Shown: positions 1 through 64,000 of the stretch, in pieces
Layout of the letters: every line of letters starts with the position of its first letter
Numbering within the stretch: the stretch's first letter is position 1
Assembly: GCF_014696615.1 (NCBI RefSeq)
Contig: NZ_JACJQJ010000011.1
Coordinates: forward strand, 1 to 64,000
Source: Nostoc linckia FACHB-104
Lineage (GTDB): Bacteria; Cyanobacteriota; Cyanobacteriia; Cyanobacteriales; Nostocaceae
DNA length: 64,000 bases
Direction: 5' to 3'
Made by a program: the position numbers and the translations under genes
The notes under the pieces: model-generated
What the model was told of the DNA's origin: nothing
The model's database searches: none
What the model saw: the letters and a program-made list of their open reading frames with translations, nothing else

Positions 1-72
1 AATGTCAACTATATCAAGCTGTTAAGTCATATTTTTATACATTTATTGATTAGTTTTAACTTAAATAACTAA

Positions 73-408
73 TTATTTAGCATAACAAGTCCTGAAGAAC
101 CAATAAATTGGACTTCTCAAGCACTTGATGATCTTCAGGCTATTGGTGATTTTATTGCACGAGATACACCAGCTTTTGCACAAGTGCTTGTAGATAAAGT
201 CTTTGATGCGATACAGAGATTAGAGAATTTTCCGCGTTCGGGAAGAATAGTACCAGAAATTAACCAGGAAAACATTCGAGAAATTATTTTAGGAAGCTAT
301 CGGATTGTTTATTTGGTAGATGGGGACGAAGTAAGCATCTTGACTGTGTTTCATGCTTCAAGGTTGTTCAAGGTTTCTGACTTACAAATTAATAATGATG
401 AAGACTAG
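73..408 (+). pseudogene. ParE/RelE-family toxin without a recognisable start codon
   Basis: The open frame encodes a ParE/RelE-type ribonuclease or gyrase toxin fold. It has an N-terminal helical hairpin (NWTSQALDDLQAIGDFIAR), then FPRSGRIVPEI, REIILGSYRIVYLV and the C-terminal VFHASRLF strand. The family homology begins by about base 100, but the frame back to the TAA at 70-72 has no ATG, GTG or TTG. The first usable start is the GTG at 184, which would delete the first helix. No antitoxin frame is visible in the 70 bases upstream, although the window edge limits this. The sequence around the missing start (67-102) matches a dispersed repeat also found near 49.7 kb, so the gene may have lost its 5' end when that repeat arrived. 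A rare non-canonical start cannot be excluded. Confidence 0.6.
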
Positions 409-410
409 AT

Positions 411-453
411 CGCATTCTCACTTCATAGCAAAATTGTGAATTGGTGCGATCGC
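411..453. repeat. 43-bp dispersed repeat, copy 1
   Basis: The unit begins CGCATTCTCAC, continues through AAAATTGTGAATTGG and ends in a HIP1 octamer GCGATCGC. Copies 2 (986-1028) and 3 (1319-1362) share the same order of blocks. It lies just downstream of the parE remnant. Confidence 0.6.
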
Positions 454-462
454 ATAATTAAT

Positions 463-672
463 TTACGCCAAATCATCTTCTGTTAGATCAGCGATTTTCA
501 TTAATGCTCTTAAAGTTCCGATTTTCAAGTCTTGATTTCGATGAACTGGAATAGAAAGTATTTTATTGAAATCAGAACTTTGGTAAATGTGATGACTACC
601 TATAATTCTCTGTAAAACCCAACCGCGCTGTTCAACAATTTTACATAGGTTTTTCCCAGAGATTGATTTTAT
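463..672 (-). pseudogene. hicA: HicA-like mRNA interferase toxin with ATA in place of ATG
   Basis: Translation from 672 gives about 69 residues with the HicA hallmarks: an SISGKNLCKIVEQRGW start, the RIIGSHHIY motif with the catalytic histidine, IPVHRNQDLKIGTLRAL and a final LTEDDLA. HicA toxins are small dsRBD-fold ribonucleases. The expected start codon reads ATA, and no ATG, GTG or TTG occurs in frame before the upstream stop. The frame overlaps the stop of hicB (TAA at 669-671), the usual coupled arrangement. The body is intact, so this looks like a recent start-codon loss (ATG to ATA) or very weak ATA initiation. Confidence 0.75.
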
Positions 673-872
673 ACCGCAATCTCGACAATTTGAGCATTTG
701 ATTCCAGTTTGTGACTACTATTTGCGACTTCTAACCAGCCTTCTATTGCATCTTTTAAATTACTTAATACCTCCTCCATTGTCTCACCTTCAGTAATACA
801 ACCGGGAAGTGCTGGAACTTCAGCCCAATAGCCACCTTCTTCTGCTGGATGAATAATTGCTTTTATTTTCAT
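669..872 (-). CDS. hicB: HicB-family antitoxin
   Basis: This 67-residue protein has the partial RNase H fold of HicB antitoxins: MKIKAIIHPAEEGGYWAEVP, LPGCITEGETMEEVLSNLKDAIEGWL. It is the short form without an obvious C-terminal DNA-binding domain. HicB normally binds and neutralises HicA. Here it is the first gene of a minus-strand pair and its stop overlaps the hicA frame. The antitoxin is intact although the toxin start is lost. No strong Shine-Dalgarno sequence is visible upstream. Confidence 0.88.
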   Translation of the reverse strand: MKIKAIIHPAEEGGYWAEVPALPGCITEGETMEEVLSNLKDAIEGWLEVANSSHKLESNAQIVEIAV

Positions 873-985
873 CGGCTTTGCTTTTCTTGGCTTATATTCA
901 ATTATCCAGTTTTTCGGATTCTAGGGCAAACAAAAAACGTAATCAATCACAGTGCGATGTCTACGACAAGCCGCTTTGCGTCTAC

Positions 986-1028
986 CCATTCTCACCCAGA
1001 CAGCAAAATTGTGAATCGGTGCGATCGC
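986..1028. repeat. 43-bp dispersed repeat, copy 2
   Basis: Same block order as 411-453: CCATTCTCACCC, then CAAAATTGTGAATCGG, then the HIP1 octamer. It sits immediately upstream of the 21-bp tandem array. Confidence 0.65.
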
Positions 1029-1067
1029 ACTCTCACCCCATATAATCGCATTCAAAGTCGGTGCGAT

Positions 1068-1297
1068 CGCCTTCAAAATCGTTTTGATCGCCTTCAAAAT
1101 CGTTTTGATCGCCTTCAAAATCATTTTAATCGTCGTCAAAATCGTTTTGATCATCGTCAAAATCATTTTGATCGTCGTCAAAATCGTTTTAATCATCGTC
1201 AAAATCGTTTTGATCATCGTCAAATCGTTTTGATCATCGTCAAAATCGTTTTAATCGTCGTCAAAATCGTTTTGATCATCGTCAAAATCGTTTTGAT
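1068..1297. repeat. 21-bp tandem array (11 units)
   Basis: Eleven head-to-tail units of the form CGCCTTCAAAATCGTTTTGA plus a final T, with the first six bases varying (CGCCTT, CGTCGT, CATCGT). Each unit holds an imperfect palindrome CAAAA-TCG-TTTTG. Both strands are open over much of the array because 21 is a multiple of three. Unit 8 (1215-1234) is only 20 bp and shifts frame, and no ribosome binding site is visible, so coding is unlikely. The gap from hicB to base 1464 holds only this array and its flanking repeats. Confidence 0.9.
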
Positions 1298-1318
1298 TGC
1301 AATCTGAGTCGATCTGAT

Positions 1319-1362
1319 CGCATTTTCACTCAAACAGTGACATTGTGAATCGGTGCGATCGC
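1319..1362. repeat. 43-bp dispersed repeat, copy 3
   Basis: CGCATTTTCACTC, then CATTGTGAATCGG, then GCGATCGC. It lies just after the 21-bp array, so copies 2 and 3 bracket that array as direct repeats. Confidence 0.6.
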
Positions 1363-1445
1363 TTAACGCAGGGATGCAAGAAAGTGGAGAAATAACAAAT
1401 TACAAATGACAAATACAGCGTATTTTAGATAAATGAGGTAAGCGG

Positions 1446-1474
1446 GTAGGGGCATGGCAGTGCCATGCCCTTAC
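1446..1474. repeat. Hairpin dispersed repeat (GGGCATGGCAGTGCCATGCCC core)
   Basis: A near-perfect palindrome bounded by GTAGG and CTTAC. It is the same family as the GGGGCAAGGCATTGCCTTGCCC hairpins at about 16741 and 25867. Such hairpins are common extragenic elements in Nostocales genomes. Confidence 0.6.
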
Positions 1475-1498
1475 AATTATCTGTACCTCACCAACTTG

Positions 1499-1799
1499 CA
1501 ATCTGCTGTAACTATCGACCGCAAGCAAAGCCAGAGAAACGAAATTATTGGGGTAGCCGCTTTTTAACGTCGGTAATTAAGGGCGCTAAACCCAAAAAAT
1601 CTTCGCCGGGACAGATGAGTTTACCTTGGGACAATCAAAAAATAACAGAATCTACGGAGGTGCATGAAGTAGCAGAAAAATTTATTCACGCAAACTGCTA
1701 TAAGCCCCCAGTGCCAGGTATCGGATTCCTACAATGTTGATGGTTACGTGGAAAATGAGGCGGAAACAAATATTCACAAACTTCTCAAAGCCTTAAATG
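1499..1799 (+). pseudogene. Frameshifted fragment of an unrecognised protein
   Basis: The frame 1499-1740 looks protein-like (RNYWGSRFLTSVIKGAKPKK, PGQMSLPWDNQKITESTEV, HEVAEKFIHANCYKPPVPG), then ends in GFLQC. In another frame the next stretch reads SDSYNVDGYVENEAETNIHK LLKALNV, which continues the same composition. A frameshift near 1720-1727 is therefore likely. The only upstream ATG in frame lies inside the hairpin repeat at 1446-1474. The family is not recognised. The far end abuts the stop codon of the GUN4-domain gene on the other strand. Confidence 0.35.
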
Positions 1800-4355
1800 T
1801 TACACTTTACAAGTCGCAGTGCGAGAGAAAAGAGATATCGTATTCCCCACTCTCTCCTTCCCGTAAAGGTAAAACCGGTAACGCGAAGTCAAACGAATAA
1901 TAGGTAGGCTACCCCTATACGAAGGGTTATATTTTATATGCTTCAGCAGTTCTTCGTATCTCACAAAGTCGCCTCCCGCTATTTTGTCATCATACCATCC
2001 TACTGCCTTGGCAAACGAAATATAATCTTGTGAATTTTTATCCCATATTTCCTTTTGCACACTGAAGCCAAAACGTTTGTCTGAATTCGTGACCCAAAGC
2101 TTGTCTATTTTTTGCAGATCTGGACAAGAAAAGTTATTAATGTCGTCATAATCTAAATATCCTTGTTCTTCTCTTTTAGCAATATTAAGCATGAGTTTGT
2201 ATGTTTGCTCATCAGCTGCTTGCCAATTTTTAGCTTTCAAATAATATTCAAGTTGAGCATATAAATACTGGGTAAGAGATTGTTCAACCTTTTCTATCAA
2301 TTTTTGTTCTCTCTTCTTGAGGAGATCATCCTTCTTGAGAATATCAATTAAAAGTTGATGAACAGATTCAATAACCTCACTGTCAATAATTTTTGGTAAG
2401 GTTGATTGTAAAGAAATGATATTAGAGTTTTTTTCAAGAATATTGAACGCTTCCTTATAAGCTTCTATTGCATTTTGAGTATTGTTTTGTTCACTGAGTA
2501 ATTTCCCTTGAATGTTTAAGGCGAATATTTGTGTCTCCAATAATTCACTTTTTGATTCTCTATTCACTCTTTCCTCATTATTCTGTTTCCACCCTCTTAA
2601 AAAGTTCATACTCTGTTTAATAGATTCTTCTGCTGACTTCCAATCTTTGAGTTCTTGATAAACTAATGATTTAGCAGCATGGAGATATACTTGTTCAATT
2701 TGAGCGTCTTTAATTTTAATAGCTGCTTGTTTGGATATCAACTTAGCTGCATATGAATTTGCGTGTAATTTGCTCGCCAATTCTCTTAGCTGTTGGGGAT
2801 ATGCTACATATGTGTATGTTTCTTCAAGTTTTTGTTGCGCTTCTTTAACTTTTTGTTGCGCTTCTTTAACTTCTTTTGCAGCCAATATCACTGAAATTGC
2901 TGCTACTAATACAGTAAAAATTAAAAAAATAGTTCCATTACGAATTTGTTGTTTAGCTTTGCGGTTAGTTTCACTAAGTAATTTATTTCTATATTCTGCT
3001 GCTTCTTTTTCCTGTCTTTCTCTTTCAAAAGCAGCTTCTCTATCCTGTCTTTCTCTTTCAAAAGCAGCTTCTTGTTCTTTAACAGCAATCTCTTCTTGAA
3101 TTTCTTGCTTTTTACTCTCTGATAAAAACTCCTCATCTTGATAACTTAAAATCTTACCCTTCGCCCAGGCTTTCGCTTCTTCTAAAGCCTTTCCCCGCAA
3201 TAATCGTGATGTATCCTTTCCTTGGGAAGCTACCCAAAAACGGAAATTCTCTGAATATGGACGTAATTTTTTTAATTGATTATCTATCCAATTTTGATTA
3301 AAAACTTCGTTGTATATGGGATTATAAACTCTTAAATTATTTTGCTGCCTAAAAACCAATCCTGAAAGCTGTAACTCACTTTGCTCTAAAGTATCATTGG
3401 CTATAATTTCAGATTGTTCATCCCTCAATCTAATTTTCTGATACAGTTCTAGCAAATATCCAGCACGTTGTTCATCGCGCAAAATTCGAGCTTGAATTGT
3501 GCGTAAATGCTCAGGCTCATCTTGCGATTCCCAGTTTTCAATAATCCGCGACTTTACTACCTGCTCAACATTGCGAGGATTGTCTTGCAAAGATTCTTCA
3601 ATCATCAACTGACAAAGTTTTTGCGTCAGAAATGGTTGTCCTCCTGTCCAATATAAAATTTCCTCCATGACTGCTTGAGGATGAGAAAATCTCCCTGACA
3701 TCCCCCTAGCTAACGGCTCAATTTCATGCAATTGAAAACCAGTCAACGAGATAGCTTGACCAATATTAAACGGAGTGCGTTGTTTATCCTCAATCAAATT
3801 GCTAGGTGATGCGACTCCCAACAAGCAAAAAGTGAGGCGATTATATTCAGGATTATCAACCCGCTTGTTATAACAGGCACGAATCAATGCAAAAAAATCA
3901 TCTGTAGGAAACTTCAGGCTGAGTACACTATCAATTTCATCAATAAAAATAACGATATTTTCTTTTACTTCAACCAGTAATATTTCTTCTAAAAACTTGC
4001 GAAATCTCGTTACCAGGGAATTTAATTGATTAGCTTCCCACCAATCACCAAAATCTACATCTAAGTCAAAAGTTTCAATTAAATTATCAATTAAATCTGC
4101 ATACCATTGTTCCGGCGGTACATTTTGAATCCCCCCAGCCGAAAGGTCAATTGCTGCACATTGTACACCTTCTTCTCTGAGTCTTTGCATGGTACGCACA
4201 CGCAAGCTAGACTTTCCGCTTTGTCGGGAGTTCAATACATAACAAAACTTTCCCGCTTTTAATCCCGCATACAAATCACTGTCAGCTTGGCGTGTAACGT
4301 AGGTGCTGGCATTTTCCGGTAAACTTCCAGAGAATATATATTGGTCATTTGTCAT
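1800..4355 (-). CDS. AAA_35-type STAND ATPase with transmembrane helix and C-terminal GUN4 domain
   Basis: This 851-residue protein has three parts. Residues 1-370 form the cyanobacterial AAA-like (AAA_35) NTPase, with a P-loop SRQSGKSS near residue 47, Walker B VIFIDEID and the RTPFNIG and WTGGQPFLTQ motifs. A charged coiled coil (about 400-465) leads to one membrane helix (about 470-492). A helical, TPR-like stretch follows, and residues about 700-825 match GUN4: NWQAADEQTYKLML, EEQGYLDYDDIN, CPDLQKIDKLW, RFGFSVQKEIW and a final GSLP. GUN4 binds Mg-porphyrins in chlorophyll synthesis; fused forms may act as tetrapyrrole sensors. It is the second gene after CHAT-AAA_35 (4642-6243). Its first four codons lie in a TCATTTG array. 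ATP-driven signalling at a membrane is inferred. Confidence 0.85.
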   Translation of the reverse strand: MTNDQYIFSGSLPENASTYVTRQADSDLYAGLKAGKFCYVLNSRQSGKSSLRVRTMQRLREEGVQCAAIDLSAGGIQNVPPEQWYADLIDNLIETFDLDVDFGDWWEANQLNSLVTRFRKFLEEILLVEVKENIVIFIDEIDSVLSLKFPTDDFFALIRACYNKRVDNPEYNRLTFCLLGVASPSNLIEDKQRTPFNIGQAISLTGFQLHEIEPLARGMSGRFSHPQAVMEEILYWTGGQPFLTQKLCQLMIEESLQDNPRNVEQVVKSRIIENWESQDEPEHLRTIQARILRDEQRAGYLLELYQKIRLRDEQSEIIANDTLEQSELQLSGLVFRQQNNLRVYNPIYNEVFNQNWIDNQLKKLRPYSENFRFWVASQGKDTSRLLRGKALEEAKAWAKGKILSYQDEEFLSESKKQEIQEEIAVKEQEAAFERERQDREAAFERERQEKEAAEYRNKLLSETNRKAKQQIRNGTIFLIFTVLVAAISVILAAKEVKEAQQKVKEAQQKLEETYTYVAYPQQLRELASKLHANSYAAKLISKQAAIKIKDAQIEQVYLHAAKSLVYQELKDWKSAEESIKQSMNFLRGWKQNNEERVNRESKSELLETQIFALNIQGKLLSEQNNTQNAIEAYKEAFNILEKNSNIISLQSTLPKIIDSEVIESVHQLLIDILKKDDLLKKREQKLIEKVEQSLTQYLYAQLEYYLKAKNWQAADEQTYKLMLNIAKREEQGYLDYDDINNFSCPDLQKIDKLWVTNSDKRFGFSVQKEIWDKNSQDYISFAKAVGWYDDKIAGGDFVRYEELLKHIKYNPSYRGSLPIIRLTSRYRFYLYGKERVGNTISLFSRTATCKV

Positions 4356-4470
4356 TTGTCATTTGTCATTTGTCATTTGTCATTGGTCATTTGTCATTTG
4401 TCATTTGTCATTGGTCATTTGTCATTTGTCATTTGTCATTTGTCATTTGTCATTTGTCATTTGTCATTTG
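4345..4470. repeat. STRR heptamer array (TCATTTG, 18 units)
   Basis: Eighteen units of TCATTTG, a few reading TCATTGG. It covers the 5' end and the entire proximal leader of the minus-strand AAA_35-GUN4 gene, whose ATG (4353-4355) lies in the second unit. Reading the array as ATGACAA also gives repeated out-of-frame ATG codons upstream of the true start. Confidence 0.92.
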
Positions 4471-4499
4471 TTATCGGAGAGCATCCCACTTTTTTGACT

Positions 4500-4604
4500 G
4501 TCATTGCGAATGGAGCGTTCGCGAAGCGTCCCGGAGGGAAGCGGAGTGAAGCAATCGCAAAGTCTAGCTGCTGCGATTGCTTCGTTGTTCCTCCTTGCAA
4601 TGAC
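4500..4604. repeat. MITE-like extragenic repeat with GTCATTGC/GCAATGAC ends
   Basis: Terminal inverted repeats GTCATTGCGA and TTGCAATGAC enclose GCGTTCGCGAAGCGTCCCGG and a second inverted pair, AAGCAATCGC and GCGATTGCTT. This is the common bacterial and Nostocales 'gtcattgcgaa...' dispersed element. It sits between the two genes of the CHAT/GUN4 locus. Confidence 0.75.
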
Positions 4605-4641
4605 ATAAAGATGTCTTTCCACATTTGGAATACTCCCGATA

Positions 4642-6243
4642 TTACCCTAAACGCACTGCGAAATACTGACGATATAATTCATAACTGGGAACACAATCAT
4701 TACCTGAAAGTTTTACCAATCCTAAACTATGTAACTTGAATGCAACCTCAGTATCTAACCTGACGGGTGCATTCGCCGTTACCACTTGTTTATACCCTAA
4801 CTCAAGCAGAGAATTATGTTGTAAATGCCATAATTGCTGTCGCAAATGGTCGCTAAAAATTCCCTGTTCTGTTGGCGCAAACTGCAAAAGTTCTTTGATA
4901 GTAGCTTGGGGATTTTTTAGGTAAGCTACTGCTTGCTGGATTAAATCAGGGTGTCCTCCTACTAACGCTATCAACTCATTCAAAGCTTGTGTACTTAACT
5001 TATCTGCTAATTCATACTGTTGGGCAAGAAATTCTACTTGTTGGAGATTAAATTCAGTTAACTCAATTGGTAATCCCACATTAAATGGTGAATGATTAGT
5101 ATCTAAGGTAGGATATGATTCTGTGGAATGAACTACAACTAATCGCAGTTTCTTCCAAAGATTACCAATTTTATCTCCTTGTTTAGCTGCTTCATACCAG
5201 CCCCGCAGTAATAAACAGAATGAGGGGAAAATCTCTGGATATGCAAACAGTCGCTCAAAATTATCGATAGCTAAAACTAAAGGACTATCACTAGCCGCTA
5301 ATAAATATTTTTGAAAATATCGAGTACAGTTTTTATTTAATCCAAAAACATCTTGCCAGTATTTATCTAATTGCGGTTCTAGTTCCAGGCTATCGGCAAC
5401 ATCAACACATAACCATTGCAAAAATGTTTTTGCGTCAGCCAAAATATCACTATCAGCAAGCTTTAAATCTAATTTTGCTGTTCGATAACCTTGCTCTCTC
5501 CCATGATTAAGTACTTTCTCCAACAGCAAGGTTTTCCCCATTTTCTGCGGCGACCTAATGCGAATTAACGCCCCAGGTTGTAAGATAGCCTCATAACATT
5601 TCGCCTCAATTGGCGGTCTTTCTATATATATTGTTGTTGTCTCGGCTGCAGAATTTAATGATGCTGCATCGGATTTGGTAATTAATTGAGGTGTGAGATT
5701 TTCTCCTATTCCAGCCATACGAATCAAGCTACAACCTAATTTATAAGCAAACTCATAACCTTTATCTGCACCTAGCGCATCATAAAAACCTACGGCAAAT
5801 TCAATAGCTGCTTTATCACCAATTCTCTGACTCATGCCGACAACATAATTAATATGTCTTGCAATTTCCCCAGCTTGATATTGAGAAAAACAGGCATTGA
5901 GTACAACACATTCTACTTGGTCAGCAAATAATTGAAATAACCCAGCTAAAGCTTCCCCATCAACTAATTTAATTTGACCAGACTCATCTTCAAATACTAA
6001 GCCTTCTTCTCCAGTTCCATGACCAGAAAAGTGAATAATCTGCGGTTCGTATTCTAAAATAGCTCTGTGTATATCTCTATAGCGTACTGCTTCGGCTGTG
6101 GCTATGAAATATTGGTCACGATTCTTTGACCTTTTCAACCCTTCTTTAATTTCGCGCATCTCTTCACCCAAACGCAATGGATTGGTACCTCTGGGATTTG
6201 CGGATAAAAGCAGGATTTTCCGAGTTTGATTATGATCAGTCAT
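4642..6243 (-). CDS. CHAT-domain (caspase-like) protease fused to AAA_35 ATPase
   Basis: A 533-residue protein. Residues 1-185 are a CHAT domain, the caspase-HetF-associated cysteine protease fold: KILLLSANPRGTNPLRLGEE, catalytic His75 in HFSGHG and Cys118 in VVLNACFS, both present. Residues about 205-530 form an AAA_35-type NTPase with P-loop SPQKMGKT (231-238; the usual first glycine is serine), Walker B-like LVLAIDNFE and SPFNVGLPIEL. It is the upstream gene of a minus-strand pair, 286 bp before the AAA_35-GUN4 gene; that gap holds a MITE and an STRR array. It resembles STAND receptors in which nucleotide-driven oligomerisation activates a death-like protease. The substrate is unknown; the neighbouring membrane protein is one candidate. 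Confidence 0.88.
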   Translation of the reverse strand: MTDHNQTRKILLLSANPRGTNPLRLGEEMREIKEGLKRSKNRDQYFIATAEAVRYRDIHRAILEYEPQIIHFSGHGTGEEGLVFEDESGQIKLVDGEALAGLFQLFADQVECVVLNACFSQYQAGEIARHINYVVGMSQRIGDKAAIEFAVGFYDALGADKGYEFAYKLGCSLIRMAGIGENLTPQLITKSDAASLNSAAETTTIYIERPPIEAKCYEAILQPGALIRIRSPQKMGKTLLLEKVLNHGREQGYRTAKLDLKLADSDILADAKTFLQWLCVDVADSLELEPQLDKYWQDVFGLNKNCTRYFQKYLLAASDSPLVLAIDNFERLFAYPEIFPSFCLLLRGWYEAAKQGDKIGNLWKKLRLVVVHSTESYPTLDTNHSPFNVGLPIELTEFNLQQVEFLAQQYELADKLSTQALNELIALVGGHPDLIQQAVAYLKNPQATIKELLQFAPTEQGIFSDHLRQQLWHLQHNSLLELGYKQVVTANAPVRLDTEVAFKLHSLGLVKLSGNDCVPSYELYRQYFAVRLG

Positions 6244-6595
6244 TATGCAATTTGCACGGGATAAGCCTAAAAATTAGGCTAAACTGGCAGATATATACAT
6301 TTTGAGTATGCGGTTTTTCGGAATCTATTACAAGAAGGCTAGAATATGAAAATATAGAGATATATGATGATGTGTATTTGATTTGTGAAAAGATACATAG
6401 ATAGATGCGTTACGCTGTCGCTAACGCATCCTACAGCACTAAATATCTAATATAAATTCAATCCCTTTTCCCCTTTACCCTTTCCCCCAATTCTTTAAAT
6501 CGCCAACCTACCGTCAGGAGGAAGAGAGAATTTTATAGGTATGTTATGAATAATTTTGATATTTTAATGAGATTACTTATTAAGTTTTTATTTAT
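6244..6595. other. Intergenic region with a GATGCGTTA hairpin
   Basis: A divergent promoter region between the CHAT gene (minus) and the lipid kinase (plus). It contains the dispersed hairpin GATGCGTTACGC...GCTAACGCATC at about 6402-6430, also seen near 16955 and 20644, and a C-rich stretch at 6465-6490. No gene was seen. Confidence 0.6.
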
Positions 6596-7564
6596 ATGAA
6601 GCGTTCCGCCTGTCTTATTTTTAATCCTGTTGCCGGTCAGGGAGACTCAGAACAAGAACTAAATCAAATTCGCGCATTATTAGAGCCAGAAATAGACTTA
6701 GATGTTTACTTCACTACGGAAGAAGTTGGTGCTGACAAACTTGCACAGGAAGCAGTGGCGCGTGGTGTAGATGAAATTATTGCTTCTGGGGGTGATGGTA
6801 CTCTCTCGGCGGCGGCGGCGGCTGTAGTCAATACAGGTATTCCCTTAGGGATTATTTCACGAGGGACAGCGAACGCTTTTGCCACAGCTTTAGGCATCGC
6901 TGACACTATTGAAGCCGCTTGTGAGAATATCTTGCAAGGAGCAACTCGCAATGTAGATATAGCCTACTGTAACGATTTGCCAATGGTATTGCTGGTAGGC
7001 GTGGGTTTTGAAGCGGAAACCGTAGAACGTGCAGATAGAGAAGCCAAAAACCGTTTTGGGATTATGGCTTATGTTCTCGCTGGACTTCAGCAATTGCGGG
7101 ATTTTGAAACTTTTGATGTAGAAATTGAGACAGAAGACAAAATCATCAAAACTAGTGCGGCGGCTGTCACAGTAGCCAATGCAGCACCTCCCACTTCCGT
7201 TTTAGCGCAAGGGCCAGCCGGGATTCTTTATGATGATGGACTGCTAGATTTAACGATTGTAGCTCCAGTGAATAAAGCAGGTGCGATCGCAGCTACATAT
7301 CATCTCTTTCAAACCGCTTCCGCCGGTCATCCAGTCGAACGCGATGATATTGGCTACTTACGCGCCAAACAATTTAAAATCACCACAGAACCACCACAAA
7401 AAGTTGTCTTAGATGGCGAAATCATCGGCACAACCCCAATTGAAGTTAAGTGTGTTCCCGGCGGTTTGACGCTTTTTGTCCCCCAGGAAGAAGAAGAAGT
7501 ACTAGTTGAGAAGTTAGATGGACTACCCAATTTGGTAATTGAGATGAAAGAATCGGGGGAATAG
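6596..7564 (+). CDS. YegS/BmrU-type lipid (diacylglycerol) kinase
   Basis: This 322-residue protein belongs to the DAGK_cat family, which phosphorylates diacylglycerol, sphingoid bases or phosphatidylglycerol. It begins SACLIFNPVAGQGDSEQEL, the phosphate-binding start of the family. It carries the nucleotide-binding GGDGTLSAA (about residue 65) and GIISRGTANAFATALGI, and a C-terminal beta-sandwich with VVLDGEIIGTTPIEVKCVPG. The length is normal. The ATG at 6596 is the natural start given the motif position; no strong Shine-Dalgarno sequence is visible. It stands alone on the plus strand. The exact lipid substrate cannot be told from sequence. Confidence 0.88.
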   Translation: MKRSACLIFNPVAGQGDSEQELNQIRALLEPEIDLDVYFTTEEVGADKLAQEAVARGVDEIIASGGDGTLSAAAAAVVNTGIPLGIISRGTANAFATALGIADTIEAACENILQGATRNVDIAYCNDLPMVLLVGVGFEAETVERADREAKNRFGIMAYVLAGLQQLRDFETFDVEIETEDKIIKTSAAAVTVANAAPPTSVLAQGPAGILYDDGLLDLTIVAPVNKAGAIAATYHLFQTASAGHPVERDDIGYLRAKQFKITTEPPQKVVLDGEIIGTTPIEVKCVPGGLTLFVPQEEEEVLVEKLDGLPNLVIEMKESGE

Positions 7565-7573
7565 GGGATTGGG

Positions 7574-7711
7574 GATGAGGGAGATGAGGGAGATGAGGGA
7601 GATGAGGGAGACAAGGAGAAATGACCCATTACCCATTACCCATTACCCCTTCCCCTTTCCCCCTTTCCCCTTCCCCATGCCCCATGCCCTATGCCCCATG
7701 CCCCATGCCCA
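7574..7711. repeat. Three short tandem arrays (9-mer GATGAGGGA, heptamers CCCATTA and CCCCATG)
   Basis: Four units of GATGAGGGA at 7574-7609 are followed by CCCATTA repeats (about 7625-7646), C-rich runs and CCCCATG repeats (about 7672-7711). They fill the gap between the lipid kinase and the metallophosphoesterase and end a few bases before the latter's ribosome binding site. Confidence 0.85.
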
Positions 7712-7729
7712 CTTGAGGAGTAAATTCTA

Positions 7730-9292
7730 TTGAAACTAGTTTCTGATCCGGCGATCGCAAAAAAAATTAGTAAGATGCAGCAACGGGTAAAGTGGCAAGA
7801 CCCGTTAATTTTGGAACGCGGGATTGACCAAACTCGCTTGGTTTTGGATGATGGTCACGCGGATGATGGGGAGTTTTCGTTTTTGGTTGTGGGTGATAGT
7901 GGTTCCGGGACGCATAAGGGACACGATCCCCAAAGACGGGTGGCGGAATTGATGTTACCCCATCATGATGAATGTCGTTTTATGTTGCATACTGGCGATG
8001 TCATTTATTTGGTGGGGTCGAAGGAGTATTATCAACAAAACTTTATCCAGCCTTACCAGGAGTTTCTTGTTGGGGGAGAACAGCCGAAAAAGATTCCCTA
8101 TGACAAAATGGTTTTCCAGTTGCCGATTTTACCTGTACCGGGAAATCATGATTACTATAATCTGCCAATTTTATTTGGCTTAGCTTCGGTGACTACATTA
8201 CCCATTCGTCGCTTGTTAAAATCGCGACTAGATTTAGATGTGGGTTTGTATGGTTCAGGAACGGGTGAAGCTTATGCCAGAGCATTTTTAGATTATCTCT
8301 GCGCGCTAAAATCTCCTGTAGATTTAGCCAATCATTTAGATAAATATTACACTGCAAATACAGATAGCGGTCGCTGTCTCTCTTACCAGCCTGGAAGCTT
8401 TACTCGCTTGCCAAATCGCTATTACACGTTTCGCTATGGTGGCATAGATTTCTTTGCTCTGGATTCTAATACATTTAACGATCCACCACCACTGCCTAAT
8501 ACTCAAGAAGGCAATAGCGATCGCAGAATTTTAGAGAAACGCCGCACTAGTTTAGAGCAAGAAAAGCAGCAAATTACAGCAACCTCAGCAATGCTAAATC
8601 CCAGCAACCCCAAGGATGCTGAACAATTAGACGATTTACAAGTTAAACTCACCCAAATTGAGGAAATTATTGTTGATATTGAAAAGCAGCTAAACAGTAA
8701 CAAAATAACAGTAACTGATATCGAACAGCTAGACTGGCTCAGGCAAAAGCTAATTGAATCTTGGCACAACAAAGAAGTGCGTGGCAGGATAATTTATTTT
8801 CACCATCCCCCCTATGTGACTGAAGCGACGAAATGGCAACAAGCGCAAACTTTAGCAGTGCGTACCCGTTTGCGTGGGGTGTTAGATGCAGTAGCGGAAA
8901 AATTAGGTTCCTTAACTCAGGGCCGTCCTTTAGTAGATTTAGTGATTAACGGTCATGCCCATTGTCTAGAATATCTGCAAACTGCAGACACCGGACACGC
9001 TGATTCCCATATTCCCTGGATTGTTTGCGGTGGTAGTGGTTTTAGTTTGCGTCGCCAACGGGAAGAAGGGCCGGAGGTGCGGGAAATGATGGGAGATGAA
9101 GAGAAATTAGTAGCGCGATCGCAACTGTTTCTAGGACGCAGCGGACAGGGTTCCAACAAACACAGACCTTACTCTTGTCTGCGAATTGATGTGAAAGGGG
9201 AAGGCCAGCCTAAATTTATTGTCCGGCCTTTGGTCGCTGAATGGTATCAGCGGCAATGGTGCGATCGCGAAATTGAACCATTTGAGATTTAA
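7730..9292 (+). CDS. Calcineurin-like metallophosphoesterase
   Basis: A 520-residue protein with the full metallophosphatase metal site: GDSGSG (D-x-G motif), GDVIY, GNHDYY, HHPPY and NGHAH in order. An insert of about 80 residues (residues 255-335, charged and helical) separates GNHD from the last histidine motifs. No signal peptide is seen. The start is a TTG at 7730, supported by a strong Shine-Dalgarno sequence TGAGGAG nine bases upstream; no ATG lies between them. The substrate (phosphomonoester, phosphodiester or nucleotide) is not predictable. It follows the lipid kinase after 165 bp of tandem repeats, so co-transcription is uncertain. Confidence 0.85.
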   Translation: MKLVSDPAIAKKISKMQQRVKWQDPLILERGIDQTRLVLDDGHADDGEFSFLVVGDSGSGTHKGHDPQRRVAELMLPHHDECRFMLHTGDVIYLVGSKEYYQQNFIQPYQEFLVGGEQPKKIPYDKMVFQLPILPVPGNHDYYNLPILFGLASVTTLPIRRLLKSRLDLDVGLYGSGTGEAYARAFLDYLCALKSPVDLANHLDKYYTANTDSGRCLSYQPGSFTRLPNRYYTFRYGGIDFFALDSNTFNDPPPLPNTQEGNSDRRILEKRRTSLEQEKQQITATSAMLNPSNPKDAEQLDDLQVKLTQIEEIIVDIEKQLNSNKITVTDIEQLDWLRQKLIESWHNKEVRGRIIYFHHPPYVTEATKWQQAQTLAVRTRLRGVLDAVAEKLGSLTQGRPLVDLVINGHAHCLEYLQTADTGHADSHIPWIVCGGSGFSLRRQREEGPEVREMMGDEEKLVARSQLFLGRSGQGSNKHRPYSCLRIDVKGEGQPKFIVRPLVAEWYQRQWCDREIEPFEI

Positions 9293-9404
9293 GTAAGTTG
9301 GTGCAACGCCAACCAAACTATGTGATTTCTCCCCCTGCTCCCTGCCCCCTGCCCCCTTGCCTTATTCCAACAATAATTATTTACGCCGACCTACTTCGAC
9401 CTAC

Positions 9405-10265
9405 TTAGCGCTTGGATAAGATGGCTAAAGCTGCATCCGCGATTAATTTATTGGTCTTGGTTGTGAAATGTACTTGATCCCAAAATACATACTCATCTGG
9501 ATTGCTAGATTCTACAAGGGAGCTAGCTTGAGTTGTGTTTGTGAAACCAAATTTTTGCGGATGTGCGATCGCATCATCCACAACAGACTTGACATCGAAT
9601 AACATTAAATTAATTTTGTCTTCAAAAGTATAAGCAATTTCTTGCAAAGATGCGTTATGTTTCTCTACTAATTGACTAACTAAATGAGAATTTGTAATCT
9701 GATTAACTTCTGGTGCTAGAGGTGTTTTACCAATATCAATAACATTAACTAACAAAATATTTCTGGCACCTGATGCAATTAAATTTTGTATTGCTGTAGA
9801 AATATTGGCGATAGTAGTAATAGTGTCACTATATTGAGGAATGCCATTTACAAATGGCGCATAATCCGCAGCGCCAGCCCAGATAATATATAGTGCATTC
9901 GGCTGACTATGCTGCTTGCGGCTGATATATGAATCTATTTGTTGTTGCAATCCTGGTAAATCTGGTAAGCCAGGAATTACAGCCGGAAATAAATTTTCTG
10001 TACCTGTGGTTGCGCCGCCAACAGCAAAATTGATTCCGTGATTGCTTGAGCTATTTTCTGTACTTGGTTGTATGCTTAATTTTAAATTTTCTGCGAGATA
10101 GTCAATCCACAGCAGACCATTAGAAAATCGCCCATGATAGTTGGGAGGTGAAGCTAGAAGACCTCCAGTAAGATTGAAAGCATTGCCAATATCCGAATAA
10201 CTATCACCAAAAATGTAAAGATTGCTGAAGTGTTTTAGCTCTGCACTGTGGACTTGCTGTGTCAT
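9405..10265 (-). CDS. SGNH/GDSL-family lipase or esterase
   Basis: The protein carries all SGNH blocks: block I YIFGDSYSDIGN with the nucleophilic serine, block II FAVGGATTG with the oxyanion glycine, block III WAGAADY, where the usual Asn of GxND is not clear, and block V FWDQVHFT with the Asp-x-x-His pair. It resembles the thermolabile-haemolysin/phospholipase branch. No signal peptide is evident. The ATG at 10265 (MTQQVHSAEL) is preferred because AGGAAG precedes it; an upstream ATG at 10292 would add nine residues. Acyl-ester hydrolysis is secure at family level, the substrate is not. Confidence 0.83.
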   Translation of the reverse strand: MTQQVHSAELKHFSNLYIFGDSYSDIGNAFNLTGGLLASPPNYHGRFSNGLLWIDYLAENLKLSIQPSTENSSSNHGINFAVGGATTGTENLFPAVIPGLPDLPGLQQQIDSYISRKQHSQPNALYIIWAGAADYAPFVNGIPQYSDTITTIANISTAIQNLIASGARNILLVNVIDIGKTPLAPEVNQITNSHLVSQLVEKHNASLQEIAYTFEDKINLMLFDVKSVVDDAIAHPQKFGFTNTTQASSLVESSNPDEYVFWDQVHFTTKTNKLIADAALAILSKR

Positions 10266-10614
10266 ATCTATGCAATACTTCCTGATAATCAAAATAATTG
10301 CGATACAGGTATAGCATAGAAATTTTAAAAATAGGTTTATCAGCGTTTATCTGCGTTTATCTGCGGTTAATTTCATCAGGACTTACGCAACTGGTACACA
10401 CATTTTCTGATTTAAGAGTCAACAGTCAAGGGTCAAGGGTCAAAAATTCAGGTTTTTTTGACTTTTGACTCTTGACTCTTGACAGCCTAAAAGAAAAAAA
10501 ATGTAACACTTGTGTAATTCCTATAATTTATATTTTTTACTTCTATCGTTATTTATCCCGCTTCCACGGGAAATCTAGAAATATAAAAATCATGATATCA
10601 GCAGGGAAAATATT
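10266..10614. other. Intergenic region with STRR-type inverted heptamers
   Basis: It contains GTTTATCTGC repeats (about 10335-10370), the common Nostocales GGACTTACGCAA block (10379-10390) and two facing heptamer runs, GTCAAGG (about 10418-10440) and TTGACTC (about 10458-10483), which could fold into a stem. An upstream region for the hybrid kinase gene is expected here. No gene was seen. Confidence 0.6.
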
Positions 10615-13600
10615 GTGTCGCCATTGTTCGGGATTCTAGGGTATGAAATCACAGAAGTTGTCCATGAGGGGATAGACACCATCCTTTACAAGGGAACCTC
10701 CCAAACGAACCAACAACCAGTAATTCTCAAAGTACTGAAAGCTGACAACCCTAGCCTAGAACAGATTTTTCGGCTCAAACATGAATATAAAATTCGAGAA
10801 AATTTAAATTTGGAAGGTGTAGTTAAAGTTTATAGCATCGAAAACTATGAACATCGTCTAGTTCTAGTTTGCGAAGACTTTGGCGGTATTAGTCTCAAAC
10901 AATGGCTTTCTAAAAATCAACCTTCTCTTCTCTGTTTCCTGAACATTGCAGTTGCATTAGCCAGAACATTAGACTCTCTACATCAACAGCACATCGTCCA
11001 CAAAGATATTAAACCTGCGAACATCATTATCAATCCTCAATCCCAGCAGGTAAAACTCACCGACTTTGGTATCGCTTCCCGGTTGGATAAGGAAACTCCT
11101 CAAATCACCAATCCCAACCACATGGAAGGTACTCTGGAATATATGTCACCAGAACAGACTGGACGCATGAATCGTTCTGTTGATTACCGCAGCGATTTTT
11201 ACTCATTGGGAGTGACATTTTACGAAATACTCACAGCACAACAACCCTTTCAAAGTAATGACCCCTTAGAGTTAATTCACTACCATATTGCCAAGCAAGC
11301 AACGCCTATTCAGCAGTTGAATCCAGAAGTATCCCAAGCCTTAGCAGCAATTGTCGCCAAACTGATGGCGAAGAATGCTGAAGACCGCTATCAAACTGCG
11401 GCTGGGCTATTGGCAGATTTAGAATTGTGTTTAGAGCAATTGCAAACTCAGGGGACAATATCAAAATTTATCCCCGGAGAACGCGATCGCACAGCGAATC
11501 TGCTCATTCCCCAAAAACTCTACGGTCGGGAAAAGGAAGTATCTATGCTACTATCTGCGTTTGAGCGGGTAGCAGCATCACAATCGCAAATTGAATTGGT
11601 GCTGGTGTCTGGTTACTCGGGGATTGGGAAATCATCCTTAGTTAACGAAGTTCACAAGCCGATTGTTCGCCAGCGTGGTTACTTTATCCGTGGTAAGTTC
11701 GATCAGTTTCAGCGAAATATTCCTTATGCTTCTTTAATTCAGGCGTTACAAAGTCTAATTCAACAGTTACTGACAGAAACTAATGCTCAATTAGAAATCT
11801 GGAAACAGAAATTGCTGTCAGCTTTGAATGGTAACGGACAAGTAATTATTGATGTCATTCCCGAAGTTGAACGGATTATTGGCAAACAGCCTTTAGTAGC
11901 GCAGTTAGAGTTAAAAGAAGCTCAAAACCGATTTAATCAGGTATTTCAAGCTTTTATTCAAGTTTTTACCCAAAAAGAACATCCTCTAGTCATATTTTTG
12001 GATGATTTACAGTGGACTGATTCTGCTTCCCTGGATTTCATCCAAGTGTTAATGACTAACTCAGATACGCAATATCTGCTACTAATTGGAGCATATCGAG
12101 ATAATGAAGTAACTGGTAGTCATCCATTACATAAAACATTAGAGGAGATTTCTCAAGCTGGAACCATCATCAATAATATTGTGCTGTATCCCTTGGGTTT
12201 GAACCATGTACAGCAAATTTTATTAGATACTTTAAATGATGGAAAAAATAGCCTAGCTTTAGCAGAATTACTCTTCAATAAAACCCAAGGTAATCCTTTC
12301 TTCTTCACCCAACTTTTAAAAACCTTACACCACGATCAACTGCTCAAGTTTGATTTTACTCAAAATTGTTGGCAATGGGATTTACAACAAATTCAAGCTA
12401 CAGGAATTGCAGATAAAAGTGTCGTGGAGTTGCTAGCGGGTAATATTGCCAAGTTACCAGCCGCTACCCAAAATACTCTGAAATTAGCCGCTTGTATTGG
12501 TGCGCGGTTCAGTTTAAATATTTTAGCCACAGTCAGCGAACAGCGATCGCTCCTCGTTGCTGCTGCTTTAGAACCCGCTTTACAGGCGGGATTAATTTTG
12601 CCTTTGAGTAATGAATACAGCATACCCCTACTATTTGCTGATGAAGAGTTGGAGATGATGGGGTTTGATAATTCCCAAATCACCTACCGTTTTTTGCACG
12701 ATCGCGTACAACAAGCAGCATATTCACTAATTTTAGAATCGCAGAAACAAGCAACTCACTTTAAAATTGGTCAATTACTGCTACAAAGCAAATCAAAAGC
12801 CGAAATTGAGTCTCAGATTTTTGATATTGTCAATCAATTTAATTACGCCATAGAACTTTTTACCACACAGCAGCAAAAAGATGAATTGGCGCAATTAAAT
12901 TTAACTGCTGGACATAAAGCCAAAGCCGCCGCAGCCCATGAAACTGCGGTAATTTATTTGCGAATAGCTAGAGGATTGTTGGCTGAAAATTGTTGGCAAT
13001 CTCAATATAATTTGGCTTTGGATGCCTTTGTTGAAGGTGCAGAAGCCGAGTATTTAATTACTAACTTTGATTTAGCACAAAACTTATCAGATATTGTAAT
13101 TCAACAAGCAGCTAATTTACTTGATTTAGTCAAAGTCTATGAACTTATAATAGACATGAATATTGCCCAATCCCAACAATTTCAAGGTGTGCAAGTTGGA
13201 ATACAGGCAGCAGAAATGCTAGGAATTACTTTAGTTAAATATACAGGCGATCGCCACAGTTTACCGCAACTCCCATTGCTGTCAGATTTAGCGACTTTCC
13301 CAGAAATGACAGACCCATGTCATTTAGCCAGTATTCGCATTCTCAGCAAAATTTCTGCGGCTGCTTATCAATCTACACCAGATATTTATCCCCAGATAGT
13401 TTTAACAATGGTGAATCTATGTCTAGAACATGGACATTCACCATTAGCATCTTATGTTTATGGTGCTTATACTGCATTTTTGCAATCGATTATTGGCGAT
13501 CCGGTTGCTGCTTATCACTCAGGAAAAATTGCTTTTAGTTTATTAGAACTATATCCTGCTAAAGAATTAGAAGTTAAAGTCTACATGGTAGTCAGTACCT

Positions 13601-16023
13601 ATGCTTTACCAGGTAAAGAACATATAAAATCTACATTTAATCCCTTAATTAAAGGTATTCATAGCGGCTTAGAAGTTGGCAATATTGCTCATGCTGGTTT
13701 AACTGCGATTGCTTATTGTACTCAGCTATTTCTCTCGGGAGAAAACTTAGAATTAGTGAACCAACGCCAAAAGGAATATATTGAGCTACTGCGAAAACTC
13801 AAGCAGCGGCCTTATATGAGATATGCCAGAATTTGGGGACAATTAGTTGTCAATCTTCAGGGTGCAGTGGAGAAACCTTATGATTTAAACGGAGAGATTT
13901 TCCATGAAGAAAATATTGTTCCTTGGTTGGAGCAACCTAAGTACTATCAAGGACTATTTGCAGCTTATATTGCTAAGGTTATGATTCTGTATATATTTGC
14001 AGAATATGAACAAGCGATTAACTATGGTGAAAAAGCTGCTCCCTATCAAAGAGCAACTTTAGGAATTATGTTGGGTTCTGTTTACTACTTCTACTATTCT
14101 TTGGCGCTATTAGCTAACTATCCAAATATGGAAGTAGAGCAACAACAGCAAATCTTAGAACAAGTAGAGGCTAATCAACAAAAGCTCAAGCATTGGGCAG
14201 AATATGCACCATGTAACTTTCAACATAAGTATGATTTAGTAGCAGCAGAAATCGCGCGAGTTCAAGGACAAGTTTTAGCAGCAATAAACTTGTATGATAT
14301 TGCTATTACTGGTGCATCTGAAAATAGTTATATTCAAGAAGAGTCTTTGGCAAATGAACGTGCTGCATTGTTTTACTTAGAACTAGGTAAAACTAAAATT
14401 GCCAAAACTTATATGACAGAGGCTTATTATGGTTACATCCAATGGGGTGCGATCGCTAAGGTAACAGACTTAGAAAAACGCTATACTCATTTGATTCCTC
14501 GAACTCAAGTCAGAGCTAAGAATTATCAAAGAAACTGTGATGATTGCTTAACATCAATGACATCTCATCAAAATATTGCCAGAAATACAAGCAATACTAA
14601 CAGCAATAACAATAGCTTGGACTGGGCAACAGTGATGAAAGCAGCAGAAGCAATTTCTAGTGAAATTATTCTTGATCATCTGCTAAGAAAGTTGCTGCAT
14701 ATTTTATTAGAAAATACAGCATCTCAAAAGGGATGTTTGATTTTGGCACAAGCAGGCGAACTATTTATCAAAGCCATTGATAAAGAACAAAACGATTCTT
14801 TAATCATCATGGAATCTACACCTGTAGAAAACAGTGCAGATGTCCCTTCTTCCTTAATTAATTATGTTGCTAGAACCCAGCAAGCTTTAATTTTAGGTAA
14901 TGCTAGCCAAGCGAGTATTGCTAGCGCCGATCCTTACATTCTTCAGCATCAACCAAAATCAGTGTTATGTACACCAATTTTGTATCAAGGTAAATTGATT
15001 GGCATAATTTATCTAGAAAATAACTTAACTACGGATGCCTTTACTAGCGATCGCCTAGAAATTCTCAAGCTGTTGTCAACCCAAGCCGCCATTGCGATTG
15101 AAAACGCTAGCCTTTACGCGCGCGAGCAAGAAAAATCCCAACAACTGCAACAATCCCTCGAAAAACTCCAACGTACTCAAGCGCAACTCGTACAAACTGA
15201 AAAAATTTCTTCTTTAGGACAACTAGTAGCTGGTGTTGCTCACGAAGTTAACAATCCTGTAGGGTTTATCAGTGGTAGTCTCTCCTATGCGGAACAGTAC
15301 ATTGCAGATTTGATTGCTCACTTAAATTTATACCAGCAGCACTACCCCAATCCCCCGGATGTAATTCAGGAACATAGAGATGAGATTGAGATAGAGTATT
15401 TGCTAGAAGATTTACCAAAGATGATTGTTTCCATGCAGCTAGGAAGCGATCGCATAAAAGATATTATGCAATCTTTGCGGAATTATTCTCGCAATGATAA
15501 TGGGCAAAGAAAGCTGAGTGATGTTCACAAAGGTATAGATACCACATTAATGATTTTGCAACATCGGCTGAAAGCTAAAGCTAATCGTCCCGCAATTCAG
15601 GTGGTAAAAAACTATGGTAATTTACCAAAAGTTCCCTGCTACCTGGGACAAATTAATCAAGTATTTATGAATTTGTTAGCAAATGCCATTGATGCTTTAG
15701 AAGAATCTAATGAAGGTAAAAATTATCAAGATTTAGAGCAACAACCTAACATGATTCATATTCAAACAACAGTAGAAGATGAATATGCAGTAATTAGGAT
15801 TGCAGATAACGGGCTAGGAATGCCAAAAGAAGTACAGCAGCTACTTTTTAACCCTTTCTTTACTACTAAGCCTGAAGGTAAAGGTACAGGTTTAGGATTA
15901 TCTATCAGTCAGCAAATTATTACCGAAAAACATGGCGGCTCTCTTGAGTGTAATTCTTCTCCCAGTCAAGGTACAGAATTTGTGATTCATCTGCCATTAA
16001 ATTTGAATTTTGAATTGGTATAA
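10615..16023 (+). CDS. Hybrid Ser/Thr kinase - AAA ATPase - GAF - histidine kinase
   Basis: This 1802-residue protein has four parts. Residues about 10-265 are a Ser/Thr kinase (ILKVLKA lysine, VHKDIKPANI catalytic loop, TDFG, SPEQTGR). Residues about 298-600 are an AAA_16 ATPase (GYSGIGKSSLV P-loop, VIFLDDLQW Walker B). A long TPR-like helical region follows (to about 1300). A GAF domain (about 1338-1505), a coiled coil, a HisKA region with His about 1543 (GVAHEVNNPVGF) and a HATPase with N, G1 and G2 boxes complete it. This is the HstK architecture known from Anabaena/Nostoc. A GTG start at 10615 follows AGGGAAAA. No response regulator gene is nearby, so the phosphotransfer partner is elsewhere. 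Confidence 0.92.
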   Translation: MSPLFGILGYEITEVVHEGIDTILYKGTSQTNQQPVILKVLKADNPSLEQIFRLKHEYKIRENLNLEGVVKVYSIENYEHRLVLVCEDFGGISLKQWLSKNQPSLLCFLNIAVALARTLDSLHQQHIVHKDIKPANIIINPQSQQVKLTDFGIASRLDKETPQITNPNHMEGTLEYMSPEQTGRMNRSVDYRSDFYSLGVTFYEILTAQQPFQSNDPLELIHYHIAKQATPIQQLNPEVSQALAAIVAKLMAKNAEDRYQTAAGLLADLELCLEQLQTQGTISKFIPGERDRTANLLIPQKLYGREKEVSMLLSAFERVAASQSQIELVLVSGYSGIGKSSLVNEVHKPIVRQRGYFIRGKFDQFQRNIPYASLIQALQSLIQQLLTETNAQLEIWKQKLLSALNGNGQVIIDVIPEVERIIGKQPLVAQLELKEAQNRFNQVFQAFIQVFTQKEHPLVIFLDDLQWTDSASLDFIQVLMTNSDTQYLLLIGAYRDNEVTGSHPLHKTLEEISQAGTIINNIVLYPLGLNHVQQILLDTLNDGKNSLALAELLFNKTQGNPFFFTQLLKTLHHDQLLKFDFTQNCWQWDLQQIQATGIADKSVVELLAGNIAKLPAATQNTLKLAACIGARFSLNILATVSEQRSLLVAAALEPALQAGLILPLSNEYSIPLLFADEELEMMGFDNSQITYRFLHDRVQQAAYSLILESQKQATHFKIGQLLLQSKSKAEIESQIFDIVNQFNYAIELFTTQQQKDELAQLNLTAGHKAKAAAAHETAVIYLRIARGLLAENCWQSQYNLALDAFVEGAEAEYLITNFDLAQNLSDIVIQQAANLLDLVKVYELIIDMNIAQSQQFQGVQVGIQAAEMLGITLVKYTGDRHSLPQLPLLSDLATFPEMTDPCHLASIRILSKISAAAYQSTPDIYPQIVLTMVNLCLEHGHSPLASYVYGAYTAFLQSIIGDPVAAYHSGKIAFSLLELYPAKELEVKVYMVVSTYALPGKEHIKSTFNPLIKGIHSGLEVGNIAHAGLTAIAYCTQLFLSGENLELVNQRQKEYIELLRKLKQRPYMRYARIWGQLVVNLQGAVEKPYDLNGEIFHEENIVPWLEQPKYYQGLFAAYIAKVMILYIFAEYEQAINYGEKAAPYQRATLGIMLGSVYYFYYSLALLANYPNMEVEQQQQILEQVEANQQKLKHWAEYAPCNFQHKYDLVAAEIARVQGQVLAAINLYDIAITGASENSYIQEESLANERAALFYLELGKTKIAKTYMTEAYYGYIQWGAIAKVTDLEKRYTHLIPRTQVRAKNYQRNCDDCLTSMTSHQNIARNTSNTNSNNNSLDWATVMKAAEAISSEIILDHLLRKLLHILLENTASQKGCLILAQAGELFIKAIDKEQNDSLIIMESTPVENSADVPSSLINYVARTQQALILGNASQASIASADPYILQHQPKSVLCTPILYQGKLIGIIYLENNLTTDAFTSDRLEILKLLSTQAAIAIENASLYAREQEKSQQLQQSLEKLQRTQAQLVQTEKISSLGQLVAGVAHEVNNPVGFISGSLSYAEQYIADLIAHLNLYQQHYPNPPDVIQEHRDEIEIEYLLEDLPKMIVSMQLGSDRIKDIMQSLRNYSRNDNGQRKLSDVHKGIDTTLMILQHRLKAKANRPAIQVVKNYGNLPKVPCYLGQINQVFMNLLANAIDALEESNEGKNYQDLEQQPNMIHIQTTVEDEYAVIRIADNGLGMPKEVQQLLFNPFFTTKPEGKGTGLGLSISQQIITEKHGGSLECNSSPSQGTEFVIHLPLNLNFELV

Positions 16024-16038
16024 GTCCTACATAAAAAT

Positions 16039-16064
16039 AATGATGAGGAAAAACCCTCATCATT
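16039..16064 (-). terminator. Hairpin terminator between convergent genes
   Basis: A perfect 10-bp stem (AATGATGAGG/CCTCATCATT) with a 6-base loop. On the minus strand it is followed by ATTTTTATG, so it probably ends the acidic-protein gene at 16114; it may also stop the plus-strand kinase, whose stop is 15 bp away. Confidence 0.55.
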
Positions 16065-16113
16065 AAACTTACAGTACCCCTATAAAACTTAGAGAAATTT
16101 GATAGCAACAAGG

Positions 16114-16521
16114 CTAAATAATTCCTGGGCCTTTACCACGAACATCATCCTTATCTGTTAATTGACCTTCCTTATCTTCATTCACTTCTATTAGTTCTTC
16201 TGAACGGTTCGCAGTGTCTTCTGCCACTTCTTGACGTGCATCACCAGGAACTTCATAATACATTTCTGGCTCAACTGCATAGTTGTTTAATAAACCTTCT
16301 TTATCTACAGTATAGCCATCTGTGGTACGTATACTATCGCTATCAGTTTGGTCATCGGTAGCAGCGCTGGCTTCTCTTTCTTCTGTGGGAAGTGTTTTGT
16401 ATAAGTCTCCTTCTCTTTCTTTGCGAGCAGCTGTTTCTGCTGGAATAATACCTCTATCATATACATCAGATTCAACGCGATCGGAGGAGTCTATTGCTCT
16501 ATTAAAATCTTTATTACTCAT
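16114..16521 (-). CDS. Small acidic hydrophilic protein of unknown function
   Basis: A 135-residue protein rich in Asp, Glu, Thr and Arg with no hydrophobic segment, for example IRTTDGYTVDKEGLLNNYAV and EVNEDKEGQLTDKDDVRGKG. It is probably disordered in part. I do not recognise a family. The ATG at 16521 has a GAGGAC Shine-Dalgarno sequence at suitable spacing. It is the first of several envelope or stress-like genes up to 24 kb, and like the duplicated Gsp17M gene (18898-20181) it has a strong ribosome binding site. A stress role is only inferred from composition and neighbours. Confidence 0.7.
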   Translation of the reverse strand: MSNKDFNRAIDSSDRVESDVYDRGIIPAETAARKEREGDLYKTLPTEEREASAATDDQTDSDSIRTTDGYTVDKEGLLNNYAVEPEMYYEVPGDARQEVAEDTANRSEELIEVNEDKEGQLTDKDDVRGKGPGII

Positions 16522-16767
16522 AATTTATGTCCTCGTTAAAACATTTTGTTGATTACTTCTTTGATTAGATTAAGCCTTTAAAAAGGATAAAGATACTATC
16601 TTGAGAAGGGAATTAATTTGTATAAGCAAGTATTTACTCTATCAAAAGATATATCTTAATTGAGAATTTCAGAGCTTTTACTGCATTTCATAGTGTTTAA
16701 GAAATGTTAGACGAATTGGAAAAACGAATGCGACAGATTGTAGGGGCAAGGCATTGCCTTGCCCTCT

Positions 16768-16881
16768 AGAATATATTCTCGGTTAAGGATTTTCAACTCG
16801 GAATTTAGTTTGGTGAACAGGAGAAAGGGTAAGGGTTAAAGGTTTTTTCTTGCCCCTTTTGCCCTTACCCGACAAGTATTG
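16768..16881 (+). mobile_element. MITE-like element, second copy of the one inside vapC
   Basis: It aligns with the reverse complement of 37354-37482: a left end TATTCTCGGTTAAG, then ATTTTCAACTCGGAATT, a GGGTTAAAGGTTTTTTCTT run, then CCCTTTTGCCCTTACCCGAC and the right end AAGTATTG. The left terminal repeat has decayed. It carries no open frame. Confidence 0.65.
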
Positions 16882-17227
16882 TATTTGAATTGATATTAGA
16901 TAAATTGAAAACCAATTTTCAATGCATCCGTAACGCACGAAAAGCATCGCCAGAGGTGTGTTACGCTATCGCTAACGCATCCTACCTTGAACTTATAACA
17001 ATAATAAATAATATATAGAAATCCGATTTGATTTCTGAAAAAATTGCAGAAAAGCTTTGGTGTTGATGCGTTACTGGACTAATTTGGTAAATTAGCAACA
17101 ATATCTTTTATCCGCTGTTATCGGCGGTTCATTTCATCAAATCTCATGCCTCATTTTAGGCGCGTCAGTCCAGTAGGGGAGCCACTGCGTTGCGCGGGTT
17201 TCCCTCGTTGTAGCAAGTGCCGTTGTG

Positions 17228-17306
17228 TTAGGCGCTGATTTCCAATATGATTTTTCACGAAAGACTATCCTAGCGCTTAACGCACCATCCATGCGGCGGT
17301 GTGTTA
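17228..17306. repeat. MITE-like repeat family C, copy 1
   Basis: An inverted pair TTAGGCGCT and AGCGCTTAA encloses ATTTCCAATATGATT and ACGAAAGACTATCCT. A hairpin TAACGCACC...GGTGTGTTA follows. The same order occurs at 39043-39123. Confidence 0.65.
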
Positions 17307-17419
17307 ATCAAGGTAGCCCAACGCAGTTGCTCTACTGTAGGGTACTCCTGCGGAGAACTCAAAGAGTAGCCGCAGAAGCGTATACAGCACTCAGCACTCA
17401 GTAATGGGGTTGGCGGTAC

Positions 17420-17854
17420 TTACTTACCCAGAATTTGGCCTTTAAACTGGTTAATTTCCTCAACTAATTCTTGTCGAGTGTTGGCTTTGAGTAGATAACG
17501 GAAGGTGAGCCAGCCTGTATAACCAATTCCAATCAACTCAAAAGTTGGTGATAGTAAAGGAATACTATTGATTGCAGACAAGATTGCTAACACTACTTTG
17601 AGTGTCACAATCGCTGACAAAATTAAAATGATGGTTAGCAAAGGCTGCTGATATTGCTGATAAAAGCCTCCTAAATATTCTGGCAAATTCGCCAAAAAGT
17701 CGGAAACATTACTCAGAATTTGCTGCAATTCATTATTAGAGTTTTTAGCAGGTGGTAGCTTTGGTAAGTTTTGATTGTCTGCCCCAGTAAGAGCTATTGT
17801 CCCTTCTGCTGAGTTAGAATTGGCTAATTCAATTGGCTGTTCTTGGGTTTCCAT
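17420..17854 (-). CDS. CAAD-domain membrane protein (CURT1-like)
   Basis: A 144-residue protein. A polar N-terminus (1-55) precedes an amphipathic helix (NVSDFLANLPEYLGGFYQQY), two membrane helices (LLTIILILSAIVTLKVVLAI and PTFELIGIGYTGWLTFRYLL) and a charged tail (TRQELVEEINQFKGQIL). This is the CAAD fold, found alone and inside some cyanobacterial aminoacyl-tRNA synthetases, and related to CURT1, which curves thylakoid margins. No synthetase domain is attached. A role in thylakoid or plasma-membrane shape is inferred from the family. It lies in a minus-strand run with the BON lipoprotein and Gsp17M-like genes. Confidence 0.82.
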   Translation of the reverse strand: METQEQPIELANSNSAEGTIALTGADNQNLPKLPPAKNSNNELQQILSNVSDFLANLPEYLGGFYQQYQQPLLTIILILSAIVTLKVVLAILSAINSIPLLSPTFELIGIGYTGWLTFRYLLKANTRQELVEEINQFKGQILGK

Positions 17855-17956
17855 AAGTTTTATATGTTCGGTAAAACAACAGTTTTTATAAGTGATGGAG
17901 CTTCACTAATAATAATAGTACTTATTGTCTGAAAATTACCTCAGTTTTTATTCAAA

Positions 17957-17995
17957 AGTCTATAATCAATGAAAAATTTTCTCTGATTATAGACT
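17957..17995 (-). terminator. Strong AT-rich hairpin, possible terminator
   Basis: A perfect 12-bp inverted repeat AGTCTATAATCA/TGATTATAGACT with a 15-base loop. On the minus strand it is followed by TTTTGAATAAAAA. It lies about 290 bp downstream of the BON lipoprotein gene and upstream of the CAAD gene. Confidence 0.45.
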
Positions 17996-18071
17996 ATTAA
18001 ACCTGTAATTTAGATTTTGGGGTTCTGTGCATTGCACCCTGTTTGGAGACTGCCAAATAAAAAAATAATCA

Positions 18072-18151
18072 ACCGCTTTGGTAAGCAGAGGAAGCAGAGG
18101 AGGAAGAATAAAATTATGGACTTCGCTCTCAAAATAGGATAATTTAATTTC
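18072..18151. repeat. Dispersed repeat family D, copy 1
   Basis: GCTTTGGTAAGCAGAGG, GAAGCAGAGGAGGAAGAAT, AATTATGGACTTCGCTC and GGATAATTTAATTT occur in the same order at 40622-40714, which has extra GCAGAGGAA units. The copies are about 80-90 bp. Confidence 0.7.
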
Positions 18152-18177
18152 TGGAAGTCCCTTGGGAAAGTGAATTA

Positions 18178-18235
18178 GTTTGTAGTCATAACTTCAGTTG
18201 TGCAAGATTTAAGCACTAAAGTGCTAACTACAAAC
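18178..18235. repeat. Nested hairpin repeat (GTTTGTAGT...ACTACAAAC)
   Basis: Outer arms GTTTGTAGT and ACTACAAAC enclose an inner palindrome TTAAGCACTAAAGTGCTAA. This is the common Nostocales 'TAGCACTTTAGTGCT' extragenic element. It lies just downstream of the BON gene stop. Confidence 0.6.
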
Positions 18236-18285
18236 TAGTCAAATTCATCTAGGCGATTTATAAATCCAGCTGCCGATGGATAAAT

Positions 18286-18750
18286 TTATTGTGCCTTAGG
18301 TGGAGCAACTGCGGCTTTAACTACTACTTTTTTGACACCTTTAATTTCTTTTGACAAAGGTTCAATCTTAGCTAACTGTTGCTGATTGTTAACAGTTCCG
18401 CCAACAGTCACAGTACCATCTTCTGCTGCTTCAACTGTTAAGGCACCATTGGGGATGTTAGCTTCTAATTTAGAGCGAACTTCACTGGCTAGGTCGCCTG
18501 TAGCTCTTTGTGCATCACCACCAGTGGTGTTATTGCGTTGTTCACGGGCGCGAATATCAGAGTTTAATTGTCTGCGACGAGTTTCGCTTTGAGCATCTTG
18601 TTGAGCTGCTTCTGTGGCTTGTGCGCTAGGTGTTTCTACAGCTTCGTTAGGATTGGCGGGAGCAGATTGACTAGTTTTAGCACCATTATCACAAGCAACA
18701 GCACCAAAAATTAGAAGACTGCCAATTAAGAACGGTGTTAGCTTTTTCAT
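18286..18750 (-). CDS. BON-domain lipoprotein
   Basis: A 154-residue protein starting MKKLTPFLIGSLLIFGAVAC. The lipobox FGAVAC predicts cleavage before Cys20 and lipid anchoring. A polar linker rich in Ala, Gln and Arg follows, then a BON domain (about 85-150: LASEVRSKLEANIPNGALTV, GTVTVGGTVNNQQQLAKIEP, IKGVKKVVVKAAV). BON domains bind phospholipid and occur in OsmY-type envelope stress proteins. The ATG at 18750 is chosen because the signal peptide begins there; an upstream ATG at 18846 would add a Pro/Ser-rich stretch encoded by C-rich repeat DNA. The location is inferred to be the periplasmic face of a membrane. Confidence 0.85.
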   Translation of the reverse strand: MKKLTPFLIGSLLIFGAVACDNGAKTSQSAPANPNEAVETPSAQATEAAQQDAQSETRRRQLNSDIRAREQRNNTTGGDAQRATGDLASEVRSKLEANIPNGALTVEAAEDGTVTVGGTVNNQQQLAKIEPLSKEIKGVKKVVVKAAVAPPKAQ

Positions 18751-18897
18751 TTGTTTACTCTTGGTATAAGAAGGGTTAATTGTGCTGATGTGTGTGGGAG
18801 AGAAGAGGGAGGGGGAAGGGTGAAGGGGTGAAGGGGGGAATGGCATTCCTTATACCCATTCCCCTTTAACCCTTTTCCCTGTCATGCAGAGGCGCGA

Positions 18898-20181
18898 TTA
18901 TAGGGTTTCGTCGCGGCGATCGATGATGACTACAGCAGGCTCATCTGTAGCACCATGACTTACATAATTGGGGTGAGTATGATCAACAACGGCTCTATCT
19001 TGGTGGTGATGCGCTCTGTCTATGTCGGTAGCGTCGTATACTGCCCATTCTTCAATACCTCTGCGGCGAAGAATATTTTCCGCTTGATGGATTTCCGATT
19101 CTGTACCATCAACCATGACTATATAGTCGCCTTTATTGAAGCGATCGCTATAAACTCGAGCGCGGTTTTCGGGAATACCTAAACCGACGAGTCCACCTGT
19201 AATTCCACCTGCGGCGGCACCAATCGCACCACCTGTAGCTGCTGTAGCTAAGGCTGTGGCTGCTGCACCACCTGCAATTACGGGGCCGACTCCAGGAATG
19301 GCTAATGCACCCAAACCGACTAATAAGCCACCTAAACCGCCCAATGCTGCACCTGTAGCTGCACCTGCTTTGGCTCCTTCATCAGCTTTATTACCAGCGC
19401 CAACATTTCTATCTGCACTAGTACTGACACCAGCGATGCGATCGCCATCGTTATGTTTAGCAATGATCGAGACTCGGCTCATGGGGAAACTTGCATCACG
19501 TAATTCTGTGAGTGCGGCTTCTGCATCACGGCGATGAGCAAATACACCTATCGCCCGTCTGTTGGCGCGAACATCTCTATGAGTACCTACAGAACCGACA
19601 GGCGCAACAGGCGCAACGCGATCGCTAGCTACATTTTCGCTAGCGGGGCGATCAAAAACATTGAACTCATCAATATTCCAGCGTCGGAGAATGGGTTCGA
19701 CTCTAGCAATTTCTTCTTCTGTACCATCAAAAATTACTAGATAGCCACCACGTTCTACGCGTTCGTTGTAAACTCTAGCTCGTTCTTCGGGAATTCCTAA
19801 GCCAATTAATCCCCCAAGTAAGCTACCTGCGGCTGCACCAATCGCACCACCTGCGATCGTTGTGGCTAAAGCTGTGGCGGCTGCACCAGCCAACATGATA
19901 GGGCCAATTCCAGGGATGGCGAGGCTACCAAGACCTACCAATAAGCCAGTTAAACCACCTAAAGCACCACCGGAAACTGCTCCGATTGTTGCACCTTCAT
20001 CAGATTTATCGCCAACTTTTTCTGTAACTGGAGTTCCCGCAATGTCACCCTGATTATCACCATCTTTGGCGATGACAGAAACTCTATCCATTGCTATGCC
20101 AGAATTACTCAAATCCCGCAGTGCTTGTTCAGTATCATGACGATTATGAAATACACCTATAGCTCTTCTAACTACAGCCAT
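18898..20181 (-). CDS. Duplicated Gsp17M-like protein with glycine-zipper segments
   Basis: A 427-residue protein made of two homologous halves (about 1-180 and 205-395). Each half has an alpha/beta module (RRAIGVFHNRHDTEQALRDL; RRAIGVFAHRRDAEAALTEL), then a long Gly/Ala-rich hydrophobic segment (GALGGLTGLLVGLGSLAIPG; GALGGLGGLLVGLGALAIPG), then GIPEERARVYNERVERGGYL and a closing LRRWNIDEFNVFD-type strand. The modules match the general stress protein 17M family; the glycine-zipper stretches suggest membrane insertion. The ATG at 20181 has a strong AGGAGA site. It lies in tandem with the BON lipoprotein gene. The function is unknown; an envelope stress role is inferred. Confidence 0.82.
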   Translation of the reverse strand: MAVVRRAIGVFHNRHDTEQALRDLSNSGIAMDRVSVIAKDGDNQGDIAGTPVTEKVGDKSDEGATIGAVSGGALGGLTGLLVGLGSLAIPGIGPIMLAGAAATALATTIAGGAIGAAAGSLLGGLIGLGIPEERARVYNERVERGGYLVIFDGTEEEIARVEPILRRWNIDEFNVFDRPASENVASDRVAPVAPVGSVGTHRDVRANRRAIGVFAHRRDAEAALTELRDASFPMSRVSIIAKHNDGDRIAGVSTSADRNVGAGNKADEGAKAGAATGAALGGLGGLLVGLGALAIPGVGPVIAGGAAATALATAATGGAIGAAAGGITGGLVGLGIPENRARVYSDRFNKGDYIVMVDGTESEIHQAENILRRRGIEEWAVYDATDIDRAHHHQDRAVVDHTHPNYVSHGATDEPAVVIIDRRDETL

Positions 20182-20942
20182 TGTTTTCTCCTAATAAGAT
20201 AATTACTTAAACAACAAAATTATTAAGCTCAGCTAAGACTATTTAGGCTTTTTTAAAATTGCTTTTCATCAATCATTTGGAAGAAATTATTCCTCTATCA
20301 TTGGTTATAGATTTTTCCCAAATACGGAAATTTGTCTGAAAGATATTACTTGCTATCAGCTATTTTGCAATTTTGATTTATGCAAAATGCAGATGATTGT
20401 GGAGCAATAATTTATTTTTATCTCTGCTTTTATTGATTTATATAATTCTCATGGCTAAATATTTTTATCCAAATGAAATAAAACTTTATATAAAAAAATA
20501 TTTTTGATGGTAGGTATTAATGACAGTTATGGCAAATAATTTCCAGCATGACATTTAACTGTTATATGTAGCAATCTTATTTTAGTTGTGAAAAATATCG
20601 GTTTTGGCTGTTGACTGTCAACAGAACAAATATCAAGACAATGTAGGATGCGTTAATAACGCATCGTCCGGACTTATTCAATTAGAAATACCACTTCTGA
20701 CTAGTAAATTTATGACTTAGGAAAGTGTATCTCTGTATAAATACTATCTAAGCTGAGAACTAAGCCATTTTCTAGAACAGCGATTTAATAATTAGTAAAC
20801 CACAGGTTAGGCATTATTAATTATTTAGTTGGGAAGAAGATATCACACAATTGCCTACCCGACAAAAGCGTTCATTTTTGATTGATGAATTGATGTTCTA
20901 GAGAAATGGTATTGAACCATCGAACGTAAGAGAGAAAATACT
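20182..20942. other. 761-bp divergent intergenic region
   Basis: An AT-rich region between the Gsp17M-like gene (minus) and the 1051-residue gene (plus), so it should hold both promoters. It contains a small GTTGACTGTCAAC palindrome (about 20608) and a GATGCGTTAATAACGCATC hairpin (about 20647). No open frame longer than a few dozen codons and no RNA gene were recognised. Confidence 0.55.
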
Positions 20943-23900
20943 ATGTTTCAAAGTTTTGAAACAATGTTGAGATGGGGCTGGCTACCTTTAGGCATAACAA
21001 GCACAGATAGCATACCAGAAGTTATCAGTCCAGAAAGGGTGTCACTTGTCTTTTCAAGCCCTAAATTTTTAGTGGCATTTTTGGCTGGTACTTTGATGGC
21101 TTTAGCCTTTCAATTATTGCTCACAAATTTTTCTGTAGCTGTAGGTATTTCATCTTGGGATAATGATGCAGATGATGATGATAGCTCAGGTAGTTTGGGA
21201 CATTCAATTCGCAAAGTAGAAGCAAAAGTAGGTTTGTGGGCATTAGTTTCTGCTAGTATCGCCTTATTTATTGCTTGTTTTCTAGCAGTAAAACTGAGTT
21301 TAATTCAAAGTGCCCTTTTCGGAGCCATCATTGGTGTAGTTATTTGGTCTACCTTTTTCTCATTGGTAGTTTGGTTTGGCTCATCAGCAATCGGTTCTTT
21401 AATTGGTTCTCTCGCCTCCACCTTTACTACTGGCTTGCAAACCCTAACGGGTACAGCAACTGCAGGTATTGGTGCAAATATGGCGCAAAGACAAATGGTT
21501 TCTACTGCTGAGGAAATCACTGCAGCTGTGCGGCGAGAATTAACTTCGGGTTTTGACCCTGATAGTATTAAGAATACACTGCAAAGTTCCTTAAGTTCTC
21601 TGCAAATACCAAACCTAGATTTAAAAGATATTCGCTCGCAATTTGATAAAATCTTGAGTGATGTTGATTTTGGTGGCATCGCTAATAGTGATGTGCTACG
21701 CAATGTCAATAGGCAAACATTTGTGGATTTAATTAGCAGTCGCACAAAGTTATCTTCTGGCGATATCAATAAAATTGCTGACCAATTGCAAGCTGCTTGG
21801 ACACAAGCATCATCTCGGAAAAATCCAACAGAGCAAGTAATTAATTTGCTGAAATCGGCTACCCCTGAAGAATTAAATTCTGAAAAATTAGGCGAACGAC
21901 TTCAGGAATTAGTGACAGTTGGCGGAAATGGTAGCGGTAAAGGAAATGGAAGTAATGGTGTACTGAAGCAAGCGGCTCAATATGGCTTAGGTGCTGCTAT
22001 TCCCGCAGTGCTGGAGCAGGTAGACTTCTCTAATGTAGATATCGGCAAAATTACCAATCAGTTACAAAAACTGAAAGACAAAGTTCAAGATATCGACGTT
22101 GAGAAAATTACCCACGAACTGCAAAGTTTTACCGATAAAACTACTGAACAAATAACTGAGAAATTACCTTCATCCAACCGCAACAATATTAAAGCGGATG
22201 TGGAAGAATATATCTCCAATTCTTTCTCTTGGCATTTTAATCGCCTGACAATCAAAGATGAATTCCCAGAAATCATCTACGATTCACAAGCCGATCCTGC
22301 AACCACACGCCGAGAGTTGGAAGAAATCAATGAAGAGTATATTACCAACTTGTTAAGGCGGCGAGATGATTTGAGTGAAGCTAGAATCAAAGAAATTTCT
22401 CAGCAGTTAGAAAGCATTCGCCAAGAAGTTTTAGCAACTGTCCAACAGTCAAGCACCCAAGATAAATGGCCAGATGTGCGTAGTCAGTTGGAAAATTATC
22501 TGCGTTCAACTGGGAAAGAAGAACTCAAACCAGAAAATCTTGAGCGTAATTTTAAAGAGATACTCGAAGATCCACAAGTTGGATTTGCAGAGTTGAGCGA
22601 TCGCTTATCGCAATTTGACCGTGATACCTTTGTACAATTTCTCAAGCAACGTCAAGATATTGACGATGAGCAAATCAATAATATTATTGGTCAACTGGAA
22701 TCCACTCGCGATTCTATTTTGAATGGTGCGAGAGAATTGCAAGACCAAGCACAAGCAAAAACGGCGGAACTGCGCCAACGAGTAGAAGACTATCTGCGGA
22801 ATACGAATAAGGATGAACTGAATCCTGACGGTATCAAGCGCGATTTTGGAACTTTACTCGAAGACCCACAAGCAGGATTTGCAGCTTTAAGAGAACGCTT
22901 CTCGCAATTTGATCGCGATACATTTGTGCAATTGCTGTCTCAGCGTCAAGATTTGAGCGAAGAGCAAGTTAATCAAATTATCGATCAGCTAGAAGGTGTC
23001 AGAGATAATATCTTACAAGCACCCCAAGCGATCGCAGATAAAGCCAAAGAACAATACGAACAAACTAGTACCAAAATTGCTGAATATCTTCGCAATACCA
23101 ATTTGGAAGAACTCAACCCCGAAGGTATTAGAAAAGATTTAGAAACTTTACTAGCCGATCCACAACAAGGTGCTGTGGCTTTACGCGATCGCTTATCGCA
23201 ATTTGACCGTGAGACGCTGGTACAACTCCTGAGTCAACGGGAAGGTTTAAGCGAAGAACAAGTGAATCGCACTATCGACCAATTCCAAGAAGCGATTAAT
23301 AGTATAGTCAAAACACCACGACGCTTGGTCAAGCGCACCAGCCAACGGGTGATAGATTTTGAAAAGACTCTGGAAAATTACCTGCGTCACACTAACAAGG
23401 AAGAACTCAATCCCGATAGTATCAAGCGCGATTTGCAATTACTGTTGCAAGATCCAAGATTAAGTATTGGAAATTTAGCCGAACGCCTATCCAGATTCGA
23501 CCGTTCGACAATTGTAGCTTTGCTATCTCAACGAGAAGACATTTCCGAAGAAGAAGCCAACCGCATTGTCGATCAAATCTTGTCGATTAGCGAATCCCTA
23601 GGGAAGCAATATCAGCAGATTCAGCAAAAAGTACAATCAGTCATCGATGGTGTTTTTGACAGAGTCCGCAACTATCTCAACTCCTTGGATCGTCCCGAAC
23701 TTAACTACGAAAGTATTCAACAAGACTTTGCTAAAGTCTTTGACGATCCACAAGCTGGATTTGAAGCCTTACGCGATCGCCTCAGCCATTTTGATCGCGA
23801 TACCTTAGTAGCGCTGATTAGTTCGCGTTCCGATATTTCCGAAGAAGACGCTAACCGCATCATCAACCAAATCGAAACCGCACGCGATCGCGTCTTACAT

Positions 23901-24098
23901 CAAGCCGAACGCATCCAAGAAGAAACCCAAAAACGCATCAAAGCCATTCAACATCAAGCTAAAAAGCAAGTTGAAGAAACCAAGAAAACCGTCGCCAGTG
24001 CAGCTTGGTGGCTATTTGGTACAGCGTTGACTTCTTTAGTTGCAAGTGCGATCGCTGGAGTTATCGCCGCTACAGGTGGTTTAAACTTCATTGGGTAA
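20943..24098 (+). CDS. Large membrane protein with about five 95-100-residue helical repeats
   Basis: A 1051-residue protein. N-terminal membrane helices lie at about 40-60, 95-120 and 125-165, followed by a Gly/Ala/Thr-rich hydrophobic segment and a long soluble region. Five clear repeats start near residues 510, 608, 710, 804 and 905. Each reads YLRNTNKEELNP, then IKRDL, LLEDPQ, LRDRLSQFDRDTLVQLLSQR, DLSEEQVNRIIDQLE and a coiled-coil linker. Degenerate earlier copies include NRQTFVDLISSRTKLSS (about 255). A C-terminal coiled coil leads to a final hydrophobic segment (WWLFGTALTSLVASAIAGVI). I do not recognise the family. It is divergent from the Gsp17M-like gene and may share its stimulus. 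A tethering or scaffold role is only a guess. Confidence 0.85.
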   Translation: MFQSFETMLRWGWLPLGITSTDSIPEVISPERVSLVFSSPKFLVAFLAGTLMALAFQLLLTNFSVAVGISSWDNDADDDDSSGSLGHSIRKVEAKVGLWALVSASIALFIACFLAVKLSLIQSALFGAIIGVVIWSTFFSLVVWFGSSAIGSLIGSLASTFTTGLQTLTGTATAGIGANMAQRQMVSTAEEITAAVRRELTSGFDPDSIKNTLQSSLSSLQIPNLDLKDIRSQFDKILSDVDFGGIANSDVLRNVNRQTFVDLISSRTKLSSGDINKIADQLQAAWTQASSRKNPTEQVINLLKSATPEELNSEKLGERLQELVTVGGNGSGKGNGSNGVLKQAAQYGLGAAIPAVLEQVDFSNVDIGKITNQLQKLKDKVQDIDVEKITHELQSFTDKTTEQITEKLPSSNRNNIKADVEEYISNSFSWHFNRLTIKDEFPEIIYDSQADPATTRRELEEINEEYITNLLRRRDDLSEARIKEISQQLESIRQEVLATVQQSSTQDKWPDVRSQLENYLRSTGKEELKPENLERNFKEILEDPQVGFAELSDRLSQFDRDTFVQFLKQRQDIDDEQINNIIGQLESTRDSILNGARELQDQAQAKTAELRQRVEDYLRNTNKDELNPDGIKRDFGTLLEDPQAGFAALRERFSQFDRDTFVQLLSQRQDLSEEQVNQIIDQLEGVRDNILQAPQAIADKAKEQYEQTSTKIAEYLRNTNLEELNPEGIRKDLETLLADPQQGAVALRDRLSQFDRETLVQLLSQREGLSEEQVNRTIDQFQEAINSIVKTPRRLVKRTSQRVIDFEKTLENYLRHTNKEELNPDSIKRDLQLLLQDPRLSIGNLAERLSRFDRSTIVALLSQREDISEEEANRIVDQILSISESLGKQYQQIQQKVQSVIDGVFDRVRNYLNSLDRPELNYESIQQDFAKVFDDPQAGFEALRDRLSHFDRDTLVALISSRSDISEEDANRIINQIETARDRVLHQAERIQEETQKRIKAIQHQAKKQVEETKKTVASAAWWLFGTALTSLVASAIAGVIAATGGLNFIG

Positions 24099-24264
24099 GG
24101 GATGGGAAAGGGGAAGGGGGAAGGGGGAAGGGTTAAAGGGGAAAGGGTAAAGGTTTTATCTGTTTTCCCTTAACTAAATCCTAATCCTCCTATCTAACTC
24201 ATCATCTATATATATTTCAATTCCGTCAGCTCGATCCTGCGGAACTCATGGAACACCAACTAAG

Positions 24265-24304
24265 CCTGCTTCACCTTGATTTCTGGTTGTAAGCAGGTTT
24301 TTTT
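24265..24304 (+). terminator. Rho-independent terminator
   Basis: Stem CCTGCTT/AAGCAGG with a 19-base loop followed directly by a run of seven T. It lies about 170 bp downstream of the 1051-residue gene, after a G-rich repeat stretch (24100-24150), and probably ends that transcript. Confidence 0.65.
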
Positions 24305-24363
24305 ATGCAAAATTCTTACAGACGCGATTCATCGCGTCTCTACAAAAGTCAAAATTAATTCTT

Positions 24364-24447
24364 CCCCAGTCCCCAGTCCCCAATCCCCAGTCCCCAATCC
24401 CCAATCCCCAATCCCCAGTCCCCAATCCCCAGTCCCCAGTCCCCAAA
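24364..24447. repeat. STRR1-type heptamer array (CCCCAGT/CCCCAAT, 12 units)
   Basis: Twelve heptamers alternating CCCCAGT and CCCCAAT, the class first described in heterocystous cyanobacteria. It is followed at once by a HIP1 octamer. It lies between the terminator at 24265 and the small secreted-peptide gene. Confidence 0.92.
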
Positions 24448-24591
24448 ATTGCGATCGCAATCACCACACTGTGAGATATATATCACAGGGAATCTCCGCA
24501 CTTATCACTTAGCTTGTGTAGAAAATTAATCATACTTATACATAAGCTGAAGCTTTCAGCGATCGCCTGGCAGGTGTGGGGAATAACTATT

Positions 24592-24735
24592 ATGTTTGAA
24601 AAATTATTATTAGCATTCAGCCTCACGTTGAGTCTTGTTTTATTTACAAAAATCAGTTGGTCAGCACCAACCCAAACTACTGGCAGTATTAACTTAGAGA
24701 ATCCAGGGTTCACTGTTAGCCAAGTAGCTAAGTAA
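24592..24735 (+). CDS. Putative 47-residue secreted peptide
   Basis: Starting at the ATG at 24592, the frame encodes MFEKLLLAFSLTLSLVLFTK followed by ISWSA, a well-formed Sec signal peptide with likely cleavage after WSA. The mature peptide of about 22 residues is PTQTTGSINLENPGFTVSQV plus AK. A GGTGTGGGG stretch 10-15 bases upstream could act as a weak ribosome site. The gene lies just ahead of the pentapeptide-repeat protein, also secreted. No family is recognised, and a spurious frame cannot be excluded. Confidence 0.45.
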   Translation: MFEKLLLAFSLTLSLVLFTKISWSAPTQTTGSINLENPGFTVSQVAK

Positions 24736-24831
24736 TTGATGATACTACAGATGGCACATGGCTGATATTGCCCATATCATAAGCTGAAGTATAAATATAT
24801 CTCAGCGCCAGCTGAGTATTGAGTAACTAAT

Positions 24832-25617
24832 ATGGCGACAGCGATTATGAAAAGCCAAATTCTAGCCACAACGGTATTCTTAACTATAATTAGCTACACA
24901 ACAAGCGTTCAAGCTGCAAATTCTGAACATATTAGACAATTATTGGCAAGCAAACAATGTCAGAATTGTGACTTAACAAATGCGGGTTTGGTATTAGCGG
25001 ATTTATCAGGAGCCAATTTAAGCGGTGCTAATCTTGCCGGTGCTAACCTCAGCCGTGCAAACTTAACCGGTGCTGATTTGAGAGGTGCAAACTTAAGTGG
25101 TGCTGGCTTATTTGGTGTAAACTTGAGCGGTGCTAGACTGGCGGGAGCAAATCTAGCAGGTGCAGACTTAAGAAATAGCTACTTAGCCAATGCAGAATTA
25201 ACCGGAGTCAACCTTAATAGTACTTACCTGCAAGGTGCTGTTGGGATACCAGCCCAAATTGCCACACCAGACGAATTTTATGCTTGGGGTGTAGCAGAAG
25301 GACAAAAAGGCAACGTCCACCAAGCTATTGAGTATTTTAACCAAGCGATCGCCGCTAAAGACGACTACGCAGGTGCATACTTAGCTCGTGGTATTGCACG
25401 TTACCAAATATTAGACCGCCAAGGCGCATTCCAAGATGCTCAAATAGCCGAAAAGCTGTTTACATCTCAGCAGAATAGTTCTGGAATCCAAACATCCCAA
25501 GCTTTTATTAAAGAACTACAAACACCGCCAGATGGTAAAGTCAGCGTCGGTAAACCCAGCTTTTTTGACTTTATTGGTAGTCTTGGCTCAGTTTTACTGC
25601 AATTCTTCCCCTTCTAA
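24832..25617 (+). CDS. Secreted pentapeptide-repeat protein with C-terminal TPR
   Basis: A 261-residue protein. A signal peptide (KSQILATTVFLTIISYTTSV, cleavage near VQA) is followed by a CxxC pair (CQNC) and 15 or more pentapeptide repeats of A(N/D)LSG type (residues about 50-140), which form a right-handed beta-helix. Residues about 150-215 look like a TPR pair (AWGVAEGQKGNVHQAIEYFN, YLARGIARYQILDRQGAFQD). The tail is short and hydrophobic (FFDFIGSLGSVLLQFFPF). The annotated ATG at 24832 precedes a second ATG at 24847 that would give a tighter signal peptide. A periplasmic or lumenal binding role is likely. Confidence 0.85.
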   Translation: MATAIMKSQILATTVFLTIISYTTSVQAANSEHIRQLLASKQCQNCDLTNAGLVLADLSGANLSGANLAGANLSRANLTGADLRGANLSGAGLFGVNLSGARLAGANLAGADLRNSYLANAELTGVNLNSTYLQGAVGIPAQIATPDEFYAWGVAEGQKGNVHQAIEYFNQAIAAKDDYAGAYLARGIARYQILDRQGAFQDAQIAEKLFTSQQNSSGIQTSQAFIKELQTPPDGKVSVGKPSFFDFIGSLGSVLLQFFPF

Positions 25618-26109
25618 AATCTGGCTGGAAGGGTTGACGGTTGATGGTTGACTGTTGACTGTTGACTGTTGACTGCATAAAAAGTTGGCTTGAGTTTACT
25701 ATCCGAAGATTTTTAATTACAAAATCTTTCATTTATCTAATACTTGAATAGCAAATATTACAGCAAGATTTCATTAATTGGAATCACATTTTTTTAAGGG
25801 TGCAGCAATGCTGTACCCTTTACTCTTTGTTTTAATATATCCAATTATTGTTAATAGCAATATTGTAGGGGCAAGGCAATGCCTTGCCCTCTTAAATATA
25901 TGGATGTGTCGCCTTTTCATGCTGAGATTTATTCAGAAATCAAATCGGATTCCTCTAGCATCAATAAACATCAACAACCTCAATTTTAAACAAATTCTCA
26001 GCTTCCATTAATTTTATCAATAGCTAAAACCCTTAAATTATAGAAATGTAGGGTGTGTTGTCGCCAAGCGCCGCACCAACTTACCAATTACCCATTACCA
26101 CTTCTTTAT
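25618..26109. other. Intergenic region with GACTGTT array and hairpins
   Basis: GTTGACT heptamers run from about 25633 to 25675. A hairpin AAGGGTGCAGCAATGCTGTA with closing CCCTT lies at about 25796-25820 and the GGGGCAAGGCAATGCCTTGC hairpin at about 25867-25888. No gene was seen. Confidence 0.65.
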
Positions 26110-26817
26110 ATGGAAATAGCCGATTTTCTTAGCCTAATACATCCCGCGATCGCAGTAATTTTTGTCTTCCCTTTAATTGGGAATGTGGTAAATTTTGCCT
26201 GGCAAACACGTCAACGCAGGTTACAAAGTTTAGTGGGAGGTAAAAGCAAAATTCCCCCGGTGGTTGGTTCAGAACATAAAAAGTTAGGTGAGTGGTTAAC
26301 TAGTGCGGTTGTGGGCTTAACTTTAATCGGTCTAGCTTATGCAATTGGTAAAGATATCGTCAAACATCAACTGTGGAATACAGCAACTTTTCAATTCATT
26401 TTCATTATTTTGATGTTTGTGGCGACTATGATCTCTTTAGTTTTACTTTATCAAGCCAAGCAGAAGTTATGGCGGGGAGTATTTGCCACTTTAACGGGTG
26501 CGGGGTTAGTGATTCTTGGCTGTCAGGATGGAGTTTATCGCCTGACTAAAGAATGGTATTGGTCACATTATTATATTGGGATTACCGCAGCCTTACTCAT
26601 GGTTTTTTCTTTGGCGATTGTGCAAGATATCTATCAAGATAAATCCCATCGCTGGCGATTGGTGCATACAATTTTAAATTGCGTGGCTTTATTATTGTTT
26701 ATCGGACAAGGTTTAACAGGTACGAGAGATTTGCTGCAAATTCCCCTCAGTTGGCAAGAACCATACATTTATCAGTGCGATTATGTGAATAAAGTTTGTG
26801 GGACGATAAAGCCGTAG
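26110..26817 (+). CDS. DUF4079-type integral membrane protein
   Basis: A 235-residue polytopic membrane protein starting MEIADFLSLIHPAIAVIFVF. About six hydrophobic segments alternate with short charged loops, including LTSAVVGLTLIGLAYAIG, FIFIILMFVATMISLVLLY, LTGAGLVILGCQDG, YYIGITAALLMVFSLAIV and VHTILNCVALLLFIGQGLTG. This matches the DUF4079 family of cyanobacteria and plastid-bearing organisms, which resembles cytochrome b561-like four-helix proteins; histidines sit in several helices. The ATG at 26110 is preferred over an upstream frame extension that runs through repeat DNA. Its function is not established. Confidence 0.8.
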   Translation: MEIADFLSLIHPAIAVIFVFPLIGNVVNFAWQTRQRRLQSLVGGKSKIPPVVGSEHKKLGEWLTSAVVGLTLIGLAYAIGKDIVKHQLWNTATFQFIFIILMFVATMISLVLLYQAKQKLWRGVFATLTGAGLVILGCQDGVYRLTKEWYWSHYYIGITAALLMVFSLAIVQDIYQDKSHRWRLVHTILNCVALLLFIGQGLTGTRDLLQIPLSWQEPYIYQCDYVNKVCGTIKP

Positions 26818-26912
26818 GGGAGTGAAATAATGGGGGAAGGGTGAAGGGGGAAAGGGGGAGAGAAATAATAAAAATTGCGTTATACCAATTCCTTATGAAG
26901 CTTTATATAATT

Positions 26913-26998
26913 AGATCCCCCCTAACCCCCCTTATTAAGGGGGAGACTGGAATAAATATTTCAAAGTCCCCCTTTTTAAGGGGGATTTAGGGGGATCT
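26913..26998. repeat. MITE-like element with 32-bp terminal inverted repeats
   Basis: The ends AGATCCCCCCTAACCCCCCT and its near complement AAGGGGGATTTAGGGGGATC form a long inverted repeat around a short AT-rich centre. It is the well-known cyanobacterial 'GATCCCCCTAA' element. It lies 60 bp upstream of the histidine-kinase gene. Confidence 0.75.
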
Positions 26999-27058
26999 AA
27001 ATATGTGCAACATCACATGAAATTAATATTAAAAATGCGAAAATGAGTATTATTAAAA

Positions 27059-28486
27059 GTGGAAAAAATCGGCAACATCTTGCAAAAAGTAGATCCAGGT
27101 TCATTACGGTTACGGCTAACGGCTGGGATTGCGGCATTTTCGGCTTTGGGGTTGGGTAGCCTCTCTGTCTGGACTAGCTTGAAAATGCAGGATATTTTAA
27201 TTGATAATCATAAACGCCATGTTGAAAAAATTGCCGATCGCCTACCGCGAGATGTGCAACTTTATATTGAAATGATGCCACAAGCTAGTGGTTTAGATAA
27301 GTCGATAAATAATTTAATTGATAACGATACTTTTATTTGGATTAAAAACCCTGATAATAAAATTATTGCCAAATCTAATAATTGGAATCAGCTACCAAAT
27401 GCAACGACATCACAGTTAATGTCTTTAACCGAGATGTCGGTGAAACCGGAAGTAACTCAAGTGCAGCAGCGCTACTATGTTTTATGTGGTGCGGCTTTGC
27501 AAGTACAGAGTAAGCAACTGGGGAAGCTATTTGTAGTTAAGGATATTACCCGCGAACAAACAATGTTTTTGGCGCTGGTGCGTAGTTTAGGGATTGCGAG
27601 TCTGTTAATAATTATTGTAATTTCCTTGGCGATCGCACTTTATATTCGCCGTTCTCTCCAACCTCTGCGTCAGCTGAGTCAAATGGCGGCGGTGATTTCT
27701 GCGGCTGATTTACCAGAGGCGCAGCTATCCCTTCAGCAAGCACCCAGCGAGGTGAAAGAATTAGCGCAAACCTTTAATATGCTATTATCCCGGCTGGCGG
27801 AATCTTGGGAGCAGGAACGACAGTTTGTCAGCAACGTTTCTCACGAATTACGCACACCATTAACCATTGTGCATGGTTACTTACAAAGCGTACTCCGGCG
27901 ACCCAGTAATTTAACACCCACCCAAGTTGAAGCTTTAGAAACTGCGGCGTTGGAAGCCGAACATACTATCAGACTGCTGCAAGACTTACTAGATTTAGCC
28001 AGGGCTGATAGCGGTCATTTGCATTTTCGCATGAATCCCTGCGTGCTGAATGACTTAGTTGCTGAAGTCGTGGGGATGGCGCAGAAATATAGCGATCGCA
28101 CTATCCTGATAGAATCACCAAATCATCCCATTGAGGTGAAAGCCGACTATAATCGCCTCAAACAGGTGTTATTGAACTTAATTGATAACGCCGTCAAGTA
28201 TTCGGAAGCTGAGACTCCCATAATTGTCAGGTTAAATCAGCAAGATAAAGCAGCGATAATTCAAGTTGACGACAAAGGTTATGGTATACCTTTGCAACAC
28301 CAAGCCCGCATCTTCGAGCGATTTTACCGCGTAGATGAAACCCGCACCCGTTCTACTGGGGGTTCTGGCTTAGGCTTATCAATAGTGAAAACCTTAATTG
28401 AAGGTATGGGTGGTAGCGTCACCGTGCGATCGCGCTTAGGCGAAGGCAGTATATTTACGATTAGTTTGCCAATTTCGCCCAAATAG
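27059..28486 (+). CDS. Orphan membrane sensor histidine kinase
   Basis: A 475-residue protein. TM1 lies at about 18-38 and an extracytoplasmic region of about 130 residues follows, then TM2 (about 180-202), HAMP (about 203-255), a HisKA domain with His262 in NVSHELRTPLTIVHGY, and a HATPase with LNLIDNAVKYSEAE (N box), VDDKGYGIP (G1) and GGSGLGLSIVKTL (G2). All catalytic motifs are intact. The start is a GTG at 27059. No response regulator is adjacent; OmpR-family partners are usual for this type. The signal is unknown. The HisKA/HATPase part resembles PhoR/NblS-like cyanobacterial kinases. Confidence 0.9.
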   Translation: MEKIGNILQKVDPGSLRLRLTAGIAAFSALGLGSLSVWTSLKMQDILIDNHKRHVEKIADRLPRDVQLYIEMMPQASGLDKSINNLIDNDTFIWIKNPDNKIIAKSNNWNQLPNATTSQLMSLTEMSVKPEVTQVQQRYYVLCGAALQVQSKQLGKLFVVKDITREQTMFLALVRSLGIASLLIIIVISLAIALYIRRSLQPLRQLSQMAAVISAADLPEAQLSLQQAPSEVKELAQTFNMLLSRLAESWEQERQFVSNVSHELRTPLTIVHGYLQSVLRRPSNLTPTQVEALETAALEAEHTIRLLQDLLDLARADSGHLHFRMNPCVLNDLVAEVVGMAQKYSDRTILIESPNHPIEVKADYNRLKQVLLNLIDNAVKYSEAETPIIVRLNQQDKAAIIQVDDKGYGIPLQHQARIFERFYRVDETRTRSTGGSGLGLSIVKTLIEGMGGSVTVRSRLGEGSIFTISLPISPK

Positions 28487-28602
28487 TGGCGGGGGAAGGG
28501 GAAGGGTAAAAGGGGGAAGGGTGAAGGGGAGAAAGTTTTACTGCTATTTTGCTATTAACAGACTATCCTGTAGGGGTACTTAACGCTCAACCCATAGCCC
28601 GA

Positions 28603-28718
28603 CTAGGAATGAATTCCTAGCCTCATAGCAAAAGTCATCTCAAGATGACTAAAAATCCTCACAAATCCCTAGTCTACTTCAGTAGACTTGACTTATTAGA
28701 CTTGGAATTCATTCCAAG
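28603..28718. repeat. Cluster of four 8+2+8 palindromes
   Basis: CTAGGAATGAATTCCTAG (28603-28620), AGTCATCTCAAGATGACT (28633-28650), AGTCTACTTCAGTAGACT (28671-28688) and CTTGGAATTCATTCCAAG (28701-28718). Each has an 8-bp stem and a 2-base centre. The outer two are also inverted versions of one another, so the whole unit is itself a long inverted repeat. Confidence 0.8.
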
Positions 28719-28970
28719 GCGAGTATGAAAGCCAACAAATAAGCTTATATCTTATTTTCTACAACCAAAAGCGCGATGCCTTCTCCTATCGGAGACTCTC
28801 CGCGAACAGCAACCCCTGCGGGGAACGCATTCCCCCCATCATCAAAATCAGCAGATGCGATACCTGCGGCGATACACCACACACCTTTGGCAATGATGAT
28901 TTAAGATAAGCGATCGCACAATTCATCACATTCTGCAAATTCACAAGCTTTGGTCATTCAAATCACGACG

Positions 28971-29159
28971 TTCATAACCAACGAGATCTCATTCATAACC
29001 AACGAGATCTCCTTCATAACCAACGGGATCTCATTCATAACCAATGGGATCTCCTTCACAACCAACGAGATCTCCTTCACAACCAACGAGATCTCCTTCA
29101 CAACCAACGAGATCTCCTTCACAACCAACGAGATCTCCTTCACAACCAACGAGATCTCC
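28971..29159. repeat. 21-bp tandem array (9 units) with GAGATCTC palindrome
   Basis: Nine units of TTCACAACCAACGAGATCTC plus C or A; the last five are identical and the first four carry TTCATAACC or ATGGG variants. A tenth, diverged copy follows (29160-29180). Each canonical unit contains the 8-bp palindrome GAGATCTC. No ribosome site supports the ORFs that run through it on both strands. Confidence 0.9.
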
Positions 29160-29269
29160 TTCGTAACGAACAGCAAAATTTTTGTCACTCACCAAGTAGG
29201 CGGCTCATATTACACTGATGTTTGAGATGCGCTCACCCCTTTCCCCCTTCCCCTTTCCCCCTTCCCCCT

Positions 29270-32200
29270 TCACCTCTCACAAACCCCCCTCTCCCCCTTC
29301 CCATTCGGGTTATTCTGCAAATAATCCCGCACCCAAGCGCAACCCTTCACCATTAAGTCATCCAAATTTAGATTCCACAACTTCACCGTGTTGTCATAAC
29401 TGGCTGAGGCAATGGTTTTGCCGTCGGGGCTGAATGCCACGCTATTGACCACACTGCTATGACCTTGAAGGGTTTGCAACACCTGCCCCTGGAGATTCCA
29501 CAACTTCACCGTGTTGTCATAACTGGCTGAGGCAATGGTTTTGCCGTCGGGGCTGAATGCCACGCTATTGACCCTACTGCTATGACCTTTAAGGGTTTGC
29601 AACTCCTGCCCAGAGAGATTCCACAACTTCACCGTGTTGTCCCAACTGGCAGAGGCAATGGTTTTGCCGTCGGGGCTGAATGCCACGCCCCAGACCGAAT
29701 CGCTATGACCTTGAAGGGTTTGCAACACCTGCCCCTGGAGATTCCACAACTTCACCGTCTTGTCCCAACTGGCAGAGGCAATGGTTTTGCCGTCGGGGCT
29801 GAATGCCACGCCCCAGACCGAATTGCTATGGCCTTGAAGGGTTTGCAACTCCTGCCCAGAGAGATTCCACAACTTCACCGTCTTGTCAGAACTTGCTGAG
29901 GCAATGGTTTTGCCGTCGGGGCTGAATGCCACGCTAATGACCCCACTGCTATGACCTTTAAGGGTTTGCAACTCCTGCCCAGAGAGATTCCACAACTTCA
30001 CCGTCTTGTCAGAACTTGCTGAGGCAATGGTTTTGCCGTCGGGGCTGAATGCCACGCTATTGACCCTACTGCTATGACCTTTAAGGGTTTGCAACTCCTG
30101 CCCCTGGAGATTCCACAACTTCACCGTCTTGTCATCACTTGCTGTGGCAATGGTTTTGCCGTCGGGGCTGAATGCCACGCCCCAGACCGAATCGCTATGG
30201 CCTTGAAGGGTTTGCAACTCCTGCCCCTGGAGATTCCACAACTTCACCGTCTCGTCATCACTTGCTGAGGCAATAGTTTTACCGTCGGGGCTGAATGCCA
30301 CGTCCCAGACCGCACTGCTATGACCTTGAAGGGTTTGCAAAACCTGCCCCTGGAGATTCCACAACTTCACCGTCTTGTCATCACTTGCCGTGGCAATGGT
30401 TTTACCGTCGGGGCTGAATGCCACTCCCCTGACCTCACTGCTATGACCTTGAAGGGTTTGCAACACCTGCCCCTGGAGATTCCACAACTTCACCGTCTTG
30501 TCATAACTTGCCGTGGCAATGGTTTTGCCGTCGGGACTGAATGCCACGCTATAACCTTGAAGGGTTTGCAAAACCTGCCCCTGGAGATTCCACAATTTCA
30601 CTGTGTTGTCATAACTTACCGTGGCAATGGTTTTGCCGTCGGGGCTGAATGCCACGTCCCAGACCTCACTGCTATGACCTTCTAGTCGGTTTCGTTCCCT
30701 AACACCATAAACTACCTGTTGGAGAGTAGCTACCGCCAAAACGCGGGTATCTGCTTCGACATTTTTATCTGGTTTTTGCAGTCGCTTTCCTAACTTCAAG
30801 CCTGCTACTAAAGCATCAAGCTCTAAATTCGATGCCAGCAGGTTTTGTGATTTAAGACTCTCAGCAAGAATTTCGGCATTAACACGGCGTTTCTCAGCAG
30901 TTGTTTTGGCAGCGTTTGCTTGCTGTGTTTGCCCTAGGGCAATGTTTCGCTGCTTGTTAGCTTCTTGCAAATTCTTCTCTGCTTGTCTTTGACGCTCATC
31001 AGCTAACTGACGCTGCTCGGCTTCGGCATTTTTAGCCGCGTTGGCATCCTCAAGAGCAACTTTTAAATCTGCTCCCCGTTCTTCAGCTAACTTTTGTGCA
31101 GCCTTTGCTTCCGCCTCTCCTTTTTCTGCCCTTTTCCGTTGGTCTTGAGCAAGTTTTTTTTGCCTGTCCGCCTCCTGGCGTTGCTTCTCTGCTAATCGCT
31201 GCTGTTGTCTAGCCTTATCAGCTTGCCTTTGTGCCTCATTACGTTGCTGTTCTGCTATTTGCCGCTGTTCATCTGCTTCTTGCTGGGCATCTTGAGCAAT
31301 TAACCTCTGCTCATTCACATACACAGCCACTCCCGTCATTAAACCCGAAAATATCAGCAATCCCACCACATAAGGCAGCGCAGGTTTTAGCTGCTCCCAC
31401 CTATCCCGCAAGTTAAACGGCAAATGTTCATTCAACCACTTACGGTCAAATACTTGCTGATAAATTTGATTTCTCACCTGCAAAACATTCTGCTCGCGCC
31501 GCACCACCCCCGACAACTTCAGGTGAGACTTAACTATTGACTGTTCCTCATCCACAACCGGACGCTTACCTAACCGAATCTCCCGGTATGTAGTCAAAAC
31601 CTCTGAGTCAGGCGAGCGTTTAGTCAACATATCCCGCACAAACTGCAAGTTATTATCTTGCTCACTCATCGCACCCAAAAAAGTATTACTCACTACACGG
31701 TTAACAAAGGCTGCGCCAGGGGAAAGGCTTCGCCTGGGGGAAAGGGTAAAAGGTAAAAGGGTAAAAGGGAAAGAAGAAACCCCTTCCCCATTAACCCTTC
31801 CCCCTTCCCCATTCCCCCTTTCCCCATTAACCCTTCCCCCTTCCCCATTCCCCATTTCCCCCTTCCCCTCCCTCACCAAAGCCGCACACAAGCGCTGCGT
31901 TAAATACGGATGTCCCCCCGTCCAATTCAGCACCCATCGCAATAATTGTTGTGCTTCATCTGTGATCAGTTTCAATCCCTCAGCCAGGGGTAAAGCTTCC
32001 TCAAAGGTAAAATCAGTCAAATCCACCCGCTGACCAATATTAAACGGCGTGCGCTTGGCATCGCGGATTAAATCGCCCGGAGTTGCTACCCCCATCAACA
32101 CCAAAGAAAGACGCACAAACTCAGCATTAGTCGCACGGGCAACATAGAGATAACGAATCGCCGTATAAAAATCATCAGTAAAATCTAAGCTGAGGGTGGA

Positions 32201-32626
32201 ATCAATTTCATCCACAAAAATCACCACCCGTTCTTCTACCTCAGCCAGTAACACCTGCTGAAAAAACAGCGTCAGCCGTTGCGAAACTCCCAAATATTCA
32301 TGTTCTCGCCACCAACTCACCACATCAGTCTCAAATATGAGTTGGTCATCCAGCTTCACCAAAAACCCAAAATACCATTGTTCCGCTGTCACCTGCGCCC
32401 CCAATTCCTGAAGGTCAACAATAACAGCCCGTATCCCTTCCTCAGCCAACGTTTGCGCCGTGCGTACCATCAAACTCGACTTCCCCATCTGGCGCGGCGT
32501 GAGGACATAAGCAAAAGTCCCATTCCGGCATAAATTCAATAATTCCTCATCAGCTTGGCGGGGAATGTAAATCCCACCACCAGCCTGCACCGTCCCGCCG
32601 ACTGTGTAAATGGTTGGGTTAGACAT
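29270..32626 (-). CDS. AAA_35-type STAND ATPase with transmembrane helix, coiled coil and WD40 propeller
   Basis: About 1118 residues from MSNPTIYTVGGTVQ. Residues 1-400 are the AAA_35 NTPase (PRQMGKSS P-loop near 49, VVIFVDEID Walker B, RTPFNIG, WTGGHPYLTQ). One membrane helix (PYVVGLLIFSGLMTGVAVYV) is followed by a long Gln/Arg/Glu-rich coiled coil. Residues about 645-1085 carry 11 nearly identical WD40 repeats (VAFSPDGKTIA, TVKLWNL). The second repeat is about five residues short. Residues about 253-305 are encoded by STRR DNA and interrupt the ATPase domain. The ATG at 32626 is preferred; the upstream frame is Pro/Ser-rich repeat DNA. It is the last gene of a locus with CHAT-TIR-AAA_35 upstream. 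A WD40 ligand-sensing role is inferred. Confidence 0.9.
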   Translation of the reverse strand: MSNPTIYTVGGTVQAGGGIYIPRQADEELLNLCRNGTFAYVLTPRQMGKSSLMVRTAQTLAEEGIRAVIVDLQELGAQVTAEQWYFGFLVKLDDQLIFETDVVSWWREHEYLGVSQRLTLFFQQVLLAEVEERVVIFVDEIDSTLSLDFTDDFYTAIRYLYVARATNAEFVRLSLVLMGVATPGDLIRDAKRTPFNIGQRVDLTDFTFEEALPLAEGLKLITDEAQQLLRWVLNWTGGHPYLTQRLCAALVREGKGEMGNGEGGRVNGERGNGEGGRVNGEGVSSFPFTLLPFTLSPRRSLSPGAAFVNRVVSNTFLGAMSEQDNNLQFVRDMLTKRSPDSEVLTTYREIRLGKRPVVDEEQSIVKSHLKLSGVVRREQNVLQVRNQIYQQVFDRKWLNEHLPFNLRDRWEQLKPALPYVVGLLIFSGLMTGVAVYVNEQRLIAQDAQQEADEQRQIAEQQRNEAQRQADKARQQQRLAEKQRQEADRQKKLAQDQRKRAEKGEAEAKAAQKLAEERGADLKVALEDANAAKNAEAEQRQLADERQRQAEKNLQEANKQRNIALGQTQQANAAKTTAEKRRVNAEILAESLKSQNLLASNLELDALVAGLKLGKRLQKPDKNVEADTRVLAVATLQQVVYGVRERNRLEGHSSEVWDVAFSPDGKTIATVSYDNTVKLWNLQGQVLQTLQGYSVAFSPDGKTIATASYDKTVKLWNLQGQVLQTLQGHSSEVRGVAFSPDGKTIATASDDKTVKLWNLQGQVLQTLQGHSSAVWDVAFSPDGKTIASASDDETVKLWNLQGQELQTLQGHSDSVWGVAFSPDGKTIATASDDKTVKLWNLQGQELQTLKGHSSRVNSVAFSPDGKTIASASSDKTVKLWNLSGQELQTLKGHSSGVISVAFSPDGKTIASASSDKTVKLWNLSGQELQTLQGHSNSVWGVAFSPDGKTIASASWDKTVKLWNLQGQVLQTLQGHSDSVWGVAFSPDGKTIASASWDNTVKLWNLSGQELQTLKGHSSRVNSVAFSPDGKTIASASYDNTVKLWNLQGQVLQTLQGHSSVVNSVAFSPDGKTIASASYDNTVKLWNLNLDDLMVKGCAWVRDYLQNNPNGKGERGVCER
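31712..31870. repeat. STRR insertion inside the AAA_35-WD40 coding sequence
   Basis: C-rich repeats (CCCCTTCCCCATTAACCC type) plus a hairpin-like AGGGGAAAGGCTTCGCCTGG lie in frame within the gene. They encode a Gly/Asn/Glu-rich then Ser/Pro/Phe-rich stretch of about 53 residues that is absent from the paralogue at 1800-4355. Confidence 0.8.
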
Positions 32627-32636
32627 AAAGGGACTC

Positions 32637-32712
32637 CAAGGGGAAGGGGGAATGGGGAAGGGAGAAGGGGGAATGGGGAAGGGGGAATGGGGAAGGGGTA
32701 AGGGGGAATGGG
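32637..32712. repeat. G-rich STRR array upstream of the AAA_35-WD40 gene
   Basis: Repeats of GGGGAAGGGGGAAT type directly upstream of the start codon at 32626, in the leader of the minus-strand gene. Confidence 0.8.
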
Positions 32713-32821
32713 AAATAGCAAAATAATTTTGAACCTTGAACCTCAAATATTTCTTCTTCACCTTTCCCCTTTAAACCTTTTAACCCTTCCCCCTTCCCCT
32801 TTTAACCTTTCCCCCTTCCCC

Positions 32822-33202
32822 CTAACTTATTGATTTTCTCAACGCTTGCATTTGATTTGAAAGCATTGAACTTAGCTCTTTAGCATGGCTATAAAGTTCT
32901 TGGTATTGAGATTTTTCTAAATAGCCAACTTCCAGTGCAACTCTTAATAGACTACGAACTTCTCCAGCGGAACCTTTAGCTATATTTAAAAACTGTAAGT
33001 ACTCTTTACGAGAAAAACGCTCAAAACCTTCAGCAATATTTGTGGGAATTGAGACGGAAGCACGCCTTATCTGATCCCGCAAGCCAAAATCTTTGCTAAA
33101 GTTACCATCCTGAGTAAGTAAGTACACCTGCTTCACCAAATCAATAGCTCTTTGCCATACTCGTAAATCCTCAAATGTTTCTATTTTCTTCCTTTCCATC
33201 AC
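32822..33202 (-). CDS. Four-helix-bundle protein (23S rRNA intervening-sequence type)
   Basis: A 126-residue all-helical protein with the family signature: FEDLRVWQRAIDLVKQVYLL, DFGLRDQIRRASVSIPTNIA, EGFERFSRKEYLQFLNIAKG and SAGEVRSLLRVALEVGYL. The family contains S23 proteins encoded in 23S rRNA inserts, free-standing cyanobacterial copies, and the distantly related Avd proteins of diversity-generating retroelements. No reverse transcriptase or template repeat is nearby. It lies between the CHAT-TIR and WD40 STAND genes, on the same strand, with G-rich repeat DNA on both sides. Its function is unknown. Confidence 0.88.
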   Translation of the reverse strand: MMERKKIETFEDLRVWQRAIDLVKQVYLLTQDGNFSKDFGLRDQIRRASVSIPTNIAEGFERFSRKEYLQFLNIAKGSAGEVRSLLRVALEVGYLEKSQYQELYSHAKELSSMLSNQMQALRKSIS

Positions 33203-33255
33203 GTTTAACTCTAAATAAGTATAAATTTCTCCATCTTATTTTTCCCAGCGAAACG

Positions 33256-33374
33256 AGAAGAAGGGTAAAAGGGGGAAAGGGGAAGGGTAAAAGGGGGAAA
33301 GGGGAAAGGTAAAAGGGGGAAAGGGGAAAGGTAAAAGGGGGAAAGGGGAAAGGTAAAAGGGTAAAAGGGTAAAC
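33256..33374. repeat. G-rich tandem array (about 22-bp unit)
   Basis: Repeats of GGTAAAAGGGGGAAAGGGGA plus AA, four to five copies, then shorter GGTAAAA units. It is the leader of the four-helix-bundle gene. C-rich heptamers of the opposite sense follow at 33408-33470. Confidence 0.85.
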
Positions 33375-33469
33375 CAATTTCAATCATTTCTCATTCCTCA
33401 TCTTTCCATTCCCCTTCACCCTTCACCCTTCCCCATTCCCCATTCCCCCTTCCCCATTCCCCCTCCCCC

Positions 33470-35605
33470 TCACCCACGCAAGTTCTCCCGGAAATAATCA
33501 GCATACAGTTGACAACGCGGGATCACTGTTCTCCCCTCCCTTCGCACCAACCCCGCACCCCGCAACCTGAAAAAGACACGCTCATCATCGCAGGTGTTAT
33601 GGCGAATTACCTGAAGCATACTTGGCACCAATTCCGCTTTACTATGCAGCCGAAACAAATGATTACGCAGATGATTACCAAAGGGGCCATTATCCGCCGT
33701 CGCTTTGGCAAATAATTCCGCAGTGGTGAAGCGCTGACTGGCGATTAAATACAGCGCCACCCTGACTAAATAAGGATGTCCATTCAGCAACGCCATTAAC
33801 TGCTGTTCTGCACTAGCATTCAACGGTGAACCATGACGGCGATTCAGGTCTGTAACCTGTGCGGCGGTAAAATCTTCTAAGTCAATCACCTCGCCCACAT
33901 TAAACGGGGATTGGTTGAGATTATCAATTAATTGGTAGGGTTCGGTAGAAGTCACCAGGGCTAAATCGAGTTGCTTCCAAATCGGTGTAGTGGCGCGGTT
34001 ATTGTGCCAACTGCGAAGCATTCCAAAGAAATCGGAACGGAATTCGGTATCAAAAGCCCTCTCAACTTCATCCATTGCTAACACTAAAGGCTGACCAAAT
34101 TCTTTCAACAAATAGCGCCCAATATAACGGGTGCAACGCTGACTATTACCCAAGGGCAAATTCCAATATTCAGCAACTTTATCTGCCATTTCTATTTCAT
34201 CAGTTAGCCAAGAGCAGAATTGCCGAAAGAATAAGTCAGCATTGGTTAAGGCTGCTTGATCAAATAATTGAAAATCCAAGAAAGCTACCCGCTTACCTGC
34301 ATTCACCGCTGCGCTACAGGTGCGAATTAACAACGAACTCTTGCCCATTTGTCGGGGGCCTTTAATGGTGATTGTCACACCTTGACGCTGAATCGCATTG
34401 AAAGCCAAAACATCACAAGCGCGTTCCACATAAAACCGAGACTCGCCATCCATTGTCCCTTCTGGCATTTCCAGCGCTATCGGCTGTGCGGAAGGAAAAG
34501 GCTGAGGTAAAGCTGAGGCTTCCCGTGGCTGCAGCAAACTGGCTTGATTCGCTTCCCCAATTGTTAATTCACCCCCAGAAATCGCCTGCATTAATTCTGC
34601 AATTAAGCGCGGTGTATCTTCCCCATCTCGCCAAACAGCCCAGTTAATCCCATTCAGGTAAACACTTAAAGGATACTGAAACGGCTCTAGATATGCCAAG
34701 CGCACCGGGAGAATCATCGGCTTTCCGCCTTGTTCCTTAGCTAGGCGACTAGCTGTAGCAATTTCCGCTTCCACCATCTCACTGTGGACAGAATGCTCAG
34801 AAAGGAAAACAATCAAAAAATCTGCTTGGCGAAGTTCCGCCTCAATACGTTCCGCCCAGCGTGTGCCTACGGTGATAATTTGGTCAATGAAAACTGTGTG
34901 ATGTTGAGCCAGCGCTTGCTGGACTTGCAATGCAATCGGCTCATCGGGGGTGACATGGCGTTTGTAGCTGATGAAGATGCGTTTGGGATTGGGGGAAGGG
35001 GGAAGGGGGAATGGGGAAGGGGAGGGAATTTCAGTTGGGGTTGGGGGGAGGTTTCGGCTTTTGAGGACTGGGGTGGCATATTCGGGGATATTTTCTAAAT
35101 CAATGGCGATGCGCCCAAATTCGTAAGCATCTTCGTAGGTTCTACCTGCACCAAGGGCATCATAAAACCCCACAGCAAATTTAATTGCTGCGCGATCGCC
35201 TACTGCTTTATTCATTCCTACTACATAATTAATATGTTGGTAAATCGCCTCAGCTTGCGCTTCGCTATAACAGGCGTTTAACAGCACACACTCTATCTTG
35301 TCCTGAAATAACCTAAACAGTCTGCCCAGTGACTCTGTACTCACCAGTTGCAACTGTCCGTGATTATCTTCTAAAACTAAACCTTGCTCACCTTCCCCAT
35401 GTCCACAGAAATGCACAATCTCCGGTTGATGATCCAAAAGCGCACGTCGCAAATCTTCAGGACGCACAGCCCATTTTGTAATCATCTCAAACTGCTCACG
35501 AATCTTCGCACGTTCCAACCCCGCCTGAATTTCCCGTACTTCCTCATCCAAGCGCAGCTTCACCGTATTCTTGGGATTTGCCGATAAAACCAGGATTTTT
35601 TTCAC
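33470..35605 (-). CDS. CHAT - TIR - AAA_35 STAND protein
   Basis: A 711-residue protein with two potential effectors. Residues 1-185 are a CHAT protease with His69 (HFCGHG) and Cys112 (VLLNACYS). Residues 187-207 are a Pro/Ser linker encoded by G-rich heptamers. Residues 208-335 are a TIR domain (KRIFISYKRHVTPDEPIALQ, ADFLIVFLSEHSVHSEMVEA; Glu281 is a candidate NADase residue). Residues about 385-711 form the AAA_35 ATPase (KGPRQMGKSS P-loop 415-424, VLAMDEVERAF Walker B, SPFNVGEVIDL). It lies upstream of the four-helix-bundle and AAA_35-WD40 genes and downstream of a Ser/Thr kinase, all minus strand. The composition suggests an NLR-like sensor with protease and NAD-cleaving outputs; the trigger is unknown. 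Confidence 0.9.
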   Translation of the reverse strand: MKKILVLSANPKNTVKLRLDEEVREIQAGLERAKIREQFEMITKWAVRPEDLRRALLDHQPEIVHFCGHGEGEQGLVLEDNHGQLQLVSTESLGRLFRLFQDKIECVLLNACYSEAQAEAIYQHINYVVGMNKAVGDRAAIKFAVGFYDALGAGRTYEDAYEFGRIAIDLENIPEYATPVLKSRNLPPTPTEIPSPSPFPLPPSPNPKRIFISYKRHVTPDEPIALQVQQALAQHHTVFIDQIITVGTRWAERIEAELRQADFLIVFLSEHSVHSEMVEAEIATASRLAKEQGGKPMILPVRLAYLEPFQYPLSVYLNGINWAVWRDGEDTPRLIAELMQAISGGELTIGEANQASLLQPREASALPQPFPSAQPIALEMPEGTMDGESRFYVERACDVLAFNAIQRQGVTITIKGPRQMGKSSLLIRTCSAAVNAGKRVAFLDFQLFDQAALTNADLFFRQFCSWLTDEIEMADKVAEYWNLPLGNSQRCTRYIGRYLLKEFGQPLVLAMDEVERAFDTEFRSDFFGMLRSWHNNRATTPIWKQLDLALVTSTEPYQLIDNLNQSPFNVGEVIDLEDFTAAQVTDLNRRHGSPLNASAEQQLMALLNGHPYLVRVALYLIASQRFTTAELFAKATADNGPFGNHLRNHLFRLHSKAELVPSMLQVIRHNTCDDERVFFRLRGAGLVRREGRTVIPRCQLYADYFRENLRG

Positions 35606-35758
35606 ACTATCATCAAATATTGCACCAGCCGTTGTCTCTAGATGCAGTTTACTACAGCAGAGTACGGAGAATTACTGACGGTGTGAAGAAATTTGGGGAA
35701 AGGGGGAAGAGGCAGGGGGGCAGGGAGCAGGGAGCAGGGGGAAAGGGGGGTGTATTAC

Positions 35759-35823
35759 GGATTTGGGACACAGAGACAATGAAATTTAGCGGTAACGCAC
35801 TATCCATGCGACGGTGCGTTAGG
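35759..35823. repeat. Dispersed repeat family B, partial copy
   Basis: GATTTGGGACACAGAGACAA and AGCGGTAACGCAC match half of the elements at 38470-38538 and 39114-39181. A TAACGCAC...GTGCGTTA hairpin follows. Confidence 0.55.
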
Positions 35824-35830
35824 CCTTCTC

Positions 35831-35907
35831 AATTACGAATTACGAATTACGAATTACGAATTACGAATTACGAATTACGAATTACGAATTACGAATTACG
35901 AATTACG
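35831..35907. repeat. STRR heptamer array (AATTACG, 11 units)
   Basis: Eleven perfect heptamers. The array overlaps the 3' end of the minus-strand kinase gene: its last serine codon (TCG) and stop (TAA) are array sequence. A short copy of the same heptamer occurs at 38435-38459. Confidence 0.93.
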
Positions 35908-37042
35908 AATTGTTATTCCCCAAATATTTACTTTTCAATTCTTCCAACTCATCATCTATGATGCTTTTACTAGTAGGCTGAGGAGTTTGAGGTTGGGGTT
36001 GACTTTGCTGCTTTTGTGGTTTATTTCCACCCAGAAATAGAGTTTTCATTTCCTCTAATTCTAAGTCGATTTGGCTTTGCGATTTAGGAGATACAGCAGG
36101 TTTGGGATTAGATGGTGCAACATTAACAGGCTTTGCTGATGTTGCTGGGGTGGCAACTACTGAAACATTTTTATTCAGGTCATTTAAAACTTCATCTACT
36201 GTTTGATAACGCCGCTTTGGAATACTTTCTAACATTTTGTTGAGAATGTCAGTTAACTCTTTACTTATAGGAGTTGTTAAATATTGCTGCCAAACCCAAC
36301 TATCATCATTAATATCATAAGAATCAAAAGGCGATCGCTCGGTAAGTAAGCGAATACAAGTAGCACCCAAGCTATAAATATCACTGGCGAAAATTGCTCG
36401 TCCTCTTATTTGTTCTGGTGCAACATATTCGGGACTGCCGATACTTGTACCAGTGCGGTTGAGGGAGGTACTGGTGGCAGATTTAGAAGCGCCGAAATCT
36501 ACTAAAACTAGTTTGCGATCGCTTGCCCGTAAAATAATATTTTCGGGTTTAATATCGCGGTGAATTACGTGTCTAGCATGGCAAAATTGCAGTACTGGCA
36601 ATAAATCATTGAGCAATTGCCGAATCTGCGCTTCATTAAAAGCACCTTGTTCTATTGATTCCTGAGCTAAATTTTTCCCATCAATAAATTCTTGGACAAG
36701 ATATTGCCTGTCATCTTGGGTAAAATATGCCAGCAACTCCGGGATTTGGGGATGTTGCCCTAATTCATCTAACTGGACTGCTTCTTGATTAAATAACTCC
36801 ACAGCCTTTTGCACAGTATTTGTGCCTTGGGCTTGGGGGTAAAATTGCTTAATAACGCAGCGTGGTTTTGAGGGTTTATCTTCATCTACCGCTAAGAAAG
36901 TACGCCCAAAACCCCCTTGTCCTATGGGTTTAATTGCACGGTAGCGTTCTTTAAGCAGTAGCTTATGACCACAACTTAGACAAAACTTAACATCATCAGA
37001 ATTTTCCGGTTTGGGACAACGGGGGTTAAGGCAGTAGCTCAT
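35903..37042 (-). CDS. Ser/Thr protein kinase with N-terminal zinc ribbon
   Basis: A 379-residue protein starting MSYCLNPRCPKPENSDDVKF. Four cysteines (C4, C9, C21, C24) form a zinc ribbon. The kinase domain (about 32-290) has the glycine loop IGQGGFGRTF, catalytic HRDIKPENII, VDFGASK and a SPEYVAPEQ activation segment. The tail has two copies of an acidic motif (LELEEMKTLFLGG, DDELEELKSKYLG) joined by a Pro/Gln linker. No membrane helix is seen. The ATG at 37042 is chosen because the zinc ribbon begins there. It is the first gene before CHAT-TIR-AAA_35, 297 bp away. The stop codon comes from the AATTACG array. Confidence 0.88.
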   Translation of the reverse strand: MSYCLNPRCPKPENSDDVKFCLSCGHKLLLKERYRAIKPIGQGGFGRTFLAVDEDKPSKPRCVIKQFYPQAQGTNTVQKAVELFNQEAVQLDELGQHPQIPELLAYFTQDDRQYLVQEFIDGKNLAQESIEQGAFNEAQIRQLLNDLLPVLQFCHARHVIHRDIKPENIILRASDRKLVLVDFGASKSATSTSLNRTGTSIGSPEYVAPEQIRGRAIFASDIYSLGATCIRLLTERSPFDSYDINDDSWVWQQYLTTPISKELTDILNKMLESIPKRRYQTVDEVLNDLNKNVSVVATPATSAKPVNVAPSNPKPAVSPKSQSQIDLELEEMKTLFLGGNKPQKQQSQPQPQTPQPTSKSIIDDELEELKSKYLGNNNS

Positions 37043-37102
37043 AGTGGCGCTAAAAATCGCTCTTATTGTATTTATTTTGCCCTGCGATCGCCACAAGGGT
37101 AT

Positions 37103-37659
37103 TCAGATTCGCCAATTATCTAGCTTTAGGCTGTAACCCAGTGCTTGAATGCGCTGATAGTGCGCTAAATTACCAGTGACTCATATCAAATCTTGCTGTA
37201 TCGCAATAGCTGCAATCATGCTATCAGCAAGTCCTATCGGTTGTCCTATGCGTTCCAAATCTGCATAAATACGTCCCGCTAATTCAGCATCCCTAAGTTG
37301 CAGTGTTAACACATCAGCTTCCTGTATTTCAATCAAAAACTGCTGAATTCTCTCCAATACTTATCGGTTAAGGGGAAAAAGGGGAATGGGAAAAGGGAAA
37401 GAAAAAAACCTTTAACCTTTAACCTTTAATCTTTTCCCCAAAACCAATTTTGAGTTCAAAATGCTTAACCGAGTAGTATTGGAATCCTCTCTTCTTTTTG
37501 CCGTTTGTGCCAACCTTTGACAATCTCTAAAACTGTAATGGTGCAGATTGTATAATAGCCGATGCTAGCATGATACGCAGAAGCCATGACTGCAGTTTTC
37601 TGATTAATGCCCTTAATAATCTCAGAAAAAATATCGGTGTCAATGAGTACTTTATCCAA
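37103..37659 (-). pseudogene. vapC: VapC (PIN-domain) toxin split by a MITE and a nonsense codon
   Basis: The N-terminal part starts at a TTG at 37659 (DKVLIDTDIFSEIIKG with the first PIN aspartates, then ITVLEIVKGWHKRQKEERI) and stops inside an inserted element. The C-terminal part resumes after it: ERIQQFLIEIQEADVLTLQL, IGQPIGLADSMIAAIAIQ with the PIN acidic pair, then an in-frame TGA, then VTGNLAHYQRIQALGYSLKL and DNWRI. Removing 37354-37482 with one copy of the duplicated target restores a continuous PIN protein except for the TGA. PIN toxins cleave RNA; this copy should be inactive. The antitoxin frame lies directly upstream. Confidence 0.85.
37354..37482. mobile_element. MITE-like insertion in vapC with 19-bp terminal inverted repeats
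   Basis: The left end CCAATACTTATCGGTTAAG and right end CTTAACCGAGTAGTATTGG are inverted repeats with two mismatches. The flanks GAATTCTCT (37345-37353) and GAATCCTCT (37482-37490) look like a 9-bp target duplication with one change; in protein terms both encode ERI of the VapC frame. The interior is G- and C-rich STRR-like DNA and has no gene. It needs a transposase supplied elsewhere. A second copy lies at 16768-16881. Confidence 0.82.
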
Positions 37660-37816
37660 AGCGCTGATTTAATGGGTGTGCTGCCCTATCTTTCATGACT
37701 TTTTCTAGCATCTCATCTACTGACTCAGGATCATCAGCAAATAATCCTAATAAACGGTCTTTTGGTGTTTCTGCAACTGGTAATTGATTAATTGCATATG
37801 CAATTAGCTCTGACAA
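37652..37816 (-). CDS. vapB: VapB-type antitoxin
   Basis: A 54-residue frame starting at TTG 37816: LSELIAYAINQLPVAETPKD, LLGLFADDPESVDEMLEKVM, then KDRAAHPLNQRFG. The DRLLGLFADDP(E)xVDxMLxxVMxDR pattern is typical of cyanobacterial antitoxins paired with PIN toxins. The stop overlaps the vapC TTG start by a few bases, the usual coupled layout. There is no better start upstream because a TAA precedes it, so the N-terminus may be slightly shortened. The antitoxin is open although its toxin is destroyed. Confidence 0.65.
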   Translation of the reverse strand: MSELIAYAINQLPVAETPKDRLLGLFADDPESVDEMLEKVMKDRAAHPLNQRFG

Positions 37817-37838
37817 CCATTATTTAAATTGGTATAAG
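37810..37838 (+). promoter_or_regulatory. Predicted sigma70-type promoter for the Uma2 gene
   Basis: CTGACA (-35) and TATAAG (-10) are separated by 17 bp, 44 bp before the ATG at 37882. It overlaps the start of the vapB frame on the other strand. Confidence 0.35.
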
Positions 37839-37881
37839 AATATGACAAAATAAATAGAATAATTGGGAGGAAGCAATCGCC

Positions 37882-38433
37882 ATGAGCGTTATTACTGCCA
37901 AGTGGGAAATTGAAGAATATCACCGCATGATTGACGCTGGCATCTTAAGCGATCGCCGGGTGGAATTACTCAAGGGAGAAATAGTAGAAATATCGCCGGA
38001 AGGGGAACCTCACGCTTATTGTAGCGATGAAGCTGCTGAGTATTTAGCAAATTTATTGGGAGAGCGCGCTACAATTCGTGAAGCCAAACCTATTACTCTA
38101 CCTAACCACTCGGAACCAGAACCGGATATTGCCATTGTGCAACGTTTAGGACGCGAATATCGAGAGCATCATCCCTACCCAGAAAATATATTTTGGGTGA
38201 TTGAATATGCTAACTCCAGTTTAGAAAAAGATTTACAAACTAAAAGCAAAGTTTATGCAGAAGTTGGAATTATCGAGTATTGGGTTGTCAATCTCAAAAA
38301 GCTAAATTTGGTAGTATTCAGAGAACCTCTAGATGGAGAATATGCTACAAAATTGACACTAACTGCTGGCATAATTCAATCGCTAGCATTTCCAGATGTT
38401 TCTATCTTAGTGGATAGGATTATTAATAAATAA
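37882..38433 (+). CDS. Uma2-family (DUF820, PD-(D/E)XK-like) protein
   Basis: A 183-residue protein of the Uma2 family, a restriction-endonuclease-like fold that is greatly expanded in cyanobacteria. It shows YHRMIDAGILSDRRVELLKG, the EPEPDIAIV strand, NIFWVIEYANSSLEKDLQTK with the catalytic Glu and Lys region, and KVYAEVGIIEYWVVNL. A GGGAGG site lies upstream of the ATG at 37882. It is intact and lies between two decayed vapBC modules. Uma2 proteins are often called endonucleases, but a biological role has not been shown for most. Confidence 0.87.
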   Translation: MSVITAKWEIEEYHRMIDAGILSDRRVELLKGEIVEISPEGEPHAYCSDEAAEYLANLLGERATIREAKPITLPNHSEPEPDIAIVQRLGREYREHHPYPENIFWVIEYANSSLEKDLQTKSKVYAEVGIIEYWVVNLKKLNLVVFREPLDGEYATKLTLTAGIIQSLAFPDVSILVDRIINK

Positions 38434-38469
38434 TAGTTCGTAATTCGTAATTCGTAATTGAACAGCATC

Positions 38470-38538
38470 AATGGTGCGTTACGGCGATGATAGAATTTGA
38501 AACATAGAGACAATGTATGTAGCCGTAACGCACCCTAC
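38470..38538. repeat. Dispersed repeat family B, copy 1
   Basis: Ends GGTGCGTTACGGC and GCCGTAACGCACC enclose GAATTTGAAACATAGAGACA. The element at 39114-39181 is the same unit in the opposite orientation. Confidence 0.75.
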
Positions 38539-38642
38539 TAAAATGTTGCTTTATAAATAACATCTAATGCTTTTGATTTCCAAAATAATGGTGAAAAATA
38601 ACGCAAAATTAATATATTCACCAGCTATTATCCACTGTGCCT

Positions 38643-38912
38643 ATGACATCCATTAAAGAACAACTTCTAGCTGCGATTGAAACTGCTCCAGCAGCGATTC
38701 TGGAGCAAACCCTCAACTATCTTGAATACCTCAAAACCAAAACAAGGCACTCCGAGATTAAACCAACAGCTACCTCTATTCCAGATAGTGAACCTATTCT
38801 GCGCGGCTCTAAAGCTCAAGATTTGCTGAAATTTGCTGGAACTTGGCAAGGTGATGATTTCGAGGAATGTCTCCTGCTTGTCTACGAAACACGTTCCCAG
38901 GCTGAATTCTAA
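38643..38912 (+). CDS. Antitoxin-like protein (DUF2281/VapB type)
   Basis: An 89-residue protein: [35 protein letters not shown], a variable middle, then [20 protein letters not shown] and [15 protein letters not shown]. This is the usual shape of cyanobacterial antitoxins coupled to PIN toxins. The stop (TAA, 38910-38912) overlaps the ATG of the following mini-vapC as TAATG, indicating translational coupling. A GTG at 38637 is an alternative start two codons earlier. The antitoxin is intact although the toxin is deleted internally. Confidence 0.75.
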
Positions 38913-39040
38913 TGTATCTCCTTGACACTAATCACTTTGCAGCTACTGCAATTTACTACAACCTTACGGTAGTATCAACGGACAATGATTTTCAACGTAT
39001 TCAGCAAGTGCGCTCTTTCGCTTTAGAGTCTTGGATTTAA
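38912..39040 (+). pseudogene. vapC: VapC (PIN) toxin reduced to 42 residues by an internal deletion
   Basis: The frame begins MYLLDTNH, the first strand and catalytic Asp of a PIN domain, then jumps to [20 protein letters not shown] and [13 protein letters not shown], the last PIN helix and strand. About 80-90 central codons are missing but the frame is kept. Three of the four acidic-site regions are lost or rearranged, so RNase activity is unlikely. It is coupled by TAATG to the antitoxin. It is probably a deletion remnant; a functional micro-protein that still binds the antitoxin is possible but unproven. Confidence 0.8.
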
Positions 39041-39042
39041 GA

Positions 39043-39123
39043 GTTAGGCGCTTATTTCTAATATGATTAGTTACGAAATAATTATTCTTGCGCCTAACGC
39101 ACCGCCGCATTAATGGTGCGTTA
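39043..39123. repeat. MITE-like repeat family C, copy 2
   Basis: GTTAGGCGCTTATTTCTAAT, ATGATTAGTTACGAAATAAT and TTGCGCCTAACGCACC follow the order seen at 17228-17306. It begins two bases after the mini-vapC stop and overlaps the family B element that follows. Confidence 0.65.
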
Positions 39124-39181
39124 CGGCGACATTACATTGTCTCTATGTCTCAAATCCTCTCATCGCCGTAACGCACCCTAC
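39114..39181. repeat. Dispersed repeat family B, copy 2 (inverted)
   Basis: GGTGCGTTACGGCGAC, CATTGTCTCTATGTCTCAAA and CGCCGTAACGCACCC. Its reverse complement aligns with 38470-38538. The two copies bracket the antitoxin/mini-vapC pair as inverted repeats. Confidence 0.75.
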
Positions 39182-39184
39182 ACC

Positions 39185-39823
39185 TTATGTTCCCGCGCGA
39201 GAGCGGAGATGATCGGGTATATGATGGCGATCGCCTAATATTTCTAACAAAGGCCCATTAACGTCAAATTTCACCATACTTACCGACGCAACCAAAATAT
39301 TTACCCGGTAGCGATAGCGTCCTAAATCAATTCCCAGTAAACTGCAAAGCAGAATCCGAATTGTGGCTTTATGGGAAACTACTAAAACATTACCTTCGGG
39401 ATGTTTTTCTTGAATCTCAGCAATTACAGGCATAGCACGGTTAGCAATATCTACCGCCGTTTCTCCACCTATCGGTGCATTCCAAGCGGGTTCTGTCAAC
39501 CATTTAACATAGTTTTCTGCGTACTTCTCTTGAGCAAAAGATTTACTCTTAGTTTCCCATTTGCCGTAACTACCTTCTCTAAGTCCCTCACGCAACTGCA
39601 TATCCATACCAACAGCATCACAAAATGGCTTGGCAGTTGCAATTGTGCGCTTCATTGGGCTAGCATAAACTGCTTCCCACTTCAATTTTTGATAAACATC
39701 GGCGAAACTCTCCGCCATCTGTATTCCTTCCGCAGTCAACTCCGCATCAGTCTCACCGCAGAAATTACCACTCTGACTAAAAGTAGTTTCTCCATGTCGC
39801 AGTAAATATAAATTGAGTGTCAT
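39185..39823 (-). CDS. Histidine phosphatase (phosphoglycerate-mutase-like) family protein
   Basis: A 212-residue protein with the branch-1 histidine phosphatase motifs: LYLLRHGETTFSQSG (phospho-accepting His), YASPMKRTIATA, LREGSYGKWE (acid/base Glu) and VLVVSHKATIRILL (second His). It could be a broad phosphatase, a phosphoglycerate mutase or an alpha-ribazole phosphatase; sequence alone does not decide. The start MTLNLYLLRHGE places the motif at the usual position, so the upstream ATG at 39874 is not favoured. It is convergent with the vapC remnant and follows the repeat cluster. Confidence 0.85.
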   Translation of the reverse strand: MTLNLYLLRHGETTFSQSGNFCGETDAELTAEGIQMAESFADVYQKLKWEAVYASPMKRTIATAKPFCDAVGMDMQLREGLREGSYGKWETKSKSFAQEKYAENYVKWLTEPAWNAPIGGETAVDIANRAMPVIAEIQEKHPEGNVLVVSHKATIRILLCSLLGIDLGRYRYRVNILVASVSMVKFDVNGPLLEILGDRHHIPDHLRSRAGT

Positions 39824-40064
39824 AGCTTGTATCGCGATTGGGATTGAGGAGTTTGTGCAACCATAAACTAGCATCTATCTCCCAATCACGTATGTACCCT
39901 TAGGACAAACTATTCAACCAAAAAAGTTAATCAACCACAAACTTCTCAAATCGCAGACAAAAGTAGCGGTTTCAGCTAGTACTAGAATGATTGTGGCGAT
40001 AGATTCACATAATCTAAACGCAAACAGCAATTATTATTCAAAAATCTGAAAATCTGGAGACTTT

Positions 40065-40598
40065 ATGCCCAAGCTCAATGTTAAGCAGAAAAACTGGCTA
40101 CTTTCCGCCCATGTTGCATTTGGTAGCATTTGGTTGGGTACGGCTTTATGCATAGTAGCGATCGCATTGAAAAATACTCATACTACTAACGGTGATGAAC
40201 TATATGCAATCAATGCTAGTTTAAAACTAATAGATGATTTTGTGATTATTCCCTCAGCTAACTTATCTTTGTTAACCGGAGGGCTACTTTGTTGGTTAAC
40301 GATTTGGGGATTTTTTAAACATTACTGGGTAATTGTTAAATGGATTGCGACAGTTCTGTTGATTACTTCGGGAACTGTTTGGTTAGGGCCTTGGTTAAAT
40401 GCAGCCACAAGTATTTCCGATATAGAGCGATCGCAAGCCTTGAGCAATCCCCTATATACATTTGACATCAAAGGTGTTCTCATCGGCGGTGCAATTCAAA
40501 CTTTATCTGTACTTGCTATTATTGGCATTTCCGTATTGAAACCTTGGGGTAGAAGAATAGTCAAATCACCAGAAGAATCTACCTCATCAAGTAGCTAG
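40065..40598 (+). CDS. DUF2269-type integral membrane protein
   Basis: A 177-residue protein with four predicted membrane helices: NWLLSAHVAFGSIWLGTALC, NLSLLTGGLLCWLTIWGFF, WVIVKWIATVLLITSGTVWL and IGGAIQTLSVLAIIGISVL. The N-terminal HxxFGxxWxG pattern and overall shape match DUF2269, predicted membrane proteins of unknown role. The ATG at 40065 lies downstream of CTGGAGAC. It is alone on the plus strand between two minus-strand genes. Confidence 0.75.
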   Translation: MPKLNVKQKNWLLSAHVAFGSIWLGTALCIVAIALKNTHTTNGDELYAINASLKLIDDFVIIPSANLSLLTGGLLCWLTIWGFFKHYWVIVKWIATVLLITSGTVWLGPWLNAATSISDIERSQALSNPLYTFDIKGVLIGGAIQTLSVLAIIGISVLKPWGRRIVKSPEESTSSSS

Positions 40599-40621
40599 GG
40601 ACTTTTAACTAAAACAATATA

Positions 40622-40714
40622 CATCGGCTTTGGTGAGCAGAGGGAGCAGAGGAAACAGAGGAAGCAGAGGAGGAAGAATACAATTATGGTCTTCGCTCAG
40701 AAAAATGGATAATT
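40622..40714. repeat. Dispersed repeat family D, copy 2
   Basis: CGGCTTTGGTGAGCAGAGG, several GCAGAGGAA units, GAGGAAGAATACAATTATGG and TGGATAATTTAATCT. It matches 18072-18151 with more internal units. Confidence 0.7.
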
Positions 40715-40729
40715 TAATCTCTTTCCCCA

Positions 40730-41722
40730 TTACCCATTCCCCATTCCCCATTCCCCAGTCCCCATTACCCGACCAATTTGCCCTAAATCCACATTTCCAC
40801 CACTAATAATTACACCAATTTTCGCGCCTGGTGCTTTCACCACACTTTCTAATAAAGCTGCAGCTGCTAGTACTCCTGTGGGTTCAACAACGATTTTCAA
40901 GCGTTCCCAAATGAACAACATAGTACTGATAATTGCTGATTCTGAAACTGTCACCATATCATCAACATAATCCAGCACTAGGGGGAAGGTGATTTTCCCC
41001 AAGTAAGGAGTACGAGCGCCATCGGCAATTGTATTAGGATTAGTGACAGTTTGCAGAGTTTTGCTGTAAAAGGAACGGGTAGCATCATCAGCTAGTTCTG
41101 GTTCTACACCTATCACTCGAAAGTTTGGTGAAAGTGCTTTAGCTGCGATCGCACAACCGGAAATTAAGCCGCCACCACCACAAGGAACTAGTAATAAATC
41201 TAGTTCGCCTACCTCTGTTATCAGTTCTAAAGCTGCTGTTCCCTGTCCCGCAATGATGTGTGGATGATCGTAAGGGGGAATGAGGGTGAGATTGCGATCG
41301 CTGGCTAAATTTTGGGCTAGTTCTTCCCGGTTTGTCGTGTGGCGATTATAGAGAATTATCTCAGCACCATAACCGCGTGTAGCCGTTTGCTTGACTGCGG
41401 GCGCATCATCAGGCATGACAATAGTTGCAGGGATATTGAGTAATTTTCCCGCAAGTGCGATCGCTTGGGCATGATTTCCCGATGAAAATGTGAGAACGCC
41501 TTTATGTTTTTGCGCTTCCGATAGCTGTGCTAATGCATTGTACGCACCCCGAAATTTAAACGCGCCTGTGCGTTGAAAATTTTCGCATTTAAAAAATACC
41601 TGGCTGTGAGTACGTTCATTCACTGTTGTTGAAGTTAGCACAGGTGTTAAATGAGCAATACCCAAAAGACGTTTTTGGGCGGCTTGTATGTCATTTATAT
41701 TGACAGAATTATCCTTTTGCAT
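40730..41722 (-). CDS. PLP-dependent threonine/serine dehydratase
   Basis: A 330-residue fold-type II PLP enzyme. FKFRGAYNAL holds the Schiff-base lysine, SSGNHAQAIALAG is the substrate loop, and PCGGGGLISG is the phosphate loop. It lacks the C-terminal ACT-like domain of biosynthetic IlvA, so it fits catabolic threonine dehydratase, serine racemase or hydroxyaspartate ammonia-lyase. It deaminates L-threonine or L-serine to the 2-oxo acid, or racemises serine. The last residues (MGTGEWGMGNG) and the stop are encoded by a CCCCATT heptamer array (about 40728-40767), so the natural C-terminus was replaced or extended. Confidence 0.87.
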   Translation of the reverse strand: MQKDNSVNINDIQAAQKRLLGIAHLTPVLTSTTVNERTHSQVFFKCENFQRTGAFKFRGAYNALAQLSEAQKHKGVLTFSSGNHAQAIALAGKLLNIPATIVMPDDAPAVKQTATRGYGAEIILYNRHTTNREELAQNLASDRNLTLIPPYDHPHIIAGQGTAALELITEVGELDLLLVPCGGGGLISGCAIAAKALSPNFRVIGVEPELADDATRSFYSKTLQTVTNPNTIADGARTPYLGKITFPLVLDYVDDMVTVSESAIISTMLFIWERLKIVVEPTGVLAAAALLESVVKAPGAKIGVIISGGNVDLGQIGRVMGTGEWGMGNG

Positions 41723-41848
41723 TTAATTAAGTAAGTCGATGGAAATAAACCCAACTATTTTACGAAAATCAAATAGGTTTGATACTCTTACCAATGACAA
41801 ATGACAAATGACAGACCTGACAAGCTATCTTTAATTGCACTGTTTTAC

Positions 41849-42628
41849 TTAAATGCTGGTGTACTTTTGATGACCATTTAATTTCCACTCTTCTATTGTG
41901 ACACTATTGTCATCAGCAATTAAGCTTGCGGCTTCTCGTAAAAGTTCCTGCTGTTCTTTTTGAATTGACTCTAAACGAGCAGAAATTTCCGCTAATCTTT
42001 GCTGTTTACTCTGATAGATAATTTCCGAATTTATGGGCAGTATAGCTGATGTTTTATCCTTTGCTTGAGTACCTTTAATTTTTTGCACTGCAAAACTACC
42101 AAATGTAGCAAAGGAGATAAAAATAACTTTAGCCAAAGCCTGAAGTAATTTGATGGGAACTTGTAGAATTGACCAACTGGCTGTCTCAATTAAGCGCATG
42201 ATGGCTCTGATAATACTCCAAAGCAGAGCCAGGATAAACACCAGCATGATGCAGCTGATAATAGGATGATTAGCAGCCCAACCGAGCATTTGCACTAGCC
42301 GAAAAATTGCTGGGTGTTGCGCTAGCCAATCATTCATCGAAGATGCGATCGCTGTTTGCACTGCTGTTGATGTTGTACTTTTAACTTGTTCCGCTGTTTG
42401 CAAACTTTGCTCTACAGAACCTTTAGCTTGTTCCCAGGTTGTTGTAACTGTATTAATTGCTCTATCTGTTGCTTGATTTGCAGTTTCTTTGATAGATTGT
42501 CCTGCTTGCTGTGCTGAGTTAGTCAAGGAATTAACGCTGTCATCAACAAAATATTTCGCTTGTTGAAGGTGTTGCCAAATTCCTTCAGAAAACTTCATAT
42601 CTATTGGAGGTGTCATGGCACATTTCAC
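41849..42628 (-). CDS. Membrane protein with amphipathic helices and C-terminal coiled coil
   Basis: A 259-residue protein of no recognised family. Residues about 15-100 are an Ala/Thr/Gln-rich amphipathic helix resembling LEA or apolipoprotein-type segments (NQATDRAINTVTTTWEQAKG). Two membrane stretches follow (HPIISCIMLVFILALLWSII, KVIFISFATFGSFAV), then a coiled coil (RLAEISARLESIQKEQQELL). A GTG at 42628 overlaps the P450 stop by four bases (GTGA), suggesting translational coupling; ATG codons at 42616 and 42598 are alternatives. Association with the P450 is likely from the overlap. Its function is unknown. Confidence 0.75.
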   Translation of the reverse strand: MKCAMTPPIDMKFSEGIWQHLQQAKYFVDDSVNSLTNSAQQAGQSIKETANQATDRAINTVTTTWEQAKGSVEQSLQTAEQVKSTTSTAVQTAIASSMNDWLAQHPAIFRLVQMLGWAANHPIISCIMLVFILALLWSIIRAIMRLIETASWSILQVPIKLLQALAKVIFISFATFGSFAVQKIKGTQAKDKTSAILPINSEIIYQSKQQRLAEISARLESIQKEQQELLREAASLIADDNSVTIEEWKLNGHQKYTSI

Positions 42629-43941
42629 CGGGGTTGAAATCGTACCCGCAAACCATCTTTGGGGTGATTTGTGGGCAATCGCACTGTAGCTAAACTTTGA
42701 TTAGGCAATATCTCCCAATCATAGCTGCGTAGCAAGTGGGCAGCAATAATTTTCATTTCCATTTTGGCAAAAGCAATACCAATACAGATGCGCGGCCCGC
42801 CACCAAAACCAATTAAACTGAAGGGATATTGTTTGTTTTCTTGACGTTGTGGGCTAAACCTATCTGGGTCAAAGAGTTCTGGCTGAGGATAAACTTTTTC
42901 TAAGCTATGGGTGACAGCAATTGAATACAATAATTGCCAACCTGCTGGCACATGAAAGCCATTAAATTCAAAGTCTTTAATTACACCCCGAAACCCACCA
43001 CCAACGGGCGGATGTAACCTTTCAACTTCTAATAAAACTTGCTCTAAATAAGGCATTTGCCCCAACTGTTCTAAACTCAAAGCACCTTTAGTAGCAAGTT
43101 GTAATTGTTCTTCTCTAGCGCGTTCTTTTACCTCTGGATGAAGTGCTAATTCAGCACATAACCAAGTCAACATTGAAGTTGTAGTTTCATGTCCAGCAAA
43201 CAGCAATAGCACAGCTTGGGCAATCATTTCCCTTTCACTCATGCTATTACCATCCTCATCTTTGGACTGGATTAATAAACTAATAGCGTCTTTAGTAGGG
43301 TTTTGCTGGCGTTGTCTGATAACTTGGGTCAAATGTTCTAAAATTTGATTGCGTGCTGCTAACGCTCTGCCAAATGTTGTCAATGGTAGCGGTAATGGGT
43401 TAATAGAAAATAGCCCATTGGTGAGGTTAGTAAACAATTGGCTGAGTCTCACAGATTCAGCACTAGAACTTGTACCTAACAATAACTGACTAGCAATATC
43501 AAATGTTAGCTGTTTAAATTCACTTAACCAGGTAAATTCTTGTTTATTCTGCCATTTTTTAAGATAGCCACTTGTGATTTCTTCCATTGTGGCGACATAA
43601 TTTGCTAATGCTGGGCCATGTAAAGCCGGCATCATCAGACGGCGATTTTTGCGGTGTTCCTCGCCATCTTGAAGAAAAAGTGATTCGCCTAATAATATTT
43701 TGAAATTCCGAGGCCATCCTTCACGCCAGGAAAAATACTCCATGTGGCTGGAAAGCACAAACTCAATTGCTTCTGGCCCCATCATCACCACAGTTGGTCT
43801 ACCTGCAATATGAGTTTTAAAGATAGAACCATATTGCTGATAGCGCTTGTTACCAAATTTATAAGGGTCAGCAACAAATTCAAGCGTCTCACCTAGTAAT
43901 GGTAAACCAAAGCTTCCTGGTGGTAATTGAGAACTTTTCAT
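42625..43941 (-). CDS. Cytochrome P450, CYP120-like
   Basis: A 438-residue P450. A Pro-rich start (LPPGSFGLPLLGETLEF), the I-helix oxygen-activation motif AGHETT, the K-helix LEVERLHPP (ExxR) and the haem loop FGGGPRICIG with the axial Cys are all present. It resembles CYP120A1 of Synechocystis, which hydroxylates retinoic acid; a retinoid or apocarotenoid substrate is inferred from that similarity. No N-terminal membrane anchor is seen. It is the first gene of a two-gene unit with the overlapping coiled-coil membrane protein. A redox partner is not encoded nearby. Confidence 0.9.
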   Translation of the reverse strand: MKSSQLPPGSFGLPLLGETLEFVADPYKFGNKRYQQYGSIFKTHIAGRPTVVMMGPEAIEFVLSSHMEYFSWREGWPRNFKILLGESLFLQDGEEHRKNRRLMMPALHGPALANYVATMEEITSGYLKKWQNKQEFTWLSEFKQLTFDIASQLLLGTSSSAESVRLSQLFTNLTNGLFSINPLPLPLTTFGRALAARNQILEHLTQVIRQRQQNPTKDAISLLIQSKDEDGNSMSEREMIAQAVLLLFAGHETTTSMLTWLCAELALHPEVKERAREEQLQLATKGALSLEQLGQMPYLEQVLLEVERLHPPVGGGFRGVIKDFEFNGFHVPAGWQLLYSIAVTHSLEKVYPQPELFDPDRFSPQRQENKQYPFSLIGFGGGPRICIGIAFAKMEMKIIAAHLLRSYDWEILPNQSLATVRLPTNHPKDGLRVRFQPR

Positions 43942-44045
43942 CTTTTAACTGTTTTCTGATAATTATAAAGATTAACAAAAAACAGTAAAGCAACACATTG
44001 CTATAGCAATTACCATCATGCTTGACAACAGATAAATCATTCGTA

Positions 44046-44074
44046 GGATGGGTTAGGCTTCGCCTAACCCATCC
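44046..44074. terminator. Perfect 12-13-bp hairpin with UUCG-type loop
   Basis: GGATGGGTTAGGC...GCCTAACCCATCC with a TTC centre (CTTCG when read as a loop). It begins nine bases after the stop of the RTX nuclease gene on the minus strand. No T-run follows, so it may be a stability hairpin or dispersed palindrome rather than an intrinsic terminator. Confidence 0.45.
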
Positions 44075-44082
44075 CACCAAAT

Positions 44083-47000
44083 CTATGCAATCACAGTAAT
44101 ATCATTGCTTGTGAGTGCGGCTCTATTGAATAATTGACCTATCTGAATTTGTCCAGTACTACCAGTACCATCGGCATCAAAGAATAAATTACCCCGAATG
44201 CGATCGTAAATAAAGCGATCGCTTTCTGTTGTCGCCCTTGTTCCAGTGCGGAATAAACCAGCATCAAGTGTACCTGGTGCTTGCGAGAGACTAAATTCCA
44301 ATTTGGAAATGACGATTTTGTCAACGCCGGGGTTAAAGTCGATGATGGTATCGAATTCACCTGTACCAGTTAAGTAAAAGCGATCGCTACCGCTACCACC
44401 AGTTAAAAAGTCTCTTCCTTCACCGCCGACTAGCCAATCATCGCCATCGCCACCAAGTAAGACATCATTCCCCTCATCACCATACAAGCTGTCGTTACCA
44501 TCTCCGCCTTCTAGGGCATCATTGCCACTACCACCATAAAGGGTGTCGTTGCCATTTCCACCTAGCAAGGCATCATTACCTTCATCACCATACAGGTTGT
44601 CGTTACCATCTCCGCCTTCTAGTGCATCATTGCCGCTACCACCATACAGGAAATCATTGTTTTTGTTGCCTGTGATGATATCGTTACCACCTAGACCCCG
44701 GATAATATCGACTTTGTCAGTACCAAGGAGAATATTATTACCGGATGTGCCATTGATGGTGTTAGGAACTGGTATGTTAAATCTCGCTACACTCGGGTCA
44801 TGGTCGCTATCCTGGTCAGCAAACTCTGAGTTGATATGTACGACATCATAGCCATCGAGTTGATTTAGCAGATTCTTACTGACAAGGATATGATCAAGTA
44901 CTTGGGCATTACCTTCAAAATTGTAGGTATAACGCTCATTTTCGGGTAGGGTTTCAATGAGGGAAGTTAGCCCAGCATTTTCTAAAGTGCTGACAGGTTT
45001 GGAAAACTCAAAATCATTCAAGTCACCCGCTACTACTACATTAGCGTTGGGATTGATCGCTAAAATACTCTCAACAAAATTTTTCACCACCGTTGCTTGT
45101 TGCTGACGCTGAGTTTCGCTGGTGAGGGTAGGCGGTTGATTTGGCCCGTATAAAGGTTGGTCACCGCCTTTAGAGTTAAAGTGATTGCCAACTATATAAA
45201 CAGTCTGCCCGTTGAAAGTAAATTCACCAACTAAAGGCTTACGGCTAGTATTAAAAGCGGAGTTAGTGGGGTCAAGGCGACCGGGACTAGCAGAAAGGGT
45301 AGGTACACCATTAACATCGCTAACTGTAGTGTTAGAAGTAGAAATACCACCAGCGCGATCGACAAACTGCACGCGATCGCGATTAAATAAGAAACCTTGG
45401 CGAATATTTCCACCAGGTTCACCGCCATCTTGGTTATTTACTGGGTCAATTTGGCGATATTCGTAGCTAGGGCCGCCAGCAGCTTTAATGGCATTAATTA
45501 ATGTTTGGTAAGTTGTACTCGCATCAACTACCCCGTTATTTGTTGCTCCGTTATTATCCTGAATCTCTTCCAGAGTAATAATATCTGGTGATTTCAGGTT
45601 ATTGACAATTCTATTGGCAATATTTTGAAACTTGCTTACAGGGTCGCCAGGGTCAAGGTTTTCGACGTTGAAGGTAGCAACTGTTAATTTGTCAGCGTTA
45701 GCAGTTAGATTTGTAACTTCCTTTTGGAGAGTATCAGAGGTAACACTTACAGAAGTTGGTAGAACTTCGTAATTACTAAAGTTATAATCAACCACGCCTG
45801 TAATTGTGGCGAAAGTTGCACCGACATTCACCTTGGGAGAGCTATCAGAGGTAAATAAAGTATCATCAATTTGGATACGCTCTGGATTAAAATCATTAGC
45901 ACTAACTGCGATACCACCTCTAGCTGTGCGTCCGGTAGCATTCGCGCCACTATCTGCTAATATCCAAATTTCCCCAAAATTATTAGTCGGGCTAACTGCA
46001 ACAGGATTATTCACCTGTACCAGCATCCCTTCTAAGCTTTCGTAGAAATCAATCCCATCTTGGGCGGGGTCAAAGGTGGTAGTTCCCGTTTCAATATTGC
46101 CAGTAGTATCGTTATCAATTACCGATGTGGGGATGCTTCTACCGTCTTTACCGAGAATCGTCGCAGTCGGCAAAGCATTACCACTGGAAAGTTTGATAAT
46201 TGAGGGGCTGGTAATTTGAGTAGTTGTCAAGTTATTAGCATTACCACCTGGGCGGAATTCCGTCACTGTACCGCTAACCTGCACTGCATCGCCAACTTGC
46301 ACAGTGGGCGCTGATGAAGTGAACACAAAAATTCCTTCAGAAGTGCGATCGCTACTATCTGGATTAGGGTCTTGGAGGTAGAAACCGCGCGCCGCCACAG
46401 CTATCACAATCCCCGGAACATTGGTGACAGTTTTTCCATTGAAGGGGGAGGTGTGACTAACTCCTTGAATGTCGCTAATTCTCACAGGTGGGGTGACTTC
46501 AAATACAGCAACCGTCTTGCTAACTTCGTTTGTTGTCACCAACAAAGGCTTACCTGTGGGACTGTCGGCGGCTGAAATAAAGGTCAGCCCTTCTACTGCA
46601 ACATCCTCTGGTGTATTAATATACTGAACAAAAGTAGGCTGGTTAGGATTTGTCACCTCATAGACAATCACATCGCCAGTGCGTTCTAAACCGATAAACG
46701 CATAGGTGCGGTTGTTGATGACTCCGATCGCCACACCTTCCGGTTCAGGCCCTTTATTATCGCTGCGGGTGTCAAAGCCAGTAGCCGAGCCCTCTGAGTT
46801 AAACAGAGTTGGGACTTTACTAGCGGTAATTTGTTCGAGTTGATCACCACTATCAAAAACTTGTTTACCGCTAGCATCCCAAATTGAGAAGGAACGCCCT
46901 CCAAATGCTTCGATGCGATCAAAGTCTCCATCGCCGTCAGTATCGCCAGAAGCATTTGTTACATTTAACCTTCCCAAGTTAGCGTTGTTTTTTAAGGTTG

Positions 47001-49254
47001 CGGCATTGGGAAAAACAGTTGGGTCTAAAGCATATCCAGTAGCGCCAACCCGAACTTCCTCGCTAAATCCTGTGTAGTCGCGGGCATCCCCTTCGTTGGC
47101 TGTGATGTAGTAGGTTTGCCCGTTAGCTGTGAAACTAGCGATCGCATCGGGTTGATATAAGCCAACTACAGGCCAGTTTTGGATATTGATGCGGGAATCG
47201 CGATCGCTTGCATCCATACCATTGCCGGGTAGGTTGTGATTTTTCACCCCCAAGGGCAAAATGTCGGTAATGGTGGCGCTGGCAATATCGAGAATGGCGA
47301 TCGCATTATTTTCCTGCAACGTTACGTAAGCTTTTGTACCATCTCCCGAAAAGGCAATATATTCGGGTTCTACATCTTGGGCGACGGTGGAACCAGGGCC
47401 AAAAATCCGCACACCCGCAGCTTTTAGGGCATCGATTTGACTATTAAACGCCGTGAAGCCAGCAGTTTGCACTGTAGCATTGGCAACTCCATTCGCCAAG
47501 TTAATAATGCTCACAGAACCTTCTGGGTCGAAGGAATTAGTTTGTCCGTAGCTGTTAGGTTCGCCTTCGTTAGCAGTTAAGACCTTTGTACCATCAGGCG
47601 TAAAGGTGATCATATCGGGCAGATAGCCCACTTCTACAGAGTTTAAGAATGAACCATTGGCGGCATTAAAGAAGCTAACCTGCCCAGAAAGTTGCGCGCC
47701 AGTTGCGGTATTGCGAATTGCATAGGCAACTGCTACTGTTCCATTCTTGACAGCCACACTGTTAGGAATAATTTCGCTACCAGTAGGCGCAGTAAATCCA
47801 GGAGTCAAGCTACCTGCTGCTGTCAATGCTCCGGTGTTGCTAACGCCGTAGATTTCGATAGTGGTACCTGCTACAACAAACAGGCGATCGCTTTCTGGAT
47901 CAAAGGCGGAAATTTCGGCTCCAATGGCACTTGTGAAGCCACCAACTTTTTGCAAAGTGCTGGAATTGTTATTAGTAATCGTAATATTTTGGGAAGTGGT
48001 GTTACCTAAAGCAATACCTGCAGAAGGTGTCGCGATTGTCAAGATAGCAGTTTCAGTTGCTTCTGCGATCGCATCATCTGCCACGATGAAAGTAACAAAA
48101 CCGCTGGTTTGTCCGTTGGCAATGGTGATGATATTGCTGTTGAGGTAATAATCTCCGGTGGTGAGACCTGTCCCTGAAACCGCTAAATTTACTGTCTGAT
48201 TGCCGACAACTGCACTAGAAGCAGTAGCCGTCACAGTAATGGCTGTTGTATTCGCTTCCGAACCAGCAGTAGTGCTAACAGATAAATTCACAGTTGGCAC
48301 AACAGGAGTATCATTATCTGCGATCGCAATATTCTGCGAAGCTGTACCCAAGGTAATTCCCGCAGAAGGATTGCTGATAGTTAAATTTGCTGTTTCATTA
48401 CCTTCTACTAAAGCATCATCGACAACTGTAAAGGTGACAGAACCAGTTGTTTGTCCATTGAGAATTGTGATTTTATTACCGCTAAGAGTGTAATCGCCTG
48501 GAGTAATGCCAGTACCCGATACACCTAAGTCAACTGTTTGATCGCCAGTAACAGCACTAGAGGCAGTAGCGGTGACTGTAATTACTGTTTGGCCTGCTTC
48601 TGTACCAGAGTTGCTGCTGACTGATAGATTGACACTTGGGGTAACAGATGAAGTAATCGTAAATGATGATGGCCAAACAGACACATTAGTTGTCGTTGAA
48701 CTTGCTGTCCAATTTGCTGGATTTGAGATTGCAGATAGTAATTGTATTTGAGTTCCAGAATTAGTAGAACCACTGTAGTAACCATTGCTGTTGGGTATAG
48801 CTACTGAAGAAGTTCCTGTTACTAAAATGCCACCATTCGTAACAGTGGGTTCAGCAGATGTGGTTCCACTTGTAGCGTTACTACTCCAATTATTATAACC
48901 AAGTGCATAAATTAATTTTGGGTTTGCCAATTCACTTGTAAAAATAATCAGTGAATCACCAGTTACATTCAAAGCAAAATTAATAGGATTATTGGAACTA
49001 AAACCTGGCGAGTTATTAGTACCTGAGTTTACCCAAGTTAGCACTGTACCAGCAGGAATTTTGGTCGGAGCAGTATAGGTGAGAATGCCTTCACCAGTTC
49101 TAAATCCACCACTAGATAGCCAACCATTATCTGTAACATTAAAACTTGTATTTGCCTCAATATCTACAAGTACTAAAAAACGAATGCTATCTGGATTACT
49201 AGTGTTAAAACCAACGATCGCAACATCACCAGGATTTAAAATTGTAGGTGCCAT
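44083..49254 (-). CDS. RTX-family secreted multidomain nuclease (Calx-beta, propeller, ExeM-like)
   Basis: A 1723-residue protein. An N-terminal lamin-tail-like domain (1-200) is followed by two Calx-beta domains (about 205-318 and 318-425) and a beta-propeller/choice-of-anchor-like region (about 435-918: VAQDVEPEYIAFSGDGTKAY). An OB-like region (about 920-1165) leads to an ExeM-type endonuclease/exonuclease/phosphatase domain (about 1185-1475: VATFNVENLDPGDP, DIITLEEIQD, GNHFNSKGGDQ, VVAGDLNDFE, SDHDPSVARF). About ten RTX nonapeptides (GGxGxDxLxG, about 1500-1600) and a C-terminal tail follow. There is no Sec signal; RTX repeats and the C-terminus point to type I secretion. Extracellular DNA cleavage for phosphate or DNA scavenging is inferred. 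Confidence 0.9.
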   Translation of the reverse strand: MAPTILNPGDVAIVGFNTSNPDSIRFLVLVDIEANTSFNVTDNGWLSSGGFRTGEGILTYTAPTKIPAGTVLTWVNSGTNNSPGFSSNNPINFALNVTGDSLIIFTSELANPKLIYALGYNNWSSNATSGTTSAEPTVTNGGILVTGTSSVAIPNSNGYYSGSTNSGTQIQLLSAISNPANWTASSTTTNVSVWPSSFTITSSVTPSVNLSVSSNSGTEAGQTVITVTATASSAVTGDQTVDLGVSGTGITPGDYTLSGNKITILNGQTTGSVTFTVVDDALVEGNETANLTISNPSAGITLGTASQNIAIADNDTPVVPTVNLSVSTTAGSEANTTAITVTATASSAVVGNQTVNLAVSGTGLTTGDYYLNSNIITIANGQTSGFVTFIVADDAIAEATETAILTIATPSAGIALGNTTSQNITITNNNSSTLQKVGGFTSAIGAEISAFDPESDRLFVVAGTTIEIYGVSNTGALTAAGSLTPGFTAPTGSEIIPNSVAVKNGTVAVAYAIRNTATGAQLSGQVSFFNAANGSFLNSVEVGYLPDMITFTPDGTKVLTANEGEPNSYGQTNSFDPEGSVSIINLANGVANATVQTAGFTAFNSQIDALKAAGVRIFGPGSTVAQDVEPEYIAFSGDGTKAYVTLQENNAIAILDIASATITDILPLGVKNHNLPGNGMDASDRDSRINIQNWPVVGLYQPDAIASFTANGQTYYITANEGDARDYTGFSEEVRVGATGYALDPTVFPNAATLKNNANLGRLNVTNASGDTDGDGDFDRIEAFGGRSFSIWDASGKQVFDSGDQLEQITASKVPTLFNSEGSATGFDTRSDNKGPEPEGVAIGVINNRTYAFIGLERTGDVIVYEVTNPNQPTFVQYINTPEDVAVEGLTFISAADSPTGKPLLVTTNEVSKTVAVFEVTPPVRISDIQGVSHTSPFNGKTVTNVPGIVIAVAARGFYLQDPNPDSSDRTSEGIFVFTSSAPTVQVGDAVQVSGTVTEFRPGGNANNLTTTQITSPSIIKLSSGNALPTATILGKDGRSIPTSVIDNDTTGNIETGTTTFDPAQDGIDFYESLEGMLVQVNNPVAVSPTNNFGEIWILADSGANATGRTARGGIAVSANDFNPERIQIDDTLFTSDSSPKVNVGATFATITGVVDYNFSNYEVLPTSVSVTSDTLQKEVTNLTANADKLTVATFNVENLDPGDPVSKFQNIANRIVNNLKSPDIITLEEIQDNNGATNNGVVDASTTYQTLINAIKAAGGPSYEYRQIDPVNNQDGGEPGGNIRQGFLFNRDRVQFVDRAGGISTSNTTVSDVNGVPTLSASPGRLDPTNSAFNTSRKPLVGEFTFNGQTVYIVGNHFNSKGGDQPLYGPNQPPTLTSETQRQQQATVVKNFVESILAINPNANVVVAGDLNDFEFSKPVSTLENAGLTSLIETLPENERYTYNFEGNAQVLDHILVSKNLLNQLDGYDVVHINSEFADQDSDHDPSVARFNIPVPNTINGTSGNNILLGTDKVDIIRGLGGNDIITGNKNNDFLYGGSGNDALEGGDGNDNLYGDEGNDALLGGNGNDTLYGGSGNDALEGGDGNDSLYGDEGNDVLLGGDGDDWLVGGEGRDFLTGGSGSDRFYLTGTGEFDTIIDFNPGVDKIVISKLEFSLSQAPGTLDAGLFRTGTRATTESDRFIYDRIRGNLFFDADGTGSTGQIQIGQLFNRAALTSNDITVIA

Positions 49255-50071
49255 AATTTAGGAATCAAATTGATGTGTGGAAATCACTTCTGCCTGCACA
49301 AATTTCGCCAAACTGGCAATTACGATGCAAAAAATAACGGCCTATCTGGAAACAGGTCGTACCTTTTGTAGTATTTTTATACTCATTGCATAAATTCTGC
49401 GTTCTGCAGATTTATACGTGTAAATTATTACTGGAATATACTTATGTCAGGTTAAGAAAAGACTATGAATAAGTAAATTCACTATAAATTCACTAAAGAT
49501 TTATAAATAATAGATTTAATTAATTTAATATTTACGCAAGTATTATATTTTGTAGTGAGAGTTATTGGCTCTTCATTACATATTATGCTAAATCTCATTC
49601 GCAATAATCATGAAATCCTTGCCACACGATAAAAATAGGCATTATTTAATAACATTTTAGGCGTTGTGCGGGGTTTGGGGTTATTTACCTATATTTTTCA
49701 AGCCAGTTTTGATGTTTAACTAATAATTTGGCATAACAGGTACGGAAGAACCGAGTTATTAAGAGTCAAAAGTCAAGAGTATATAAACTGCTTCTACTTT
49801 AAAATCCTTAGATAATTGAGATTTTGGATGGGAATTAGCTTCTGTATCTGGCTTGTGTGAATCCATCTGTCGCAATCATTTTTCAAATTGGTATGAGTTT
49901 CTGAGAATCAAATTTTATTCCCCAACCATACACTGTTCTCTGTTCCCAGTTAATAAAACTGTAGTTCTCAACTTATTCAATTTAAAAGATGCATAATTAA
50001 TTCATTGGTTCGTTGACCGTCAACAGTCAACAGCGAACGGTCAACACTACTAAAGCTAATGGCACAGACCG
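49255..50071. other. 817-bp intergenic region, AT-rich
   Basis: A likely promoter region for the RTX nuclease (minus). It contains a 36-bp repeat at 49718-49753 that matches 67-102 at 30 of 36 positions, short GTCAAGAG-type heptamers (about 49760) and a GTTGACCGT...ACGGTCAAC hairpin (50012-50044). No gene was seen. Confidence 0.6.
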
Positions 50072-50359
50072 TTAGTAATACAGCGGATTTGTTTTAGCCT
50101 GAAAATCATGACAGTGAATTGCGTCTTCTGTATTAGCAATGGAAGGATGTACAGTACACTTAAGACGATAATTGTCAGTGAAAAATTGACAACCTGTGCA
50201 AGGTATTTGATGCATTTGCTTGGCTTTACTGACACTATCTCGTGCTGCTGACCACAAACTCCAACCACCTAGAATCATGACAGCCCAAGCAACAACAAAG
50301 CAAATAGGGACTAACAAAGCCTGAATCCCATGTATCAAAGCAACAATTAGGTATAACAC
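50072..50359 (-). CDS. Small membrane protein with C-terminal Cys/His motif
   Basis: A 95-residue protein. A hydrophobic N-terminus (LYLIVALIHGIQALLVPICF and VVAWAVMILGGWSLW) forms one long or two short membrane helices. The C-terminal half carries CTGCQFF, RLKCTVHP and a final CHDF, that is four cysteines and two histidines that could bind metal or form disulfides. It resembles conserved cyanobacterial hypothetical proteins. It lies downstream of chlG on the same strand, 91 bp away. Its function is unknown; a metal or redox role is inferred from the Cys/His pattern. Confidence 0.72.
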   Translation of the reverse strand: MLYLIVALIHGIQALLVPICFVVAWAVMILGGWSLWSAARDSVSKAKQMHQIPCTGCQFFTDNYRLKCTVHPSIANTEDAIHCHDFQAKTNPLYY

Positions 50360-50450
50360 GGCAAGTTCTGATAGTAATTAAAAATTAGGAGTTAGAAGTA
50401 ATATTACCTCCTAACCCCTATCTCTTATCTTCTTACTCTAGAAGTATAAA

Positions 50451-51491
50451 TCAAATACCTGCATGACCGAGCGCTAAACCAGCCACAAGCATTCCTAAGA
50501 CTAAGAAGGGTTGAGCACTGGCTTGATACTTCACATCGTTCTTTAAAGGGTCACGCAAAAAGTACATATCTTGGAAAGTAATTTGCGGCAAAATCAACAG
50601 TACAAGAATTGCTGCGTACAAATTCTCATGGATACTGACCAGATATGCAGCAATAAATCCTTGAAATACATCAATCATCACTACACATATCCAGGCCGCA
50701 GTAGTGACACCGAACATTACAGGTAGTGATTGTAATCCTAATTGGCGATCGCCTTCTACACTCTTAAAGTCATTAACAATGGCAATCCCCAAGCCAGCTA
50801 AACTGTAAACCAGTGTGAGAACCATAATTTTCCAATTAAGTTCGCCAAACAAAGCATGACCAGCCCACCAAGGTAAAGCAATATAGCTTGCTCCTAAGGC
50901 ATAATTTCCTAACCAGCCGTTTTGCTTCAACTTCAGTGGTGGTGCTGAATAGATGTAGGCAATAAAAGTACCAAAGATAGCCAATACTGTGATGTTGGGG
51001 AAGTCATGACCAGCCCACAAATCCAGCACAAAAGCTAAACCAATACCACCAAGTAATAATACAACTATCTGCGTAATTACCTGAGGTACCGAAATAGCAC
51101 CAGAAGGAATCGGACGGTAAGGTTCATTAATCGCATCAATTTCGCGATCATAGAAATCATTGATGGTTTGGGTGTAACCTGTGAGCAAAGGGCCAGACAG
51201 TAACATACAAGCCGCCGCCTTCAAAACATTTTCTAGCGTCCAAGTATAGTTACCCGAAGAAGCCGCACCGCAGACTACACCCCAAATCAGGGGAATCCAG
51301 GTAATCGGCTTCATCAGTTGCAACCGGATTTTCCAAATCGAGGTTTCCCCTGGTGCTGCGCCTTTCATCCCTAGCAGTTGCCGAGTTTTAGAACTGCGAT
51401 CGCCAACTGCTGTGATTTCTTCAGTGGTATTAACGGACTCTATTGCTTCCGCCGGATTGGAATTTGGAGTAATGGGAGATGATTCAGACAT
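50451..51491 (-). CDS. chlG: Chlorophyll synthase ChlG
   Basis: A 346-residue UbiA-family prenyltransferase that esterifies chlorophyllide a with geranylgeranyl or phytyl diphosphate, the last step of chlorophyll synthesis, in the thylakoid membrane. It shows the first prenyl-diphosphate motif NDFYDREIDAINEPYRPIPS, the second DFKSVEGDRQLGLQSLPV, and eight to nine membrane helices. The ATG at 51491 (MSESSPITPN) is the natural start; the longer frame from 51584 runs through heptamer repeats. Downstream of get3d on the same strand. Confidence 0.95.
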   Translation of the reverse strand: MSESSPITPNSNPAEAIESVNTTEEITAVGDRSSKTRQLLGMKGAAPGETSIWKIRLQLMKPITWIPLIWGVVCGAASSGNYTWTLENVLKAAACMLLSGPLLTGYTQTINDFYDREIDAINEPYRPIPSGAISVPQVITQIVVLLLGGIGLAFVLDLWAGHDFPNITVLAIFGTFIAYIYSAPPLKLKQNGWLGNYALGASYIALPWWAGHALFGELNWKIMVLTLVYSLAGLGIAIVNDFKSVEGDRQLGLQSLPVMFGVTTAAWICVVMIDVFQGFIAAYLVSIHENLYAAILVLLILPQITFQDMYFLRDPLKNDVKYQASAQPFLVLGMLVAGLALGHAGI

Positions 51492-51499
51492 AAGATTAA

Positions 51500-51690
51500 T
51501 TGGGCATTGGGTATGGGGCATTGGGTATGGGGCATTGGGTATGGGGCATTGGGTCAGTGGTAAGCAGAGGGGGAAGAGAGGCATAAGGAGAGTATTTGTG
51601 TATTTTTCCTCCTCTGCACCCCTGCTTCCTCTGCTTCCTCTGCTGCCTAATCCCCAATCCCCAGTCCCTAATCCCCAATCCCCAATATCT
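51500..51690. repeat. STRR arrays upstream of chlG
   Basis: A GGGCATTGGGTATG double heptamer repeated about four times (51503-51555), then CCTCTGCTTCCTCTGC units (about 51600-51645) and CCCCAAT heptamers (about 51652-51686). They fill the 204-bp gap between get3d and chlG. Confidence 0.85.
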
Positions 51691-51695
51691 CTAAC

Positions 51696-52796
51696 TTAAA
51701 ACGAAATGATCAAATAACTGTTCTGAAACTTCGCTCCAGTAATGGGTTTGCCACTTAAAGAGGGTGGGAGGTCAATATTGCGCCGTTGGTCGCCTGCTTC
51801 CACAGTCACTTCCGGCCCATACTGAGTTAGCTTGACTTGTTTTTTATCAAATCCAGGCAAGAATAAGCGTACCTGACGGTTATGGGTATCTATTTCTATA
51901 GGTTTGGGGGCTTTTAGTGCTTCCTGGGCAAAATCTGGTAAGGCATCCATGAGCGATCGCCATTCACCAGTTGGGGCATCAGGCACTACACTAATGGATA
52001 GAGGGCTAAATTCCTCTGTGAGATTGGGGTTGGTCTCGGGAGAGACAACAATCACACCACCAACCGTCACACCAATTTGTTGAGCGCTACCCCATAAATA
52101 ACGGCTGCTTGCTACCTCAATTGGATCTGGTGTAGTGACCAAAAAGGCTGCAACACGCTGGGGATTGGCAAGAGCAGCTTTACCCTTTTCTAAGAAATTG
52201 TTAACTTGATTAGTCGGTTGAGCGAAGTTATCTGCTGTCCAATTAAAATTGAACAGAGTGCTAATCAGCGGTTGAATCAAAGGCGATTCGGCAATTGTTT
52301 TCCCCAAATCTGAGTTAACAAATAATTGTCGAAAGCGTCGGATATACCAACTCAAAGACTCTGGTAATCCTAACATCCGCAAGCTAGAAGCATCACCTGT
52401 GCCATCATAGACAATCACGTCATATTTGCCACTGGCATCATATTCACGGATTGCATTTAAGGCCAAAGCGTTATCCATCCCTGGCAATACCACCAATTCT
52501 TGACCAAAAACATCTTTAATAATTGGCGTGCGGAGATATTGCGCCTCCAGTTTTTTCACTTCTTCCCATTGGCGTTCTAAAAGTACAGATGCTTGAAACT
52601 GTACTACTTGCAAATTGGGAGCAATTTCTTGAGGGTCGGGTGTTAAGGTTGTTTCCAGCAGTATGGGTAGTGCTGGCTCTGCAAGTCCTGCGAGAAGTAC
52701 GCGCTTGCCTTCGCTAGCCAATAATTTAGCGGCGGCGATCGCAATTTTGGTACGCGCAATGCCGCCTTTGCCCAAAAATGTCAATATCAGAGTCAT
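51696..52796 (-). CDS. Get3/ArsA-fold ATPase with C-terminal alpha-crystallin domain (Get3d/NosAFP-like)
   Basis: A 366-residue protein. The N-terminal SIMIBI ATPase starts LILTFLGKGGIARTKIAIAA. Residues about 285-366 form an Hsp20/alpha-crystallin-like sandwich (DTHNRQVRLFLPGFDKKQVK, LTQYGPEVTVEAGDQRRNI). This two-part layout is that of the cyanobacterial and plastid Get3d family, a putative targeting factor for tail-anchored or other membrane proteins. The P-loop carries Arg where classical ArsA/Get3 has Lys (GKT), and YDGTGDASSLRML forms the switch II region. It lies between the petP-like gene (72 bp upstream) and chlG. Confidence 0.85.
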   Translation of the reverse strand: MTLILTFLGKGGIARTKIAIAAAKLLASEGKRVLLAGLAEPALPILLETTLTPDPQEIAPNLQVVQFQASVLLERQWEEVKKLEAQYLRTPIIKDVFGQELVVLPGMDNALALNAIREYDASGKYDVIVYDGTGDASSLRMLGLPESLSWYIRRFRQLFVNSDLGKTIAESPLIQPLISTLFNFNWTADNFAQPTNQVNNFLEKGKAALANPQRVAAFLVTTPDPIEVASSRYLWGSAQQIGVTVGGVIVVSPETNPNLTEEFSPLSISVVPDAPTGEWRSLMDALPDFAQEALKAPKPIEIDTHNRQVRLFLPGFDKKQVKLTQYGPEVTVEAGDQRRNIDLPPSLSGKPITGAKFQNSYLIISF

Positions 52797-52868
52797 GACT
52801 TGATTTCTACCTTACCGCCGATGTTTTCAACTCCAACTTAGCACTCGGCAAATATTCTATGCTTCCGC

Positions 52869-53063
52869 CTACTGTACGAGTTTTAGCTCATCTTCAAAAA
52901 ACCAAGTGGAGAAATTATCTTCAAATTGCACCACTATACCTACACCGCTACCATCTGTCATTTTGTAGCCGAGGATAGTACCAACTTGTCCTAATTTTTT
53001 TACAACAGGGGGAGATACGCGATCGCGCAAACGAAAGACCTTAACCTTCTGTCCGATTTCCAT
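52869..53063 (-). CDS. petP: PetP-like cytochrome b6f small subunit (DUF2862)
   Basis: A 64-residue protein: MEIGQKVKVFRLRDRVSPPV, VKKLGQVGTILGYKMTDGSG, VGIVVQFEDNFSTWFFEDEL. This SH3-like fold matches PetP, a peripheral cytosolic subunit of the cyanobacterial cytochrome b6f complex that affects linear electron flow. The length is normal. The ATG at 53063 is the only sensible start. It is the first gene of a minus-strand run with get3d and chlG and is divergent from the Uma2 gene at 53267. Confidence 0.85.
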   Translation of the reverse strand: MEIGQKVKVFRLRDRVSPPVVKKLGQVGTILGYKMTDGSGVGIVVQFEDNFSTWFFEDELKLVQ

Positions 53064-53266
53064 GCCTAGATAAAATGCAATAAACCAAGTCTCAGTTTAA
53101 CTGAATCCGTGACTCTTCTGTAATACATTGACAATGATGATGTAGATCAAAATATCAAGGAGCACAGAAGAAATACCAAGCCCCAAACACCAAACCCCAA
53201 TTTAACAATTAACCGCGATAATTTCATTAAAGTAAAAAATCGCTTTCCCAGCGTCAACGAGCAGCT

Positions 53267-54043
53267 ATGTACGATCCAAATCCGCCGCGCCCGCCCCAAG
53301 AAACAATGCCGACGATGTATGATTTACCCAGCGAATTAATAGGGGAATCAGGCTTGCCCGACGAATTTCACTGTATTCAGGCTGATTTATTAACTGAAAC
53401 TTGTCAACCTCCCAACTATTTACCCACAGAAATTTTACTGGCTAGCGATTTAAACCTGTACTACAATCCTCGCCATCCTTTGTGGTACAAACGGACTGAT
53501 TGGTACGTAGTGTTGGGCGTAGCTGGTGCTAGCCAACAGCAAGACTTACGCTTAAGTTACGTTGTTTGGCAAGAAGGAATTAATCCATTTTTGGTAGTTG
53601 AATTACTTTCACCAGGTACAGAGCAAGAAGACTTAGGAAGAACTCTTAGGGAAGTAAATCAACCTCCAACTAAATGGGAAGTTTATGAACGTATTTTGCG
53701 GGTTCCTTACTATGTTGTTTACGATCGCTACGAAAATGATCTCCGGATCTTTCAACTCATGGGCAGTCGTTATGAAGCAGTATCTTTACCAGAGAACCGC
53801 TTTTGGCTAGAAGAGTTAGAACTGGGATTAGGATTGTGGCAAGGTACTTATAAGCAGATCACAGGCTTATGGTTGCGTTGGTATAATGCACAGGGTTGGG
53901 TACCAACGCTGGCAGAACAAGCAGAACAGGAAAGACAACGGGCAGAACAGGAACAGCAACGTGCAGAGCAGGAACGGCAACGTGCAGAAAGATTGGCGGA
54001 GTATGTGCGATCGCTAGGCATAGATCCTGATAATTTGAGTTAA
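53267..54043 (+). CDS. Uma2-family protein with C-terminal heptad coiled coil
   Basis: A 258-residue protein. The Uma2 core (about 35-200) shows LPTEILLASDLNLYYNPRHP, WYVVLGVAGAS, NPFLVVELLSPGTEQEDLGR and YYVVYDRYENDLRIF. A basic/acidic coiled coil of about five AEQERQR heptads (about 215-240) precedes the end, AEYVRSLGIDPDNLS. The coil is encoded by 21-bp DNA repeats. This fusion is common in cyanobacterial Uma2 paralogues and probably drives oligomerisation. The catalytic residues look intact but activity is unproven. It is divergent from the petP-like gene. Confidence 0.85.
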   Translation: MYDPNPPRPPQETMPTMYDLPSELIGESGLPDEFHCIQADLLTETCQPPNYLPTEILLASDLNLYYNPRHPLWYKRTDWYVVLGVAGASQQQDLRLSYVVWQEGINPFLVVELLSPGTEQEDLGRTLREVNQPPTKWEVYERILRVPYYVVYDRYENDLRIFQLMGSRYEAVSLPENRFWLEELELGLGLWQGTYKQITGLWLRWYNAQGWVPTLAEQAEQERQRAEQEQQRAEQERQRAERLAEYVRSLGIDPDNLS

Positions 54044-54347
54044 TTTATGTCCGAGCAAGATGCAAGTTTGATTTTGTCTAATTATCACCTTGCCTGACAG
54101 TTTATTGATGTTAAACCAAATAAATTACAGACAGTATTTTCTATTAATACCAAGTGCTAAAAATGTTCCTATAGATAATTTGGTAAAGTTTTTCACTAGC
54201 AATTTTTATACAACATTGGTATTTTGCAAAGATTTCTGAAATTGGTATAATGATGTGCTTATTTAGGAATGCAAAGGGAACTTTCATCACTAATTAGCTT
54301 CATCAATAGCACTAGGTTGCCATCGGTAATGAGCGAGGAAGCAGAAA
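54044..54347. other. Intergenic region upstream of the O-antigen export operon
   Basis: 304 bp, AT-rich, without a gene. It contains the candidate promoter at 54224-54251 and the TTG-start ribosome site GAGGAAG near 54334. Confidence 0.55.
54224..54251 (+). promoter_or_regulatory. Predicted sigma70-type promoter of the polysaccharide cluster
   Basis: TTGCAA (-35) and a perfect TATAAT (-10) are separated by 16 bp, about 97 bp before the first gene of the plus-strand run. Confidence 0.45.
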
Positions 54348-55205
54348 TTGCTAAGAACAATGCGAGGAGTTGCACGTAAAGCGGGAAGGTTGAGGCGTAT
54401 TCTACCAATAGATCAAAGATTATGGGTAAAGTTTGATTTACTCAGAACTTTGGTCAGAAGAGATTTAGAAGGGCGATACAAAGGTTCTGTTTTAGGCAAT
54501 TTATGGCCTTTGCTGAATCAGCTATCGCAATTACTAATTTACACTTATGTATTCTCCATTGTTCTCAAAGTCAAATTAACCCTGAAAACTTTACCAGAAA
54601 ATAATTTTACTTTTGGTTTGTGGTTATTTGCCGGCTTACTACCTTGGATTGCGTTTACAGGCGGATTAATTCAATCTGCTAATTCCGTAGTTACACAGCC
54701 AAATTTAGTCAAAAAAGTAGTTTTTCCTTTAGCTTTATTACCCTTAGTGCCAATTTTATCAACATTTATTGAAAGCTCTTTTGGCTTAATGGCATTGATT
54801 TTTTTTGTCGCCATCAGTGCCCATACTTTACATACTACTTTGGCGTTGTTACCCTTAGTCTGGTTAACACAATTATTGCTAACATCTGGATTAGGTTATT
54901 TGACAGCAGGACTGACAGTGTTTTTGCGGGATATTCCTCAGACTTTAGGGGTAATCTTAAATATCTGGTTTTATGCAACACCCCTCGTTTATCCAGCATC
55001 TACTATTCCTGAGCAATGGCGCAGTTGGATATTTTGGTTAAATCCCATAGCTGCGATCGCAGAAGTATATCGTGATTTAATTTTAGTCGGGGAGGTAAAA
55101 CACTGGGGTGAATGGGGAGTTGCTTTTATAGTTTCATTATTGGTATTTGGCTGTGGGTTTTCCATATATAGACGGTTGCGTCCGGCCTTTGCTGATGTGT
55201 TATAA
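54348..55205 (+). CDS. ABC-2 type polysaccharide/O-antigen export permease (Wzm-like)
   Basis: A 285-residue membrane protein with about six helices. It shows the family N-terminus (FDLLRTLVRRDLEGRYKGSV, LGNLWPLLNQLSQLLIYTYV) and C-terminal FYATPLVYPASTIPEQW, FWLNPIAAIAEVYRDLIL. It pairs with the ATPase encoded 93 bp downstream to export lipid-linked polysaccharide across the inner membrane. The TTG at 54348 follows GAGGAAG; an ATG at 54360 is an alternative. It is the first gene of a cluster reaching beyond the window. Confidence 0.88.
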   Translation: MLRTMRGVARKAGRLRRILPIDQRLWVKFDLLRTLVRRDLEGRYKGSVLGNLWPLLNQLSQLLIYTYVFSIVLKVKLTLKTLPENNFTFGLWLFAGLLPWIAFTGGLIQSANSVVTQPNLVKKVVFPLALLPLVPILSTFIESSFGLMALIFFVAISAHTLHTTLALLPLVWLTQLLLTSGLGYLTAGLTVFLRDIPQTLGVILNIWFYATPLVYPASTIPEQWRSWIFWLNPIAAIAEVYRDLILVGEVKHWGEWGVAFIVSLLVFGCGFSIYRRLRPAFADVL

Positions 55206-55297
55206 ATCTGGGAAATCAACCCAAATTGAGCTTCATAAAAAATCATGCGATCGCTGGGTTGATATTTTGTCTAATTTTTCAGATGTGCTAGTGGTAA

Positions 55298-56611
55298 GTG
55301 TGCGATGCTATGGGTGATGAGATTGCAATTTCGCTCAAAAATGTCTCAAAATGCTATAAGCGTTATGCTCGTCCTATAGATCGGCTTAAAGAAATTTTAA
55401 TACCGAAAAGCATTCATTCTCAGGAGTTCTGGGCGTTAAAAGATATTAACCTAGAACTTTATCAAGGTGAAACTTTAGGAATTATCGGACAAAATGGCTC
55501 TGGTAAAAGTACGTTATTACAGATTATTGCTAGAACGCTCACACCCACTACAGGAGAAGTAATAGTAAATGGGCGAGTTTCTGCTTTGCTGGAATTAGGT
55601 AGTGGCTTTAATCCAGAATTTACAGGACGACAAAATGTATTTTTTAATGGTCAAATTCTGGGTTTAAATAAAGAAGAAATAGAACATAAATTTATTGAAA
55701 TAGAAAAATTTGCTGATATTGGTAGTTTTATCGACCAGCCTGTCAAAACATATTCCAGCGGGATGTTTGTGCGACTAGCATTTGCCGTAGCAGTGAATGT
55801 TAATCCCGAAATTCTCATAGTAGATGAAGCACTGGCTGTTGGAGATATTTATTTCCAACAAAAATGTTATGAGCGTATTAGAAACTTGAGAGATGTTGGT
55901 ACAACTCTGTTATTTGTTTCCCATGATTCGACGGCTGTACATAAACTTTGTAGTAGAGCATTGTTATTAGAAGCAGGGAAATTAATCTTAGATGCACAAC
56001 CAAAACAAGTAATTGATTTATATGAAGCTAAACTTCTGCAGAAAAATGATATTCAACCAGATGCAGTCAAAATTGATATTATCTCAGAAGATGGCGCTCG
56101 TAAATTAGAGCAGGAATCTTCTTTAACAAGTGCTGTTGATGAAGTAGTAATTAATGCTCCAGATGTTAGGATAAAGTTTATCAGATTCTTGGATGAGCAA
56201 GGAGAAGAAATATTAGTAGCTATTAGCGAGCAATTATTGCAATTATCTATAGGAATTTTATTTCTTAAATCCTATGCAGATCCACATATCGGATTTAAGA
56301 TCCGAGAGAAGACAGGTGAGGTAATTTTTGAAACCAATACCTGGTGTATGGGGAAAAGCATCGGTCGAGTAGATAGCGCTACTTTAGTAGAAACTTGCTT
56401 CCGTTTTTATGTACCTTTAATGGAGGGAGAATACACAATTACATTTGGTATTGCTGATGGTGTCATGGGAGAAAGTACTTTTGAACGTACTTTGCTTTAT
56501 GCTCATAATGTTTCAGTATTAAAAGTTTTAAAAAATACAAATTCTATACGTTGGTCAGGTATTGTCAATCTTTCACCCACAGTTTCTATTGATAAGCAGA
56601 TTTATGTTTGA
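55298..56611 (+). CDS. ABC export ATPase with carbohydrate-binding C-terminal domain (Wzt-like)
   Basis: A 437-residue protein. The ATPase (about 5-240) shows Walker A IIGQNGSGKSTLL, the signature YSSGMFVRLAFAV, Walker B ILIVDEALAVGD and the H-loop SHDS. Residues about 280-430 form the Wzt C-terminal beta-sandwich (VRIKFIRFLDEQGEEI, PHIGFKIREKTGEVIFETNT, GEYTITFGIADG), which in known systems recognises the modified non-reducing end of the glycan. That suggests termination-coupled export. A GTG at 55298 or ATG at 55310 starts it. Its end overlaps the next gene by eight bases. Confidence 0.9.
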   Translation: MCDAMGDEIAISLKNVSKCYKRYARPIDRLKEILIPKSIHSQEFWALKDINLELYQGETLGIIGQNGSGKSTLLQIIARTLTPTTGEVIVNGRVSALLELGSGFNPEFTGRQNVFFNGQILGLNKEEIEHKFIEIEKFADIGSFIDQPVKTYSSGMFVRLAFAVAVNVNPEILIVDEALAVGDIYFQQKCYERIRNLRDVGTTLLFVSHDSTAVHKLCSRALLLEAGKLILDAQPKQVIDLYEAKLLQKNDIQPDAVKIDIISEDGARKLEQESSLTSAVDEVVINAPDVRIKFIRFLDEQGEEILVAISEQLLQLSIGILFLKSYADPHIGFKIREKTGEVIFETNTWCMGKSIGRVDSATLVETCFRFYVPLMEGEYTITFGIADGVMGESTFERTLLYAHNVSVLKVLKNTNSIRWSGIVNLSPTVSIDKQIYV

Positions 56612-58418
56612 TGCAATAATTCAGCAGGCAAAGCAGACAGAATATGACTTTAGGCAAACCGCCAATCCAGACGATTCGCTGGGACATCTGTTTAACGAGT
56701 GGTTTGACTACTACAAATTAAAGTGGGCGATCGCTCATATTCTCAAACCTGCTACCATCCTAGAAATCGGAGTACGTTATGGTTATTCCGCTGCTGCTTT
56801 TCTTCATGGACATCCATCTGCTAAATATGTTGGTATCGATTTAGATACAGATTCCTACGGAGGTGTTAAAGGTGCAATTAACTGGGCAAAAACTATTACG
56901 CAGCAATTTCATACAGAATATATGATTGCTGATACACAGGTTATGAACCGTTTGCCTGGAGATTTATACGATCTGATTCATGTTGATGGACAGCAAGATG
57001 GCAATGGTTCCTTTCATGATTTAGAACTTGCAATTAAGCAGTCACATTATGTTCTGGTAGATGGATACCTTTGGACAAGACAAAATTTTATGGCAGTTAG
57101 TGATTTTTTATTCACTTACTCCGACTTGCTAGATTGGTATGGTGTCATACCTGGTTATGCTGGAGATTTATTAATTAAAGTTTCACCTCATTATTTAAAT
57201 AAATTTCATCAAAATATTAATATTCAAGTTACATCTAGCACGGATATTCGTAATACTTATACCAAAGAATATTACACACAAGATTGCGGTGGTTTTGATT
57301 CATATAAAACAAATCAAGGTAAAAAATTAGAAGACCCTAGATTACGAGCAGTTGCCACTATTGCTAGTTTGAAAAAATCCGGGAATGTATTAGATATTGC
57401 TTGTGGTAGAGGTGAGCTAACCTACCATTTTGCCAAGCAAGGATTTGATGTAACAGCGATTGACTACGCTCAAAGTGCTATTGACTTAGCACAAAAATGC
57501 TTTGTAGGTGAAGAGGATTTAAAAAGGAATGTAGATTTTTTATGTGAAAATATATGTGATTTATCCTTTCCCAAAGCCTATGATTTAGCAGTAGCATCTG
57601 ATATTATCGAACACCTGTCATTTGCAGAAGTAGAGTTACTATACAGCAAAATTTCTCAAGCTATTAATTCAGATGGTTTATTTGTCATACATACATTTCC
57701 TAACCTTTGGTACTATGAGTATGAGTACAAAAGGAAAAGAAGGATTGCTGCCTCTGTAGGTGCATATTTACCAGTACAGCCACGTACTAGGTATGAAATG
57801 TTAATGCACATTAATGAACAGTCACCCCAGGTATTGAAAAAGCAACTAGCTAGACACTTTGAACATGTACTAGTTTGGTTTGGTGAGCCAACTAATCCCG
57901 GAGGTAGTCTGGTGAATAAATATTCAATACCAAAATTGCGTTCTGCAACTAGCTTATTTGCTATTGCTGCTCATAAACCCATAAATCAGAGTGAGTTAAA
58001 GCAGCGACTACAAATGCATCCTTTACCACATCAAATTGCCGAAAAATTAAAATTAGTTGTACAAGATTATCCCCAAAATGTAGTTATTAGCAGTGACTTT
58101 GATGTAGCTATAAACTTAATTAATAATAGTAAATTTATCCTCAATAGCTATCTTCCTAACCCAGTTCACCTTAGTTATCATTGGATGAATGAGCAAGGTA
58201 CCAATAATATTGTATTTGATGGAGAAAGAACAGCAATCTTTCCACCACTAGAACCCATAGCACAAAACTCATACAAAGTAAAAATTAAAATTCCTCAGGA
58301 AAATGGTAATTATCTGCTTAGACTTACTCTTGTGCAAGAAAATGTGCGCTGGTTCGATCAAGAACCGACAAATTTAAAACAAGATATTCCAATAACAATA
58401 AATCTAAAAGCTCATTAA
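56604..58418 (+). CDS. Tandem methyltransferase protein with C-terminal Ig-like domain
   Basis: A 604-residue protein. Residues about 40-195 form a class I methyltransferase-like domain (ILEIGVRYGYSAAAF, YVGIDLDTDSYGG, LIHVDGQQDG). Residues about 240-420 form a second one (NVLDIACGRGELTYHFAKQG, VTAIDYAQSAIDLAQK, ASDIIEHLSFAEVELL). Residues about 500-604 form a beta-sandwich (PVHLSYHWMNEQG, FDGERTAIFPPLEPIAQNSY, YLLRLTLVQENVRWFDQEP) seen at the ends of many O-antigen-locus enzymes. The ATG at 56604 overlaps the Wzt stop by eight bases, so the two are coupled. It probably methylates a sugar of the exported glycan; the substrate is inferred. Confidence 0.85.
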   Translation: MFDAIIQQAKQTEYDFRQTANPDDSLGHLFNEWFDYYKLKWAIAHILKPATILEIGVRYGYSAAAFLHGHPSAKYVGIDLDTDSYGGVKGAINWAKTITQQFHTEYMIADTQVMNRLPGDLYDLIHVDGQQDGNGSFHDLELAIKQSHYVLVDGYLWTRQNFMAVSDFLFTYSDLLDWYGVIPGYAGDLLIKVSPHYLNKFHQNINIQVTSSTDIRNTYTKEYYTQDCGGFDSYKTNQGKKLEDPRLRAVATIASLKKSGNVLDIACGRGELTYHFAKQGFDVTAIDYAQSAIDLAQKCFVGEEDLKRNVDFLCENICDLSFPKAYDLAVASDIIEHLSFAEVELLYSKISQAINSDGLFVIHTFPNLWYYEYEYKRKRRIAASVGAYLPVQPRTRYEMLMHINEQSPQVLKKQLARHFEHVLVWFGEPTNPGGSLVNKYSIPKLRSATSLFAIAAHKPINQSELKQRLQMHPLPHQIAEKLKLVVQDYPQNVVISSDFDVAINLINNSKFILNSYLPNPVHLSYHWMNEQGTNNIVFDGERTAIFPPLEPIAQNSYKVKIKIPQENGNYLLRLTLVQENVRWFDQEPTNLKQDIPITINLKAH

Positions 58419-58516
58419 AACAATTCTTAGTAATCAGGTTTAATAAAGTTTTAGCCATAACTGTATGATAATTACATAGGCTGTAATTTAAATAAGTAGT
58501 TATTAAGATAAACCAA

Positions 58517-59671
58517 ATGTCATCAGTTAATAATTTAAAAGAATTATTAAATAATGCCGAGTTGAGAGCGCAACCACGTACAAAGTGGCCTGATAATTTA
58601 AATTTCTTTCCTTTTAATTTAAGCTCAAGATTTCAAAATTTTATTTTAAGATGTATCAACTTCCTTTTTAAAGACCAAAGAGAAGTCAACTTGAATTTAA
58701 TTATGGCTTTGCGAGAATCTGTAGCTCTGAATCAACAGCTAATAGAAGAAATAGCCACTTTAAGAAACCAAATAGATGAATACCTGAATCAAAGTAGTAT
58801 TCATATACAAAACTTAGATAAACAATTAGCATCTGTGGATACTCGCCTTCATAGACTGCAAGATGAATATATCATCAATGACAGTTACCTCAAAAATGAC
58901 TTAATCCAGCAGAAGCGTTTGCTCTCAATGTTTTTGGAAGAAGCCAAAAAACGCTTACCAAAACCTTTTATTCCAGAGCAAATACAGACCTTTGTTAATG
59001 AAGACAAAAATTTATTAGATGCTTTCTATGTAGCTTTTGAAGACCAATTTCGTGGTCAGCGAGAGGAGATTCTCAATCGCTTAAAAGTTTATTTACCCTT
59101 GCTTGCAGAAACAAAGATTGGTAATCCAGACTTCCCTATTTTAGATGTCGGTTGTGGACGAGGTGAGTGGTTAGAATTATTGCAAGATTCCGGATATACA
59201 GCTAGAGGACTGGATATTAATACGGTAATGGTAGAGCAATCTCGTTCTCGAGGATTTGATGTCATAGAAGCAGATGTGATGCTTTATTTGCAATCTCTGC
59301 CAGATAGTACTTTAGGCGCTGTGACTGGTTTTCATATCATCGAGCATTTAACTTTTCCCTTATTAATGAAATTTTTTAGTGAAGTAGCCAGAACACTTAA
59401 GCCTGGGGGACTAGCTATTTTTGAAACACCTAATCCTGAAAATGTTCTAGTTGGTAGTTGTAACTTCTATTTTGACCCGACTCATCATCATCCACTACCT
59501 AGTGCCTTGATTAAATTTATGCTCGAGATTCAAGGTTTATCTCAAGTCAGAGTTATAGATCTGCATCCTTACCCAGACACTTATAAAGTCAGCGGTGGTG
59601 AGCTAGCTGAAAAATTCAATAATTATTTTTATGGGCCACAAGATTATGCAGTAGTAGGATACAAGCTATAA
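58517..59671 (+). CDS. Class I SAM methyltransferase with N-terminal coiled coil
   Basis: A 384-residue protein. Residues about 65-145 form a coiled coil (NQQLIEEIATLRNQIDEYLN, LDKQLASVDTRLHRLQDEYI). Residues about 200-380 form a methyltransferase (FPILDVGCGRGEWLELLQDS, ARGLDINTVMVEQSRSRGFD, TGFHIIEHLTFPLLMKFFSE, PGGLAIFETPNPENVL). It resembles methyltransferases that cap or modify O-antigen chains. The coiled coil could measure or hold partners, as in WbdD, although the domain order differs. It lies between the tandem methyltransferase and the first glycosyltransferase. Residue-level specificity is not predictable. Confidence 0.83.
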   Translation: MSSVNNLKELLNNAELRAQPRTKWPDNLNFFPFNLSSRFQNFILRCINFLFKDQREVNLNLIMALRESVALNQQLIEEIATLRNQIDEYLNQSSIHIQNLDKQLASVDTRLHRLQDEYIINDSYLKNDLIQQKRLLSMFLEEAKKRLPKPFIPEQIQTFVNEDKNLLDAFYVAFEDQFRGQREEILNRLKVYLPLLAETKIGNPDFPILDVGCGRGEWLELLQDSGYTARGLDINTVMVEQSRSRGFDVIEADVMLYLQSLPDSTLGAVTGFHIIEHLTFPLLMKFFSEVARTLKPGGLAIFETPNPENVLVGSCNFYFDPTHHHPLPSALIKFMLEIQGLSQVRVIDLHPYPDTYKVSGGELAEKFNNYFYGPQDYAVVGYKL

Positions 59672-59696
59672 ATTTAGAGAATGTTAAAGTGATAAT

Positions 59697-61310
59697 ATGA
59701 GTGAAATACAATCATCTTTAAGGATTGCCATCGACCTCACTCCTTTAAGAGTAGGAGGAGAGAATGGGGGAGCAAAAGTCTTGATTTTGAACCTAATTAA
59801 ACAATTTCAAAAATTAGCTCCACATCATAGTTTTTTACTCCTGACAGCACCTTGGAATCACTCAGAAATCAAGCAATACGAAACTCACAATACAGAATGT
59901 CTGTTAGTTCCTAATTTAACTGAAACTCCACAACAACCTCAAGCAGGATTATTATCAAAACTGCTTCAGAAAATATGGAATAAAATCAGTATTAAGCTAA
60001 TTGACTCTATTAATCAGAGTACATTACTTAAAAAACATAATATTAATTTACTTTTTTGTCCTTTCTCTGCACCAAATTATGCTGAAAAGCATATACCAGT
60101 AGTAGCTATTGCTTATGATTTACAACATGTAGACTACAAATTTTTCTTTACTCCTCAAGAACAACAACACCGTGCAAAATTTATCGCCAATCTTCTAATA
60201 AAATCACACAAAATAATCTGTATTTCAGATTTTACACGTCAATCTTTTATTAAATATTTTCAAGCTCCTCTAGAGAAATTTACTGTTATCCCAATTTCTA
60301 TTCATGAGCGGTTAACTAAACTCGATGAAAACATAGTTAAAGAAAATCTGAGAAATCTAGGTTTAATAGAAAAAAAATATATTTTCTACCCAGCCAACTA
60401 TTGGCCCCATAAAAACCATCGTATGCTATTAACAGCCTATGGAATATATAAAAAACATTTGCCAGATGGATTAGATTTGGTATTTACAGGAGCCTTAGAA
60501 GATGAACAAAACAAATTAAAGGAAGCAGCTAAAGTAATGGGGCTAAGTGAAAATATCAAATTTTTGGGTTATTTGAATGAAGAAGCTTTGACATCTGTAT
60601 GGCAAGGTTGTGAATGCTTAGTTTTTCCTTCGTTATATGAAGGGTTTGGTATTCCTATTTTAGAAGGTATGGCATTTGGTAAACCAGTATTATCTAGTAA
60701 TGCTGCCAGTTTGCCAGAAGTAGGAGGAGATGCTGTTATGTATTTCGATCCTCGCAAACCAGATGAAATAGCATCATGCTTGCTCAGCATTAGTAGCAAT
60801 CCACTATTAATTGAAGAGTTAGTTAATAAAGGATATCAAAGGTTAAAGCTATTTAATGGACAAACAATGGCTTCCCAGTATCTCGACATACTTGAGACAG
60901 CGGCCCTCAATCATCAAACATCAATTCAAACTTCCGTTTCTGGTATTTATGATGATGGCTGGTCTGCACCTGAGTTCTATATTTCTATCGAACCTGGTTC
61001 TCCCGGACGAACTCTAGAAATTTTTGTTGAGACTCCCTCATTTTATCCGGCCTCGAAAGCAAAGATAACATTACAAACAAAACAGAAAAAATTATCCTAC
61101 ACTTGCATTCGAGCTGCATCACAGAAGATTGTTTGGCCAGTGTCATCTACAGGTGAAGAAATTACTGTGCAGATTGTGCCTAGCTTTCAGCCCAGTCAAC
61201 TTAACCTTAACTCAGATCAGCGCCAACTTGGGGTAATGATACGTGATTGTCGTCTCAAGTTAGCTGATGGCGAATCTAGTTCAATTCTTGCTTTAGAGAG
61301 TGTGGTGTGA
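59697..61310 (+). CDS. GT4-type glycosyltransferase with C-terminal beta domain
   Basis: A 537-residue GT-B glycosyltransferase. The N-terminal Rossmann domain starts RIAIDLTPLRVGGENGGAKV. The donor-binding domain shows IFYPANYWPHKNHRMLLTAY, IKFLGYLNEEAL and the E-x7-E motif YEGFGIPILEGMAFG followed by PEVGGDAVMYFDP. Residues about 410-537 add a beta-rich domain (GIYDDGWSAPEFYISIEPGS, PGRTLEIFVETPSFYPASKA) found on some bacterial polysaccharide transferases. The ATG is at 59697. The stop overlaps the next gene by four bases (GTGA). Confidence 0.87.
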   Translation: MSEIQSSLRIAIDLTPLRVGGENGGAKVLILNLIKQFQKLAPHHSFLLLTAPWNHSEIKQYETHNTECLLVPNLTETPQQPQAGLLSKLLQKIWNKISIKLIDSINQSTLLKKHNINLLFCPFSAPNYAEKHIPVVAIAYDLQHVDYKFFFTPQEQQHRAKFIANLLIKSHKIICISDFTRQSFIKYFQAPLEKFTVIPISIHERLTKLDENIVKENLRNLGLIEKKYIFYPANYWPHKNHRMLLTAYGIYKKHLPDGLDLVFTGALEDEQNKLKEAAKVMGLSENIKFLGYLNEEALTSVWQGCECLVFPSLYEGFGIPILEGMAFGKPVLSSNAASLPEVGGDAVMYFDPRKPDEIASCLLSISSNPLLIEELVNKGYQRLKLFNGQTMASQYLDILETAALNHQTSIQTSVSGIYDDGWSAPEFYISIEPGSPGRTLEIFVETPSFYPASKAKITLQTKQKKLSYTCIRAASQKIVWPVSSTGEEITVQIVPSFQPSQLNLNSDQRQLGVMIRDCRLKLADGESSSILALESVV

Positions 61311-62230
61311 ACTTAAAATTTAGCGTTATTACACCTTCTTTTTGTCAAGGTCGTTTTATAGAGAGAACTATACAGAGTGTACTCTCTCAAAAATCTTCAG
61401 ATATAGAAATTGAGTACTTCATCTGTGATGGTGGTAGTACAGATGAGACTATAGAAATTTTGCAGCATTATGATGACTATCTACGCTGGATATCAGAACC
61501 CGATAATGGGCAAGCTGATGCAGTCAATAAAGGTATTGCGCTGACAACAGGTGAGATAATTGCCTGGATTAATTCTGATGATATCTATTATCCTGGAACT
61601 TTTGGGTTAATTAAAGAGATTTTCGCATCACATCCCGATATACAAATCATATATGGTGATGCTGATCATATTGATGAAAAAGATGTCTTTATTGAAGCCT
61701 ATCCCACAGAACCTTGGAATTACCAACGTCTAATTGATACTTGCTTTCTATGTCAACCAGCTGTATTCTTTCGCCGCAATCTAGTTGATCAATATGGAAA
61801 ATTAGATGCTTCTCTCAAGTACTGTATGGACTATGAGTTGTGGCTTCGTTATGGAAAACATATCCCATTTTATTACCTACCTCGTAAGCTTGCTGGTTCG
61901 CGCTTCTATAAAGACAATAAGACACTTGGTCAGCGAATAGCAGTTCATTATGAGATAAATAATATGATGCATTCCAAATTTAGGAGTGTACCAGATAAAT
62001 GGATTTTCGCTTATGCCCATGTGAAGGTAGAAGAAACTTTAAAGTTAGATAGAAGCAATCCTATTCAAAATTTAAAATTTGTTCGGGCAGTAATTTATAA
62101 CAGCCTATGGTCATTTTATCACTGGAAGAAAATCATGACGATAACTTCATCAGCCAGAATGATTTGGTGGTTAATTGCTGCAAATATATTTATATTTAAA
62201 AATTTATATTTAGTGTTTAAAAGCTTATGA
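61307..62230 (+). CDS. GT2-family glycosyltransferase
   Basis: A 307-residue GT-A transferase. It starts FSVITPSFCQGRFIERTIQS and has FICDGGSTDETIEIL, SEPDNGQADAVNKGI and the metal-binding NSDDIYYPGTF, with the acceptor-side CMDYELWLRYG. A hydrophobic stretch near the C-terminus (MIWWLIAANIFIFKNLYLVF) may attach it to the membrane. A GTG at 61307 overlaps the previous stop and its own stop overlaps the next start by four bases (ATGA), so 59697-63372 is one tightly coupled unit. Confidence 0.88.
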   Translation: MNLKFSVITPSFCQGRFIERTIQSVLSQKSSDIEIEYFICDGGSTDETIEILQHYDDYLRWISEPDNGQADAVNKGIALTTGEIIAWINSDDIYYPGTFGLIKEIFASHPDIQIIYGDADHIDEKDVFIEAYPTEPWNYQRLIDTCFLCQPAVFFRRNLVDQYGKLDASLKYCMDYELWLRYGKHIPFYYLPRKLAGSRFYKDNKTLGQRIAVHYEINNMMHSKFRSVPDKWIFAYAHVKVEETLKLDRSNPIQNLKFVRAVIYNSLWSFYHWKKIMTITSSARMIWWLIAANIFIFKNLYLVFKSL

Positions 62231-63372
62231 GGATTGGTTTTGATATTAGTCAAACTGGAAAAGCCAAAGCAGGATGTGGATATTTTGCTGCAAGTCTAAT
62301 TCAAAAATTAGTTGAAGAGTACGATAATAATGATTATTTGCTATATTCAGCATTTGGTAATACTTTTTGGGATTCAGAACATGCCAAAAGTACGATCCGC
62401 TTTTCTCAAAAGAATTGTACTCACCTTTTAGATAATTTATCTCATCAAGATACTCTAGATTTTTGGAGTGCTAGCACATCAATAGATGAACTAAAATTGG
62501 GTAATCCAGATATTGTTCATGCCAACAATTTTTCCTGTCCCCGTTTAAATTGGACTCGTCTTATTTATACTTTATATGATCTGAGCTTTATAGATTATCC
62601 AGAGTACACTTCTGAAGAAAACCGATGGAATTGCTTTAATGGTGTCTTTGATGCTGCAATGCAAGCAGATCTAATTATTGCCATTTCCGAATATTCTAGA
62701 AAAAGATTTCTGGAAATATTTCCACACTTTCCTATAGAGCGAACTCGTGTAGTCTATTTAGGAAGTCGTTTTACAGATACAGATCATGAAAAACCAGTAG
62801 CTACTCTCGAACCTAATAATTTTTGGCTTTCAGTAGGAACTTTAGAACCCAGAAAAAATCTCCGTAGAACTTTACGTGCTTATAAGCAATATGTTGATAT
62901 TTATCCTGACTCTAAACCTTTAGTTTTGGCAGGAGGACAAGGATGGTTAGAAGAAGACCTTGAACAGTTTATTAATAATTTAGAATTGAGTAAGCATATT
63001 ATTAGGCTAGGTTATGTAGATGACCCTACACTAAAATGGCTATATAAGAATTGCTGGGCTTTTATTTATCCATCTATTTATGAAGGTTTTGGATTACCTG
63101 TTTTAGAGGCTATGAGCCTTGGGACTGCTGTACTCACTTCTAATACTACAAGCTTGCCAGAAGTCGGTGGAGATGCAGTTTTATATGTAGACCCTACCAG
63201 TGAAGCTGATATTTTGGCAGGATTTATAAAATTGGATGATCATAAATTCCGTGAGATTCTCAAGTCGAATAGTCAAACACAAGCAAGTGAATTCTCGTGG
63301 AGGAAAGCTGCACAAGAAGTGATGCAAGTATATACAGATGTTTTAAATATGCCAAAAAAAATCTGTAAATGA
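62227..63372 (+). CDS. GT4-type glycosyltransferase
   Basis: A 381-residue GT-B transferase: RIGFDISQTGKAKAGCGYFA at the start, YTLYDLSFIDYPEYTSEENR, then WLSVGTLEPRKNLRRTLRAY, HIIRLGYVDDPTLKWLYKNC and the E-x7-E motif YEGFGLPVLEAMSLG, PEVGGDAVLYVDP. This is the mannosyl/rhamnosyltransferase-like branch common in O-antigen synthesis. It has the usual length and no C-terminal extension, unlike the transferase at 59697. It is coupled to the GT2 gene by ATGA. Confidence 0.9.
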   Translation: MRIGFDISQTGKAKAGCGYFAASLIQKLVEEYDNNDYLLYSAFGNTFWDSEHAKSTIRFSQKNCTHLLDNLSHQDTLDFWSASTSIDELKLGNPDIVHANNFSCPRLNWTRLIYTLYDLSFIDYPEYTSEENRWNCFNGVFDAAMQADLIIAISEYSRKRFLEIFPHFPIERTRVVYLGSRFTDTDHEKPVATLEPNNFWLSVGTLEPRKNLRRTLRAYKQYVDIYPDSKPLVLAGGQGWLEEDLEQFINNLELSKHIIRLGYVDDPTLKWLYKNCWAFIYPSIYEGFGLPVLEAMSLGTAVLTSNTTSLPEVGGDAVLYVDPTSEADILAGFIKLDDHKFREILKSNSQTQASEFSWRKAAQEVMQVYTDVLNMPKKICK

Positions 63373-63565
63373 TTTTAATTTACGGACTCTAGCAGTGTAA
63401 TAATAGTTTACAAGATTGACAGGAATAAATTGCTAGGAGTGATCCTATACTAAAAGTTGGCTTTGATTCAACCAAAGCCACTGAAAATACAGCAACAGTG
63501 CTTGAATATAACCTAATCAAATTCAAACTTGTCCAGCAAAGCGATCACCTGCATTGATGATAGCT

Positions 63566-64000
63566 ATGAAAAACCAGAGCTTTATTAAATCAATATTATA
63601 TAATAACAAATTTATTTTTCCTTGTTTGTTATTTGCTTGTATTTGGATATATATTTTTCTTTCAACTAGAATATTCGAGGCTGGATTTAATTATTTTATT
63701 GACGATCACCAAATATTTATTTTCAATAACAAAAAATTTGATTTATACGAGATAATAATTGAGCCATTTTCATCTCTTTTATCAAATGTACCAAAAGCAA
63801 GATTTAGACCTTTATATGACATTTTACTACGCTTGTTTTCTCAAGTTTACGGCTTAAATCCAGTATTATGGTATCTCAGCTCATTAATTATAGCAATAAC
63901 TACTACTACTAATTTTTATATTTTTGCAAGGTTACAATCATTCCCTATTTTAGAGTCTATATGTTTTTCATTGCTAGTAGTTTTTGGAGATCAAGCTTCT
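63566..64000 (+). CDS. Partial membrane protein at the window edge (possible GT-C-type or polymerase-like)
   Basis: The open frame starts at ATG 63566 and runs off the window after 145 codons. It reads MKNQSFIKSILYNN, a membrane helix (FIFPCLLFACIWIYIFLST), a soluble loop with FIDDHQIFIFNNKKFDLYEI and RFRPLYDILLRLFSQVYG, then helices (LWYLSSLIIAITTTTNFYIF, FCSLLVV-like end). The acidic FIDDHQ after TM1 recalls the first loop of GT-C glycosyltransferases, but the family is not certain. It continues the polysaccharide cluster after a 193-bp gap that contains a TGGCTTTGATTCAACCAAAG hairpin (about 63460). Confidence 0.6.
   Translation, partial: MKNQSFIKSILYNNKFIFPCLLFACIWIYIFLSTRIFEAGFNYFIDDHQIFIFNNKKFDLYEIIIEPFSSLLSNVPKARFRPLYDILLRLFSQVYGLNPVLWYLSSLIIAITTTTNFYIFARLQSFPILESICFSLLVVFGDQAS

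Follow-up and report, generated by a model that had tools for sequence, protein, structure and literature searches.

Tandem AAA_35 genes with exchangeable effector and sensor ends: a candidate transmembrane STAND-type module in Cyanobacteria

In the window (the whole stretch of Nostoc linckia FACHB-104 DNA that was analysed, 64,000 nucleotides), two consecutive minus-strand genes, here called A and B, both encode an AAA_35 ATPase, as the original prediction had claimed, and a second pair lies further along.

4642..6243, minus strand: gene A, CHAT-AAA_35, 533 aa, effector slot plus STAND-type ATPase (open reading frame, Pfam, AlphaFold, Foldseek)
5767..6210, minus strand: CHAT domain of gene A, residues 12-159 (Pfam, 35.7 bits)
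6019-6021 and 5890-5892, minus strand: codons of His75 and Cys118 of gene A (sequence and 8tl0 alignment)
4657..5646, minus strand: AAA_35 of gene A, residues 200-529 (Pfam, 416 bits)
4341..4475, minus strand: heptamer (ATGACAA-type) repeat array between A and B, running into the B start codon; approximate ends, by eye
1800..4355, minus strand: gene B, 851 aa, AAA_35, coiled coil, one membrane helix, helical/TPR-like region and GUN4 (open reading frame, Pfam, AlphaFold, Foldseek)
3297..4331, minus strand: AAA_35 of gene B, residues 9-353 (Pfam, 108 bits)
3000..3150, minus strand: approximate start of the exchanged segment, where identity to syntenic relatives falls (comparison with relatives)
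2877..2936, minus strand: single transmembrane helix of gene B, residues 474-493 (Kyte-Doolittle 19-residue mean 2.77)
2286..2855, minus strand: variable post-membrane helical region of gene B, residues 501-690, exchanged between relatives (sequence comparison)
1899..2273, minus strand: GUN4 domain of gene B, residues 695-819, paralog type (Pfam, 104 bits)
1884..1901, minus strand: place of the canonical LxNxLR tetrapyrrole motif, here IIRLTS (alignment, uncertain in that stretch)
1809..1811, minus strand: Cys849 of gene B, third residue from the C-terminus (CKV; sequence)
33470..35605, minus strand: second gene A of the window, CHAT+TIR+AAA_35, 711 aa (domain search)
29270..32761, minus strand: second gene B of the window, AAA_35, one membrane helix and WD40, 1163 aa (domain search, helix scan)

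Genes A and B are not contiguous, being 286 bp apart, and their CHAT, AAA_35 and GUN4 matches are all above the Pfam cut-offs. In A, the CHAT fold with its His/Cys dyad was confirmed by Pfam and by comparison in both sequence and fold with the solved SAVED-CHAT protein 8tl0, whose HFIGHG and NAC motifs line up with His75 and Cys118, exactly the residues at which an intact CHAT domain had been predicted. It is thus, on its sequence, a predicted protease with an intact dyad. The ATPase has a Walker A motif (MGKT at 235) and a Walker B motif in which Asn replaces the second acidic residue (Asp327-Asn328). Among 58 A proteins, the GK of Walker A is found in 58 and the Walker B Asp in 56 (one gap, one Asn), followed by Asn in 31, Glu in 23, Lys in two, Arg in one and a gap in one. 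In the 24 classed as CHAT, the Asp-Asn form is found in 22, the HG motif in 23, and a Cys follows the NA, NS or NC motif in those that could be read by pattern, the protein of L030 being fragmentary. The AlphaFold model of A (mean pLDDT 84.7) retrieved SAVED-CHAT, the archaeal ATPases 2fna and 2qen and the plant TIR-NLRs RPP1 and Roq1 in Foldseek, with modest TM-scores.

In B, where an AAA_35 domain, a membrane helix and a C-terminal GUN4 domain were recovered as anticipated, both Walker motifs are complete (QSGKSS at 45 and FIDEID at 137), and GK[S/T] and Asp-Glu are each found in 82/82 B proteins. TPR matches in the post-membrane region are weak and below the Pfam cut-off. The model of B (mean pLDDT 76.8) retrieved ORC/Cdc6, the SIR2-STAND protein Avs5 and GUN4 structures, with modest TM-scores that leave STAND and ORC-like AAA+ proteins unseparated. 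The two genes flanking the window pair resemble, by eye, a lipid kinase and a metallophosphatase, not defence genes.

The CHAT-AAA_35/AAA_35-GUN4 neighbourhood, whose co-occurrence across cyanobacteria had been offered as a check on the original prediction, does recur. Of 82 B genes (that of the window among them; locus L079, where B is split over two frames, fell below the score bar and was left out), 58 have a gene A upstream at no more than 1.9 kb and on the same strand, with 0-8 nt between the open frames in 26 of these pairs and an overlap in six. The 24 B genes without an A by this rule comprise four at contig ends, three with A downstream and four whose A is on the opposite strand at up to 1.3 kb, while for the rest A is farther off, fragmentary or not found. 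In the reverse search, which started from 30 A genes (that of the window among them), B lies within 1.5 kb downstream of 18, or of 22 when B at 1.8-2.8 kb is admitted; three more have B adjacent in another arrangement, and no B was found in the DNA examined around the remaining five. Of 292 genomes sampled from all over Cyanobacteriota, 88 contain the ATPase of A at E <= 1e-30.

CHAT plus GUN4 is, judging by these relatives, only one version of the pair. Pfam finds CHAT in 22, TIR_2 in 16, Trypsin_2 in eight, a PGAP1-like domain in three and a kinase in one of 58 A N-termini; in relatives, a TIR, trypsin, alpha/beta-hydrolase or kinase domain can occupy the outer slot of A. The sensor slot of B holds GUN4 in 34 and WD40 in 25 of 81 C-termini, and elsewhere solute-binding, CHASE2, peptidoglycan-binding and further domains. 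The ends of A and B nevertheless depend in some measure on lineage, since CHAT and GUN4 occur together in 18 of the 31 Asp-Asn pairs. Among close relatives, recombination appears to have swapped the sensor half of B in place. Synonymous divergence jumps within a single B gene and tree groupings conflict along it, for which reason purely vertical divergence of this half was rejected, and the last 86 residues of B combine high dN with high dS, which likewise points to exchange. No claim of positive selection is made, as the only dN/dS ratio above one (2.02, GUN4 core versus L009) rests on 0.5 synonymous changes.

A membrane helix is absent from 57 of the 58 A proteins scanned, while one helix is found in 34/35 GUN4-type B proteins (none was seen in that of L046) and 18/18 WD40-type ones, by our own classes, with Lys and Arg richer on its N side in 62 of 79 and poorer in three. 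The single helix and topology rules together predict that the GUN4 end of B lies outside the cytoplasm. Other B proteins have a solute-binding (L013, L065), CHASE2 (L063, where two more helices follow) or peptidoglycan-binding (L048) domain behind a first helix, and the versions with a histidine kinase (L018), a cyclase (L070) or HsdR (L159) have no helix. However, CHAT lies behind one helix in two B proteins (L062, by eye; L045, confirmed), which would be awkward if the slot were always outside. Moreover, the C-terminal tail of the module GUN4 proteins, which bears a Cys at -3 in 28/35, is also found in caspase-like GUN4 fusions without a membrane helix, so that this type of GUN4 occurs in the cytoplasm as well.

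The explanation that we favour, and hold to be somewhat probable, is that the two genes encode a STAND-type module of Cyanobacteria for conflict or stress, with B as a membrane receptor that governs A, a soluble effector ATPase. B would be a receptor with a cytoplasmic AAA_35, one helix and an exchangeable recognition domain (helical region plus GUN4 fold) beyond the membrane, and A a soluble AAA_35 ATPase with an exchangeable effector, here the CHAT protease. A ligand, probably not a tetrapyrrole, would act on the recognition domain, upon which the intact ATPase of B may switch state and then assemble with A. The latter would bind ATP without efficient turnover, the usual Walker B catalytic glutamate being missing in this A lineage, and clustering would activate CHAT, leading to protein cleavage and to cell arrest or death. 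Read from sequence, the pair is recurrent, its slots are exchangeable, B has undergone recombination-like replacement, the CHAT dyad is intact and the tetrapyrrole motif is gone; from this we infer the A-B contact, the direction of signalling, the topology, the mode of activation and the role (invader defence or a stress-death response). The context of the pair fits the signalling or conflict module originally proposed.

As to role, stress or developmental signalling in place of anti-invader immunity, with envelope, nutrient or redox sensing leading to regulated proteolysis or death, seems rather unlikely. Solute-binding, CHASE2 and peptidoglycan-binding domains are typical environmental sensors and they do occupy the B slot, which would suit this alternative, as would the by-eye likeness of the genes next to the window pair. 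However, the sensor is exchanged in place, CHAT, TIR and trypsin prevail in the effector slot, and caspase-like, TIR and trypsin domains are counted among those of conflict systems in the available text of Kaur 2020 (PMC7159879). Adaptor-type A genes adjoin pentapeptide, TRADD-like and NACHT genes, and in a genome of the same genus the CHAT/GUN4 pair adjoins HsdR-HsdS, a Type I restriction operon. An HsdR-fused B is present in the window's own genome, and in that genome only among the 118 searched (E <= 1e-200, up to four candidates scored per genome), which gives no support to a recurrent type; the other seven matches span HsdR alone.

Control of CHAT by a porphyrin or bilin bound to GUN4, the gating by porphyrin state envisaged in the original prediction, is improbable and was abandoned as leading model. 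B does have a GUN4 fold (Arabidopsis 7e2r, matched at a TM-score of 0.70 by target length; 31% identity over 130 alignment columns), the DLQ..D.LW and FGFSVQ blocks are retained, and a role of GUN4 as tetrapyrrole sensor in cyanobacterial conflict systems has been proposed before (Kaur 2020, PMC7159879, available text). However, LxNxLR is found nowhere in the GUN4 domain of B and, as aligned, in 0/35 module GUN4 domains, against 25/25 readable canonical controls (5/30 being unreadable by pattern). Porphyrin-binding residues, whose absence from the alignment had been named as a ground for refuting the original prediction, are largely missing, with Asn211 in 0/35 and Arg214 in 3/35 as aligned (Synechocystis numbering); changing the Arg214 equivalent is described as reducing porphyrin binding in the available text of PMC8967248. 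The alignment is too uncertain in the loop to place SynPhe196/AtPhe191 reliably. Besides, the stretch after RGSLP is hypervariable in module GUN4 domains, the domain is predicted to be extracytoplasmic, and it is one among many interchangeable domains in its slot.

That A and B lie side by side through chance or tandem duplication, with no joint function, is most improbable: AAA_35 is common to both and 24 B genes are unpaired by rule, yet recurrence in the forward and reverse searches argues against chance adjacency, which was rejected, A and B are distinct subfamilies (~24% identical) in mostly the same order across Cyanobacteria, and their distances correlate (Mantel r 0.91, 58 pairs; 0.73 and 0.83 within the two lineages of 31 and 23 pairs; 0 of 999 permutations each), shared species history being included in the correlation.

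A wider version of the receptor-effector reading can be put forward more tentatively, at somewhat less than even chances. A and B would represent a large cyanobacterial family of transmembrane two-component STAND receptors in which B senses across the membrane via a domain that is rapidly exchanged (among others GUN4 fold, WD40 or solute-binding) and, through soluble A, sets off the effector that goes with it (CHAT, TIR, trypsin); the GUN4 fold would have turned from pigment binder to variable recognition module, and the core could even be joined straight to the motor of a Type I restriction system. If right, this would be a widespread bacterial receptor system in which two switch ATPases, one spanning the membrane, divide sensing and killing between them, so that the logic of NLRs would reach to signals that cross a membrane. 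It would also provide natural chimaeras for testing STAND signal transfer, and hint at why certain GUN4 paralogs of cyanobacteria have been kept although they lack the pigment-binding motif.

No description of a tandem AAA_35 pair was found in searches of the open-access literature, and one may exist under another name or elsewhere. Among known systems, the PD-T4-6 label given by PADLOC, which comes from a match of the model PDLC04062 to the GUN4 part of B, is a model artefact and no evidence for defence: a cyanobacterial kinase-GUN4 protein is covered by the model over nearly its full length, it matched 5/5 GUN4 proteins tested, canonical included (113 bits for canonical GUN4 alone), and Pfam finds no protein kinase domain in B. 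Canonical GUN4, the Mg-chelatase cofactor, shares the fold of B, whose GUN4 differs in having no LxNxLR, in its fusion behind a membrane helix and in its Cys tail. SAVED-CHAT (8tl0) has the same CHAT HG and NAC motifs, but in A there is no SAVED domain among the Pfam matches and CHAT is joined to AAA_35. Metacaspase-GUN4 fusions and DGR variable proteins similarly join cyanobacterial GUN4 or CHAT to protease or signalling domains, but in the available text (PMC3501461, PMC7517822) they are single proteins, and the tandem pair is unmentioned.

The NTP-dependent conflict systems, reported mostly from multicellular prokaryotes, resemble the pair in combining an NTPase core that stays the same with peptidase, TIR, kinase, repeat, FGS or GUN4 domains that can be exchanged (Kaur 2020, PMC7159879; 2021, PMC8195603, available text), and the pentapeptide, TRADD-like and NACHT genes found beside adaptor-type A genes are a further likeness. 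Their cores, as described there, consist of MoxR-vWA plus VMAP or iSTAND, GTPase-GAP1, EACC1-caspase or TRADD-N, whereas the core here is made up of two AAA_35 proteins encoded in tandem, of which one is soluble and the other membrane-bound, with neither a MoxR nor a vWA domain in A or B (Pfam); the term AAA_35 is absent from the available main text of PMC7159879. Finally, the STAND/NLR receptors (plant TIR-NLRs, bacterial Avs) likewise combine an effector, a STAND-like ATPase and a recognition region, in line with the matches of the A model to archaeal ATPases, RPP1 and Roq1 and of the B model to ORC/Cdc6 and Avs5. In contrast to these single-protein receptors, effector and sensor are split in the window and in the 58 counted pairs over two genes, whose products each have their own ATPase, and here the sensor protein has a membrane helix.

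On the evidence of its sequence, the gene pair in the window is probably best accounted for as a split STAND-type receptor in which B would sense and A would execute, a reading in which confidence is kept moderate because unpaired B genes and helix-free GUN4 relatives exist. Both genes encode an AAA_35 ATPase (AAA_A and AAA_B), which in A follows an effector slot and in B precedes an outer sensor slot:

4642-6243, minus strand: gene A, 533 aa, with CHAT (12-159) and AAA_35 (200-529).
4341-4475: heptamer repeat array between A and B, reaching into B and supplying its start codon.
1800-4355, minus strand: gene B, 851 aa, with AAA_35 (9-353), a coiled coil, a single membrane helix (about 474-493), a helical region and GUN4 (695-819).
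1803-1829: C-terminal tail, here and at the C-termini of module GUN4s (those ending a B protein), often FSR..TCKV or SRCDL.

The genes are 286 bp apart, and the helical region of B has TPR matches that all fall below the Pfam cut-off. The CHAT domain, originally noted as intact, does possess His75 and Cys118, which align with a solved SAVED-CHAT protein. Separately, a short in-frame repeat region (849-1307) has numerous partial copies in the flanks of relatives. The source genome (9.39 Mb assembly, 181 contigs) contains 11 GUN4 matches; among the eight others examined, the window's own excluded, one is the canonical Mg-chelatase cofactor. On the basis of B, Calothrix membranacea FACHB-236 and Nostoc carneum NIES-2107 are its closest named relatives.

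The pair recurs. In a B-first survey (80 loci in named genomes, minus two near-duplicates and one under the score bar, plus the window, giving 82 B proteins at 78 loci), 58 of the 82 B proteins, window included, had A upstream in the same orientation and no more than 1.9 kb away. The frames of these 58 pairs are spaced by 0-8 nt (26), 9-300 nt (17) or more than 300 nt (9), or overlap (6). The remaining 24 B genes include four at contig ends, three with A downstream and four with an opposite-strand A within 1.3 kb; for the rest, A was more distant, fragmentary or not found in the survey. The ATPase of A occurs at E <= 1e-30 in 88 of 292 genomes sampled in the phylum, and the best 30 loci of that search (window included) have B within 1.5 kb downstream in 18 and directly upstream in two. 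Wider DNA around the other 10 revealed B 1.8-2.8 kb downstream in four and convergent in one, while B was absent from the stretches fetched around five. AAA_A and AAA_B are distinct subfamilies (~24% identical) whose divergence is correlated (Mantel r 0.91 over the 58 pairs; 0.73 and 0.83 within lineages), in part a reflection of shared species history.

The outer ends of both proteins are exchangeable, yet partly lineage-bound. Pfam matches at the C-terminus of B (n=81) are mainly GUN4 (34) and WD40 (25), with single cases that include PBP_like_2, Peripla_BP_6, CHASE2, PG_binding_1, MORN, Trypsin_2, GAF/PAS/cyclase, histidine kinase and CHAT. A second pair in the window has CHAT+TIR on A and WD40 on B, and amid its genes a small ORF (32822-33202) encodes what we take to be a four-helix-bundle-like protein. 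N-termini of A (Pfam, n=58) comprise CHAT (22), TIR_2 (16), Trypsin_2 (8), PGAP1-like (3) and kinase (1) domains, and among those scanned one by one were CHAT+TIR, trypsin+TIR and kinase+TIR composites. Seven homologous loci (L016, L018, L023, L026, L029, L034 and L038) have instead an adaptor-type N-terminus, a short beta/helical segment with no Pfam match in L034, the sole member scanned. Its beta part reappears in upstream genes with pentapeptide repeats in L016, L018, L026, L029 and L038, which additionally encode NACHT in L026 and a TRADD-like N-terminal domain in L029. This arrangement can be likened to the adaptor logic set out in the available portions of two studies of conflict systems in multicellular prokaryotes (Kaur 2020, PMC7159879; Kaur 2021, PMC8195603).

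Walker A and an Asp-Glu Walker B are retained in 82/82 B proteins. In A, Walker A is present in 58/58; of the Walker B motifs, 31 read Asp-Asn, 23 Asp-Glu and four something else. By local effector classes, CHAT-type A proteins (n=24) have Asp-Asn in 22, a gap in one and Glu in one CHAT+TIR, while those with TIR but no CHAT have Asp-Glu in 15/15. CHAT is combined with GUN4 in 18 of the 31 Asp-Asn pairs; Asp-Glu pairs chiefly join TIR to WD40 or other ends. The Asp-Asn motif suggests that A of the window lineage may bind ATP without hydrolysing it efficiently, and may rely on B.

A Kyte-Doolittle scan found exactly one helix past the ATPase in 34/35 GUN4-type (the exception, L046, having none) and 18/18 WD40-type B proteins. 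Lys/Arg are richer on the N side of the helix in 62/79 and poorer in 3/79, and normally external domains sit behind the first helix in L013, L065, L063 and L048 (L035 resembles L013 by eye). No helix was seen in the histidine kinase (L018), cyclase (L070) and HsdR (L159) versions of B. Together, these features predict that module GUN4 lies outside the cytoplasm. Against this, a single helix precedes CHAT in L045 and, as judged by eye, in L062, and module GUN4 is akin to helix-free GUN4 fusions.

The original prediction that porphyrin state gates the protease through GUN4 is unlikely to hold, since the tetrapyrrole motif is missing. The LxNxLR site, LSNQLR in the canonical GUN4 of this genome, is IIRLTS in the window and occurs in 0/35 module GUN4s, as against 25/25 GUN4s readable by pattern in a control set, the 30 best GUN4 loci across 60 genomes belonging to the order. 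Asn211 and Arg214 (Synechocystis numbering) are found in 0/35 and 3/35. The whole stretch is hypervariable and its alignment uncertain, and a looser pattern matches one module GUN4 (L014). According to the accessible text of two studies, these residues are linked to bilin and porphyrin binding (PMC10156173, PMC8967248). Judged by these residues, module GUN4 is probably no ordinary pigment binder. A Cys at position -3 from the C-terminus is present in 28/35. Three GUN4 proteins of this genome that lack a helix (L004, L006, L007) carry the tail as well, and by eye two of the three are caspase-like. The PADLOC-DB model PDLC04062 (PD-T4-6) matches 5/5 GUN4 proteins tested, including canonical GUN4 (113 bits), and may thus mislabel cyanobacterial GUN4 proteins as defence.

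The sensor half of B appears to have been replaced in place. The DNA on either side of the window locus matches L009, L019 and L012 (with L019, 93% over 4638-9292 and 98% over 99-454), and identity within B drops from about 3000-3150 onward. Relative to L009, AAA_B has a dS of 0.089 and two neighbouring genes 0.089-0.095; values are 0.446 for the helical region behind the membrane helix, 0.012 for the core of GUN4 and 0.436 for the last 86 residues. Relative to L019, dS is 0.173 in AAA_B, 0.249-0.253 in the neighbours and 1.66 in the helical region. No comparable jump occurs in A (CHAT 0.147 and 0.126, AAA_A 0.077 and 0.187, versus L009 and L019, respectively). In quick trees, AAA_B unites the window, L009 and L019 (SH-aLRT 96) within a wider group that also includes L011 and L012 (99), while the post-membrane segment places the window and L009 with L010, L013, L015, L021 and L037 (100) and L019 with L011 and L012 (98). 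Both groups of the AAA_B tree were rejected on the post-membrane segment by the AU test (three rows, p 9.5e-43; five rows, p 9.6e-06). Recombination with other alleles or paralogs is the likeliest route.

Another substitution is seen elsewhere in the genome of the window, on contig C36 (L159), where CHAT-AAA_35 is followed by a fused frame and then HsdS:

L159 4278-9341: fused frame, 1688 aa, with two AAA_35 and Type I restriction HsdR.

The HsdR part comprises ResIII and EcoEI_R_C, the frame lacks a membrane helix, and HsdR takes the place of the putative sensor half of B. This fusion was found once among 118 genomes searched, in the window's own. In a genome of the same genus (L204), CHAT-AAA_35, AAA_35-GUN4, HsdR and HsdS are four separate genes, while in L205-L208 HsdR/HsdS are present and the AAA_35 pair is absent from the DNA fetched, indicating that the presence of the module beside this restriction operon varies.

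As to its role, the types of effector, the exchange of sensors, the setting beside a restriction operon and the adaptor neighbours make a role in conflict the likelier one; stress signalling, which the environmental sensor domains among B ends would suit, is a less likely alternative. No account of a tandem AAA_35 pair was found in the open literature searched, and this core is not among the systems described in the available portions of Kaur 2020 and 2021. The working principle of the A/B pair as a split receptor would nevertheless be similar to that of those systems and of NLRs.
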